Assembly (NCBI GenBank): GCA_003024175.1
Contig: MDYQ01000016.1
Span: 210,813-274,812, forward strand
Origin: Planoprotostelium fungivorum
Lineage: Eukaryota > Evosea > Variosea > Cavosteliida > Cavosteliaceae
Direction of reading: 5' to 3'
Length of the DNA stretch: 64,000 nt
The notes under the pieces are model-generated. The model was not told where the DNA came from. It did not search any database and was given only the letters and a program-made list of their open reading frames with translations. The position numbers and the translations under genes were made by a program. This document shows, one piece after another, positions 1 through 64,000 of the stretch (position 1 is its first letter; each line of letters begins with the position of its first letter).

Positions 1-1306
1 GAACTCCGTCCATGCTGTTCTTGTTGATGTGGATCGCGGTGAAATTCCAATTGAATCCAGTCTTCTGTCCAAAGGGAGTCAACCAGTCCTCATCGGCCTG
101 CTCTGTTCCACGATCATCATCACGTCCATCACACATCCATCACGACTCACTGCACATAGAGGGGCTTCCTAAGAGGGTTCCTCTCTTTCCCATGGGCGCT
201 ACGAGGTTGTTCCAGAGGTTGGCCGCTGTATCGACAGACATGCCAGCCGAGCCGCTGCCTGCGGCACAGTCGGGCTCTTCGAAACCTAAGAAGTATTTGG
301 GGGTGGTGCTGGCTACGCGGTTCTTGAAGTCAGAGAATCTCTGGGCATCATCACCGTCGGCGGTGCCTCCACCCCAGAGCATGGGGACTGCGATGGGTCT
401 GCCACCCTTGTTGGGGGTGGGGGTCCTGAAGAGGTGTGAGATGATGTGATGGATGGGAGACGATACGATGTGATTTGATGATGTGGATATGATTCGTCTC
501 ACCAATCGTACCACCATCCGATGTGGTCTTTCACGACGTCGAAAGAGTCTCCGGCGGATATTCCAGCCTTCATTCCGTTGGGGGTGAATGAGGCTGCGAT
601 AATGTGAGACGGGGATGTATGATGCCTTCAACTCACAGCCACCATTGCCTCCGCTGCTACCTCCACTCGTGCCTCCGCTCGAACCGCCGCTGGAGCTTCC
701 GCTCGTGCTTCCGCTTCCACTCGATCCACCGTTGTCACGTCCATTCATGGTTCCAGAGATTCTGCACCCGGACCCTACGGCATTGGGCTTTCCGCTCTTC
801 AGCCAGCAGTTCGTTCCACAACTATCGAAGGACCAGCTTTGGCAGTTGCTTCGTATCGTCAATCTATGTCATTTTCGATTGGAATCTTATCCTCACTTGA
901 TGTTGTGACATTTGGACTGGCAATCTCCGGCGTTGGAGGCCTGAACGGGCATGTTGGGGAGATCTTGTCCAGAACGATCGGTATTCTGATCGATGGAACC
1001 CCACTGAGTGTTTCCGTTGTTACCATTAGAACCGCTGGAAGAAGAGCTATCTCCCCAGCAGCCGCTCTGACAACCTAAATCATACTAAGACGTTGAGAGA
1101 TGGGAAATGTATTGAATGATTACCTCTCTGACGATCGCAGTATTCGGCTGTGCTACCACACCAACCGTATTGACTAAAGAACATGAGTCCTTATCCATAA
1201 CATCCGATGTTCACCTGCAGCAATCGCCACCTCCACATCCACAATTCTGTGAGTATACGATGGCCACAAAGAAGGCGACGCACAGAGCCAGGCGGATGAA
1301 GCTCAT
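1..1306 (-). CDS. Secreted GH128-like glucan hydrolase with hevein (CBM18) and apple-like modules, 3' end off window
   Basis: The ATG at 1306 opens a signal peptide (MSFIRLALCVAFFVAIVYS). Splicing two short introns gives a hevein/CBM18-type chitin-binding module (CGCGGGDCCSQYGWCGS, then YCDRQRGCQSGC). A further Cys-rich segment follows (DCQSKCH ... CQSWSFDSCGTNCW ... GCRISG) that looks apple/PAN-like, then a Ser/Gly linker at about 650-745. The C-terminal half matches the Glyco_hydro_cc / GH128 family of secreted beta-1,3-glucanases: GMKAGISAGDSFDVVKDHIG, WWYDW, VPMLWGGG, then FLGFEEPD, whose Glu fits the family's acid/base residue, and LTPFGQKTGFNWNFTAIHIN at the window edge. Introns lie at about 1186-1227, 1076-1122, 851-895, 594-638 and 439-498, and one near 100-165. 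The catalytic nucleophile would lie beyond position 1. A role in digesting fungal or self cell-wall glucan while binding chitin is inferred. Confidence 0.8.
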
Positions 1307-2425
1307 GGCTCGTTCTCGTGCGGACGCTAAATGATTTGCCAAAGCCCAACAACCCCAACGTCTTTTTCTGTCCCCTTTTCCATTCTACGGGGTTTTTTTG
1401 GCATAGGGATGCCACCTGACGGTCAGTAGCTCGTCTTCAGAGAGGCCTTCTTGTATGTATAGATCATCACAGGAACGATTTCATTCGAGCAAGTTCCATG
1501 AGAGAGATGAAGTGTTGTATGATCCCATTCCTACACGTCTACATTCCATATTTAGGCCGATGGATCTACAACGGTGTCATTCCATCAGAATTCGCACATC
1601 GATGTTCTGTTTCGTGTGCAGCTTATGACATTGCGGCCGTCAGATCTATGATGTGTGTCACGGCCGTAGTCTTCTTCGTCTAGTTTCGTGATGTTCTGAT
1701 CCTGGTCGTAACTACAGGATAGTTCATCGTCGTCAGCTTCCGACAACATCATGGAGCCATACAAAGGCGAAATCACGTAGAGTCACCCGCACGACGAAAT
1801 GGGTCACGATGAGTTTTGGAGGTGAAGAGTTTCACTTTGACTCTAGTCAACAATTTGTAATCTTCAATTTACCATTTCTAGCGCACCTATTACCGATGAC
1901 TATATTCATATTCGATGGAGGAACGTACACTTCTATTCACGGAGCATAGGTAAGATACTCCTTTATAAAGCAGGCAGCGTTCCCAAGCTAAGGACTCTTT
2001 GCTGCCATACCCCTGTTACGCTTAACTGGGGCTTAGTTACAGAAGCCTCCATGGGGTGTCACGCTCATCTGTTTCGTGGAGGCTACATCGATGAACTTGT
2101 CACCATAGGCCTTCTAGTTCCTCGTTTGGTAACAGGTGGCGGAGATAGTTGAATTCTCCGGACAGGCGGGTGGCTCTATCGTACAATTATTCAACGCATT
2201 TATATGCATCTGTACCATTGGGAAGATATCTCTCCAGTGGATAGCGGGTTTTTTCTTCCGGGTCACTGGGGCCTAACGGTGTGGTCGTTATGTTGTCATT
2301 CTTCACAGAGCGGGCAGAGATGACCATAAAGAGGTGCCACAAGATGAACATGCGTTCGTCGAGACTGACGCAGAAACAGGAGCAGAGATGACAATCTTCC
2401 CAGCTGGCGCCACGCTCACTCTAAG
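1307..2425. other. Intergenic, no gene recognised
   Basis: Short open frames on both strands (for example 61 codons at 1498-1683) have no recognisable domain and no consistent splice partners. The stretch contains one copy of the recurrent ATCTACAACG motif at 1564-1573. It probably holds the promoter of the glucanase gene on its left and unassigned sequence. Confidence 0.4.
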
Positions 2426-2916
2426 ATGGTTTCTGATTGGGGGGACAGACAGAGACTGCCGACCTCTGATCCTCTCTTCACGTTGAACACGATCGAGCAA
2501 CTGTGGCGAAGCGATCTGGTATCAAGAGCCTCCGAAAAGAGAGAGAAAGTCCTTGAAGTCTTACAAACCATCGCAGAGGTATGTCATCAGCACACCTCCT
2601 TTTTAACGAAGACAGGAATGAGGAAATCGGTGTCGAATTCGAGGAAATAAATGTATTTATTTCACGTCTCCATGATGATTGTGGAGGCCTTCGTGCTATC
2701 GAGTATCTAGATATCTGCCTGTATGTCTGGCGCATTCGGCACGTACCCTGTCTTCTGTGCTTATCTCCACAGATAAGCGGGTCAGTCTCATCTGAGACGC
2801 GAAGAATGTCTACAGACAGTCAAGAAGACAATGTCCACGGTTTATGGTATCAAATGAATAGAAGAGGTAGTATCCTGTGTGGTTCAGTGTTTTTGGCTGA
2901 CGAGTCCCGAAATTGA
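2426..2916 (+). CDS. Hypothetical protein, weak gene model
   Basis: An ATG at 2426 starts a helical, charged peptide (LFTLNTIEQLWRSDLVSRAS, then EKREKVLEVLQTIAE) that runs into a good donor, AG/GTATGT, at 2579. A possible acceptor at 2774 (CTCCACAG) would continue in phase to a stop at 2914-2916. The downstream part also has its own ATG at 2581 and stays open without splicing for 111 codons, so the exon structure is uncertain. No domain is recognised. It ends only 65 bp before the SEL1L start, in the same direction. It could be non-coding sequence. Confidence 0.25.
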
Positions 2917-2981
2917 AAATAAATCCACGTGAGCAGAAATTACAATTTCATCATCACGCAGGAGGCCCACACTACGACAGA

Positions 2982-5746
2982 ATGATGAAGAAGACACTCC
3001 TCCTATTGTGTCTCTTGTTCATCACTTCCATTATCGCCGATGCAACAGAAGATGTGAAGACAGATGTACAGACTGAATCACCCACTCTGAACACACAACC
3101 ACTATTACCACCAGACTTTAAAACAAGGAGACAAGAAGCGAGGGAGAAACTTCGTCTGTCTGACGATTACCGATTCGGAAACGATTCGGCCTCCATTACG
3201 AGGGATATCCATCGTGCCATCGAACTTTTAGAGGAGATCATCGCCATCGAGGAACCCAAAGGTTTCAACAAAGTCAAGAGAGATGCAGCCTACTGTTTGG
3301 GAGAAATATACGAGGTGACGATGCCTTCTGAATGTCTCACGTTCGCTCATCTCCAACAGTCTGGAGAAGGTTTAGACATGAATCTAACACGAGCCATGGA
3401 GCTGTACAACATGAGCGCCTCTCTTGGCAGTCCAGAGGGACAACAGTCTCTGGCCTTCTATTGGGCCACGGGAAGAGCTGGCTCCAAGAACATCCCCCTG
3501 GTGATTGCATATCATCATCTGCCTCCATATTCTTCCACCATCTGACTCCTTCCAGTCTCTCATCTATCACGCTTTCGCCGCTCAAGGCGCCGACCGTGCC
3601 GCTCAATTGACTCTGGGTTACAAGTACCTCTTTGGACATCACGTGACCAAGTCATGCGAGAAGGCAGTAGAAAGATACGAAGACGTCGCCGCGCAGGTAT
3701 CAGATCGTTTGTCGATTCATCTTTCACGATCATGTTGATGTCCATGTGCAATGTCGATGACTAACATCATGCAGGTTGTTGAGGAAGTGAAAGAGCTTCA
3801 TCTGGGTGGTTTGACTTATACACCAGACATCCAAAAGATCTCTGAAGTGACAGAAGCCTCCCAAGACAAACTGTACAAGGAAGAATCCGAAGTAAGAGGG
3901 ACATCCATTCGAGCGCATCGACTGATGTTTCGTTGTAGATCGTCAAATACTACCAGTATCACGCTGGCGCCGGCGACGTCAACGCACAGACGACTATGGG
4001 AACACTTCACATGAAAGGTGGCTATAATTTAGATCAAGATTACGCCAAAGCCTTTGAATGGTACGAGAGAGCCGCCGAGCAAGGTGAGCGAAATGCAGGA
4101 AGAAAAAATGTCTTAGAAGATCAGGAGATGGAGCAGGCATGGGTCACCTGGGCTTCATGTACGCACACGGTTACCACGTCGAGAAGAACGTGGAGAAGGC
4201 CATCGAATTATACCAGAAGGCCGCGGATAAGGTGAGGCGTGGCGGGTTGTAGATGAGTGAGATCTCCAGGGAAATCCGTTGGGACAGACGAATCTGGGGT
4301 ACATGTATATGACGGGTAACGGAGTGACGAGAAACCTGCAGAAGGCACATCATTACTTCAAATTGGCTGCAGATCAACAATATTCTGAGGGTCTACTCAA
4401 CCTCGGTATCCTCTATTACAGTGAGTCATGACTGATGTTCACCTCATCATCAGACTTGACTGTTCCACATCATCAGACATCACTGTTCCACATCATTCGA
4501 CACTGCTCATCATTGATCGTCATCATCATCGATCGCATGAGATGTCATCACAATTGAAAGAGAGACAGACGGTGAAGGAGTGAAACAAGACAACATCCAA
4601 GCCTTGAAGTATTTCTCCATGGCATCAGCACAGGGCAATTTACCTGCCATGTATTACCTCGGTCAGATGCATCAGTTCGGCCTCGGTACCTCACCGTCCT
4701 GTCAGACTGCCGTCATGCTGTACAAGCAGGTACGCACACATCATTTTATTCTATTTTATTTCTCTTCACTCTATTCTACTCATTCCAATTCATTCACTCT
4801 ATTCTACTCATTCCAATTCATTCATTCTATATCATTCATTCATTCTATATCATTCATTCATTCTATATCATTCATTCATTCTATATCATTCATTCATTCT
4901 ATATCAGGTGGCAGAGAAGGGACCATGGTTCTCTGAATTAGAAGCAGCCATGGACCTCTACCTCGACGGGAACGTTGACGCCGCCCTCAACCTCTACGAG
5001 AGAGCCGCAGAGCAAGGTCACGAGATCGCCCAGACCAACGCCGCCTACCTCTACGACAAGGTACTCCCCCCTCCCTCTCGTTGTAGATTGACCCCTCCCA
5101 GGAGTGTTCCCGCCTCTTGTACAACAACCGTACGTCACCCTCTTGTCACGAAATGGCATTTGAATATTATCGAAATTCCGCGGAACAGCAGAATGCAAAG
5201 TCGATGCTTCGAATGGGAGACTTTCACTTTTACGGTGTGGGGTGTGCAGAGGAATTAGACAGGGCTGCCCTCTACTACCAAGCCTCTTCGGAGTTGAGAG
5301 ATGCACAGGCCATGTTCAATCTGGGATATATGCATCAGGTGAAGATCGTATGTCACGTGTGATGATGTAGAGGATGATGAGACGATGATGATGTGGATGA
5401 GATGATGGTTTGAACGTCATGTTGATGATGATGACAGCATGGACTCGGTCTACCGAAAGACCTTCACTTAGCCAAGCGACATTACGACAAGGCCTTAGAG
5501 ATCGAGGCCAACAGCTTCTTAGCTGTCTACGGTGCCCTCTTCACCCTCCTCTTCCAGTTTGTCTTTGAGGGTAACTTCCAATTGGGATGGTCTCTGCCTT
5601 CTATAGGTGTGCACGATGCAGACACATGATGATGGAAGATGATGGAACTGACACGGACAGGTGTTGGATGGGACGTGATGGCCATCGCCTTGTTGTCTTT
5701 CATCGGTCTCGTCTTGTTGTATATACGCAATAATATATACGTCTAA
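2982..5746 (+). CDS. SEL1L: SEL1L/HRD3-like ER protein, Sel1 repeats, ERAD
   Basis: Homologue of SEL1L/HRD3, the ER-membrane partner of the HRD1 ubiquitin ligase that presents misfolded proteins for degradation. The start ATGATGAAGAAG gives a signal peptide (TLLLLCLLFITSIIADA). At least nine introns interrupt a series of Sel1 repeats: YLFGHHVTKSCEKAVERYED, GYNLDQDYAKAFEWYERAAE, GYHVEKNVEKAIELYQKAAD, GNGVTRNLQKAHHYFKLAAD, GEGVKQDNIQALKYFSMASA, and the diagnostic segment VAEKGPWFSELEAAMDLYLD followed by NLYERAAEQGHEIAQTNAAY. The last exon encodes a transmembrane helix (DVMAIALLSFIGLVLLYI) and a very short tail, as expected for a type I membrane protein. Introns include a repeat-filled one (4730-4907) and three that carry the GTTGTAGAT motif. 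The Sel1 order and the C-terminal anchor make the call firm; exact exon edges near the last two introns are less sure. Confidence 0.9.
4816..4906. repeat. 18-nt tandem repeat inside a SEL1L intron
   Basis: Five copies of an 18-nt unit (ATTCATTCATTCTATATC), with ctatat recurring at 4827, 4845, 4863, 4881 and 4899, fill the second half of intron 4730-4907. A looser TCTATTCTACTCATTCCAATT unit is duplicated just upstream (about 4770-4818). The array runs right up to the 3' splice site and makes this intron about three times longer than most others in the window. Confidence 0.9.
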
Positions 5747-5937
5747 AGTCTCTGTTCTATATATCCTCTATTCTTTGTGATGTACATGCAAGCCGGTGTG
5801 ATATCCCATCACGATGATGGATTGTTGTTCGAATGGGTGTTCTGTCTTTCAAAGTATCGATCGACCATGCCGAGCGTTCCACTTCGTGTCCGTGTAATCT
5901 TAGTCTTTGCCGTCGTGTTTCCACCTGCACGACTGTG

Positions 5938-6333
5938 TCAGACGATTAGACAATGGAAGAGATCTTCACTCTGTAATTTCTTGTAGGCGGGAGACTGTAA
6001 GAACTTTGGGAAGGTGTCTAACTCCATAGACTTCCATATGGCGTTCTGGATGGGAGTGAAGATGTTTTGAGTATAGCCGACTGCGACTGATGCCACCACT
6101 TGCTTCCTCATCTTACTGTCTATGTTGATCTCATAAGGAGAGTCTTTGGATATATACTTGTCATAAATCTCTCGGCCGACTACCTCCAGCTCTTCCTGGG
6201 GCAGGTTCTTGTAGTTCTCTACCTCCATCCAGAATGAGAGGTTCTCCGAAGAATGAAGATCGTGGAGGTACTCGCGATACAATAGTACCATGTCTCTGTC
6301 CTTCACGAGTTCGTTCAAACTCGCCACTGCCAT
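5938..6333 (-). CDS. RGS-domain protein
   Basis: One uninterrupted 131-codon frame that is almost entirely an RGS (regulator of G-protein signalling) domain: LLYREYLHDLHSSENLSFWM, EVENYK, IYDKYISKDSPYEINID, QNIFTPIQNAIWKSMELDTF, PKFLQSPAYKKL. RGS domains speed GTP hydrolysis by heterotrimeric G-alpha subunits and so end receptor signalling. The start chosen is the ATG at 6333; the frame upstream of it is closed, so any extra N-terminal sequence would have to come from another exon, which I could not find. The protein lacks the DEP, PX or kinase modules often joined to RGS. It is transcribed away from the GRAM gene on the right. Confidence 0.85.
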   Translation of the reverse strand: MAVASLNELVKDRDMVLLYREYLHDLHSSENLSFWMEVENYKNLPQEELEVVGREIYDKYISKDSPYEINIDSKMRKQVVASVAVGYTQNIFTPIQNAIWKSMELDTFPKFLQSPAYKKLQSEDLFHCLIV

Positions 6334-6971
6334 GCCGATTGTCGGAAGCTGATGATGAGCTCGCGTTTACTCGTCCAGAAAAATATGCCCCCCAGTGACA
6401 GCAGGAAAACATAACCACACGGCGGTCATCTCGATGGTGGAGTGAGAAGACAGACAACATGGACGTCGTGCATCGCGACTGACCATTCATTCACTAGATC
6501 GTCCACTCGATCCACTATCATCTTCACATGCGATCGTCCCAATCATCTCAGCGACGATCGTCTATACCTCATCCATCACACCATCAGAAGGAATCCATCT
6601 AGATTGCCTGTCACTCTGTCTCTGGCGTGAAGTTGGACCCGTAATCTATCGACTACTCCGCTTTTCACTCAATTTTCCAAGCCCTCACACCTGCGAAAAC
6701 GGATGAAAACTGGCTGATTCGAATCATGCAGTCGACGAAAGCGAGTTCTACGTGAATATCTACTGGAGATTTGTATGGGAACAATCAACAGGAAATAGAG
6801 AATGTAGACAGAACGAAAGGATGGTGAGAGAAAGTTCATAACACCAAACACCAACCACACGCCAACGACAGCCACTTAAAGGTGAGAAGACGAAAAAGTC
6901 ACGCGAGATAAAGTCCACTCTACGATACGACGATACAGATACGATTGGATCGAGTTTGTGATGTTGACGTG
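6334..6971. other. Divergent intergenic region between RGS and GRAM genes
   Basis: About 640 bp separates the two divergently read genes. I see no exon with a recognisable domain. It most likely contains both promoters and 5' leaders. Confidence 0.5.
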
Positions 6972-7955
6972 ATGATTCAGACAAACACAATGCAAACTGC
7001 CCTGCCATCCACCCTGCCCATTGCCGAGCCCGCCACCTACAACTTCTTCGACGCTCCCAATGATTACAGACAGCTGAACCAAAAGCCCCCCAAGGTAGTC
7101 TCTTCTTACGTCTCCTCCATTTCACCATCTGACTCTCACTTCCAGCCCGTCAAGGAGGTCCAATACCAGATCTCCAACAACCCAAACGGTGGAACTCTCA
7201 TCCAAACCGAGACACCATCCAGATTCGAGGCCGGATCTTTCCGCCACAGAGTCGGCAACTTGACCACCCGTATCTCTGAGAGAATCGGCTTCGCCAACGA
7301 TACCTCTTCCAGATGGGGTCTCTACCAGATCCCCGAGCCCCTCTTTGGAGAATTCCGCGCTCGCGTCATCAACGGTCTGTCCGCCTCTTCCGGTTACCTC
7401 TTCATCTCCCAGGGTCACCTCTGCTTCTCTTCTTTCACCGACAAGACCAACCGCGCCATGAAGCTCATCGTTCCCTTCCAGAACATCGTCCGCATCGGTC
7501 TCGCCCACCGTCTCAGAAACACCCCTGGCACCGCCATCAACCTCACCCCCCTCACTTCCATGTCTCTCACTGCCGACGCCATCCAGATCTACACTCGCGA
7601 TGGAATCACTCACCAGTTTTTCGGCCTGAAGAAGAAGACCGAGAGCTTATACAACCTCCTCAACCACACTTGGGGTCTCGCCACCGGTGTCATCCCCATC
7701 AACCCCGCCAACCAGAACCGCACTTTGGAGCTGCAGCATGAGGCCCTCTACTCTCAGTCTCAGTATGGAGACGCTGCCAACCACCACCACCACCACGAGC
7801 AGCTGGTTCAGGGACAGACACACTACGCCCACCAGTTCCCCGATGTTCCCGCTGGCAACGGATTTGCCACGAAGGAGGAGCAGCTGTTGCAGCAGCAGAT
7901 GATGCAACAGCAGATGCTGAACCAGCAGACACCCAGCGGACTGCAGGCTATCTGA
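6972..7955 (+). CDS. GRAM-domain protein
   Basis: The central region is a GRAM domain, a PH-like fold found in membrane-associated proteins: EPLFGEFRARVINGLSASSG, YLFISQGHLCFSSFT, IVPFQNIVRIGLAH, IQIYTRDGITHQFFGLKKKT, ESLYNLLNHTW. Before it lies a Pro/Ser-rich N-terminus; after it come a His run and a Gln-rich tail (QQQMMQQQM). ATG 6972 is the first in-frame ATG; 6990 is an alternative. A 51-nt block at 7096-7146 begins GTAGTC, ends TTCCAG and has a pyrimidine tract. It is probably an intron but keeps the frame open if retained. The exon is GC-rich with C-ending codons, unlike most neighbours, which suggests high expression. Lipid binding is inferred from the family only. Confidence 0.85.
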   Translation: MIQTNTMQTALPSTLPIAEPATYNFFDAPNDYRQLNQKPPKVVSSYVSSISPSDSHFQPVKEVQYQISNNPNGGTLIQTETPSRFEAGSFRHRVGNLTTRISERIGFANDTSSRWGLYQIPEPLFGEFRARVINGLSASSGYLFISQGHLCFSSFTDKTNRAMKLIVPFQNIVRIGLAHRLRNTPGTAINLTPLTSMSLTADAIQIYTRDGITHQFFGLKKKTESLYNLLNHTWGLATGVIPINPANQNRTLELQHEALYSQSQYGDAANHHHHHEQLVQGQTHYAHQFPDVPAGNGFATKEEQLLQQQMMQQQMLNQQTPSGLQAI

Positions 7956-8108
7956 ACACTCTAGTTGTTGAATCTAGCTATTTATTCAGATACGATTATA
8001 AACACAGAACGATTTAGAACCTTCTCTCTTCTTTGTGTTTGTCTCTGATGAGAAGAGCTGTGTCGTGATGATGCAGTGCGATGTGATTGCATTTTTACAC
8101 GTTTTATT

Positions 8109-11100
8109 TCAACGACGGACGCGGCCCAGATCAGTCACCAGCTGTAAGTTGGTATTGATGGCATCTGCAGAAGGATGAGACGACAGGATGGATGGCATCG
8201 ACCTCACCGATGTAGAACTTGTTGACGACGGATTGCTTCTCGATGCGTTTGCTCAACTTGGTCAGAGAACTCTCGTCTCTCACTTGGAAGTCCCTCTACC
8301 CAGCGTCAACCTCTATGATAGTGCATCATGATGACTCACCCTCGTATGCATCGCCTCTACTTCTTTCATCTTGTTCTTGATGGCAATCACCATCTGAGCC
8401 GATCAGCTCCATCTCTCGTTCCATCATCAAGCAGCTCACCTCATCCATCTCTTTGCACAGGATCTCCGTCTGGTCCAATTTCTTCACAGTCTTCGCTGGT
8501 GCCGGCGGTATCGGTGGCTTCGCTTGCTTCTCATCGTTCGCCGCAGGTTTTGTGATAGAAGGAGAGCTGGGTAAGTGTCCACCCAACGATAGAGGTCTGG
8601 TGCCGACCTTCTTTGTGGCCACGGGGGATGCAGATCTGAAGGAAGAATCGTTCTTCGCATTCGCAACAGGCTTAGGAGGTGGTGTAGGCTTGGGTGGAGC
8701 GTACATCTCCCTCACGAGGGCACCGTACTGGTTCTTCTTCATCTCCTTCTCTTTCTTCATGTCTTTCGATGCCTGTACGGCCTTCTTCTTTTCTAGAACC
8801 ATTTGCTTCTGTCGTGACGTCAGATGAGTCGGACGTCTGATGGTGGACTCACAGAGGCTTGGATTCGTTCTTGTGGAACCTTGTAAATTCTCTCCTTTGG
8901 TAGCTTCGTCATCTGAGGCGACGCATTCGAAGGGACCTTCTTTGGCCTGACCGGCACCTTTGGTTTCGGCGGCGGTGCCGCGACAACATTCTATACGCGG
9001 TCACACTTCCGATTTCATTCTCTCATGTCGTCTCACCTTGTGGGCTAATTCCATGCGAACGAAGAGTGGTTTCATCTGCAGTCTCTTCTTTGCCTCCTCC
9101 ATCATCTGTTTCTCCGCCTCGATTTGCCTCTGCTCTTCTTCTCTCCTCTTCCTCTCCCTTCTTGCTTCGATGATCTTGAGGCGGAAGTTCTTCTTGGCCT
9201 CGGCTCGCTCGTCTTCCTTCTTTCTCTGTTCCTCACGCTCATAATATTCTTCTTCTTCGTATTTCGCCTCCATCTCCCTCTCCTTTTGTTTTCTCAGCTG
9301 ACGATGAGGTCAGATATGGATGATCACCAGAAAGATCATCACCTTCTCTTCCTTCTGCTTGCTCTTCAATCGATCTTGTGCTTGAGTGACTATCTCGGGG
9401 GATGGTTCTGGAAGGATTCGGCTACCCCTTGGTGTCCTCTGTTGTGGCTGAGTCGGTTGTACCGATGCTCCATTCTGTGGTTCGTTGATACTGATGATCG
9501 ACCTGCCACCCCCGAGGATAGCAGGGGATCTCTCCAGCTGGAGAGGTGGGGGCTTCTTGAAAGTGAAGACCGGTGTAGAAGGAGTCTCTTCATCGGAATC
9601 AACGTCGACGTCCAGGTCGGCCAGAGAATCGTCTGACTCGTCTTCCATGAGTTGATCGAAAGTCAGGGGTGCGTTTCGTGGCTGAAATCAGTCAATTTTC
9701 GGCGCGAAGAGGTTTAGCGAGACGGGAAGATGATGACACACCATGATGTGAGAAGTCGTCGCTTCCACCTCTTCGAAAGAGTCTTCCACATTGACTTGCT
9801 CCTCTACTGAATCTTCCTTCTCCTCCTTTGCATTCTCGTGAATGTCGTCATGATGGACGTCGTCATCGTGTGGATCGTCCTCTCGTTTTTGTACAACAGA
9901 CGACTCTGCAGACAGGATCGCATCCTCTTCCCCTCTCTGTACATGAGTGTCCTCTCCTTCGCTCTGATCTCCCAATAGAACATCCTCCTCTGTATCCTCC
10001 ACCCTTGGCGAGTTGTAGATGTCATCTTTCGTCTCGGTCTGTCCTTCCAATCCATCAGCATCGTCTTCTTCAGACGCTGATGTTGGTTGACCCGTATGTT
10101 CTTCAAGGTGTTCTTCCTCTTCATAGACCTCTTCCTCCTCTTCTATCACTGCCTCTGCAGCAGCTTCTTCTTCCTTCTCTGACGTCTCTTCTGACAGATC
10201 TTCTTCCTTCTCTGACAACTCTTTCTTCTCCTCTTCATTCTCTGGCAGCTCTTCCTTCTCTTCTTCTTCCGAGCTGCTCTCGTCTGAAACAAAGATTGAC
10301 TCTGGTTGGAGGTTTCCTCTCTCTCGCTGAGAACCGTTGACATCTCTACTGTGCTTCGAGGACACACTGGTGTCGTCTCCTTGACTATCTTCGTCTTCAC
10401 TGTTCGAGTCTTCCTCTTTAGAATGTGAGATAAGTTGAGGTCCTTCGTTGTTGTGATCGTTCAGTTTTTCCACTTGTGAGTGTGGTGGACTCGGTTCGAG
10501 TGCTTCGCTGCTATCACTGTCTGATTCAGCTTCCTCTGAGGTGGATCGCTCCTCGTTGGCCTGGGTGTCGATGTCTTCTTCTATCGAAGTGTCCGAATCT
10601 TCCTCTTCTGTGCGTAGCTCAGGCTGCAATATGTCCCTCTCTTTCTCCAAGAACTCCAATTGCGAGTTGAGCTCCATCTCTTCGTACGAATCTGACTCTT
10701 CATTGCCCTGCTGGGTTGTCGGTAGTGGCCGTCCACTTTCTAAAGAGTTTGGTGTCTCCTCCTGCTCTGTGGTTGAGGTAGCTCGCTCCTCCGGTACATC
10801 TTCCTCGGAGGATGAGATTTCCTCTTCTTTTGTATTGCTGGCGATCTGTCTCGACGAAGGAGAAGGTGGTTCAGCTGGATGATCTGATGGATCTTGAGCC
10901 GCCAGTTGCCGGGGCGACGCTGCCGTGAGCTCAGATAGTTGTGTCGGTGGGTTGGCGACATCGGTATTCTTCATGGCGACTGTCTCTTCGTCTGCTGTCG
11001 TAACTTGCTCTTCTTCTGCATCATCTGACATGCTATCTTCTTCCTTCATCACTGCGGAGGACACGGTATTCTTGTCTACGCCGTTGTAGATGGCATCTTC

Positions 11101-13741
11101 TTGTGGAGTATCCTCGATGTTTTCGTCCGAATCGAGATCTGAAGAATCACTGACGGACAAGGCTACGCTCTGTGTTGAATAGCTCGATACGCTGGGAAAT
11201 ATCTCTTGGTCCGAATAAGGATGCTTCAGCGTGGGTGACGATTCTTCCTTCACGATGGGAGGGAGACTCCTATTGGATAAGGGAGGAGAAGTCTCATCCT
11301 CTGATGGTTGTGATGAGTCTTCTGCTGTCTCCTCGACCTGGAGCGTCGAGAGTGGCTGTTCTTCTGACGCGATGTCCATGTGGCCACGCTCGCTGTGCAT
11401 GGATGAGGCCCGCGAAGACTTTTGTGTGAAAGTCTCAGTATTTTGGCTCCTGGTAGAGGGTGGAGCACTCTCTTCGTCGGACATTGAAATGTCTGTGCCT
11501 TCCGGTAGAGGTGGTATCAGAGGTAAGGGAGGGGGGATTTCTGAGAAATCAAATCCGGTGGGTGGTAGCGAGGCTGTTCCCGCCAAATCGTGTTGTACAT
11601 TTCTGGCGGAGTGAGGTGCAGATGTCGGCTCTGTCTCGTGGGGCTCTCCTTGAAATCCACTACTACGGTTTAACAGGGGTCCGATTGATTCGGGCTCGGA
11701 ATCCAACTCGTGTGGAGTTTCCAACGGATCGGGAAGCTTTTCTGAGAGGCCGACGAGGAGATTCTCTTCTTGATGCTTTTCTTTCAGAGACCCTCCACTT
11801 CTAGCGGATAGATCACCTATGGATTCTTGTTGGAATTCAGACTCGGACTCAGATTCGGAATTGACTTCCGTGCTTGGGAGATCAGAGTGGACACTCCTGG
11901 CCGAGTGAGGGGCAGAAGTGGTCTGCTTCATGTCTTCTTTCAGAGGCATTGCAGGTTCAGCAGTATCTGTGTCGGATGATGAATCGGAATCCGATTTCAC
12001 TGCCTTCGGAATTCCGTGGTCCGAGTGAACACTTCTGGCAGAGTGTAGAGCGGATGCTGGCTGGCTCTCGTTGTCCCCTCGAGATGACCGTCCAGTTCTG
12101 GCCGATAGATCTCCCGTAGATTCGTGCTCCAAGTCGGATTCGAACTCGGACTCGGACTCGAACACGGAATCCAACTTTCCATCTCTCGACTGCTGTTTCG
12201 GTGGAATACCTCTGGCGGAAGTGGGGGCTGATGATGGTTCTTCAAAACTCTCGGACTCTGAACTGTTCTCGGACTCGGACTCTTCCATAGCCTCCTGCGG
12301 GTCTTCATGTATCTCTTCCGCGATGGAGCTGCGGCTCCCTGATATTGACGAACGATGACTCCTCTGGCTCTGAGATCCCGATTTCTGTCCCACACCCTCT
12401 CCATCAGATGACTCCACGATGTTCCCAGGCTCCACTCCTGCTCCATCATCCTCCATTCTCTTCTCCGTTTCAGTTGAATGAAGTGCTTCTGCATCTGCTC
12501 CTTCTGAATCTTCTTCTTGCGTACTGCCTCCCGCCTCCTCTTCATCCTCGCTCGAAATGGATGTCCTCATCTTCCCTACGTCTGTTTCGTGGGTACTGCG
12601 AGCAGATAGAGGTGCAGAGGTGAGCATCCTCTTTGCCGATGGGGGTGCAGATTCGCTGTCGAAGTCGTCCGAATATTCTTCCGCAGGGAGTGTCCTTGCT
12701 TCCGCAACTTCACGTTGTGTGGGGGAGGGAGGTGTCGATCTCTTCAGGCTCCTTGCCGAAGGAGGAGCCGATGAGGTGTGCTCGTCTGTCTCCATCTCTT
12801 CCATCACGCCGCCGTGGTTCTCCGTGGATGATCCAACATCGATAGCTGGGGGCAATGTAGCCTCACTGATTTCTTCCCTGAAGCTCTTCCCGCCAGAAAG
12901 AGTCTCCATCTCATCTTCTTCGATCGCAACTTCCATCACGTCGTCTGATGTGAAGTCCACGAGTGCCCTCTGTACTTCTTGACCGTCTGTGAACGTGTCC
13001 GCCTCCGAATCATCGGATGGTGATGCATCTACGTCCAAGGATCTTCTCTCCGTTCCTCTCGCCTCTGTCGTGTGTGCCTCAGGTGTTTCTTCGTCTCCTC
13101 TATCTTCTGATCTAGAGTCATCCAAAAATCCCGAAGAAGCTTCTGTCAGCATCTGATCCTCTAGATCGCGACTGTCTCGCTGGTTGGGACTCAATTCTTC
13201 GAAGTCATCTTCGAAATCATCTTCGAAATATTCAGCTTCGCTCGTGTGAGAGTTCGTTTCTGATGGGGCGTAAGATCCTCTGCCAGATCGAAGCTGTGCC
13301 TCTGTTCAGATCCATGATTCGCACATGTCCAATCATCGTCTCACATCGTTCACACGATGGAATCCTTCTTCTGGTTCATCGGGGTCGGTGAAGGCATACC
13401 TATCTTCCCCGGTTTCCGTGCCAGAGTCAACTTCTCTAAGAAGATGATCTCCAAATTCTTCCATCACGACCACGTTTGGATCGCTCAGGTATTCTTCGTC
13501 CTGACGCTGATAACTCTGAAGGAGATGAGTGGAAAGGTGATTCGATCACATCGGATACGAACCGTATGGGATTTGGGCTCGACGAAACGTAGAGGTGAGC
13601 CGGATTGGAGATGATTTAGAAATGATGCGTAGATCTCATCGACCGCCTCTGAAGCTACCTGAAATGCCACATCAGATGATCACGCAGTGAGCGATATTAT
13701 TTCACCTTCTGATAGATTCCTTCAGCAACAGAGACACTCAT
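8109..13741 (-). CDS. Very large acidic, repetitive coiled-coil protein
   Basis: The gene starts ATGAGTGTCTCTGTTGCTG at 13741 and after three short introns enters a single exon of about 3.5 kb (13.2-9.7 kb). That exon encodes a Ser/Glu/Asp-rich region in which SAPxSAR-like blocks recur (SAPPSARSLKRS, SAPLSARSTHE, SAPTSARG, SALHSARSVHSD, SAPHSARSVHSD, SAPHSARNVQHD). Downstream exons encode PRNAPLTFDQLMEDE, a highly charged coiled coil at about 9.0-9.3 kb (KEREMEAKYEEEEYYEREEQ and on), a Pro-rich basic stretch, KKNQYGALVREMYAP, and a conserved-looking C-terminus SKRIEKQSVVNKFYIDAINT ending LGRVRR. The total is roughly 1,650 residues. No enzyme domain is visible. The composition suggests a cytoskeletal or ciliary/centrosomal scaffold, but that is speculation. 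It diverges from UTP11 across 251 bp. Confidence 0.7.
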
Positions 13742-13992
13742 CCACCGCTAGGCTGCTTCGCTTCGAAAGTGACCGTCGATGTGGTGTCAACGATTTCCCG
13801 CCAAAAATAGGCGGTGTGAGCGATCGGTATGCACCTGTAGTTGTTGTCTATCCGTTCGTATTAGGAGACTCTCGCTCGTGTCCACAGCCTCCACGTGATG
13901 ACGCTCAGCTTGCCGGTGCAAATGTGGCTGATAGCGTTGTAGATGGTCGGGAAAAAAAGAAATGGAACAGAAGAGAGAAGAGGAACATCGAA

Positions 13993-15025
13993 ATGGGTAA
14001 ATCTCAGTGGCGGCACGTAGTGAAAGAGAAGAACCACCATGAGAGAGGAATGCCAGAGTGGAGAAAAGCCAAAGTGTGTCGTTGATGATGTGGGTGATGG
14101 ATGGCTGATCGATGAAGGGGCATATGTTCTTAGAAAAGAAGAAACATTACAAAGAGAGGGCTGCCATCAATAATGCACAGAAGGAATTCAAGAAGAAGAT
14201 CCAACAGCAGGTGTGTATCATAATACATTGATCAAAGAGATTCAAAAGCTGATCTCTTCTTTCGTCTCTTCTCTGATCAAATCATGACAATCAACAGGTT
14301 GCACTGAAGAATCCAGACGAATACCACAAGGGTATGGACCGACTGCTCAAACACAAAGAGCAGAAACAAGAGACGTACACCCAAGATGAACGAAAGAAAT
14401 TCTCTGAACTCGACATCAACTACTTCCAATCCAAATTAACTGCAGAAAAGAAGGTGAGAGATCAAATCACATGCATCATTCTCAATCCCACTGCGATTCC
14501 ATCTCCATCACGACCGATCCCATCCTCCATCCTGACCATCATCTCAGAAAATCCAACAACTAGAAGACAAGCTTCACTTCCAAACCTTCAAAGGCAGATC
14601 CGCCAACAAACACGTCGTCTACGTTGAAGACAAGAAGGCAGCAAAGAACTTTGATCCAGTGAAACACTTTGACACAGTTCCCGCGGCCCTCGATCGCGTC
14701 TACAACCGGCCAAGAAAGGAACAACTAGAGAAGGGACTCATACTGCAGAGCGAGGCGGGAGAAGATCAGGCTAAGAGGATCACGCATGAGAGACACAACA
14801 ACTACAACCTCTTAAAGCAGAGGATGAATCGAGAGTCCGCCCTCCAGAACGCAGTCGAGAAGTTGCAGTTGCAGAAGAAACTCGTGGTGAGATGACCGAC
14901 ACGATCTGCATGCAGATGATGATGGAACGCAGGGAGTGGATAGAAAGAAGATTCAGAGGATTGAGTTGAAGGGGAGGGATTCAACGAAAGTGGTGTATAA
15001 ATTTCCCAACATCAGGAAACGATAA
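13993..15025 (+). CDS. UTP11: UTP11, U3 snoRNA-associated (SSU processome) protein
   Basis: Homologue of UTP11, a nucleolar component of the U3 small-subunit processome needed for 18S rRNA maturation. The N-terminus MGKSQWRHVVKEKNHHERGM and, after intron 1, LEKKKHYKERAAINNAQKEF fit the family signature (a conserved K/H-E-R block and LEKKKDY). Later exons give KNPDEYHKGMDRLLKHKEQK, QLEDKLHFQTFKGRSANKHV and FDTVPAALDRVYNRPRKEQL. The basic C-terminus is VYKFPNIRKR. Four introns, of which two contain repeated CATC/GATC blocks. Length of about 260 residues is normal for the family. It starts 251 bp from the divergent coiled-coil gene. Confidence 0.9.
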
Positions 15026-15427
15026 AGAGTTGCATCTGAAGTGTTTTTTATTCTTTTCGTCACGATGATCGGACGACTCATAGGTTCCCATCGTCGAAAC
15101 GTGACTGATGAAGACGTGCGTGATGTTATGACATGTCTTATCACCACTTTTCATCTCATCATCCCCTGGAACCTCTGTGTTGTGATGATGAATCTACCTC
15201 TTCTCTGAGGGACTCTAAACAGGTATTCTGATCTCCATCCTGCTACGTCCCTCTTCCAGATCTATATCACAGCGGGTGGCGAAGGCCATTCTAATGCACG
15301 AGAGAGTTGCATGGGCAGCATGCGTACACCGTGAATCGTGGCGGTTATACAATGGTCGCGGTTGTCAAAAGTGTCATTGTGGCATCGAATTCCACATTCT
15401 ACAGTTGCATCACACAGAAGATCAGCC

Positions 15428-17347
15428 ATGGACAAGGATAAGAAGACGAAGCGTCCATCTCTAAAGTTTGGGACGTTGGGGAGCAGCTCATCTTCTTCGA
15501 CTCCCTCCACACCGGCCGCTTCGGAAGCATTAACGAAGATGATCGACAGGAAAGCTTCCTTCTTCAGGTAAAGTCTTTAGAATGGAGATGATCTGTGGAA
15601 GGAAAGTTGTAACTCTGCATAAGAGGTATATCTAAGGGACAGAAAGTGGTCGATCCTCAAGCTATCGGAGTGTTTGGAAAGAAGTTGACCGATATCATCA
15701 AACAACAAGTGAAGACGTCCATCTTTTCAAATCGACGTCCTATGATTAATGATTAATCTCTTGACAGGGACACATCGGAGGACCCGGCTCCTCTCACATG
15801 AGAATGGGTATTCCCATCGTCATCCAAGAGCTACTCTCGCACATCCAATTGCAAGGTGAATCACATCTCCAATGCAACAATATGCTCATCGATTCCAGGT
15901 CTGAGCGAAGAAGGACTCTTTCGCATCCCCGGAGACAGCAACGAAGTCGAAAGATTGAAGGTTCTATACGATACGGGTACGTCAATGACGACGATCCAAA
16001 CGATTGAATTGGTTTAGATTGCCGTCTCGAACATCGTTCAGAACTGAACAACTTCATGATAAACAGTGTCGCCGGCTGTGTCAAACAATACTTTAGAGAG
16101 CTACCCGAGCCCATACTCACGTTCCGTCTCTACTCCACGTTCATCACGGTCAACAGTGAGCTCATCGGCTCGTTGTAGATCGAAACTAAAATCCACAGAA
16201 AATGCCAACGAGACGGCGAGAAAGAATAACTTGAGGCTGATGATCAGGAAGCTGCCCGATGACAACAAGAAAGTCTTCCTCTTCCTCATGCATCACCTGC
16301 ATGAGATCAGCTTGCACTCTGAAGTCAACAAGATGACTGCGGACAATCTGGCAACGTGCTGGGCACCCAACCTGCTGAGACCAGAGAAGGAGACGGTGAG
16401 GTCGGTGCCGAATCGATCTGACTCGTTGTAGACGGACACCCTCCTGCAAGACGCCGAGGCCATCAATCGCATCATCTCGACGATCATCACCGAAGTCCAC
16501 TTCATGGCACAAGGCAAAGAAGAGGGAGGTGTTGCATTCGGTGAGAAGAGATGCAGAGTAGATCTGACATTGATTGTAGACGAAGAGAGTGGATTGAAGG
16601 AATTGAGGAAGAGCGCGTCGTCGTTGGGTTCCTTCATCAGCCCTTCTCCATCATCGGAGGTGAGATGATCATGAAGATCCGATCGCATCGATCTGATCGA
16701 TGATGCAGAACATCGTGGTGGACGTCCAAAAAGAGAGCGTTCCGGTCAATCCCCACGCTCATTACCTATGGATGACGACCCAGCCGAACAACATCATCAC
16801 TCACCAGGGTTACCTCAATTATCGTATATCGAACAAGGTAATCGTTCGTCTACAACCTGCCACGATTTGACGAACGGCAGGGATGGTCGAGCGCGTTTTT
16901 CGTTTTGGAGGGTCCACTGTTAAGATATTACCGTTCCGAGGTGACGATCTACAACGTTGTAGACGGTGACCCGTGCGACAGACTGGAGAGTCCCTCGGTG
17001 TGGTTCACACTGGTATCTACAACGCGCTGCCCCTCGAAAAATCGACCGGCCACTTTGCACTGTTCCACCTAACTACACCTCACGAGAGGTCGTGGAAGTT
17101 TCAGATCAGTAGCGCGGCAGAGAGGACAAAATGGTGAGCATGATGACGCAGTTTCACGTGATGACGTGTCATCAGGTTAGAGAAGATCAACGAAGCACAG
17201 AAGAAGTATCACCATCAGATGAGAGAGTACGAGTCAGAAGTCCCAACGACATACAAAGAGCTGAAACCAAAGACACCCGCAGTGCAGAGGAAGGCCGAGG
17301 CACCCGTTCAAGTGCAAACCTCCACGAATGAAGAGGCTGTCAATTGA
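15428..17347 (+). CDS. RhoGAP-PH protein
   Basis: After a Ser-rich N-terminus, exons spell a RhoGAP domain: GIPIVIQELLSHIQLQ, LSEEGLFRIPGDSNEVERLK (with the arginine finger in FRIPG), VKQYFRELPEPILTFRLY, RKLPDDNKKVFLFLMHHLHE, NKMTADNLATCWAPNLLRPE. The C-terminal part is a PH domain: ITHQGYLNYRISNKGWSSAF, FVLEGPLLRYYRSE, FALFHLTTPHERSWKFQIS, ending in a coiled helix. It would stimulate GTP hydrolysis by Rho/Rac proteins at membranes. The gene has at least ten introns. One is only 36 nt (16396-16431). Four carry the recurrent GTTGTAGA/TCTACAAC motif, including a perfect palindromic pair at 16948-16963. The exon around 16030-16070 is the least certain. Confidence 0.85.
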
Positions 17348-17451
17348 ATGAAATGATTCAAACGAGAATTTCAGTCGATTTGGTACGATAATGAAATGTA
17401 AAATAGATTTTATTGTTCTTTTGGACGTCATCGTGATGGAGATGGTGCGGA

Positions 17452-18228
17452 TCAGAAGTCCACGATTTGATTGCGAAAGTTTTTATACTTTCCGTTGTCT
17501 TCTGATGTGGCCGTGTCGATGATGTTCAAGACACATTGGACGCTCATTTCTGGAGTGTTGGGCGATCGACCGAAGAGATCACCCATGTCCGTCTGTTCAT
17601 CGTCAATCATAACAACTCACGATCGTATAGTCACCTGAACCCATCCGGGACACACAGAGAGGAAGATGAAACCTTCATCTTTCAGGTGATTTGCATATTC
17701 TCTCGTGATCATGTTCATCGCCGCCTTCGATGCACGATACGCAGAGCACATCGTGAAAGGAGGTTCGGGTGTCCAACTGAGGGAACCCAGTAAAGAAGAC
17801 ACGTTGAGGACCTGTGCTGTATCAGCGTGCAACGTCCATCCGTTCCATCACCTTCACCTTTTTTTCACCCTTTCTGAGGAGAGGCAAGTATGTGTTGGTT
17901 ACCCTTACGACTGATGAAGCGTTTGTCGAGTGGAGCCTGTGCCCGCATTATTGATGAGAAGGTCTAGACGATCGGTCGTCTCGGAGACGATGACAAATGC
18001 TTCACGAGCGGCACGATGATGATCTGTGTCAAGCGATCAGATTGTGATGGTACTTGACATCACCTTTCCGTTTGTGATGGATGTTGACAATTGTTGAAGA
18101 GGATCGGACTGAGATGGAGATCTGCAGCAAGCGAAAACTGTGGCGCCAGACTCCGCGAGCTGCTTGACGAAGGCGAATCCAATTCCTCTATTGGAACCTG
18201 TCACTAATACTGTTCTGGGTGGGCTCAT
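17452..18228 (-). CDS. Short-chain dehydrogenase/reductase (C-factor/sniffer type)
   Basis: The N-terminus MSPPRTVLVTGSNRGIGFAF holds the TGxxxGIG dinucleotide-binding loop. The central exon has VLNVSSLLGSL (catalytic Ser region) and SAYRASKAAMNMITREYANH with the YxxxK active-site pair. SVCPGWVQ follows in its usual place. The C-terminal exon continues DMGDLFGRSPNTPEMSVQCV and ends NQIVDF. This set fits the small cytosolic SDRs related to bacterial C-factor and animal sniffer, likely NADPH-dependent carbonyl reductases; the substrate cannot be told from sequence. Several short introns. It converges with the RhoGAP gene, whose stop is 104 bp away. Confidence 0.88.
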
Positions 18229-18757
18229 CTTCTGTTGCTCTGAGAGATGATTACAGTGAAGAGGGGCCGTCGATATGGAACAGCAGATGTATGGATAGTA
18301 GAGGATGAATCGATGGAGATAGACAGGATGTTCTAAACCTTGTTGTCCTGTGAATTGAATCGTAATGAATCTCCGATTCAAGAAACTGCACATCATCTAC
18401 AACATGCCTGATTTTTAAATCATCCATTTCTATTTCGAACACATGTCAATATACGGCCAAACGATCGAACAGCTGACTGAAGAGACGACCTAAGAGGGTA
18501 GCTCACCGAGAGTCTTCTCTTCGGAGGAGATTCGATAGGTATGATTTTGGTGGAGAGTTAAAGGACAAAGAGGGTAATTACTATACAGCGTACATCTTAC
18601 TTTCGCGCTAACTTGGTCGATGATAAGCCAAATTGAAGGGGTGCCCGGTTTTCACAAAGTTTTTAGACACCTGACATCTTGGCCGACATATGGTATCACA
18701 ACAGGCCAGAAAGTTACAGAGCCCCTTCCTTCTTTGGGATTTAATAGTTTAGTAGAG
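18229..18757. other. Intergenic; right part duplicated from the LRR receptor promoter
   Basis: No gene is seen. From about 18690 the sequence CAACAGGCCAGAAAGTTACA and following bases match the 5' flank of the LRR receptor at 45940-45970, so the duplication behind the pseudogene at 18758 includes upstream DNA. One ATCTACAAC motif lies at 18395-18403. Confidence 0.6.
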
Positions 18758-19340
18758 ATGCGGTCAGCTCTGCTTTGTTTCATCTCCGCTGTCTGTCTGT
18801 TTCCGTTGCAACCACCATCGGCAGTCTTGTCAATCTCACCACCTTAGATCTCTCATCCAACTCTCTCTCGGGTGCCATTCCATCCTCCATCCAGAATCTC
18901 ATCTTCCTCACTGGTACCATACCGACTTCCATCGGTCAGCTCGTCAATATACAGTCGTTGTACTTGGATAGCAACCAATTGAGTGGTTCGATTCCAGATA
19001 CCATCGGTAGCCTTATCAGTCTGCACTGGTTGGATCTGTCGGACAATCTCCTCACTGGATCGATACCACCTTCTATTGGTGGTCTATTCTCTCTCACGGG
19101 CCTGAGCCTGCACGACAACCAACTCAACGGTCCACTACCAGGTGAAGAACAAGTCAACGGTGGGCGGATAGCTGAATGATCCTCCAGACGGTATCGTAAA
19201 TCTACCCAACCTATCGAGTCTATTCCTGTATTCCAATAGGCTAGATGGTGCCGTGGTGGGAAGGAACACCAGTCTCGCTGATTTATGCACAATCTCATGC
19301 CGCTCATCTGTCCATCGATCACCGTCGCGACATCCATCGT
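18758..19340 (+). pseudogene. Truncated, frameshifted copy of the LRR-GPS receptor gene
   Basis: The start MRSALLCFISAVCLFP repeats the signal peptide of the gene at 46000 (MWSALLWFISAVCLF). The first intron and the segment after it are missing, so the signal exon runs directly into LRR sequence in a different frame and meets a stop at about 18848. In the shifted frame LRRs are still readable (GSLVNLTTLDLSSNSLSGAI, SGSIPDTIGSLISLHWLDLS, NLLTGSIPPSIGG). Later parts align with the region around 48000-48200 (GGTCCACTACCAGGTGAAG and GGAAGGAACACCAGTCT), again with stops. Most LRRs and the whole GPS/transmembrane end are absent. This is a partial gene duplicate that has decayed. Confidence 0.85.
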
Positions 19341-19465
19341 CAAACACAACATACGAGAGAAGACGACACGTTCACTTCAAGAAGACAACACATTCCCCAC
19401 ACATAGAAGAAGAAGAAGAACACGACCAACTGTATGTACACAATAAATATTCATCCTCCGTATGT

Positions 19466-22400
19466 CTACACTTCCTTCTGTGGAGAAGAAGAAGAAGCCC
19501 CCAGCCAGAATGCACTGCTGAGCTTGCCCAGAGTTCTCCTTCTGCTGGCCACCGTTTGAACGGATGGTGTCGATTCTGCCTTGTAGAGTTCAGGTCCAGG
19601 TGTCTGTGGATGGTTAAGAGGGTGGGGTGTGTCTTCACCTACTTCGATGGATATGGAAGCGGCTCGCAATTTCCTTCGCGTCGCACCTGTCGTATTGTCA
19701 TCATCTTGATCGTTACATCATGATCATGATTGTGATCATGGTAAAGATCATCACATGATCGTGATGTGATCACATCTACATCATCGATCGATCGTAATCA
19801 TCATCCCATCATGATCGTAATCATCATGATCATCACCTGCTGATAGAGAAGTCTCGCTGACTGTCGTTTTACTCAGTTTCTGACTGTCTCGAACAGTAGA
19901 ACTCGCTGGAGGCTGTTGGTACGGCTCCGAGGACACCACCTTCGGTATCCTCAACGTCCCTTCACTGAATTTTCTCAGAAATCCCCCCGAAATTTCCTCT
20001 CACGTCGTCTCGTTGTATGCCCTCAGAGTCAAAGTATTTCGATTGTAATTCCTCATACCCTACCCCGGTCAATTTTCCCGCGCGATTCAAATTTCAAATT
20101 TACCTCGACGACGTTATTCTTGAAGACGTCGCGGTTGGCTATGGATGGATAACCCAAGGCACACAAGTCTAAGATCTCTTCTGCCCTGTCTGCCTCCATG
20201 TGTTCGCTGTTGATCGACAGATCAAGAGACCTCGTGGCGTTGACCAGTTTGTACAGGAGGAACTCGTGAAATTCGGGTGAAAACTCGCCGAAATCTGGAG
20301 AGTTGGGGATGAAGGGACCGAAGGGGTTGATTCCGTGGCGGGAACAGACGCTGATTTGATACTAGAAAAATCAGTGAATATTCTTCGTCGACAAAGGGAG
20401 GGAAATTTCGAGGAAAAAAAGAAAGAATTACGAATCGATCTCTGGGAGAAAAATGAAATTTCTTCGAAATTTCACCTTGTGAAGGAACGGACGGATAACG
20501 ATGACAATGTGTGCGGTGTCGAACAGATTCGGATCAATCGGCTCTTCTGACTCGTTGTAGACGAGCATGATGGGATAGCTCCCTCTGTTCTCTTCACTCG
20601 ACCACGGCATCACCTTCACTTCATGAGAACGAGACATTCGAACTGAAATTTCACCTCGAAGATGACAAAGTGAGGACTCAGGCACGAATACAGAGTCGAT
20701 CCCTTCTGCTGTGGGAACGTCATGTCGAGTCAAAATCCACGCGAAATTTTGACTTACGTGTGACGTCTGCATCCATTTGGGCAAGGTACGGTTGCTACCC
20801 AGCAGACCAACAAACCTCTCGAACGAGTGGGATGAGCGATTTTCTAATGCCTCCGATAGAGTCTGTCCCTTCTCATACCTCACGACACCAAAGCAGTATC
20901 TACAACCAGTCAAAAACAATCGGTGGATTGTAGACGGTGATTAAAATCGAACGAAAGGGCGGCTCACATGTTGTGTTCGTTGTTCGTGCGTTGCTCCACG
21001 GCGGAGATAGATTTTTCCATGAGGCCTTCTTTACATCTGTACAACTTGAGATTTCCCGTGTTTTTCGTTCTGCTCTTGATCTGTCTTATGACATCACTGT
21101 TGCTCATCGGTGCGGGAGAGGAGATGAGGTAACGGTTGACCCCCTGTCCCAAATGAATTTTCCCGCCAAAAAAAACACTTCACCCTCTTCGTCCACATGA
21201 GAGCGAGGGTGTTGCATCCTTTGACAGAAGGTTTGATCATCAGCAAGATGGGATTCGTGCTCGCTTTTCTCATTGACTCCTCACCAGTCATCATCATCGG
21301 TCCATCCATATCACCTGCCGAAATTGAGACTCTGAGACTTGATGACTCCGAAATTGGGACGTCAAGACTTTGCGACCCACGATATCACTCGAGATATCTC
21401 ACCGATAAATATGGCGTGATTCCTCCCCAAGAAAAATTCGGTGTACTGGCTCGTGTCGAACGAAATGTTCTCCAATAAATTATCCGTCACGGAAGAATAG
21501 ACCAACTTGTCCTTGCCCATCTCCACGTTCCATCCATCCACGTTGGTCACCATATCGTTCGTCTGCTCCAGTGGTGCCTGAGAAATGTCGGTAAAATTTC
21601 ATGGTGTTGCGAGATTTCTGCGAAATTTCACTCACTCGAACGTTCTCCCAGATCATGAGGGGGGGTTGAATGGAAGACCAATTTTCCTGTAAATGGATGC
21701 TGTTGTAGTCTCTGCACATAGCCAAGAGATATTCGTAGTTCATCGTCTCTCCAACGTACTGTACGTACGGTTACGCCGGAAAATCGGAAAATCTCACCCT
21801 CTCGGTCGAAGAGAAGACGACACCCTTCTTTGGAGACAACATGTAGATGCCTCCACAGGTGTCATCCATGTCAGACAACACGATACCCTTCCCTTTCATT
21901 CTCTCAAACAGGCTCTTCTTCTTTCTCAATGGTGTGATGTTGTACCTGCGATCGTCGGCTCGTTGTAGACGGAGCCACGTGACCCACCTTCCCTCAGAAT
22001 GTTTCAGGACGTAAGAGAGTTTACCCTCCGGGTCGACGCCGACTTTTCCTTGAAATTTCGTGTCCCGCGCGAAATCTCGGGCCATGTTGTGATCACCCGG
22101 GGCAACCACTACCATCGAAATACCGCTCGTGTCAAAATCTGATTGTCGTCTCAACACCGTAGATATCGTCTCTCTCGAAATGAGGCTGTCCACGTTCAGT
22201 TTTGGCGGGAACAGACCCTTCACCATCCAAAGTGGCGGAGTAAGAGGATCAGGGTGGGGGCGTTCGTGTCGACGATGTGGTGAAATTCCATCGGTTTTCC
22301 GTTGACATCCAAGATCGTCGTCCTCAGAGCATCCTTCGCTGCGTCTAAGCAAGATCCTTCTTCCTCTGTCGCAGTTAGAAATAAAAGGATTTGAAAATGG

Positions 22401-23273
22401 GATTTAATTGGGATGGAAGATGTCTCACGTGGTACGGAGGACACGTCCATGCCAGATTGTTGTCTCTGGGGGGACATGGCCGATGGTGAGTTGAGGAGGG
22501 GGGAGCCGGATGTCGGCTGGGATGATCGAGAGAAGTTTGCCTTTCTAACGCTGTCGCGTAGGCCGATCTTCTCATCGGTCTGTAGACGACGTGAGATGAT
22601 CGTATGGGAAACGACGGAGATGAGATGGATGTGATGAGATGGTGGAAATGAGAGGAGTCGTTCGACTTACGACTGGAGCGGTCATTATCTCTACGAAGAA
22701 CTGTTCGAATGAATATTGAAAGCGTTGGGCTGCGGTGATTGCAGAGAACCAGGCGATCTTGTCTGAATCACCCGAAAAGTATAAAAAGTAAACGAGAGAA
22801 TTGCATTTGAGTGAGATGTGACTGCCCGATTCCTCCACGATGGTGTCTGATTTAATGTTAAGGATGGTAACGATTAGCGAATGTGAGTGGCTGACAGGGT
22901 GAACAGATGATATATGCATTGAATATGACAGTAGATCTATGAGACCCACCCTTGAGCCTGATGTGAATTTTGAATATCTTCTTGTCTGATCCTTTGTAAA
23001 CGTTCATGTATTCGTTGAATGGGTCCAATACAATATACCGGCTCTTCTTTAAGAATCTCGAAAACATGGTCGATGTCTTATCTGCGATATGCACCCCGCC
23101 TTCTTTACGTCCTTGGGCTATGAGCTTCGTTATCACGGAGGATCTTCGTGAAGTTAGTCCATCGGTTCAAATGGGCGTAACGATAGGTTCGAAACAACCG
23201 CTCACCCCTTCTTAACTGGTGCATCTTTCAGATTGAATTGGTTCTCTTGTATTTTGATTCGAGGTGCTATCAT
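19466..23273 (-). CDS. PH - peroxiredoxin-like (AhpC/TSA-2) - Rap/Ran-GAP fusion
   Basis: The start MIAPRIKIQENQFNLKDAPV leads into a PH domain (EGGVHIADKTSTMFSRFLKK, YIVLDPFNEYMNVYKG, DSDKIAWFSAITAAQRFQYS). Next is a thioredoxin-fold segment like PRXL2/SelU: TLILLLRHFG, one Cys across an intron (HFGCLISRE in place of CxxC), ISMVVVAPGDHNMARDFARD, TKFQGKVGVDPEGKLSYVLK, GGIYMLSPKKGVVFSSTERY. The C-terminal third resembles the tuberin-type Rap/Ran GAP domain: CFGVVRYEKGQTLSEALENR, SFERFVGLLG, GSYPIMLVYNESEEPIDPNL, TAHIVIVIRP, and CSRHGINPFGPFIPNSPDFG. The catalytic Asn of the G-N-D motif appears to be replaced (RGSY), so GAP activity is doubtful. The last exon (GATRRKLRAASISIEVGE) follows a 149-nt repeat intron. 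A role in small-GTPase control at membranes is inferred. Confidence 0.75.
19687..19835. repeat. GATC/ATGATC-rich repeat filling the last intron of the Rap-GAP gene
   Basis: The intron consists almost wholly of interleaved CATGATC, GATCATC and TGATGATC units, with many overlapping GATC palindromes and ATGATCAT blocks. It is bounded by GTGATG and CGACAG on the minus strand and is about three times the usual intron length. Confidence 0.85.
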
Positions 23274-23572
23274 CCTCCAATGCACCCTTGGCTTCGCTCT
23301 CTCTCTGACCGGAGATGGGTGAGCCTGGCCTCATGAAATTTCCACGAACGGCGGACATCACCCATGGGTGCCAACACAAAATAAGAATGTTTTTGACATC
23401 CACGCTACCCCAATTACTAAACGCGTTTATGTCTGTGGACTCTCTGATGCCGGTTCAAGATGAAGAACGATGATGCTGGGAGGACGGAAGGGCTTACTTA
23501 CGAGATGCGGTATAAATATGGACACATAATTTCCAGCTGGATGACAGAGATTCTGGAAGGATGAGACGTTCT

Positions 23573-23928
23573 TTATGGATAGAATCCTTGTTTGGCAAAG
23601 TCTTCCGCGTGGATGACGTGCTTATCACTCCTCGGTTGCATGTCGTAATGGGAGCTGAGCCTTCTCTTTCCGTTTACGACGAAGATGAACCTCTGCGTCG
23701 CGATGTAAAGATCAACCGTGGCGACCCATATGATTGATCCGTCTTCTTTCGTCTAGATAGAGTCACGTCTCATGAGAATGCACAAGAGTAACTGACCTCT
23801 TTGTGCATAGGAGTAATCTCGCCATTACCGATTGGATCGACTGTGACGGAATCCACATTGGGATCATCCTTCCATTCAAAACGGAAAGGAACCTTCTTCA
23901 TTCCTGCGAGAGGATTAAAGGACGACAT
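23573..23928 (-). CDS. Stand-alone glycogen-binding (AMPK-beta/CBM48-like) E-set protein
   Basis: A two-exon gene of about 100 residues. Exon 1 (MSSFNPLAGMKKVPFRFEWK, DDPNVDSVTVDPIGNGEITP) and exon 2 (GSIIWVATVDLYIATQRFIF, VVNGKRRLSSHYDMQP) follow the layout of the AMPK1_CBM domain: an F-x-W strand, then the ATVDL...RFIFVVNGKRR hairpin. This domain binds glycogen or other alpha-glucans in AMPK-beta and related proteins. No kinase-interacting C-terminal domain is present. It ends DFAKQGFYP at 23573, 300 bp before the start of the Rap-GAP gene on the same strand. Glucan binding is family knowledge, and the exact role is unknown. Confidence 0.65.
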
Positions 23929-24231
23929 GTGATGATGTTCGTTGTTGTTGTGATGAGAAAGCAGCGAATCGAAATGTCCAATTTAAAATGATTTACTTCA
24001 CCTTTTCAACCCATCTCCATCATCCATCACTGATCGAGCTAGTCACCCATCCCATAAACCATGAAATGCAAAGAACAACATCATGGACCTCCTTCATTCG
24101 GTTTCACATGGATACGAGAGGAGATAATTCGTCTTCTTTATCATTCACTCCACGATGAGGACATGGTTGAAGGTTCGGACGATGTTGGTTCAAATTCTAT
24201 CGATCAACGTCATGATGGGGCTGATCACTTC

Positions 24232-24785
24232 TCAATTATGTTCTTCAAATAATTCTGGAAAGAAGAAACTGACTTCCTTCTCTGCATTGTCCGGGCTATC
24301 TATCAGACAATGAGAATCATCATGGGTCATCGATGATCGTACCTGACCCATGGACTACGTTTCGTGTGTCTGAATATCCAAACTGAGCGCGAATACTGTT
24401 TGGACTGTTGGCCCTCGCTCTGTTTCGGTTCAGAGGGTGTCTCTTCGTGCGCGACTCACTTTTCTGCGTGTGTCGGCCCCATCAGAGTTCTCCAGTGAGT
24501 GATGACGTCTAAATCGTCCTTATTCGATTCCAACACCATCAATTCGAGGGGGCCAGAGGTCATGAAGGAGATCAATCGTTGGTAGAAGAATTTTCCTGCG
24601 TGTTCTCCGTAAAACTGTTCGGCTCTCTCTTTTGTCAATTGAGTTCTGTGGCTCTTGATGATTTGGACATTGTTTCGTTGCATCAGATCTTTGATCTTCC
24701 TCGCTTGCATTTCACAATTGGGTTGACTGAAAAGATCCGGCTTGATGATTCCGAGTGTATATTTCCCCTTCAAGAGTCTCGCCAT
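24232..24785 (-). CDS. NME6: NME6-type nucleoside diphosphate kinase family protein
   Basis: The frame MARLLKGKYTLGIIKPDLFS starts an NDK domain. QFYGEHAGKFFYQRLISFMT, SGPLELMVLESN and HWRTLMGPT are close to NME6 rather than NME1/2. Two short introns lead to ANSPNSIRAQFGYSDTRNVV, HGS and finally PDNAEKEVSFFFPELFEEHN. The NAVHGSDS-type block, with the catalytic histidine, is present as NVVHGS. NME6 proteins are mitochondrial or cytosolic and regulate nucleotide pools in other systems. No targeting peptide is obvious. A GTTGTAGAT motif sits 56 bp upstream of the start. Confidence 0.9.
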
Positions 24786-24899
24786 CTTCGAATGTGCTCG
24801 ACGATGAGATCATCATCGTGTGGGAATCAATTGATTGATCCGTTGTAGATGATCGCAGTAATTCTCGATTAATTTCTGTCCGATTTCACTTTCATCGTC

Positions 24900-25142
24900 A
24901 TGAAGAGACAGAGAACTGACCGCCAAGAGCTACCCTCCACACCCGTAGACCTTGTTGTGGGTGGTCTACCCATCAACCCATATGATGGAGTCTACCACGC
25001 CTCGCCTGTCATCAGGTGGCCCACACCTCCCCTCCCCGCAGAGACCACCTTCAAGAATAACCATATGAGACGTCTGCAGATAGACGATTGCCCCATGGAC
25101 ATCCAGAAGGATTCGTCCAACGAGTCATCTGAACATGTATAA
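24900..25142 (+). CDS. Small hypothetical protein, 80 aa
   Basis: A single open frame from ATG 24900 reads KRQRTDRQELPSTPVDLVVG, GLPINPYDGVYHASPVIRWP, PAETTFKNNHMRRLQIDDCP and ends SSNESSEHV. A basic N-terminus, Pro-rich middle and acidic C-terminus are visible, but no domain I can name. Codon choice resembles neighbouring genes. It diverges from NME6 across 114 bp, a spacing seen for other real gene pairs here. Could be a true small gene or a chance frame. Confidence 0.45.
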   Translation: MKRQRTDRQELPSTPVDLVVGGLPINPYDGVYHASPVIRWPTPPLPAETTFKNNHMRRLQIDDCPMDIQKDSSNESSEHV

Positions 25143-25321
25143 AGTCATCGGTGCCAGTCTACGCTCCTTTGTTCATCTATATATATATTCTCGTTGACTT
25201 ATGAAAAATGTGAATCATAACAACGTTTGGAAGACATGAGACCGATGTAATGTATTGTTGGCGACGATCGTCATTCCATCTCCATACAACGTGAGACACC
25301 TCGACGGCACTCTTTATGTAT

Positions 25322-25926
25322 TTATTTCTTCTCATTCGATGGCCAGTAACTGGACAGAAACGTCCCCGCGAAGAGGGCAGCTGATGCACCTCCCGCCACC
25401 ATCACAGTGGCACCTGTGAACTCTCTACGTAATGCCATGGCTCCAAAGATGGGAATGAGAGGCAGCACTGCGCCACATCCAACACCTGTAGACATCAGAT
25501 TACGAATCGTCGAACATTACTGATGGATGCCTCACCAACTGCGGCAGACTTTCCCTCTGGCAGTCCGGCAACTGTGTCGGCGAAGGCATTACCTATTCCA
25601 GCACCCAACACCGGTCCGTACCCCTTCATATGTCTTCAGACGATGTCGAGAGTGCGTCGATGGGGAAGGTCACCTTAGCGCCGATTCGTTTTGCAATGAC
25701 TCCCTCGAAGCTGAAACCGGCGAGAGTGCATAACATCAGAAGAGATGCATCGACGGTTCCAAACTTTAGAAAACGGACGAAATTCTTCTCATCCTCTTCT
25801 TTTCCTTCGCCGTGTCTTCGATTTGTGAGTTCGAATCATATCAGAGGGAATCGCTCACGAAGGGCTGTGCAAGACGAGCTCCTTCTTTTCTAATTGTTGT
25901 CGCCGCCAGTTTTCAGAGTTGTTCAT
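25322..25926 (-). CDS. Small multi-pass membrane protein, possibly TMEM65-like
   Basis: Four exons give about 150 residues. An N-terminal charged stretch (MNNSENWRRQQLEKKELVLH) is followed by FVRFLKFGTVDASLLMLCTL, AGFSFEGVIAKRIGAK, GYGPVLGAGIGNAFADTVAG, and GVGCGAVLPLIPIFGAMALR. A final hydrophobic segment (TGATVMVAGGASAALFAGTF) precedes a short charged tail. The pattern of a membrane helix, then AGxGNxxxD, then another helix resembles the TMEM65 family of mitochondrial inner-membrane proteins, but the match is weak. Three or four membrane spans are likely. Introns are 40-50 nt and in consistent phase. Confidence 0.5.
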
Positions 25927-26392
25927 GATTGTGTATCGATGTGTTTCCCTCAATGATCTGCTGAAGAGATCTCTTCAATAATTCGCAAATTACGTAAGGT
26001 AACTAAGATGGTGAACGACCTCTCTCACACACAGACCACCCACGATCTCGACAACTGCTGAGACTCGATACCGACTGATCGAAGATGGAAGCAGTGAACG
26101 GTCACGATGCGGAAGAACGCCGACCGAAGGATAGAGCCTGCTGATGACGATCACATCCCATCACAAACATCGACAGTATCTGGAAGAGGAGATGCCCTAA
26201 AGAGGAGATGAATTCATCATCTTCGCTGAATTCCGTTTTTATGTTTTTCTCAAAAGTGTCAGAACCATTGCGATCTTCCCGTTCACCTCAGCGATGTTTC
26301 GGTCCATCTCTCTTTCATTCCATCCATACACAAAGTCCTCAAGCGTCAGGCACAACTACATCTACACGTTCCTCTCTGACACACAACTACAA

Positions 26393-26884
26393 ATGAAGAG
26401 TAAACGAACGATATCGAAGAAAGAGCAAGACATTCAGAGCCTCGAGAAATTGTTCCCTCAGGTATTCAACATAACCCATCATCCATATACGAAATATCCC
26501 AAGTATATATCACCGTGCTGACTGTGAGCAGGAAGGAGCAACAGAGGTATGGAGCATCTATAAGACAAGCGGCTATTCCACAGAGAAGGCCATCAAGCAA
26601 CTCTGCCGCGGCGATCGACACCTCTACGACAGCAAGATGGAGGAGTACAAGCAGAGCCGAGTGACAAAGAACACAACGACACAGACAGAAGAAGAGACAC
26701 CGAAGAAGACAGGAAAGACGGCCGACGAGGTGTACAACCGCCTGCAATGGGACAGACTACTCAACAAGCAAGAGACGATCATCGGCTACGAAGATCGCTT
26801 CATCGGTATCCAAGAGGTGACGTCGAAGCCGCTGTAGAAGGTAGACTGATGGCCTTGCAGATTGCATACGAACTGTTTGAATAG
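26393..26884 (+). CDS. CUE-like plus truncated MJ1316 (RNA end recognition) protein
   Basis: The start MKSKRTISKKEQDIQSLEKL leads to LFPQ, then an intron, then EGATEVWSIYKTSGYSTEKA, together resembling a CUE/UBA-type ubiquitin-binding helix bundle. After a Thr/Glu linker comes TADEVYNRLQWDRLL and TIIGYEDRFIGIQE, which matches the start of the MJ1316 (DUF504) domain, proposed to recognise RNA cyclic phosphate ends. The domain is cut short: splicing 26817-26860 gives IAYELFE and a stop, while read-through gives VTSKPL and a stop. The second half of the family domain is not found nearby. Either it is genuinely truncated or an exon was missed. Confidence 0.55.
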
Positions 26885-26969
26885 AGAGTGCACGTCAGGT
26901 CAACAGTGTCGATCATTTATGAGTCTTCCTAATGCTCATATTTATCTGATGATGAGACGTTCACATGCG

Positions 26970-28406
26970 TTACGTTTTATTGGTGGATCGAGCGATGACC
27001 CTTCCGTTCTTCTTTTGCGTTGTGGTCCAGTCAACGAGACAGCCTTCGTTATTTGAAGAGTCCGATTCGATGGTCAAACTGACCACATCTTCACCATCGC
27101 ATTTGAGTGTGGGGTGGAGAGGTAGGTAACACTGCTCCCAGTGCGTCATCCTGTGAGACGCATGAGAACATCTCGCGAAGACATGGGTGATGGAGGTGAT
27201 GATGATCGTTATGATGATGCAGATGACGAAGAAGATATAGAGGGAGACGGTGGATGTTGATGGTGACGATGAAAAAGTCGCACGGTGCAACGATGATGAT
27301 GACAACTCACTCTGAATAAGGAGATGTAGATAACGTCACTCCCTTGACGAGCTCAGCATCCCACCACACGCAGAACCCATAGACAGTGCACTGAATCGAG
27401 TCAATAACCTCATCAGAGACATTCCATCTCACCTTCCCCTTCATCATCCACGTCACCTCTGGCGATTTTCTCACACTCTTCAACTGCTCCACCGGATCTC
27501 GATTGAAGTCGATCTGTACTCGTTATCTAGTGCCTTTTCACGTCGAGATGACGATACCTCATCAAACATGCGTCTGTCACCTCCCAATTGCTCCGGTTTA
27601 ATCTTCAAACTGTACATGTTAGAAGCACTTCGTTTGCTGGCCGCCGTGAGGTTCAGATCGTATCGAGTTGCAGCAGAAGACCACGGCCCTTGAATTCACC
27701 AGATCAGATCTTCGAATGATGCGTGAATGACAGACGGAACGGTGATGATGGATGACTCACCGACAACGGTGTCGTTGGGTTCAGAAGAGATGACGGGGGC
27801 TACGTATTGTCTTAAGATTCCGGGGATGATGATGCCGTCTGGCGTCAGAAACTGATGGATGATGAGAAGAATGGGAGGAGAGAGATCGACTCATACCTCT
27901 CTTCCGTGCCTCAGTGTCTCTAATATGTTCTCTTCTAATGCATAGGTGCCTAGTGTCTCAGAGATGACCACCTCTCCCTTGTGTGGGGACTTCTTCACCT
28001 CTATCGACTTGAGAGAGTGTTATAGTGATCGTTTCATCACCTCTGCTGTCTTGATTGCGAAAGATTAGATTGGTGATCTTGTTGTTGTGTGCCAGCTCTT
28101 TGGATAGACTCATTGCGGCTGGGTCACTTTCGTACAACACACATCTGTTCTGTTCAGAGATTGCAATTGTGAGCTGCGGTCGTATCACCTCTTCGCATCC
28201 AATGACTTCGTTGCAAGGAATGATAAAAACCCGCTGCCAGAACCCAAATCGATCACTGTAGTTGTCTTTGGTTTCACAACCTGATGGATTTAGAGCGAGC
28301 AAGTGGATGGCGCTACCTTCTTCATTGCAGAGAAGAAAGCATCGTTTCGAATGTGATCGCCGATCAGCTTTCTGTGGATCTCGAGAGGTTTGATGAGCCA
28401 CGACAT
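26970..28406 (-). CDS. Protein arginine methyltransferase (PRMT)
   Basis: About eight exons give the PRMT core. Motif I is TTTVIDLGSGSGFLSFLATK, the post-I strand is CVLYESDP with the SAM-ribose acidic residue, the double-E loop is SETLGTYALEENILETL, and the THW loop is THWEQCYLPLHP. The beta-barrel is visible as TPDGIIIPGILRQYVAPV, SIQCTVYGFCVWWDAELVKG and VTLSTSPYSE. These proteins move methyl groups from S-adenosylmethionine to arginines of histones and RNA-binding proteins. The sequence does not let me assign a vertebrate subtype. The start used is ATG 28406 (MSWLIKPLEIHRKLIGDHIR), which matches the usual helix before the SAM fold. It diverges from JTB with only 66 bp between starts. Confidence 0.85.
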
Positions 28407-28472
28407 CTGATGTGATGCCAAAAAGATGAGATGAAATCAGATCGAATTCCGACCACAACTGACAGCAGCGAT

Positions 28473-29277
28473 ATGAGGAACACATGTTTCATATTCTTCT
28501 TCTTCCTGTTTGTCTCTTCGGTGCTGAGCAGTAAAACGTGAGATCTGAGATCTGAGTCATTCAACTCACAGAGTGACCCAGTGCTTCGAACACAACAAGT
28601 CCTACAGATGTCAAGTATCGATGCACTCGCAATCACATATGTGTTCCTTGTGACGACACCGAATTGGTAATGTTATCATCAATCATCATAGAAATCAATT
28701 ACATCGTCCACACATCATCAATGAACGGACTGACCTATTCAGGAGCGAGACTACTGTCTTCTCACGGGTTACAAGGAGACCATCACTTGTCACCCCATAA
28801 CCCCCAACACAACGCTCCCCAAAGATGAAGAGACCTTCTCGGGTGACCCTTCTTCCTCGATAAAACACACGCTCCCGTTCCACTGACCACATCTAGAGAA
28901 GCAAGTAACACCGTTCGTGCCCTGTTCACCCAAACGGAGCGGTCTGACCGCTTTCGTCCTCTATCAGGTGACCCTTTTCCATCTAAAACGCTCCACACGA
29001 TCCTCTGTTCTCCTGTCCTCTGTTCCAGCGGCCCGTAACAATCAAAAAAGTCAGCTTTGATTTCGAGACATCTCACTTCCAGCAGGTTGCCATGGTGATA
29101 CTCTTGATGGTGTCCATACTAATGGTGTCCCTGAGGAAGAGGCAGTTGGTGATGAACGGCACCGACCCCACGAAGAGGGACGCTCCCATTCCAGGTACTC
29201 CGAGTAAACTGGGTGGATCTAAGAAGAAGGCAAGAGGACTGTTTGCCCAGGCCCTTCCTGTTGTTTCTGGTGAATAA
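28473..29277 (+). CDS. JTB: JTB-like single-pass membrane protein
   Basis: The start MRNTCFIFFFFLFVSSVLSS is a signal peptide. After intron 1 the ectodomain reads SPTDVKYRCTRNHICVPCDD, TELERDYCLLTGYKETITC, with the spaced cysteines and the TGYxExITC signature of the JTB family. A later exon, RPVTIKKVSFDFETSHFQQV, continues into a transmembrane helix (AMVILLMVSILMVSL) and RKRQL, as in JTB, with a basic Ser/Pro tail ending QALPVVSGE. Joining the two parts in frame is easiest with an 8-nt microexon (28897-28904) between introns 28843-28896 and 28905-29028; this is a model. JTB proteins are linked to cytokinesis and mitochondria in animals. Confidence 0.7.
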
Positions 29278-29676
29278 CTTGTTCGGCCGCCTCGATCGAT
29301 TTTATGACACTACGCGTCAATTCTCCTCCTCCTCTAACTCTAACTTAAATCTTCACTGCATCTCCCATTCTCTTCGTGAAATCGATGCACATGGTAACCG
29401 CATGCAGGAGGCTACAGTCATCTCAAGGACGCGAAGGAGGAAGTATAAAGAGGAGAGCGCTCAGGACTTCGCATCCTGTTCCTGTTCCTGGTGAATGTCA
29501 GCTGACACCTGGGAAGATTCTCGCATCGCTCTTTTCGTGTGAATAAACGGAAGAAGAGGTTTGTTCGATGAACACCTTAGGATCTCACATCCTGAGCTGT
29601 TTGATTCATTCTTTTATCAGCAGATCCGCCAACACCAGCAAACTTCGGCTGACCCAAAAGAGGAGAAGAGCAAAAG
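29278..29676. other. Intergenic, promoter and leader of the next gene
   Basis: Between JTB and the next same-strand gene. A TATAAAG box-like string occurs at about 29445, but no experimental support is available. No exon was recognised. Confidence 0.4.
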
Positions 29677-30743
29677 ATGCAAGGATCACGAGCACTTCGT
29701 CTGAACAATGTGGCTGCAGAGCAACTGCTGAACAGAAGGTGTCAGGGACCTCCATGCGCCGAAGATAAGAAGGCTGAGTTTCCCATCCTCTGTGTGGACG
29801 GTTCCATCTACCCTCGGTGCATCGATGGAGAGGCCACAGTGGTCTATCATCTATTTTCTGAAGAAGACAAGGTCAGTGTCCTGATTGTTCATCTGACATC
29901 ACTCTAAATGATTCAAAAGAGTCACGGTGGAAATTGCCCTCTCGATGCCGAAGCCGTCGAAGCCTTCTTAGAACAGCAGAAATTGACCTACACCTGCGAG
30001 GCATGGACTCAGACTCTAAAGTCACAAGAGACACACGTCCACATCAAGATGCCTCCTTCGAGAGCCGTTCTGAATGGCTATAGAGGGTGAGATGATCAAC
30101 GTGTCACATCTTTACTCACAGACCGATAGGCCCCTCCGTTTTCTCGTTCTCTTATTTGTTCAAGGGACGTTAGCCGGCTCGTGCTTCTCAGACACGTTCT
30201 TTCTTCACAGTAAGATGGTTCAATTCAAAGACAAGTCCATCGTGAAGGGCAGAAGAGCGAGACACAACAAGAAGAAGACGCCTAGAGACTGTTCAGACCT
30301 CGAAGACTCCGCATCCTGCGATGGGTCCTCCGATGAAGAGGAGGAGGTCAAGAAGAGAAGGTGCGTCTGTGATGCATTCATCTACGATGTCTCATACGAC
30401 GACCAGATGGAGTCCACCGAAGAGAAACATAAAGAGAGCCAGAGTCGAACAACCAGAGACGGTCGACGTCGTTCCTTCTCACCCACACATGGACATGCAC
30501 ATCACATCACCAACGCTGTCGAACTCCTCTGCCATGTCTTCACCAACCGAATCAGACAACGAACTCGATCCCATCTTCGTTCAACCTGAAGAGCCCCAAG
30601 ACATCATGCAATTCCTCGATCTGCTGTCCATGCCATTGATGGTGCCCACCTGCACAGAACCAACACTCTTTCCTTCGTTCCTCACGGACAACTGGATCTT
30701 CGGACAAGAGCTGGCCAACGCAGATGGATCGCATTGGATATGA
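29677..30743 (+). CDS. Unknown protein with basic NLS-like segments and acidic tail
   Basis: Four exons join cleanly. Exon 1 starts MQGSRALRLNNVAAEQLLNR and includes EFPILCVDGSIYPRC and GEATVVYHLFSEEDK. Exon 2 holds AEAVEAFLEQQKLTYTCEAW and HVHIKMPPSRAVL. Exon 3 reads YRGTLAGSCFSDTFFLHSKM, VQFKDKSIVKGRRARHNKKK, then an acidic Ser/Glu run and KKRR. Exon 4 reads WSPPKRNIKRARVEQPE, a Ser/Thr/Pro-rich stretch, and an acidic/hydrophobic C-terminus (IMQFLDLLSMPLMVP). The layout of a globular N-half, basic patches and an acidic tail is reminiscent of a DNA-binding transcription regulator, but I do not recognise the fold. Real gene status is likely because all splice phases agree. Confidence 0.6.
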
Positions 30744-31209
30744 GGGAGACGTGTAGGTGTGGCGAGTGTGTACAAAGTTCGAGAAAGCAAATAAACCCTA
30801 TTTGTGATGTAATTTCGAATTATTTCGAACACAACAATCGCGATCTATACACAACTATCGTTCAATAGACGTCTTTTCGTATCAGAAATCGAACGCGATC
30901 ATCGTCGTGATGGAAGTTGTGTCGCGTCCCGTACATAGGAATTGGTGTACGGTTCCTGGAAGCAGTTGATTGGTTTCCACGGAACTCTCAATTGTTCCCC
31001 GCCCTCCTTAAGGAGGCTATCCATTTTTGAGAAAGATTTGCGTGAGAACGGGAACCAAAGACGTCTGATCGATCACGGTTGATAGGTCGAAGATAAAACC
31101 GATGGATAAAACTGACGTAGCCCGCGGTAGAAATCGTAGGAGTAGCATCATGAGAGATAATTTAGAGGATGCTGGTGTCACAACAGATCTATTATCGAGA
31201 GACAGGTCT
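30744..31209. other. Convergent intergenic region
   Basis: Lies between the 3' ends of the unknown nuclear protein and the secreted cysteine-rich protein. It contains AATAAA-type signals near 30790 and a 14-bp perfect palindrome at 31003-31016. No gene was seen. Confidence 0.5.
31003..31016. repeat. Perfect 14-bp palindrome CCTCCTTAAGGAGG
   Basis: A self-complementary 14-mer within the convergent 3' region. It has no loop, so it would act as a dimer site or cruciform rather than an RNA hairpin. Function unknown; one such palindrome could occur by chance. Confidence 0.7.
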
Positions 31210-31652
31210 TCAACCCAGACATGGACCAGCAGCGCATTTGAAAGCCACATCACAGGTCAAACGGCTGAAGACGTCGGATTTGCATTTCATGGTTATGTCC
31301 TTGTCGCCCTCATTCAGTGATCCGATGCATGTTCCCACTTTGGGTGCTCCCATCGAGAACTCGGTGTTGTTGTTCTTCGTCTGGGTCCATACGGTGGTAT
31401 ACGATGTGTCGATGGGCTTCATCTCCATATTATCTCCATCGTGGAGGGAGACCTCATAATCACGATCGAAGAAGGATTCACACTTTGGATACCACAGGTT
31501 GCACTTGCATCTCGTTCTTGTATAGTTTCCAGCAGGGTTCTCCCATGCCGAGACGACTGATCCGGGTTAGAGACACACGATGGAAGACGCGGCCCTTCCT
31601 CCATCTCACCTAGTAAGAGAGCGAGAGCCAATAAGAGGACCTTGTTTACCAT
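31210..31652 (-). CDS. Small secreted protein with eight cysteines
   Basis: A two-exon gene. Exon 1 (MVNKVLLLALALLL) plus the start of exon 2 (VVSAWENPAGNYTRTRCKCN) form a signal peptide and mature N-terminus. The mature chain of about 115 residues has eight cysteines (RCKC, PKCESFF, GTCIGS, MKCKSD, LTCDVAFKCAAGPC), consistent with four disulphides, and several NxT/S sites. The intron (about 31562-31610) is in phase. I cannot place it in a family. A secreted defence, adhesion or signalling role is possible but not shown. Confidence 0.6.
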
Positions 31653-31891
31653 GATGTTGGATCCGAGAGAATAGATGACGAGAGGTGACTGACGTGCGAA
31701 AGTGCGACCCACTTTTCCGTCTTACATTGTGCGGCGAATATTTACCTTTCTTTAGCACGCGGTACGATAACGCAAAAGCACCATGAATACTGGTCTTCTT
31801 AACGTGCTTTTTTAAAAGTTAAATAATCGCTTGGGCCGCACGATACAACGCAGTTGTTTGTGTCTTATTATGTTGTGATACGATGCATTCT

Positions 31892-33411
31892 TTATTCTGG
31901 AAAATAAGGGTAGACTTGGTAGTCTTCATAGACGGCCATGCCCGTGTCATCGTAATGAAGTGGACCGAAACAATTATCACAGAAGTAACAAGGGTTTTCT
32001 GGTGCCAATCTATCGTTGATGGTGATGACTCTGTTCGCTGGTCAACGATCGTCGCATGGGATGTGGAATAGAGCTCACTTTGCAAAGTGGATCTCGCAGA
32101 TGCTGCACTTGTGTTTCTTCACTTTGTTTTGGAACATCTGAATGGGGTATCGGTTCCGATCCTGCTCATCTTGCTCATGAGCTGCCCTTCACAAAAGTCA
32201 GGGGCGAAGAATAAAGAACATGAAATAATGATATAAATATATCTGTGATTGTCTTCTCACCTCAGGCACGTGAAAACAACATTGTGGGTGCAGTCACCCT
32301 GATGCATGTAATGATAAGGTGCTCCCACTCGTATGGACAGATCTCTGAACAACGTGTGTTCCATCATCTTCGTGTTGTAATGGTTTAGCCCCGGCTGAGC
32401 GTAACGAGGAACTTTTCCCTCTTCTTCGGTCATCACCCAATCGATGATCTCGCTGCAACATGGTCAATCATCATCACGATTGAGAACATCTTCATGATGA
32501 AGGAACGTAGGACAACTCACTTGCTGTATGCCTTCGCTCTAAGATCTCGCATGTCGTTATAGAAGGTGTTCTCTATGAAGAAATAGCCCGAAGGTGTGTC
32601 TGGTCCCTCATACATTCGGTCGATGTGACAGTTGAGTTTGTCTCTCAGTTCAGTGAGACACTGTGAGCCCAGCACGCGAAATTCTTGCAGTTTGTACCCC
32701 TTCTTGTGATAGAAGGAGACATCCAAGATGATCTGGCGACGGTGGTGAGATGATGATGTGATGAAGGGGGAGAAGACTCACTTCCTTGGAGTCGATGAGG
32801 GTGGGTAGGGTGTCTTCTGGAGGTTGGTTATACTGTAGAATGTTTAGAGGGTTTGCATCGTGGTGGGACATCTTCACCTTCGGTACATTGAGATAATTCA
32901 CCGTTTTGATTCCTTTTCTGAGTGGTTCATCGCGGTATTGTCTGTACAGATGAGCTTTAAGATCGTGTTTCAGATCACCTGAGTGAAATGAGATGTGATT
33001 CTGCTGCTTTCCTAAACTGTTCGGTGAGTTTTTCCTTTCGTTCATTCTCTTCCTCTAATTCGGTCGCCTTGATCGCATCTGTTTCCTGAACAATCGTCAC
33101 GACTAGACATTGGATCGGCTCACCAGACTCCTCTTGATCCTCGCTTTCACTTTCTCTTCCCTCGTTCGGATTCTCAGATCTTCCACACTGAGATTTTCGA
33201 TCAATCATCACACAAGAAACAAGTCGCACCTGAGATCAGCAGGACTTAAAGTTTCCTCAAGAGAGAAGTCATCAGCTGCTGAGATCTCATCTAATGGCTG
33301 AGAGAAAAAGCTTAAGAAATGAGCGACGGAGAAGACCCCTGATGTGGCAGGATCTCTCGCCTTTGCGATCTCCGCCCTATGAGCGTCTAAATCATCTGCA
33401 TAACTTCCCAT
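31892..33411 (-). CDS. SNAPC3: SNAPC3, snRNA-activating protein complex subunit 3
   Basis: The C-terminal exons are diagnostic: RVGAPYHYMHQGDCTHNVVF, KHKCSICEIHFAK, then LAPENPCYFCDNCFGPLHYD and VYEDYQVYPYFPE, which follow the zinc-binding C-terminus of SNAPC3. Upstream exons give LDVSFYHKKGYKLQEFRVLG, GYFFIENTFYNDMRDLRAKA and EIIDWVMTEEEGK. The N-terminus MGSYADDLDAHRAEIAKARD is divergent, as usual for the family. The complex binds the proximal sequence element of snRNA promoters, for both RNA polymerases II and III. About eight short introns. It is followed by RMDN and NASP on the same strand, without functional link. Confidence 0.9.
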
Positions 33412-33609
33412 CCTACAGATCTGATCGTGCTCCGCCCCATAATACGATTGTAAATGGCTGTAATGAATTTAATTCGATTATCACCAACCATGATGATGCA
33501 ACAGCTGATATACTCTATCATCTAGTCAGCTCGATTACTACTGGCTCTATCCTTCTATGTACAGAAGAGGGCGTAACATTCAACACCCTTCCACATCATG
33601 ATGTATATT

Positions 33610-34445
33610 TTACAATCTCTGCAGTTTGACTTTGATCTCGTTTTGCGTCTTCACGTCTGCCTCAGATGCTGGCGTCATAGTGAGCGCATTCTCATACCAC
33701 TCTCTCGCTTTCTCTGTGTTCCTCAGCTGCATGTAAGCTTCTGCTGTCCAGAAAGAGTTGGGCACGCTAGGGAAGAGCTCGCCTGCCTTCAGAAAGTACT
33801 GTAGACTCTCTTCGAAGGAAGATGTGGGAGGTGTGGCGAATAATGCAGATGCAACCTGTGGACGTCGATCAGCCGATGAAATGATGGTGTGCATACCTTT
33901 CTCTCCACCCAACTGACGTTGGATACGCTGTAACACCAGCGACCCAGCAAGTGGAAACTGCTGGCATCTTTGGGATTCAACTCTGTCGCTTTCACTGCGT
34001 GCTCCTGCATTACGTCACTCTAAGACGATCGAAAAACCGATGTGATCTTTTCACCTTGATCTTGAAGGCGTTAGAGATTTTGTCTTTCGTCGATTGGTAC
34101 TCTGCGAGACTGGACAGCATGATGGCATACCACTTGTGACCTCCCCACTCTTCAGGAAACTTTTGAAGTAGAAGAGTGGCTTGTTCTAATCCCTTCTCGT
34201 AGAGCGACTGTCTAAACGGTTTATCATCCGGTTTCGTGTCACCCAGATCGTACAGAGTTCGAATGTATCTGAGCATGAGTCAGCGTTGACAGAGTCGTCT
34301 ATTGTCTTCACCTCCAAAAGATCTCAGGATGGTCGGGGTACTCCTGATGGGCTGCAGCCAGATACTCTACACTCTCATTGATGGTGGCAGGCTGTGCTTG
34401 ATATAATTCTTCAGCTCGAGCTAAGACTTGGGCTTCTGATTCCAT
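33610..34445 (-). CDS. Regulator of microtubule dynamics (RMDN/FAM82) family protein
   Basis: Start MESEAQVLARAEELYQAQPA. A TPR-like array follows: YIRTLYDLGDTKPDDKPFRQ, GGHKWYAIMLSSLAEYQSTK, EHAVKATELNPKDASSFHLL, GRWCYSVSNVSWVERK, LFATPPTSSFEESLQYFLKA. The HKWYAI and HLLGRWCY...WVER blocks are the RMDN1-3 signature. RMDN proteins associate with spindle microtubules or with ER-mitochondria contacts in animals. The N-terminal membrane anchor of RMDN2/3 is absent here, so this is the short RMDN1-like form of about 240 residues. Four short introns. Confidence 0.85.
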
Positions 34446-34753
34446 GTTGTGATGTGTCTGCCTGTCGGCGATTTTTGTGAATCAAATCACAAGAAATATC
34501 CGGTATTGAACATCTAGTCACGTGGTCACCTGTAGAGGTGCATGCCTCTTGAAGCCGTCCATCACTGCGTATTGTTGTCATGTCTTTCGAATCATCTCAC
34601 TGAGATCATCTCTTGACTTTCACATCGCATTCAGCCAATGGTCTGGTTTCATTTGTAACCACACGATTCACATCTTCAATCATCTCCCATCACGTCTTAG
34701 ACATCCAATCTCTCCAACGTACGACATCTCAGCTTCTCCACACCATCTCATCT

Positions 34754-36321
34754 TCATTCATTACTCTTTGTCTTCTTCTCCGCAGGCGTCTCTGCCTCTC
34801 CCTCGGCCTTCCTCTTCGTTGCCGCGGGGTTCGCATGCGCCATGCGAGGTGCACCTCTTGCACCTCTTCCAAAGACGCCCAAGTCCTTCACGGGAGAGGA
34901 CGTAGAGAGTGGCTTCTGGAAGCCCGATGAGAAACCGTCTAATTCTCCCTTCACGTCCACTTTGGGTCCGATGGACTCTTGATGCTGTGCATCTGTCAGT
35001 CGAGATGTTGGATATCATGATAATCGTGATGGTGATTCCAATGAGGCGATGATGTGAATGAGATGGATAATATCCTCGATGTGATCGTGATGTGATGGAC
35101 GATGTCACTGATGATGTCCATGTCCAACGATCACCTTCTCCTCCATCTCCTGTCTGACCGACTCGAGGTCATCGTACGATGCCGGATCGTCCTCACGCTT
35201 CATTCCTTTGAGAACCTCCTCTCTTCAGCTTCCCCACACGATCACCTCTACTTCACCTGAGCCAGAACATCCTGAGCTATACCAAAGTGCGTCGATGCAT
35301 CGTTGGGCCTCTCTAGATATTGGTAAGAGATACCCACCATGGCCTCTAATTCGGCGACGAATCTCATGTTCGGCTTCTCTGCGGAGGGTGTGAGGAGTGG
35401 CGCGTTGTAGTCTCACCCGTTTGGAGCTGAACGGCGACGGCACCCTGGAAGTCCTCCACGGCTCTCTCCATGTCGTCTAATTCCATAGCCGTCTGTTCAT
35501 CATGAGATGATGTTCTTGATGATGTTCGTGATCATGAACAGGTTGAGATGGAGAATACACCTGACCGGTGTAGTATAGAATTCGGCAGAGAAGTTCCTTG
35601 GGGCCATTCTTCTGGAGAGGTTTCAGTACGATGAGACAGCTTCAAGTAATATATAAGCGTATCACCTGCTCAACGATAGCACGGGCAGTTTCGAGGTGCT
35701 CCCATGCAGCGTGGAGGTTCGAGGCGACATCGGCAGAAGCCTCTTCTTCTTCATCATCATCCTGAATGGATGTCAGATGATGTATTACATGTGAGATGGA
35801 ACAACTCACGTCGGAGACAGTCTCATCGATGACCTTTCCTTTCGCCTTCGACATGATGGATGCCTCCACTGAACAATCCATCAGATTCAAAGTAGATGAT
35901 GAGACACTGAAGAGACACTCACTCTGTTGGGCTTTTGCCTTTAAGGATTTGTTCATGGCCTTCTGGACGATCAATCCACCCAGTTCATTGAAGCATTTTT
36001 GAGAGTACAAGAGGAGGGTTCTTCCATAGTCCAACAATGGCTCGGCCATCCTGCGATGTGGACGTCAGATCGCACGTCCACAGACATCTCATTCTCACTC
36101 CAGACTGTCTTCATCAGCTTCGACTGCATCTACGATCAATGCATAGCAGTTGGTCGCTTCTTCATAATTTCCCTCTGATTCGCACTGCTTGGCTCTCGCC
36201 CGAGTCTCTTCCACGTTGATCTGGATTTCCTCCTCTTCACCGCTGACAACCTCTGATCGACGTGATCAGTGAATTCTGACGGTATTGAGATTGACCCACC
36301 TGTCTCTTCTTCTTTACTCAT
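34754..36321 (-). CDS. NASP: NASP/Hif1-like SHNi-TPR histone chaperone
   Basis: The N-terminus MSKEEETG joins VEETRARAKQCESEGNYEEA and MAEPLLDYGRTLLLYSQKCF, the first TPR pair. An acidic insert follows (DDDEEEEASADVASN) before NLHAAWEHLETARAI, the interrupted TPR typical of SHNi-TPR proteins. Later exons give FVAELEAMVGISYQYLERPN, KGMKREDDPASYDDLESVRQ and VDVKGELDGFSSGFQKP. The C-terminus is a basic nuclear signal (KRKAEGEAETPAEKKTK). NASP binds H1 and H3-H4 and supplies histones for chromatin assembly. About eight introns; one carries CGTTGTAG. An upstream in-frame ATG at 36333 is an alternative start. Confidence 0.88.
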
Positions 36322-36598
36322 GTGGATGTTCAATGATGTTGCAGAGGATCTTTGAATTGTTTTTTCCCGCCCAGCGATTTATGCCAACGAACTACAACGG
36401 TCGTGACTGATCCCTGGCTCGCTGGAGACACGATGATATGGAAGTGTTCATACATAGACAAAGAGAAGGGTGCTGCTTCCTGTACGTCTCCCACTGAGAT
36501 GATATAGAACCATCGCGTTGAAAATTGGGCGATAAAACTCCGCTTACGTAGAGAGTTTTCCTTCACATCGTTTGTAAAACCGAAGGACATCAGAGAAC

Positions 36599-38564
36599 AT
36601 GACTCGCACGAGGACCTTCGTCGTAGGATGCGGATTAACCAAGTGAAGCGATCGATCGTTGGAGTAGGGTTTCTGAAATGTGTAACAGATTCGAGAGGGC
36701 GGGTAGCAGTCGTGATTGGCACGAACTAACCGAAGAGGCTCTTCAGACTTGCATGAAAGATGCCAACGTCGACTTCATGCAACATGTCGATGCGGCGGTA
36801 GTCGGCTACTGCTACGGCGAGCCCACTTGTGGACAGAGAGCCATCTATTCTCTGGGTCACAAGGTACGTTGAAGATTCTCCCCCCTCTCATCATTCAATC
36901 CATTCCACTACATCGACACCTGTGGTTGACAAAATCGTCGTAGGGAATACCGGTTTTCAATACGAACAACAATTGTTCCACGGGTTCCAGCGCCATCTTT
37001 CTAGCTCGAACTCTCATCGAGGCCGGCTCTCATCAGTGTGTCATCGCCCTCGGTGATTCTATTTCCATCTCTTCCACGGCTCACCCCTCTCAGGTTTCGA
37101 AAAGATGCAGAGGCATCTGTCTTCCGTCTACACCGATCGAGTGAGATCCACAATGGTCACTGTATCATCATCATATCGTCCTTCCATCATCGACTCAAAT
37201 GTTTATAGGGATGGTCCAGCCCCCTGCAAAAGCATTACGATCACCTCTACGATCAGACCACCATCGCCAGAGAACCCATCGCCAAGGGCATGAACGATTG
37301 GACATCCAACGTCGTCAAGATGTTTGGTGAAGCCGCGTTGGAGCATCAGAAGAAATACGGCACCAGGTGGGCCACCCATCTACAACCTGCCAATCTCGTT
37401 TCACCACACAATCCCGCCGCACCCGGCGATCGTTCATCTACAACGAGTCAGACGAAAATAGTCTCATCTACAAAGCGTCAAACTCACTCTCCCGCAGTGA
37501 CAGACACTTTGCCATGATCTCCCACAAGAATCACAGACACTCTGTGAATAACCCTTATTCAAAGAACAGAAAAGAATACACCCTGGAAGAGATCCAAGGC
37601 ACGGGAAAGCTGTGGGGTCCCCTCACCAGCGCCCAAGCGGCTCCAACAGGAGATGGAGCTGCTGCCGTCTTGATCGTCTCTCAAGATTTCTTAGAGGTGT
37701 GTAGAACATGTTCGAAAATGTAAATTCTGAAAAAAGAAAAAGAAAAATCCTCATCTACAACGGAATGCGGTGGAGATCATCGCGCAGGAGATGATGACGG
37801 ACACGGCCACGAGCTTCGATCGTGAGAAGAGGAGTATGATCTCTATGTGTGGCACAGACATGACCAGGGAGGCAGCGAAGAAGTTGTACAAGGCTTCGGG
37901 GCTGAGACCTCGCGACGTAGACGTTCTCGAGGTGATTTACGTCTCTCTTTTTGTTCATCATCGTCAAAGATCATGATGATGATGGTGTTCACGATGATGA
38001 TCATGATGATCATTTTGATGACTCTTCATCAGGTGCACGACTGCTTTTCTTCGAACGAACTCATGGTCATGGAAGCACTTGGCCTCTGCGAGGTGAAATC
38101 CACACTCTCCCTCTTCTCACCGATCGCAGGAGGGAAGAGGAGGCGATCTCGTCGAGAAAGGTCGATGGATCACGAACGCCGGAGGGGGCAACCACTTTCT
38201 GGTGGGAGATCGTTGGGTAGTCAATCCCAGTGGAGGACTGGAGAGCAAAGGACATCCCATCTCTGCGACAGGTCACACTTGATCATCATCACCGTCAACA
38301 CCATCATCATATCATCATCATCATATCATCATCACCTTCACGATCGACATGAGTCATCATATAGATCACGTCCATGACGATCATCATGAAGACTCATGGA
38401 ATGCAGGTGTCGCTCAGTGCATCGAACTGTGCTGGCAGCTGAGAGGGGAGGCCGGAAAGAGACAAGTAGGAGGGGCCAGGGTCGCTCTACAACACAATTT
38501 GGGATTGGGATCTGCCGTCGTCATCACTGCCTACAAGAGATACGAAACTAAAGCGAAATTGTGA
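36599..38564 (+). CDS. SCP2: Sterol carrier protein x thiolase (peroxisomal 3-ketoacyl-CoA thiolase), thiolase part only
   Basis: The start [15 protein letters not shown] is joined across an intron to [40 protein letters not shown] and [20 protein letters not shown] hold the active-site cysteine, and [54 protein letters not shown] and [20 protein letters not shown] follow SCPx very closely. The end is [20 protein letters not shown] then YETKAKL. The terminal AKL is a peroxisomal PTS1 signal. The C-terminal SCP2 lipid-transfer domain of animal SCPx is missing, so this is a thiolase-only form. Introns near 37970 and 38290 are ATGATC/CATCAT-rich, and three introns contain ATCTACAAC. Confidence 0.9.
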
Positions 38565-38637
38565 TTTTAAATGATTTTATTCTCTCATTCCAAGAAGAAT
38601 AGTTTAAAATCTTTTCTGTGGCGATTTATTGTTTTTT

Positions 38638-39665
38638 TCAAGCTTGAGGCAGGGCCGTCCTTCTACCATCGTAACCGTAGGTCACGTTTCCAACGGACCA
38701 ATCGGTCTGAAGAACTTGTGGCTCCGCGATATTGACACCATCCTCTCCAATTGTACATATTTGAACCTATCCTCCTCAGTCTCTCCATCACCGACATCAT
38801 GCGTCCAAAAGATAGAAGCACGATGAAGATCGTCATCTCACCCTGTAGTAAGCTCTAGCGTCACGGTAGAACAGGACGGTCAGACATTTCTCCAGCAGCT
38901 TCACGGCCTCTTCCTTCGTCAGGTCTGGTTTATAAGCGTTGCGAAGGAGTGGTCTCGCGATGTGATCTCCGAAACCCGTGGCAATGTGATCGTCTTGGTA
39001 ATGAGTTCCCAACAGATCGACGGAGCCCAAAAATCTGATGGACATTAGACAATGTCATACGAATGATGGTCTCACGATTCTCCGTTTCTGTAACCGGCGA
39101 CGACGATGTTGTTGTAGAGGGGGTCTTGCTTGTTTCTCCTCTGGTACATGACTCGACTGAGGTAGCTGAAGATAGACTTGGGGTCCATGGGTTGGAGGTT
39201 GTTGTCGGCAATGTGATTGTCGGTGCTGAAAATGAACATGAGACGAGATTCGAATGAAAGAAGTGTGACTCACACTACATCGTCTAACATTCTGGTGATG
39301 TATTGGAAGTCACTGTATTCACCAGAAGAACCGATGATGGTGTGCTCGTTGAGTTTGTGGATCCTTCTGATATCTCTGAAACGTGCCAAACTTCCATAAG
39401 ACAGCAAGGTATCTGCAGCAATAGCGACTCCTCCCTTGTATTTAACGGCCAACACTGATGTGCCCGTCACGATGGGATCTCTTCACATTATCAGTGATTT
39501 GCACTCTGGCATGTGTTTCAATATCTTTGATACTCACGTTGTCCTCGTGGAGGGGTCATTGGGTTTCGGCTCGTAAACAGTTCCTCCAAACTTGGAGTGG
39601 TCGAACCAAGAGTAACGACCGTCGTAGAGTGGCTTGTTCAAATCTAATCCGTAGCTGGAGTCCAT
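38638..39665 (-). CDS. PSMB4: 20S proteasome subunit beta type 4 (beta-7 of yeast)
   Basis: The start is [20 protein letters not shown]. The core [89 protein letters not shown], and [19 protein letters not shown] match PSMB4. The TGTS before the mature N-terminus shows the inactive beta-4 type, not a catalytic beta-1, -2 or -5. It ends [19 protein letters not shown]. It forms part of the beta ring of the proteasome core. Five short introns. Divergent from IWR1 with 163 bp between starts. Confidence 0.93.
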
Positions 39666-39828
39666 CGTTATGTTCAAAAACTAATGTCTTTGAAAGATGA
39701 TGAAGCAGCGTGGCAAATGTCATTGATGACGTGGATTTTCGTTTGCTCCTGTTTGAACTTTCTGAGAAGATATTTTCCCGCCTTTTTATTCCATTCCTGA
39801 TCACTGATTGATTGGGATTCGAAAGAAC

Positions 39829-41392
39829 ATGAGCCAACAGCGTCCCCCTTCCAATCAGAGGAAGGTTTTCGTGCCGAATGTCTCTTCCGCTCGAGCTCCA
39901 GGATCGAAACCAAAGATCGCTCAGGAGGTAGAGCCGCTGACGAAAGAAGAAGAAGAGAGGGAAGAGCCCCAGACGAAAACAATCAGTATTAAGAGAAAGA
40001 GAGACGATGAGATCAGAGATCTTTTCGGTGTGTTGACAATGTCTTTATGTTTCAATCATCTCGTACAAAGTATTCAAACCGTCGAAATGATTGATAGAAA
40101 AAAGTGGTGGATGAATCGAGAGATGCCAAGAAGCAGAAGAAAGAGTTCATGCAGATGATGGAGAAATTCTCCTCCCTCGATCCAAACATCCAGACTATGA
40201 TCGCCGAAGAAAAGAGCTCTAAAGGAAAGACGGGCGATATAACGAAGAAGCACTCGGGTTCGTCGAGATTCGACTTACGTCATCTGATGATTCTCAGAGT
40301 CCATCCGTCTGTTCAGATACTCTCATTCTATCGTGGACACTAACAGCATCAAACAGATTGAAAAGAGGAAACTGCATCAGGTGAGCTCACCAATCCAATT
40401 TTCAATCTGATCACATCCATCCCATATCATCTACATCATGCGTTCATTATTCGCGACTTTATCTCTCCACAGTTACATAACATAGAACGATTTCAATCGA
40501 TCTATCGCTGAATTCGAACAGATCGCATCCAAAACTGAGAGGAACAAACTCATCACCGAGAAGAGGAAAGAGTTGGAAGATTACGTCATCGATGTCTACC
40601 AAGAAGACAAGAGCACGTCGAAACAATCTGAAGTCTTCCAGAACAAGCAGAACTAGTGAGACGAGACGATCATCGTGCGATGATTGACGCAGTGATCAGC
40701 GTCAAGTTGGAATCCTTTGACGAAGATCTGATCAACGACGAAGACAAGGAGGAATATGATTCGGAAGATTCGAACGGTGAGATGTTGCCTCGAGTTGTTG
40801 TCAATCGATCATCGCCGATCGGCATCGACGTTGTCGATCATCATCCTCGCCATCACATCAATCACATCGACATCACATCAATCACATCGACATTACATCA
40901 CATCAACTTCACACTAATCCAACATCACATCATCACATCATCATGTCACTGATCTCTTTAGCAGATGAGAACCACTTGAGAAATGATTATCCAGAAGAAG
41001 AAGATTACGAGGAAGAAGTGGAGAGCGAATACGACTCTGAAGAAGAACCAGAGTACACAATAGAAGGTGCCATACAATACAGAAACGTGGATCCGTACGA
41101 AGCCAACCGAACTTTCGATCACGTGAGTCTATCGCATCATCATGATGATGATGGAAGTGTGATGATGGTGATAGGGTGTCCATCGTAGGAGGAGACAAGA
41201 TGATTCGGATGATGATGATTACCTGCAAGGTGATGTTGACATGATGATGAAAGAGTGACGAGAGGGACAGGTAGCGATGAAGAGTATTACGGGGAGGTGC
41301 TCGATGAAGAAGAGGAAGATGAGATGGAGACACCGGAGCAGAGACAGAAGAGGCTCTTGAGACAATTGAGATCACAGTATTCTTTACAATAA
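39829..41392 (+). CDS. IWR1: IWR1/SLC7A6OS-like RNA polymerase II import factor
   Basis: The N-terminus MSQQRPPSNQRKVFVPNVSS with KTISIKRKRDD is basic. Middle exons give KKQKKEFMQMMEKFSSLDPN and KELEDYVIDVYQED. The key part is the acidic Iwr1 motif: LESFDEDLINDEDKEEYDSE, DSN, then across an intron ADENHLRNDYPEEEDYEEE, i.e. the DSNxE...NDYPEEE signature. The last exon ends RLLRQLRSQYSLQ. IWR1 carries assembled RNA polymerase II into the nucleus in yeast. At least seven introns. One contains a perfect tandem 20-mer (40851-40890). Confidence 0.8.
40851..40890. repeat. Tandem 20-nt repeat in an IWR1 intron
   Basis: Two perfect copies of CATCACATCAATCACATCGA, followed by a degenerate third copy to about 40910 and further CATCACATC units up to the 3' splice site. 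It is another CATC-rich intron expansion of the type seen in the SCPx and Rap-GAP genes. Confidence 0.95.
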
Positions 41393-41464
41393 AGGAGAGT
41401 GTACATAGAGGATGGACGATGCACGACATGCACACGATTTGTGATGGAACATGGTGAAACCTCT

Positions 41465-41760
41465 TTATGGCTTCTTGAGAGTGACTTCGACGTTATCGTG
41501 AGCACCTTGAAGAAGCATTTGTCCCTGGAAATCGATGATTCCTCTCTTCTTGGCTGCCTTCATAGTACCGACGAGTGACTCCTGTTGATGTTCAGGATGT
41601 GGAAGAACACATTGCATCTCACCAGCTGCTGCTCCAAGACTTCATCCTTGAAAATCTTGATGAAAGTCGTTTTGTATGTTCCATCGGGCTGGGGATCGGC
41701 CATCCTCTTCATGGCGGTAACGAGAAGACTTATCTCGTGGGTCACGGTGTCGTCGTTCAT
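41465..41760 (-). CDS. ABRACL: Costars-family protein (ABRACL)
   Basis: Two exons encode about 82 residues: MNDDTVTHEISLLVTAMKRM, YKTTFIKIFKDEVLEQQL, then after a 50-nt intron ESLVGTMKAAKKRGIIDFQG and QMLLQGAHDNVEVTLKK. This is the whole Costars domain, as in animal ABRACL and Dictyostelium costars, which promote actin dynamics and cell motility. An in-frame ATG at 41811 would add 17 residues, but the shorter start matches the family. Divergent from HDAC3 with 111 bp between starts. Confidence 0.93.
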
Positions 41761-41871
41761 CTTCTCCAAATAAAATGCTGATCGAGATGTGATATCGTTT
41801 TTTAACGTCATTCATTTATTTAAATTCGAGAACAGAAGAGAGCAAAGGTGCAAGGTCGATAGGATATAGAC

Positions 41872-43933
41872 ATGACGAGCTCTACGAAGCGTCGTGTGTC
41901 CTACTTTTATAATCCTGAAGTGGGCAACTTCCATTTTGGACCTAATCATCCGATGAAGCCTCACCGTCTGTCGCTCACACACAATCTGATCCTCAATTAT
42001 GGACTCTACAAGAAGATGTCCGTCTATAAATCAAGAGAGGCCAATCTATACGATCTCAAACAGTTTCATTCAGAAGATTACATCGATTTCTTATCGAGGT
42101 GAGTCCATCCATTCAAATCCGCCCCTTTCAGTCACTCCATCATCTCACATGATTCACAAAGGGTCTCTCCGTCTACACTTCATCTGTGGCAAGAGGCATC
42201 ATTATCTCGATTCAACGTAGGAGATGACTGCCCCATCTTCGACGGTCTATACGATTTCTGTAAGATATACAGCGGCGGATCTATCGAGGCCGCCGCCAAG
42301 ATCAATGGAGACCTCGCCGACATCGCAGTCAATTGGAGTGGTGGTCTGCATCATGCCAGGTGATTCCTTTCGATATGAGATCACAAGACTCACGAGATGT
42401 AGAAAGGACGAAGCATCTGGTTTCTGTTTCATCAACGACATCGTCTTGGCCATCTTGGAGCTACTCAAGTGAGCCTCAGAACACTCTGAAGATGGAACTG
42501 AATGTCGATAGATATCATCCCAGAGTCCTCTACATAGACATCGACGTGCATCATGGAGATGCAGTTCAGGAGGCGTTTTACATCACCGATCGAGTCATGA
42601 CCGTATCTTTTCACAAATACGGAGATTCTTTCTTCCCGGGTAACGTTTCATCCAACCACCATCGATCATTTACCCCATCGACTTCATCGTCATACACATC
42701 ACGACGGACAGATCATTCTTCTCTCTCCCTCTATACATAGACGATGTTCACGTGACGTCATGTCACGTCTAATCATGATCATCTGATCTCATCTCGTCAC
42801 CAGGAACCGGAGAAGTGTCTGAAATCGGAGACAAGAAGGGAAAATATTACAGCGTCAACGTCCCCCTGCTCGATGGCATCGATGATCAGACTTACACGTC
42901 CATATTCAAGCCCGTCATACAAAAGACAATCGAATTCTATCGCCCCAGTGCCATCGTTCTGCAGTGTGGAGCAGATTCCCTCGCTTGTGATCGGCTCGGT
43001 TGTTTCAATCTATCCATCAAAGGTGAAGAGTGAAGATCTCGTATATGTCACTCATTCGTACATTCATACATGTGATTCATACAATGAATTGTCTCTTCTA
43101 TTTCATTCTCCTCCATTCGTACATTTATGTCTCAACTTACATCTATCTCTTTCATCTATGCACAGAATCGATATAGAACACATAGAAATCGATATCGATT
43201 CCATCTTCTCATTCATCATGAATGGCAACACGATGAGTCATCACCTTCTCATCCTCTCAGGCCACGGTGAATGCGTATCCTACGTCAAGTCTTTCGGCTT
43301 ACCCACGCTCGTGCTGGGTGGAGGTGGTTACACGGTGAAGAACGTCGCCAGATGCTGGACTTACGAGACTTCTCTATTGCTGGACACCGACATATCCAAC
43401 GATTTACCCTTCAACGATTATTTCGAGTACTTTGGGCCAGATTTTCAGCTTCACCCGGACATTGTGGCCAGATTTGACAATCAGAACAGTAAGCAGTACG
43501 TGGACGACATCAAGGTGGGATCTTCATCACTCGATCACCGACACATTGTGTTCATCGCATCATGAACATGACGTCGAATGTCCATATTCTTCGTGGACGT
43601 GATCATCACATCGAGATGATGAACATGGAGTCGAACGCGATCGTGATGGATGACACGGACACAGATGAGAGTGTTAGAGAACCTCAGAAGTCTACAACAC
43701 GCACCCAGCGTCCAAATGGACAGGCTACCCCCCGATCTCTCCTACTTTGAACTCCAGCAGGAACAGGTGACACCGTCATGCATCACGATGCAACACCAAC
43801 ATCATCATCGCTGACCTCTTAATAGGAAGACGAGGAAGAAGAAGAGAAGATCGACGTCCGAATCATCTCTGGGGCTAAAACCGATGATAGAGAATACTAC
43901 GAGGATGAATTCGACAACGACAGAGACACATGA
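41872..43933 (+). CDS. HDAC3: Class I histone deacetylase, HDAC3-like
   Basis: The start [20 protein letters not shown] then [20 protein letters not shown] is the class I N-terminus. [30 protein letters not shown] (catalytic His pair), [38 protein letters not shown] (zinc Asp and His), and [20 protein letters not shown] follow. [40 protein letters not shown] (GGGGY active-site loop), and a tail with [20 protein letters not shown] complete it. The C-terminal part resembles HDAC3 more than HDAC1/2. It removes acetyl groups from histone lysines in co-repressor complexes. About eight introns, several with CATCATG blocks. The exon after 43016 is short and its edges are tentative. Confidence 0.92.
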
Positions 43934-44187
43934 GAGAAGATGATGCATGAGTTCTATATGGCTGCGTGAAGCTGTTGCCTCCATCGGGAGAAGATTGTTC
44001 GAGAGAATAGATTCTGTATCGAGACTTCACTTTCATGTGTCCTTGTTTTAGAGAATGATCTTCGCATGTTGCACGTGCGGTGTGTCGATCGATGGAGAGA
44101 CAACGTCTTTAGAATGTGCGTGAAATGGATAGAGCAGAACAGTTGTAGTTGTCCACCACTCACATCATCCACCCAAATATAGCATGC

Positions 44188-45782
44188 ATGTCATTTGCAG
44201 AGCAGATCAGGGCTCAGACAGAGAGCCTCATCTGTTTACTAGAAGATGAGAGGGCTGACTTCGAGAGGGAAAAGTTGAGGTGGTATAGAGAGAGAGATGC
44301 CATCAAACTGCTTAATCGATCGCGAACGGATGAAGAAGACGAAGACAAGGAACGAGAGGAGGAAGAGCACAATGATCGTGACGACACAGCCCACGACAGG
44401 TCGCAGACATCAGAAGAGGAAGATGATGATCACACCGAGGAAGAGAAGACCTCTCACGAGGAGGAGAAAGCTGAGCTGACGTCACAGAGGGACAAGCTCG
44501 TTCGACAATTAGATCTACTGAAATCGAATGCCACAGAAGAGAATCAGCTGAGAAGGTGATTCGTCATCTTCCAACGTGTCTGAACCCTTTCAGACAGCGC
44601 TTCGCCATCATCCTCGATCATGTTCGAGGGAAAGACGTTCAATCACGTGTGGATATCCTTCCTCCCGATCAACGTGCCGCTCTCGAGGACGACGCAGACT
44701 TCTTTGCAGTTCCATCTTTCATCCACGTCCTGCATCCGGTTGCTGCTCCAATCATTTCGAGAATCACATCGAAAGATTGGACTGCGGGAGGGAAATGTCA
44801 GAGGACCATCTGTGGTCACACGCGAGCTGTCTGCTCTGTCGTGGGCTCATCGAGCGGAAAGATCATCAGCGGCAGCGATGATAAGACCATCAAGATCTGG
44901 GAACCTTCCACCGGTCAATGTCTGAAGACCATCCATAGCCACGCCGGCGCCGTGTGGTCCGTCGTAGAATTAGATGGAGAACGCATCGCCAGTGGCAGCA
45001 GCGATGAGACCATCAAGGTACACAGCATGGACGGTCAGTGTCTCGTCAACTGCACCGGGCACACCGATTACGTCTCGTGCATCGCACCTCTTGGACACAA
45101 GTTCATCGTGTCTTCATCTGCAGATAAGACGATCAAGGTGTGGGATTCACACACGGGCGACTGCATCAGCACCTTATCGGGTCACACTTCTTACGTCAAC
45201 ACGGTGAGTCACCCTCACCCTCATCCACCGCACGTCATGATCACCTTCTATCGGATCACGACCACGTGTCTCATCACCTCGACCGTGTGAAATCGACATA
45301 AGACATCACCTCACATCATCATCTCACATCATCATCAGGTGGTGGATCTGAAGGACGGCACCGTGGCCAGCGGTGGAGGCAGCGGCGACGACAGCATCAA
45401 AGTGTGGGACCTCGCCTCCGAACAATGCATCGCCACCCTCAGCGGACACACCGACCACGTCCTCTCCGTCGCTCCCTTCTCTCTCGGTCAGATCGCGTCG
45501 GCGTCGGGAGACAAGACCATCAAGATATGGGACGTCCGCGCGGGCACTTGTTCCGCTACGTTAAGAGGTCACACCGCTAAGGTCAGCTGCATACAAGCTC
45601 TCGCCAGTGGAAATGTCGTCAGTGGATCGGCAGATAAGACGGTCAGGGTGTGGAATATCGCACATAGACAAGCCGTGGTCAGCATGGGAGGGCACAATTC
45701 ACACGTGAACTCGGTGAACGAGTTGATCACCGGACAGTTGATCAGTGGAGGTGCAGACAAGATGATCAAGCTGTGGGGATAA
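44188..45782 (+). CDS. Coiled-coil / partial BTB (T1) / WD40 repeat protein
   Basis: The ATG at 44188 (MSFAEQIRAQTESLICLLED) starts a highly charged coiled coil with long Glu/Asp runs. After a 40-nt intron the sequence QRFAIILDHVRGKD ... ALEDDADFFAVPSF looks like the second half of a KCTD-type BTB/T1 domain (FxxILxxLRxG ... LLxxAxFF). Then come seven WD repeats: TICGHTRAVCSVV ... DDKTIKIWEP, HSHAGAVWSVVELDG, NCTGHTDYVSCIAPLG, LSGHTSYVNT, LSGHTDHVLSVAPF, LRGHTAKVSCIQALAS, MGGHNSHVNSVNELITG, ending KMIKLWG. The WD propeller likely binds partners. The first half of the BTB fold is not encoded before it. Confidence 0.82.
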
Positions 45783-45999
45783 ACAAGTTGTATTTGTTAG
45801 GAAACAGTCAACTAATTTTTGGCCCCTGGATTCGTAGCTCGAAGAGAACTCGACTCGAGGGAATAGCAAAACTTTGCGAAGAACCCGGTCAGACACCTGA
45901 CATCTCTCGGTCGATATATCGCGTCTTATCTGTTATTATCGCAACAGGCCAGAAAGTTACAGAGCCCTTCCTTCTTTGGGATATAATAGTTGGGTAGAG

Positions 46000-48900
46000 A
46001 TGTGGTCAGCTCTGCTTTGGTTCATCTCGGCTGTCTGTCTGTTTCTGTCGTTGCCGGCGAAATGTGGAGCCGATCAAGTGGTAACGATGAAGGAGATCTG
46101 GGCCACATTGGGAGGTGAGAGAGCTTTACATTCATCTGAGCTGATTCTGAGGAAATAGGCTCACCACAGTATTGGCAAGAAAACGATGTGTGATCTCGTC
46201 TTTCTCTCGTACCGATGTATCAAACAAGCCAACATCTTCACCTGAATCATTCAACTGACCGTATTTCAGGTCTGCAACTCTACCGACTACGTCGGTGTCA
46301 CCTGTGATTCTACCTCCTCCTGGCCGGTCCAGATCACTCTCCCTCAAATGGATCTGCATGGCACCCTCTCCCCTTCCATCGGCAGTCTGGTCAATCTCAC
46401 CACCTTGGACCTCTCTTCCAACTCTCTCTCGGGTGCCATTCCATCATCCATCCAGAATCTCACCTCCCTGCGATCTCTGTCTCTGTCCGACAATCAGATC
46501 AACGGCTCTATCCCCACTTCTCTGGGAGATCTAGTCAGTCTCGTCAACGTGAGTCTCTCCCACAATGACCTCACCGGACCCATCCCTGACTCCATCGGCA
46601 ACCTCACCCCTCTCACAAACCTCGACCTCAGTGCAAATGGACTGAGTGGATCCATCCCCTCCTCCATCGGTCACCTGACCTCCCTTCTTCACATCTCTCT
46701 CGCCATGAACCAACTCTCCGGCATCATCCCCGACTCCATCGGTGGCCTCACCTCCCTCCAGACCTTCTTCCTCTACCAAAATCAACTGAGCGGCCCCATC
46801 CCTGATTCCATCGGCAATCTGTCTTCTCTCACGTACCTCGACTTCAGTACAAACGGACTCAGTGGATCCATCCCCTCCACCATCGGCAGCCTCACCTCCC
46901 TACAGTTCTTCGTCCTCTATTACAATCGACTGACCGGACCCATCCCTGACTCCATCGGCAACCTCTCCTCTCTCGTAACCCTCAGCCTCACAGGAAATGG
47001 ACTCAGTGGATCGATTCCGTCCACCATCGGTCACCCGTCAATGTTACCTCAACTCGAACAGACTGTCCGGAGCCATTCCCGGGTCCATCGGTGGCCTCGC
47101 ATCCCTTCAGGAACTCGATCTCAATTACAATGGACTGAGCGGCACCATCCCTGACTCCATCGGCAACCTGACCTCCCTCACGTACCTCAACTTGAGATTC
47201 AATCGATTGAATGGGTCCATCCCCGACACCATCGGCAACCTCTCTTCTCTCTCCCTCTTTAGAATGAGTGGAAACGAGCTCACGGGTACGATACCAGCAT
47301 CCATCGGTCGTCTGACATATCTGACAATCCTCGACATCGATTCCTGTGGGTTGAGCGGACCCATCCCTGACTCCATTGGCAATCTGACATCCCTCACGTA
47401 CCTCATACTGGGTGGCAATCAACTGAGTGGACCGCTACCAGATGACATTGGAAGGCTGAAGAACCTCACCTACTTGTACCTCTCCGATAACCTATTGACT
47501 GGATCCATCCATGCCGCTGGGAATCTGACTCTCGTTCGGACGCTCTACCTCAACTTCAATCGATTCAGTGGAACCATCCCGTCCTCCATCTTTGGTCTCC
47601 AGTACCTTGCGAATCTCGACCTATCGAACAACCAATTCAGTGGTGTCGTCAGCTCCGCCGTCGGCGAGTTCACCTCTGCACGACAGATCTCTCGCACCAC
47701 AACGACCTGACGGGTACCATTCCGGACACGATCGGAAACCTCTCCTCCCTCTCCATTCTATCACTCTCGGACAACTCGTTCACTGGTGCCATACCAGCTT
47801 CCATCGGTCACATGGACCATCTGCAGTCGTTGTACTTGGATGGCAACCGATTGAGTGGTTCAATTCCAGACACCATCGGCAATCTCGTCCGCCTGACGAA
47901 TCTGGACCTCTCGAATAATGTCCTCACTGGATCTTTACCCTCCTCCATCGGCAGTATGGTCTCCCTCTCGTTCTTCTACCTCAACAACAACCAACTCAGC
48001 GGTCCACTACCAGGTGAAGTACAGATGAACGGTGAGCAGGTGACCGAATCATCCACAGATGGAGTCGTGAATCTGCCCAACCTATCGATTCTGAGGGCAT
48101 ATTCGAATCAGCTCAACGGTACTGTGCCCGGAAGGAACACCAGTCTTACTCCACTGAGTGATCTGTACCTCTATGACAACATGTTCACGTCAGTGGGGTA
48201 CATCAGCGTCACGGGAATCTGTAGGCTCGGTCTGTATGTCCCTTGCACACCTCGACTGGATCTGGCGCCTAACTGCATGTCATCTGTGATCTACCTGACT
48301 TGCACCTCCACCTCTTCGAACAGACTCGATAACAGCACTAGTCCGCCGAGACCCTCCACCTCTTCCAAACGATACACTGGATCTCAAACGATCTCCACAA
48401 CATCATCCATCAACACGACTGTAGTCTTGACGTCTGCAGAACAAGCGAGGGTGAGATTGATAACAGACAACGAAGGTGATGACTGGTGAACAGAGCACAC
48501 TGGACAGTTCCCCGTGGAGTAATGGACAGGAGTTTGCGGTGAGAAAGTGAGAAGAGAAAATCACTCAGCCGTTCCAGGTTGGCGAAGTCATCTCTTCTGT
48601 GATCGATGCCCTCCTCCGTAGCACATCATCCTTTGGGTACCAATCAAAGAACGTGTCACTCGAGCTACAGACTTTTGATTTGAGCTCGAACGGTCAGGTG
48701 AAGAATAGCATTCCCAGCCAAGGCGTTTCAGTAGTGCTTCCAACCTCAATCTTATCCACTCCACGAGGTGACGTTCCCTCGCTCATCTCTGCATTGAATG
48801 ACAAGGAACAGTCTCCGTATCTCTCTCTTCGATCTCTTTCAATCCTTATGTGTTTTTCGATCCTACGGACATGTGAGTCTACACACTCTGTCTATCTGAC

Positions 48901-49460
48901 GTTTGAACAGATACAGTCGTGTGGTAGGTGTGACCGTGTATTCCTCCGGGAAGGAATTACCGATCAGACGTGCAAGAGATCTCATTGGCATCACGATGGG
49001 TGTCGTCGATCAGCTTCCACCTGGTCAAGGTGAGACGATCGTTCATCAGTCGAACGAGACTGAAAGACATACAGTTGCAAAGTGCCAGTATTGGAACGAA
49101 TCGACTATCTCGTGGGAAAGAGATGGATGCAGCCTCGTTGTAGAGAACGGAGTCACCATCTGTCAGAGCAACCACCTTACGTACTTTTCGATCGGTGCAG
49201 ATCCTACACCCGATTCCAACAGAGATTCAAAGAAGGTGGTCATCATTGCTGTGGTCTGCAGTGTGGTAGGCGCTCTCGTCATCGCCTTCATCGTGCTGTT
49301 TGTCATCTATCGACGCAGGAATCATAAGAAGAAGGTGAGTCTACCACCGATCTGGGGGGATGGAATCTTCTGACGCTGAATACAGGAGGAACAGAATGAC
49401 ATGTCGTTCTCAGTGTTGGGAGAAGAAGGAATAGAACTCTCAGAGAAGTCGCCTCAATAG
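46000..49460 (+). CDS. LRR - GPS (GAIN) - single-TM receptor-like protein, with two frame breaks
   Basis: The start MWSALLWFISAVCLFLSLPA is a signal peptide. One intron later VCNSTDYVGVTCDSTSS begins the ectodomain, followed by over 20 plant-type LRRs (LxxLxLSxNxLSGxIPxxIGxL). A Ser/Thr-rich spacer and VGEVISSVIDALLRSTSSFG lead to CQYWNESTISWERDGCSLVV then TICQSNHLTYFSIGAD: a GPS motif with four Cys, W and the HLT cleavage triplet of adhesion-receptor GAIN domains. One transmembrane helix follows (VVIIAVVCSVVGALVIAFIV) and a short basic, then acidic tail ending LSEKSPQ. The LRR frame shifts at about 47035 and shifts back at about 47680. These are real indels, sequence errors, or tiny introns (43 and 44 nt would restore it). 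Confidence 0.78.
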
Positions 49461-49764
49461 AATAATCTGCATGTGTTGATACATTCATTTGATCATTGAA
49501 TAAACGAAGCGAAGAACAAACCCAACAAAATTGCCATAGAATGGGCAGTGTAACTCAGTGTGTTTCTCCATCATTTATAGATCGCTATCATCTCATCATA
49601 ACATCCATTCGGTCCCATCACGTCTGCTTGCTTCTTGCAAAATGAAAGGGTCTCGTGACGATCGTCTCTCGTCCTTTACTCCCCTCGTGTGTCTCGTATC
49701 CAACATCGAAGATCAGAGAGACTCTAGAGCGCGTAAACGCTGAGCTGATTTGTCGCCGTCAACG
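49461..49764. other. Intergenic
   Basis: Holds the 3' end and AATAAA-type signal of the LRR receptor (GAATAAACG at 49498). No gene is recognised. Confidence 0.5.
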
Positions 49765-50168
49765 TCAGTGATTCCACCTCTCTTCACCTTTCACCTTCAA
49801 AGATAGAGGTTCGGACCTGGACGAAAGGATGTTCTTGACCTCTTTACCGCTGATGAGGTGGACCTGCTCTGTACAGCCCAATGGTGTACCGACATCATCT
49901 CCGAGTTTAACCTCCACACGCCAGTGTCTGATAGTTCGATACAGATGTGAGTCCTGTTCTTCTCAGATTCTGCACGGTATGCATCCCACACTTACTCTGT
50001 TGATGACGATGCAAGGTTTCGGCTGTATATATCGACTCTCTTGATGATATGATTTCCTCTGCACCTTGTTGACGGGTTCCAAGAGAGAGAAGTTGGATGG
50101 CACCGACTCGACAATGATACATGAGAGAATGGATAGGAATGGACTCTGAATGGATCGAAGTGGAGTGG
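49765..50168 (-). CDS. Hypothetical protein, 3' exons only
   Basis: A strong GTAAGT donor and AACAG acceptor (48-nt intron) join VESVPSNFSLLEPVNKVQRK, SYHQESRYIQPKPCIVINR to DSHLYRTIRHWRVEVKLGDD, VGTPLGCTEQVHLISGKEVK, ending KGEERWNH at 49765. The joined frame is open and reads like a beta-rich folded protein. I could not find the N-terminal exon; the upstream frame runs into an inverted repeat. It could be the end of a real gene whose start lies at 50.2-51 kb, or a remnant. Confidence 0.35.
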
Positions 50169-50226
50169 GCAAGAGAGATCGCTTCGTTCAGCTCTCTCGA
50201 TCACCTATCCATTCTCTCATGTATCA
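50115..50226. repeat. 23-bp perfect inverted repeat (hairpin)
   Basis: TGATACATGAGAGAATGGAT and three more bases at 50115-50137 is repeated as its exact reverse complement at 50204-50226, with a 66-nt spacer. Transcribed RNA would fold into a long hairpin. The arms lie at the 5' edge of the hypothetical gene at 49765. Confidence 0.95.
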
Positions 50227-50229
50227 GTG

Positions 50230-51079
50230 CTGCTCCGTTTCTTCAGAATGGATTTTGCCCGACTGGGGGCACGCCCAAAAAATTCGGGGATTGTCCCGTC
50301 GAGTTTGCTGCTCCGCTGTCAGGGGTCAATACAATGAATGGATCGTCCCGTGGTGAAGGAGATCGGTGCTCGTAGCGACAATGGTACAATTTGAAACCAA
50401 CAGCAGCGAAAGCTCCTTCTCACTGTCCTCGGATTTCTCGTGAGAAAGAGACAGCAGAGGATGGAACGTCTCAATCTTTATTATTCCTCCGTGTCAGAAT
50501 CGTAGCCGAGAGAGGGTGTCTACTTCTGCTGTGTCGGAAAATCGAGTCATCATGCTTCTTCACGCGTGGACTCTACAACTGCCCAGAGAGGAAGAGACGA
50601 ACGAGAGCTATGGTCGAATAGTCTAATGATACGGTCCGTATCTGGGATTTGACAGGTCCAATCGCGTCAGCTGGTCTCATCTTCCGCGAATACAACACAG
50701 GTATTGCATCGGATGACAAGTGGAGTCGGGATATATCATCGAGCGAGAAGAGAGGGTGGAGCAACGATGTAAGTCGACGTCGAAATCGCTCGTGCACTTA
50801 CAACGTTCGTGACCTGGGTTTACGGACTAGACATGCAACAATGGAAATTGTAAAAGGAATCTGTGCGTGGTCAATATCCGAAACATTGCCAGAAACTCTG
50901 AAGAGTTGTCATCTCTAAAGAGGACAGTATGGAGAGAATGTGAAGTTGCTATCGAACTTTATGACAAGCTTGTCGGGACAATTCACGAGCGATCGCGAAA
51001 AAAGAGGTAAACGGAAGAGAAGTTGGGTTTTAGGAGATCATCCTACGCGACATCATTTCATCTTGACACAACATCGACA
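50230..51079. other. No confident gene; WD-like fragment
   Basis: Several short frames, none with convincing exon structure. On the plus strand at about 50625-50665 a frame reads SNDTVRIWDLTGPIASA, which looks like the end of one WD40 blade, directly after a stop codon. This may be a remnant of a WD40 gene. Confidence 0.3.
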
Positions 51080-52019
51080 ATGGTAGGCAAAAATGGATGC
51101 ATTCACTGCAAGTCGTGCGGAAGGTATGTTTGAAAGGTCTGATGCAGATCGATCTCATATGACGCAGGTGCGACTTTTGTTCTGGAACAGGAAAGAGCAA
51201 ACTCTTTCAATCGGCCTGCATCCATTGCAAAGCATCCGGTGTGTGTGGTTTCTGTAAAGGACAACCTTTCGGTGTCCCCATCGCTCAGCCCGTCTATACA
51301 TCCCCCCCTGTAGCATACGGAGCACCTCCATCATATCCTCAGACATTTCAACCGTCGATGCCTTATGGACAGCCCACACCGTATGGACAGCCCGTACCCT
51401 ATGGACAACCCATGCCTTACGGTTATCCTCAACCTTCTGTTCAGACCACATATACAACCGTCGTTCATCAACAGCCTGTGAATCCATTCATCGCATTGGA
51501 GAGTGGTCCCATCGCCCTCCGATCCCATCATGGCGCCTACCTCTCTGCACGCGAAAATGGTCAAGTCCAGCAGGTGAACGATCATTCAACGCATCGTGTC
51601 GTCTCTGACATCTATTCAGATGCCTCACAAGCAAGCTTGGGAGGGATGGTCTATCTTACCCACTGGCTCGCCCGGGTACTATTATCTTCGGTGAATAACC
51701 TCACATGATGTTCTCATGTCTTTATCACTCGACATTCGATTGACGGCTTCAGTTCTCACCACGGTAACTACCTCTCGGGTAACTCCAACGAGACCGCTCA
51801 CCTCGTGAGTCCTATCCATCTCCGTCCATCTTCATTTTCTGATGGAATCAGATGCCTCATATGAAGGAATGGGAGGTGTGGCAGTTCATCCCCCTCAACA
51901 ACGGAAAGTTTGCCGCTCGGTCTATCCACGGGACTCATCTGAGAGCTGCAGAGAGGGGTCCGGTCAATCTGACGAAAAGTCTTCAAGATTGGGAGCAGTG
52001 GTCCGTCGAGAGGTTCTGA
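51080..52019 (+). CDS. Cys-rich N-terminus plus fascin-like beta-trefoil protein
   Basis: The start MVGKNGCIHCKSCGR joins CDFCSGTGKSKLFQSACIHC, KASGVCGFCKG: a CxxC-rich module with a CxxCxGxG unit like the DnaJ zinc centre. A Pro/Tyr/Gln stretch with repeated PYGQP follows. The C-terminal half has IALRSHHGAYLSARENGQVQ, WEGWSILPT, FSSHHGNYLSGNSNETAHL and KEWEVWQFIPLNNGKFAARS, ending LQDWEQWSVERF. These (H/R)HGxYLxA...W(E)xW repeats are typical of fascin-type or FRG1-type actin-crosslinking trefoils. Five exons with 40-60-nt introns. Actin binding is a family-based guess. Confidence 0.68.
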
Positions 52020-52147
52020 TGACCTCGATCATTCTAAATACGAAATAAAGAACTACGTGTCATCATCCATCACATTGCGATTGCCATTGATGAGACATGG
52101 CAAGCATGAAACACAGTGACCTGAGGCTCGAGATGAGACGGTTTTAT

Positions 52148-55100
52148 CTAGTACCCTCTATCATGACGTGGAGGTGCTCTCAAATTCTTCGTCTCCTGTG
52201 CATTCTGAATCAATTCGATCAGAGTGGGATAAATCTGTTCTCCCATCAGCTCAACTCCATCACCATCATCACGATGTGCGACGTCACATCATCTCACCTG
52301 TTGGCCGTCTTTAAATTTGTAACCTCCATGTGTGGGCTCGATCAACGTGTGAGAGATAGCTCTCTTATTCAAACTGAAGAACGACACCGCGTATGAATCC
52401 TGCGCACCTTTAGAAGTCGATCTACACCGTTGTAGATGATCGTCTCACCCGAATGGAAGATTTTCTGACGAGAAAAGAATCGTGGGAGCAGTTTCTGAGG
52501 ATTTTCTCAGCTTCTTCTCTCTCCATGGCGCCAAAATACCAATCCATACGGCTCAAGTTGAACCATTGGGACCAGTCTACCTGCTCCTCGTCCTGTTCGA
52601 ACGTTTGAACTTTGAATCTCCCGCCAAAATCTCCTCACCTCTCCCAACATGGGCTGACCGCCCCGGCCTCCGCTGGGGGCTCGGTTCCTCGTTGTAGATG
52701 GACCGGGTGCCGCCCTCGCCGGTTCCTTTGGAATCCGCTGCTACCTTTCAGATCGAATTCTCTTCGAGTTTAATTTTCTTCGAGTTGAAATTTCATCGAG
52801 TTTGAATTTCGTCGAGTTTTCTCACATCCATGTCACTGATGGCTCCCTCGTTGAGACACTCATCGATGTGCTTGTTGATCTCCGTGTTGTTCATTCCAGC
52901 GGGAAATTTCATGGTACAAATGGGGCATCTGTTGCTACCCGCATCTTCACTCACAGCAGGAGGATTCGACGTTCTACAACGCTTCAGTCGAATGAAGCGG
53001 TGGGGATCTCACCTGGCGGGAGGTTTCGAGGGATTAAGGTTTAGCTTGCCGAAATTTCCCGCCAAATCTTGGTTCATTGTAGATTGAGGTGGCACCCCCA
53101 TCTTGGTCGGCTGCGTCTGCGGTTTCGGTGCAGAGAGAAAATCAAAGTCGAACACGTTGCCGCTCTACCCTCGTCAGTATGACGTGTGATGACGTCATCG
53201 ACGATCTACAACGTACCGGTTGCGGTTGAGATGGCGTCGCAAACGATTGGTCCGGCTGCATGAAGGGGTTCGTTGTAGATGGAGGTGTCATTTGTGTTGG
53301 AAAGGAGGTGGATTGCATCTGAGGGGGTATCATGTTGGGCTGCGATTGCATGTGCAGGGGGAGAGTGTTGTTTGGCGCGTTGTAGATCGGACCATTCGGT
53401 TGGGCCTGGCCCATCACGTTGGCAAACTGTCTGGGTCAGGAGAAATTTCTTGGAATGATTGAGTACCTGTTGCTGTTGTGTGGGTAATTGTCCTGGCATC
53501 ATGGTGTTGACGGGGTACTGTAAGAGTGAATAAAATGAAATAAAATGGAGATGGAATTCGATCGTGCTTGTGATGAGAAAACTTACCTGCTGCTGTTGGG
53601 CGGCAGGTTGGTTGGACATCATGTTGTTGTTGAACTGTCGAGTATTCAGTGAAAAGTCAAAGAAATTTGAGTGAAATCTACCTGAGGCATGGGCTGCAGT
53701 TGTTGTCCCATAGGGAACTGTGTGAGGTGAGACGATGGATTTTCTGCAAAATTTCACCTGCTGTGGGTTGTTTCCCATGGGAACATTCTGATTAGCGGGA
53801 AACTGTACGGGTCAGAAATGTCATCGATATTTCGACAGCTTCACACCTGTTGATTGGGTGGACGATTGTGCATGCCTTGACCCTGGTTACCACCGGGAAA
53901 CTACAACGAGTCAATTCTCCATCGCTTCCAGACGGTACAAAAATGGCGGGAAAATCCACCTGCTGGAAGGGTACCTGCTGCTGCTGCATCTGCTGATTGG
54001 ACGTATTGTTTCCTAAGGGAAACTGATATCTCATGAGACATCTCAACTCTTCCTCTCCTCACCTGCTGAGTGTTTGACTGGTTGTAGTTGGGCTGTCCGC
54101 TGAAGGATCCGCTCTGACCCTGGACTCCTCCCTGGGAGGGCCCACCGTACGGCGTGGCGTTCCCTGGCGTTCCCAGGCTGAAGAGGTCATCGAAGACGTT
54201 GTTGTTGGGCTTCGCTGGCTGGCTCGAGGACTGTGGGCGATTCTGCATCGGCTGATTCTGAGCGTTCATGTTTGGCTGATTGTAGTTCATCAATGGATTG
54301 AAATTCGATGGGTTTGGCTGGTTGTAGTTCTGCTGATTCTGCTGACTGAAGTTCTGCTGATTTTGCGGGGTAAGGTTCTGCTGATTCGGCTGGTTGTAGT
54401 TCTGCTGATTCGGCTGGTTGTAGTTCTGCTGATTTTGTTGGTTGAAACTCTGCTGATTCGGCTGATTGTAGTTTGGCTGGTTCGATTGGCCGAAAGTCTG
54501 CTGGTTCTGCTGGCCGAAATTCTGATTCTGAGCGTTCATGTTTGGCTGGTTGTAGTTTGACTGTCCACCGAAATTCTGTCCCTGGTACCCCTGCTGTGGC
54601 CTCTGCTGAGCCTGACCGGTGGGTGCTGTTACCGTCAATTTACACGAAATTTCATCGATATTCACGTGAAAAGGGATCGAAATTTGTCGACGCATCTGCC
54701 GACGGAGAATCATCCCAATCGATCAAGCTGCTCTGCCGGCGTCTCAATCGTTTGGTCCGATCTACAACGCTCACCTTGGGTGGAGCCGATTGGCTGGGTG
54801 GACGATTTTCGACTTTTGTGGGAGAGACGATCTGAGATGATCGTGGGGGCGTCTGCTGTTTAGAGGATGGAGCCTCCTGACGATGATGATCTTCTCTCGG
54901 TGGAGCCGAGTACCACTTCTTATCGACGTAGGTGAGACGGATGAACTCTCTGATGCGCTGTGTCGCTCCAGCCTCGGGCTCGGCGAACTCTTTGGCTGAC
55001 CATCTGGCGCGCCATACATCGCGAGCGGGTCCATTTCCTTGGAAGGTCAACTTCCTGAGAAGGTGTGAGGAGAGAGGAGAAAGATGGAGATCGACAGAGC

Positions 55101-55432
55101 TCACTGGACTTCATCGTCTTTGAATGTGCTCATGGAAGGTGATTTGATCTTGTGATTGAATTCACGACTGAGGGGAGTCAGGGGAGAGGAAAAGATGAAG
55201 AGAGGAACATCCAGATGGAGGACGATGGGACTCACTGTATACCACTGCATGCCGCACACACCCATGTTCCATAATCCAATACGACATATTGAGGGTACTG
55301 TCCCTGTTAGATTCTACACGATGCATCCGATATCACCATTGCCAGACAGTCCATACATCTTCGGTTCTCGGGCTGGTTTCTCAGCTCTTTTAGAATGTTC
55401 AAGTTCTTCTCTTCCTGTTTCTTCGCTTGCAT
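52148..55432 (-). CDS. AGFG-type ArfGAP with Asn/Gln-rich region, zinc finger and C-terminal SH2
   Basis: The start MQAKKQEEKNLNILKELRNQ, PENRRCMDC, then YPQYVVLDYGTWVCAACSGI, HREFNHKIKSPSMSTFKDDE and GNGPARDVWRARWSAKEFAE, with IREFIRLTYVDKKWYSAP, form an ArfGAP domain with the C-x2-C...C-x2-C zinc site, closest to AGFG/HRB. Next comes a long Asn/Gln/Pro-rich stretch (NYNQPNQQ repeats), with NVFDDLFSLG and NVFDFDFLSAPKP as likely adaptor motifs. Then RCPICTMKFPAGMNNTEINK, HIDECL, a UBZ-like zinc finger. The last exons encode an SH2 domain: MDWYFGAMEREEAEKILRNC, FLVRKSSIRDSYAVSFFSLN, KRAISHTLIEPTHGGYKFKD, IYPTLIELIQNAQ. All exon joins keep phase, so one gene is likely. It would link Arf traffic, ubiquitin and phosphotyrosine. 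Confidence 0.78.
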
Positions 55433-55852
55433 GCTTGCGTCCTTCCTGCGGAGTCTAGTTCTGTTCAACGTCACTCTCTCGGTTTCTACAAAGGCTGAAA
55501 ATTCCTTTTCTTTGAAGGTGGACTCCAGTCGGTGAGCGGTCCACCCAGCGCCAACACCTCTATATGGAATCTGTCGAAGACATCGCCACTGTCACACCAT
55601 CACACGTCCCAACTTCAACATCTTAATGTCAACTCCCAACAGGAACAATCTATCATCAGACTATCAAACGAAATGAACGTGTGCGTCCCCTCGTAAGTGG
55701 TCTGTGGACCATATCCAATCGAGGTGTCTGTGTTTGGGCAGGTGTTCCTATACGTTGTAGATCGGAATAGTCGGCGAGATATCATTATTGCACGTCCTAA
55801 CACGAAGTAAGGAGGGACCATCGTCTGTAACCTCTAAAGAAACGCAGTAAAC
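55433..55852. other. Divergent intergenic region between the ArfGAP-SH2 and START genes
   Basis: About 420 bp that should hold both promoters. It carries a CGTTGTAGAT motif at 55753-55762, about 90 bp before the START gene. No exon recognised. Confidence 0.5.
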
Positions 55853-56697
55853 ATGGCTGCCATACCAACTGAATACCCTCCCGCAACTGACGCCGAGTTT
55901 GCCGACTTCATAAACTTTGCCGACTCCACCTCTGGATGGTCTGAGGCATACAGCGCCGAGACCGTTCACGTGTGGGATCAGAAGGTGAGAAGTCCATCTT
56001 TTCAAAATGCATCGGGATGGAGGTGGTTCTAAATTGGCTCCCTGCAGTCCGACAAGTCTGCCGTCAACGTTGTGAAACTCCACGCCGTCTTTACCGACAT
56101 CGACGCCGGTGTCCTCTACGATACTCTCCACGATCCCGAGTACCGCCAAGTGTGGGACGAGTCTATGATCGAAGGTTTCTGCATCGAGAAGATCAACAGC
56201 CACAATGACGTCGGTTACTACTCCGCCAAGGTGAGTTCAATACGTGGACGACTTCCAAATCTCATCCTCTGAAGGCTCCCCCGGGTGTCTCGAACCGTGA
56301 CTTTGTCAACGAGCGCTCTTGGAAAGTCACAGACGACCGAGAGTTCCTCATTATGAATCACTCCGTCATTCACCCCAAACAACCCGAGAAGAAGGGATTT
56401 GTCAGAGCTAACTCCATCCGCACGGGTTACCTCGTCCGCCGCCGCGAAGTCGGAGGTTGTGAAATGACTTACATCACGCAGACCGATCCCAAAGGTGAAG
56501 ACATGTCCATCGGACGCACGATCCATCCTCTTCATCGCGAGAGTTGACGTCCATCAGGTTGGATCCCCACCATGTTGACGAACAAGGTGACCAAGACTTT
56601 CGCTCCCAAGATCATCGACAAGTTGGAGAAAGCTGCCAAGGCTTACCCAGAGTGGAAGGCCCAGCACAACCCCACCGACAAGCCCTGGAGAGTATAA
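55853..56697 (+). CDS. START-domain lipid-transfer protein
   Basis: The start MAAIPTEYPPATDAEFADFI; the whole protein is one START domain: DTLHDPEYRQVWDESMIEGF, CIEKINSHNDVGYYSAK, GVSNRDFVNERSWKVTDDRE, RANSIRTGYLVRRREVGGCE, MTYITQTDPKGWIPTMLTNK, ending EWKAQHNPTDKPWRV. The R-D-F and Y-x-Q-x-D-P-x-G-W-I-P motifs are typical of PCTP/STARD10-type proteins, which bind phospholipids in a deep pocket. About 230 residues after four small introns. C-ending codons suggest high expression. It diverges from the ArfGAP-SH2 gene. Confidence 0.9.
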
Positions 56698-57181
56698 AGA
56701 TGATGTCGTTTCTCTTTCAAGAGTCTTCGTTCCATCTTCTGCATCGTTGATGTCTTTGGTTTAGAGTTACCTTCATCGTCTTCTCAACGGAGGGTTTATA
56801 TCATCTCGTAATCGTTGTCTAAATCATCATCGTCCCACCAGTAGAAATAGAACGTCCTCCCAACAAACAAATCACTATGACGTAGCAAACAAGTCAAGAG
56901 GGCTATAGTATCATCCATTCAGAACCTATTGAATGTGAGAACGATATAGAGGAGGGGAGATAGAGGACAGATAGAAGAGAGAGAATAAGAGGGCCCATGT
57001 GGAAGACCAGGAGAAGCCGGAGACGGCAGGGTTGTAAATCGATGAAAACGAAAGAGATCATCTCTGTGCATCTCCGCCTCCCTCCACAGCAAGCTTATAC
57101 ATACTCTCGAGAGAGGATCTATTTTATAGACATTTGTCACTCCAGACAGAGAGAGAGGAGACGCTTACATCTGATAACATA
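56698..57181. other. Intergenic between START gene and 4E-BP
   Basis: Contains a purine-rich tract at about 56938-56996 (AGGAGGGGAGATAGAGGACA and on) and the probable 4E-BP promoter and leader. No gene is seen. Confidence 0.5.
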
Positions 57182-57736
57182 ATGTCGGGCGCCATACCCA
57201 TCTCTGCGAGAGACAAGGCCGATGGGTGGTTTCCCAACCCCAGAGATCTCAGCACCACTCCTGGTGGAACAATCTACGCGACGACCCCTGGCGGGTCTCG
57301 TATTGTCTATGACCGAGAGGCTCTGTTGAAATACAGAGAGTCACCACTAGCCAAGACACCCACCAAAGTACTCCCAGTCATCCCAGGAGTCACTGCACCA
57401 GACGATCACGAGTTCTTGAAGCCACAACAGTCTCCCAAGATTCTGGTGAGTCATTCAGAGGTTCTATATGGTCATGCGAATATTTCAGACATAGAAGACT
57501 TGAGAAATGTTCTCTCACAGAAGACATTGATTTGTAAACTGACTCCACATATAGAACCCTAACGCTGCTCCATTCGAGTACAAGAAGACTACCAGCAAGA
57601 AGCCAGAACCTGGTGAGTTTTCAATTTATAAGAGGATGGTATATCTTTTTGATTCACATGCAATGGACCACCTTCTAATAATCAAACAGAGCCTGAAGTC
57701 AGTGACGAGCCAGAGATGTTCGATATGGACAAATAA
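57182..57736 (+). CDS. EIF4EBP: eIF4E-binding protein (4E-BP)
   Basis: Three exons encode about 125 residues: [71 protein letters not shown]. The YDREALL block is the YxxxxL-phi eIF4E-binding motif, and the flanking TTPGG repeats and SPxAKTP are the TOR phosphorylation sites of animal 4E-BPs. The end EMFDMDK resembles the C-terminal TOS motif (FEMDI) that recruits TORC1. 4E-BP blocks cap-dependent translation when unphosphorylated. Introns at about 57446-57554 and 57611-57690. Confidence 0.92.
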
Positions 57737-57917
57737 TCGAATATAAACCATCACCTCCCATCGCGATACTTGCATCACTGCATCTGTTCATCTCAAGCAT
57801 CGAACACAGAGGAACTCATTATGTCGAGTGATAGACATGACAGGAAAAGCAAATTGTCCAGCTGATGGATGGTTGCATGAGATCCACGTTCGATCGTTTA
57901 TTCTTCTAACATACAGG

Positions 57918-58547
57918 TCAACACAGCTTGAGAACCACCATCACGACGGATCCCTCTATGATGTTGGACTCGAGAGCGGTGCATTCGTCGGCGAGCTGTT
58001 TTCCTCCAAAGACAAGCCTCATGTGTTCGTCTGGTATGCCATTGTCCTTGCCGTACACTTGTTTCATCTGCAAGATGGTCGTGTCTGGAGCGATGACTTG
58101 GCTGTGTTCTTGTCCTTGAAGGTCTCTAATCTTGATGTGGATCGATGGAACATTCGAGGACACCAGGGTGGGATTGTGATCTTCATCTTCTTCCGTCTCA
58201 TCAAAAGGTGGCCAGTATGCCTCCGGTGGATCGATTGCATAAGCCTTCTTGTATTCCTCTAGCGTCCTCTCATATCGAAGCCTCCTGGCGGTGAACTCTT
58301 GCGCTCCATCTGGATTGTGATCGATGAAACGTCCGAAATGACTCAGACAATACTCTCTATACGATTTCGTGTCTAAGATGTGCTTGTGCCACACGTAATC
58401 GACGATCCCACTGGGTGATAACATCTCTGCATCAAAGTCGCCCACTTTGAACTTGAGATTTAAGAAGCGTATGTATTCACGAGCCAGATAAGGGTCCGAG
58501 GTGTATTTGCCTGTGTCCATGCTGTCCCACATGACGATAAAATGCAT
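57918..58547 (-). CDS. Fusion of a GRDP-like helical domain and a C-terminal ubiquitin-like domain
   Basis: One intronless 209-codon frame. The N-terminal part (REYIRFLNLKFKVGDFDAEM, LSPSGIVDYVWHKHILDTKS, YREYCLSHFGRFIDHNPDGA) resembles the helical WHxHIL segment of GRDP/DUF1399-like proteins. The C-terminal 75 residues are ubiquitin-like (IHIKIRDLQGQEHSQVIAPD, TTILQMKQVYGKDNGIPDEH, MRLVFGGKQLADECTALESN) and end VVMVVLKLC, without a GG. So it is not a conjugated modifier but a UBL adaptor. The function is unknown. Its start lies only 23 bp from the tRNA gene's 3' end. Confidence 0.75.
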   Translation of the reverse strand: MHFIVMWDSMDTGKYTSDPYLAREYIRFLNLKFKVGDFDAEMLSPSGIVDYVWHKHILDTKSYREYCLSHFGRFIDHNPDGAQEFTARRLRYERTLEEYKKAYAIDPPEAYWPPFDETEEDEDHNPTLVSSNVPSIHIKIRDLQGQEHSQVIAPDTTILQMKQVYGKDNGIPDEHMRLVFGGKQLADECTALESNIIEGSVVMVVLKLC

Positions 58548-58569
58548 TCATGAATAAAGTAAAAGGTAT

Positions 58570-58656
58570 TGCTCAATGCAGGGATCGAACCTGCGACCCC
58601 CGCGTGTCGTGGGACGTGTATTAGCACGGTGCTCTAACCAACTGAGCTAATCGAGC
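58570..58656 (-). tRNA. tRNA-Ile (anticodon AAU) with a 13-nt intron
   Basis: The strand complement folds as a standard tRNA: acceptor GCTCGAT/ATTGAGC, D-arm GCTC...GAGC, anticodon stem CCGTG/CGCGG, loop CTAATAA with anticodon AAT, T-arm GCAGG TTCGATC CCTGC, discriminator A. A 13-nt intron (58606-58618) lies after position 37, the canonical place. A- and B-box promoters are intact and a TTTT follows shortly downstream. Confidence 0.95.
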
Positions 58657-58759
58657 TGATGCTGTGGAGGAAATTTTGGACAATGTATATGGTATTGCAC
58701 GAAGCGCTCAGACCATCCATTGAAAGGGCACGAGATCTCCGTAGTTACTGAGATACAGA

Positions 58760-58900
58760 GACACCAAATACATTCGATCACTTTATCGTACGTATTCCTT
58801 CTGGAGAGTGAAGAGGGCAACTGCAGTAACGAAGAGGAGAGGCAGTCAGACCAACAGCAGCTCCCGAGTTCTGTTCCTGCCGACGGTGATGGTCCGGTAC
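58760..58900 (-). pseudogene. Partial duplicate of the 3' end of the DUF4394/GPI gene
   Basis: The segment around ATCACTTTATCGTACGTATT and the following 100 bp (GTGAAGAGGGCAACTGC, AGGCAGTCAGACCAACAG, AGTTCTG) repeats the 3' end of the gene at 59079 almost base for base, then diverges. Only the terminal hydrophobic tail region and 3' flank are present, with an altered frame. No start or body. The two copies lie about 270 bp apart in tandem. Confidence 0.8.
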
Positions 58901-59078
58901 GTCACTCAAATTTTGTCGTCAACCCAACTGATCATGAAAGTAGAAGTCTTGATCACGTGATGTCTCTGAAGAGTCCGTTATAGCTTCGTATTACACAGTA
59001 GAATCGTAAGGTCACAAGATCACTCAAGATATACAACGACACCGAATTCATTCTATCACTTTATCGTACGTATTCCTT

Positions 59079-60822
59079 CTACAGGGTGAAGAGGGCAACT
59101 GCGGCCACCAAGAGGGCGGAGGCAGTCAGACCAACGGCAGAACCAGAGTTCTGATCTCTGCCGAGAGTGCTGGGCGTCAAGACGAAAGAACCGACGGCGT
59201 TGGAAGTCCTTCCCTGTCCATCACCCAGTGTGATCTCGGCGGTAGCAAAGGTCTGTCCGGGCTCAACGTTGGTCAGCTGTCCGACGGTGATGGTCTGAGC
59301 TCCATCCACCACAACGACTCCAGCGCGAGTGGCTGTTCCGTCTTGGATGACTGTGGTCTCCGTTCTGCCGTTGTTCCAGGAGATTCCGGCGACTTCTACG
59401 GCCGTGTTCGTACCTTGTCCGACCAGAACGGTCTCTGTGATGCTGGCGATGGGGTTGGCATTATTACCGGAGGGAACGACAACAGTCGCTTGGGCAGATC
59501 TATCGTGAGGTGAGAAGCCGTGTATACAGAGAGGGGATAGACTCACTTGGATGCTCCGTTGTAGTCGAACGCTGCGACAGTCTCGGTGTAAGAGAGGCTC
59601 TGGGTGAGAGAAGAGCCGACGGGGAAGACAGTGCCGACGACAGTAGAGTCCACGTTGGAGCCAGACTCGGAGGGGTTGATGGCAGAGGTGAAAGAGGTGG
59701 TACCAAAGTTGCCAGATCCTCCGTTGCCGTTACCGTTGGTATCAGTAGCCGTGTTGGTGTTGGTGTTGCCGTTACCGTTGGTGTCAGTAGCCGTGTTGGT
59801 GTTGGTGTTGCTATTGGTGTTGGTGTTAGTAGCACCAGTCTGTCCAGTAGCGGTGGCAGTCAGCGTGGACGTGGCGGAAGCAGAGCTACCGAGGGCACCC
59901 GTGGGGAAGATAGAATCTCCTACTCCGTTCTCCAGGACGGTGAAACCGATGAGGTTGGTTCTCAAGTTGGCCAAGTCAGCGGCCTTGAAGGCGGCACCGG
60001 AGGCCAAGTTGACGGCCCAGAAGGCAGAGGCAGCGGGCTGGTAGAGGGCTGCGAGACCGAAGAAACGACCGTTGCTCGAGGCGATGGCGAAACCTCCCAC
60101 ACCGGAGAACTCGTGGCCAAGGCTGCCGACGGAGACCAACTTGTCACCCGAGATGATGGAGAGGACAGAGTTGGGGATGGCGTCGATGACGTAGAACTTT
60201 CCGTTGTAGAAGGCGACACCGGCGACAGAGGGAGCTGCATGGGAGTGAGTCGATGGAAGAAGATGGAAGATGGTGAGAATGGATGGAGGTGAACTCACTG
60301 GACAGAGTGGAAGAGGCATCGTATGACAGAGAGGGAAGGGTCTGGCACTGTCCAGAGAAGACATCAGCGACAAAGTGGTTCGAAGATCTCTCGGCGAGCA
60401 GGGTCACGATGTGGAGTTGTCCGGAGGTGGGATCGAATTCGAGAGCGAGGGTGGGGTTGCTGTGGATGAGATCACAGTTGAGAGTCGAAGTCTTTGTGGC
60501 TTGAGCGGAGTTGATGTTGATGCGGTAGACGTTCTTGTAGTTGGAGACGCCGTAGACATCGGTGCTGTTGGGGTAGGTGGCCAGACCGAGGAGAGTCTCA
60601 CCCGAGGACAGGCCTTGGATCGTGTTGGAGCTGGGAGAAGATGAGAGAAATGGAAGTTGGAGATCGAGATGCATACGTGTTGACGCTGGCGGGCTCGGTG
60701 GCGAAGAAGTTGTAGAGGATGTTGGGACAACCTCCATCGACGCCCAACAGTCTGACGGCAGTGTTGGTGGTGGCCGATGCAAAGGCGATCATGAAGAGTA
60801 GTGTCGTGAGTCTAGAATGCAT
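59079..60822 (-). CDS. Secreted DUF4394-like, probably GPI-anchored protein
   Basis: The start MHSRLTTLLFMIAFASATTN is a signal peptide. The body reads GLATYPNSTDVYGVSNYKNV, LALEFDPTSGQLHIVTLLAE, GVAFYNGKFYVIDAIPNSVL, GFAIASSNGRFFGLAALYQP, resembling the beta-propeller-like repeats of DUF4394 proteins. A Thr/Asn/Gly repeat region follows (TNTNTATDTNGNGN twice), a second module (VLVGQGTNTAVEVAGISWNN, QTITVGQLTNVEPGQTF), and a hydrophobic C-terminus (GSAVGLTASALLVAAVALFT) that fits a GPI signal. Three introns. Codons are GC-rich. Likely a cell-surface or coat protein. Confidence 0.75.
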
Positions 60823-61302
60823 GTTCGTGTTGTTGAGGTAGCGTGTTCGTGTGTGCGTGTGTTCTTGTGTTCGTGTGGCTTCGAATGCCTTCTCTCTCAC
60901 ACATACCCTCGCCACGTGACCCGGGATGAACTGACAGGAGATGAACTTCATTTCTACGGAATCTACCAAGACGATGAAATCTCTCTCGTTTCATCAAGTA
61001 ATGATCCCCCAGGCGGGAAGATCATTGGTAGCCGGTGCAGAGAAGCCAGCGTTAGAGATCGAAGCTCGAAACTAGCCGGAATCTATGCGTTAGAACGTAC
61101 TCCTATTTGGCATATCTGTAACGCATAGCGATGCCGACAGCAATTCGCTTTGTACCGTGCGAGTGGTCTCCTTACGAAGTGGTGATGTCAAACGTCCGGA
61201 ACAATGGCCGATGCAACGGAAGAATTGCAATCATCGACCAGACGCATCAGGCAGTGCGTCGCCACTGATCACATACACTATAGAGAATAGATCGAGAGTC
61301 GA
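60823..61302. other. Divergent intergenic region with GT-rich repeats
   Basis: Next to the DUF4394 start is a short tract of GTGTTCGTGTGTGCGTGTGT and related units (60841-60885). The rest shows no gene and should contain the carboxylesterase promoter. Confidence 0.5.
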
Positions 61303-63731
<2,429 letters not shown>

Positions 63732-64000
63732 ATAAAACAAGTCTTCCACTCGTACATAGCTGATGAAATATCGATTGTCATGCAAATACGAACATCTTGG
63801 ACCATTTGAAAGAGTTAGAGATGATAACACGATCGATCGACAATACACTTTCTATTCACATTTTGTTGGCAGAAAAATGGTTGCTGTACAGGGACTCTAT
63901 GGGTCTAAGCCGTTGGAGATACTGTTGGAATCGCCACGAGCGGTGACTGTCTAGACCAGATGACGTTGTCACCCGTTCTAAAGTATCTGACTCTGTGCCA

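Follow-up and report, generated by a model that had tools for sequence, protein, structure and literature searches.

The window analysed here, a stretch of 64,000 nucleotides, carries between positions 52148 and 55432 of its minus strand what is very probably a single gene for a protein with an AGFG-type ArfGAP domain, a UBZ-like zinc finger, and an SH2 domain. The coding region comprises 18 exons for 803 aa, from an ATG at 55432 to a TAG that ends at 52148, and the frame stays open once 17 GT-AG introns of 39–88 bp have been removed. The motifs that a preliminary description of this DNA had quoted in proposing such a fusion were found again on the minus strand at the same positions. In our first-draft model (806 aa), 10 of the 17 introns contained an in-frame stop if retained and intron 10 alone combined the lack of a stop with a length divisible by three, so that any long product needs nearly all introns to be spliced.

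An intron 1 of 33 bp was dropped from the draft and the start of exon 2 was set at 55297, which moved six bases and removed two extra residues; the best ArfGAP match rose from 89.6 to 92.6 bits after this change. Also dropped was an acceptor of intron 14 ending at 52741, and since this acceptor was outscored by 98% of the 249 AGs in the gene, exon 15 was made to start at 52737, where the new acceptor scores 3.8. Codon scores, for which three long frames from other parts of the window served as the training set, back the model frame in five (4, 13, 14, 16, and 17) of the eight exons that were scored out of 18, and fail to back it in exons 12, 15, and 18.

A plus-strand START-domain gene, which probably begins with an ATG at 55853, lies head to head with the fusion gene at a distance of about 420 bp, and on the other side an open frame at 51843–52019, if it is a neighbour's last exon, ends about 130 bp downstream. 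A WD40 protein and a leucine-rich repeat protein are encoded farther off, and nothing suggestive of a functional cluster was seen around the gene among ten open frames scanned with Pfam. The leucine-rich repeats, as in plant receptors (LTGPIPDSIGNLSSL), occupy three overlapping plus-strand frames at 46246–48489, the first of which was scanned with Pfam. On the minus strand, a frame at 57918–58547 has a ubiquitin fold at its C-terminus (Pfam ubiquitin, 1.1e-15) and no Pfam match in its N-terminal part, a stop-free frame at 9688–13305 would encode 1205 aa in which Ser, Glu, and Asp are very abundant and SAPxSAR motifs recur, and a tRNA lies at 58570–58656 (Rfam, 54.5 bits), on which ARAGORN agrees while naming no anticodon, perhaps because of an intron. 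The 10-mer ATCTACAACG occurs 18 times in the window against 0.11 expected from shuffles, and seven of its sites fall between 52428 and 55762 (four exonic in mixed reading frames, two intronic, one upstream); it may be a regulatory word in dispersed copies or a signature of the genome as a whole. Another word, TTTCCCGCCA, which we take to resemble an E2F site, is present six times (0.04 expected), at 13794, 21159, 53055, 53944, 62629, and 63025.

Domains of the predicted protein

The ArfGAP domain (54907–55396, minus strand; aa 13–123) is spread over four exons and was found at 1.1e-27 in a Pfam scan of the 803-aa protein (96.9 bits against a cut-off of 28.7). By comparison with solved structures rather than from a tree, its best match is RIP/AGFG1 at 1.5e-25, with the next class, ArfGAP1, eleven orders of magnitude behind at 2e-14. 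RIP and AGFG1 are names of one protein in two papers (PMC12350278, PMC6912373). The four zinc-binding Cys residues (26, 29, 46, and 49) are present in the pattern C-x2-C-x16-C-x2-C from residue 26, and the stretch CSGIHR from residue 49 holds a putative catalytic Arg54; the domain is predicted to act as a GAP. The protein resembles AGFG1 (Hrb, RIP) and AGFG2 in its N-terminus and ArfGAP domain, which are colinear with AGFG1 from residue 4, and in possessing a long low-complexity tail. We know of no AGFG protein with a UBZ or an SH2 domain.

The second domain is a UBZ-like CCHC finger (52856–52927, minus strand) with Cys627, Cys630, His646, and Cys650. A 41-aa query containing it matched 13 sequences of solved structures at E ≤ 1, namely TAX1BP1 (four rows, 4.6e-5), Pol kappa (one, 6.5e-5), FAAP20 (two, 0.012), RAD18 (two, 0.013), WRNIP1 (one, 0.069), and three others: ZNF423, a RING Z protein, and an aldolase. 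The stretch of Pol kappa that was matched is presumably its UBZ, and the helix NKHIDECL of the finger resembles NKHVDECL of Pol kappa and, as we assume, the helix of RAD18 as well. The five named UBZ hosts are DNA-repair or autophagy proteins; the present finger is like theirs in sequence and unlike them in remaining below the Pfam cut-off (UBZ_FAAP20, aa 625–653, 0.0056, 16.9 bits against 25). A structure predicted from the single sequence has a helix across the His/Cys half at a mean pLDDT of 70, and a fold search with this model returned seven matches at E ≤ 10, none of them significant, of which five were TAX1BP1 UBZ chains, including the best (E 1.8).

The spacing of the ligands, C-x2-C-x15-H-x3-C, equals that of FAAP20, for which Cys147, Cys150, His166, and Cys170 are given as zinc ligands and D164, L167, A168, and L171 as ubiquitin contacts (PMC4370504). 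In an alignment, the finger has Asn, Ile, Asp, and Leu at these four contacts, and because Asn and Asp replace D164 and A168, ubiquitin binding in the manner of FAAP20 appears unlikely. Binding in the manner of RAD18 is possible, and the finger may in this sense be a ubiquitin reader.

The SH2 domain (52205–52541, minus strand; aa 711–785) is encoded by three exons and reaches 1.4e-10 in Pfam (41.5 bits against a cut-off of 21). It opens with a W-Y-x-G...R...A pattern and contains FLVR at 733–736, with the phosphate-binding Arg736, and the His758 of an SHT motif. At E ≤ 0.001 it matched 109 distinct solved sequences; among the best 60 of these, the top chains are p85 alpha, and SH2 chains of SOCS6, BLNK, RASA1, and VAV are also present. 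The best single stretch is the C-terminal SH2 domain of p85 (E 3.9e-6), with which the FLVR Arg and His758 align, and the domain is predicted to bind phosphotyrosine.

Part of the domain evidence is independent of splicing, because unspliced pieces match as well: of seven pieces scanned with Pfam, the first SH2 exon was the only one above its cut-off (1.1e-6, 29.1 bits), and matches below cut-off were obtained for two ArfGAP pieces (2e-4 and 0.021) and the finger exon (1.9e-4, 21.6 bits). The preliminary description had named an AGFG-type ArfGAP, a UBZ-like finger, and a clear SH2 domain, and all three identifications hold on the matches and ligand residues given above; as regards Pfam profiles, the spliced protein bears out ArfGap and SH2, whereas the finger falls short of the UBZ_FAAP20 cut-off.

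An Asn/Gln-rich linker with YNQP repeats

The ArfGAP domain is followed by a linker of 495 aa that contains 101 Gln and 73 Asn. Its exon 5 (54063–54625, minus strand) consists of Asn/Gln-rich repeats with regularly spaced Tyr or Phe, among them six YNQP units (54273–54554, minus strand; aa 228–321), a feature absent from the preliminary description and new here. These units belong to a set of eight YxxP in the linker, a number that none of 2000 shuffles reached (mean 1.53), and in exon 5 a Pro stands at +3 of seven of the nine Tyr and none of the nine Phe (Fisher p 0.002), a test that overstates independence because the YNQP units are tandem repeats. There are silent codon differences among the six units. 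Several YxxP in a disordered region, as potential SH2 ligands, also characterise the substrate domain of p130Cas; in the present protein, unlike p130Cas, the Asn/Gln-rich YNQP repeats share a chain with an SH2 domain, and no homology is claimed.

With such a linker, the protein may offer SH2 ligands besides reading them. Taken further, a single gene could encode an SH2 domain that acts mainly on its own linker, phosphorylated YNQP binding SH2 in cis or in trans and thereby controlling or clustering the ArfGAP. The excess of YxxP over shuffled linkers and the preference of Pro for Tyr over Phe speak for this reading, while the tandem nature of the repeats means that the counts lack independence, the presence of Tyr in Asn/Gln-rich tracts may have other reasons, and the reading calls upon a putative kinase and a predicted SH2 specificity; we consider it unlikely.

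Linker exons 6–12 (53217–54022, minus strand) are all in phase 0 and include one NPF at aa 543. All seven start with Phe or Tyr, five end with Gln-Gln, and six are 36–63 bp long, a pattern suggestive of tandem duplication of a single small exon. The evidence from endocytic motifs is weak. Neither the four FG (1.58 expected; reached by 6.6% of shuffles) nor the one NPF (0.54 expected; 41%), motifs that would recall the tails of AGFG1 and AGFG2, exceed chance, and DPF (0.09 expected; 8.5%) and FxDxF (0.04 expected; 3.5%) are single occurrences; a loose clathrin-box-like pattern occurs twice, as in 1.6% of shuffles.

Probable continuity of the gene from ArfGAP to SH2

Whether the three domains share one gene was judged from splice scores, with matrices built from the gene's other 14 introns, a small set that itself rests on our gene model. 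The ArfGAP-to-finger join is strong. Intron 13 (52974–53012, minus strand; 39 bp), which connects the AGFG half with the exon of the zinc finger, has a donor that none of the 147 GTs in the gene outscores and that contains an in-frame TGA, which would end the AGFG half if left unspliced. The path from exon 13, which occupies 53164–53013, to the finger through this single intron scores 11.8, a value that was not reached in 1000 dinucleotide shuffles of the gap, 369 of which allow some path. Moreover, 12 ATGs were listed between 53012 and 52449, and not one of them precedes the first Cys of the finger in the finger's own frame, so that the finger, to be intact, has to be joined by splicing to some upstream sequence.

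The finger-to-SH2 join is moderate, and its intron 14 (52738–52825, minus strand; 88 bp), between the zinc-finger exon and exon 15, is the weakest join of the gene. The two-intron path from the finger to exon 16, placed at 52592–52449 in the model, scores 10.7, which 78 of 1000 shuffles reach (581 allow some path), and the best path in this test takes the exon 16 acceptor at 52581, not 52593, giving four residues fewer. Enumeration of paths yielded 118 in-frame connections from 53164 to 52574, and in 52 of these the frame of the finger's RCPIC is preserved. Several give exon 15 other boundaries, and one variant with four introns slightly outscores the three-intron model (24.8 vs 23.3), so that the linker of 33 aa from the finger to the SH2 domain is uncertain. 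Exon 15 itself (52639–52737, minus strand), which encodes this linker, lends the join support through its composition: it is 69% G+C, a value reached in 0.06% of 6391 99-bp windows, and it is open in all three frames, as was none of the 99-bp windows sampled from 548 bp of flanking intergenic DNA.

A reading with two adjacent genes would divide the locus here. An AGFG-UBZ protein would end at a TGA in intron 14, with DMDVRKLDEIQTR before the stop, and a small SH2-only protein would start either at ATG 52650 in exon 15 (spliced MLGEDEEQVDWSQ) or at ATG 52547 in exon 16 (MDWYFG), both of which exist and could give a separate gene the whole Pfam SH2 domain. The shuffles that match the finger-to-SH2 score are consistent with such a division, as is the compactness of the neighbourhood, with its short distances upstream and downstream, which makes a short intergenic gap possible; for the start at Met 52547 in particular, the Pfam SH2 match begins downstream of that Met. 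Against this, the stretch that aligns to the N-terminal SH2 domain of p85 begins with NLSRMDW, four residues before Met 52547, and a 3' end and a promoter would have to fit into only about 140 bp (ATG 52650) or 245 bp (ATG 52547). Exon 15, moreover, is unlike the flanking intergenic DNA in its G+C content and open frames and joins the finger exon in frame behind a well-scoring acceptor. Poly-A-like words cannot separate one gene from two, because among five such words tried on the minus strand of 52000–53100 none lies 3' of the final stop; ATTAAA occurs at 52774 and AATGAA at 53078 and 52895. On balance, two genes are quite unlikely, and the single gene that the preliminary description had proposed is very probably correct, on the splice-score tests together with the GC-rich exon 15.

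A predicted link between phosphotyrosine and Arf

We consider it reasonably probable that the single-gene product is an AGFG-type ArfGAP that would be targeted, through its C-terminal UBZ-like finger and SH2 domain, to tyrosine-phosphorylated and ubiquitylated cargo. The order of the domains and their key residues, and very probably their one shared frame, can be read from the DNA itself. In the proposed mechanism, the SH2 domain would dock on a membrane receptor or scaffold phosphorylated on tyrosine, and avidity for ubiquitylated cargo would be added by the finger, so that both would place the ArfGAP at sites where activated, ubiquitylated cargo is collected; Arf-GTP would be hydrolysed at these sites and a coat or actin programme changed there. 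The endocytic setting is suggested by analogy with AGFG1, which binds Eps15 via NPF motifs and sorts VAMP7 according to one study (PMC6912373).

SH2 domains are found on several regulators of small GTPases. RASA1 (a Ras GAP), the chimaerins (Rac GAPs), VAV (a Rho GEF), RIN (a Rab5 GEF), and BCAR3 are such proteins, and the present protein is like them in combining an SH2 domain with a regulator of a small GTPase in one chain. To our knowledge none of them serves Arf, the GTPase of the present protein, and while regulators of Ras, Rho, and Rab have SH2 domains, none is known to us on an Arf regulator. A literature search, which covered titles and the openings of abstracts among the matches listed and whose scope left out the two main SH2 surveys, found no protein combining ArfGAP and SH2, and a search for SH2 and ArfGAP together with Amoebozoa or choanoflagellates likewise found nothing. 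ArfGAP relatives were absent from the bacterial and archaeal contigs (23 pattern matches) and viral contigs (three) that were screened, a result that has no bearing on amoebozoans.

The preliminary description had added that SH2 proteins are few in this lineage. Published counts agree for Dictyostelium, with 12 in an older account (PMC1420674) and 15 in another (PMC4758236), and for Physarum, with 18 (PMC4758236); Acanthamoeba has 48 (PMC4758236), because of which phosphotyrosine readers are not rare across all amoebozoans, and the statement is overstated if the lineage is amoebozoan. An alpha kinase of Dictyostelium carries an ArfGAP domain (PMC1420674), so that ArfGAP fusions do occur there.

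That the fusion is domain-shuffling noise, expressed with an SH2 domain or finger that has no role, or that the assembly joined separate loci, is very unlikely: lineage-specific fusions do occur and two FAAP20-type ubiquitin contacts are not kept in the finger, but both fingers keep their zinc ligands, and the Arg finger of the ArfGAP, the FLVR Arg, and the SH2 His are retained as well.

Beyond the cargo-targeted ArfGAP, a more speculative extension, which we regard as rather improbable, is a self-wiring phosphotyrosine–Arf switch, in which YNQP repeats phosphorylated by tyrosine kinases would be bound in trans by the protein's own SH2 domains, ubiquitin would also hold the assembly together via the finger, and ArfGAP activity would be concentrated at endocytic or phagocytic sites. 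We know of no such chain of target, reader, and effector in one polypeptide described for Arf, and the YNQP-rich linker would allow SH2 self-targeting to be tested in a simple cell. If the join between finger and SH2 is confirmed in RNA, signals in the form of tyrosine phosphate would be wired directly to vesicle traffic. Phosphotyrosine signalling would then be linked straight to Arf-dependent traffic in a lineage, and the gene would provide a testable case of new signalling links arising through domain fusion.
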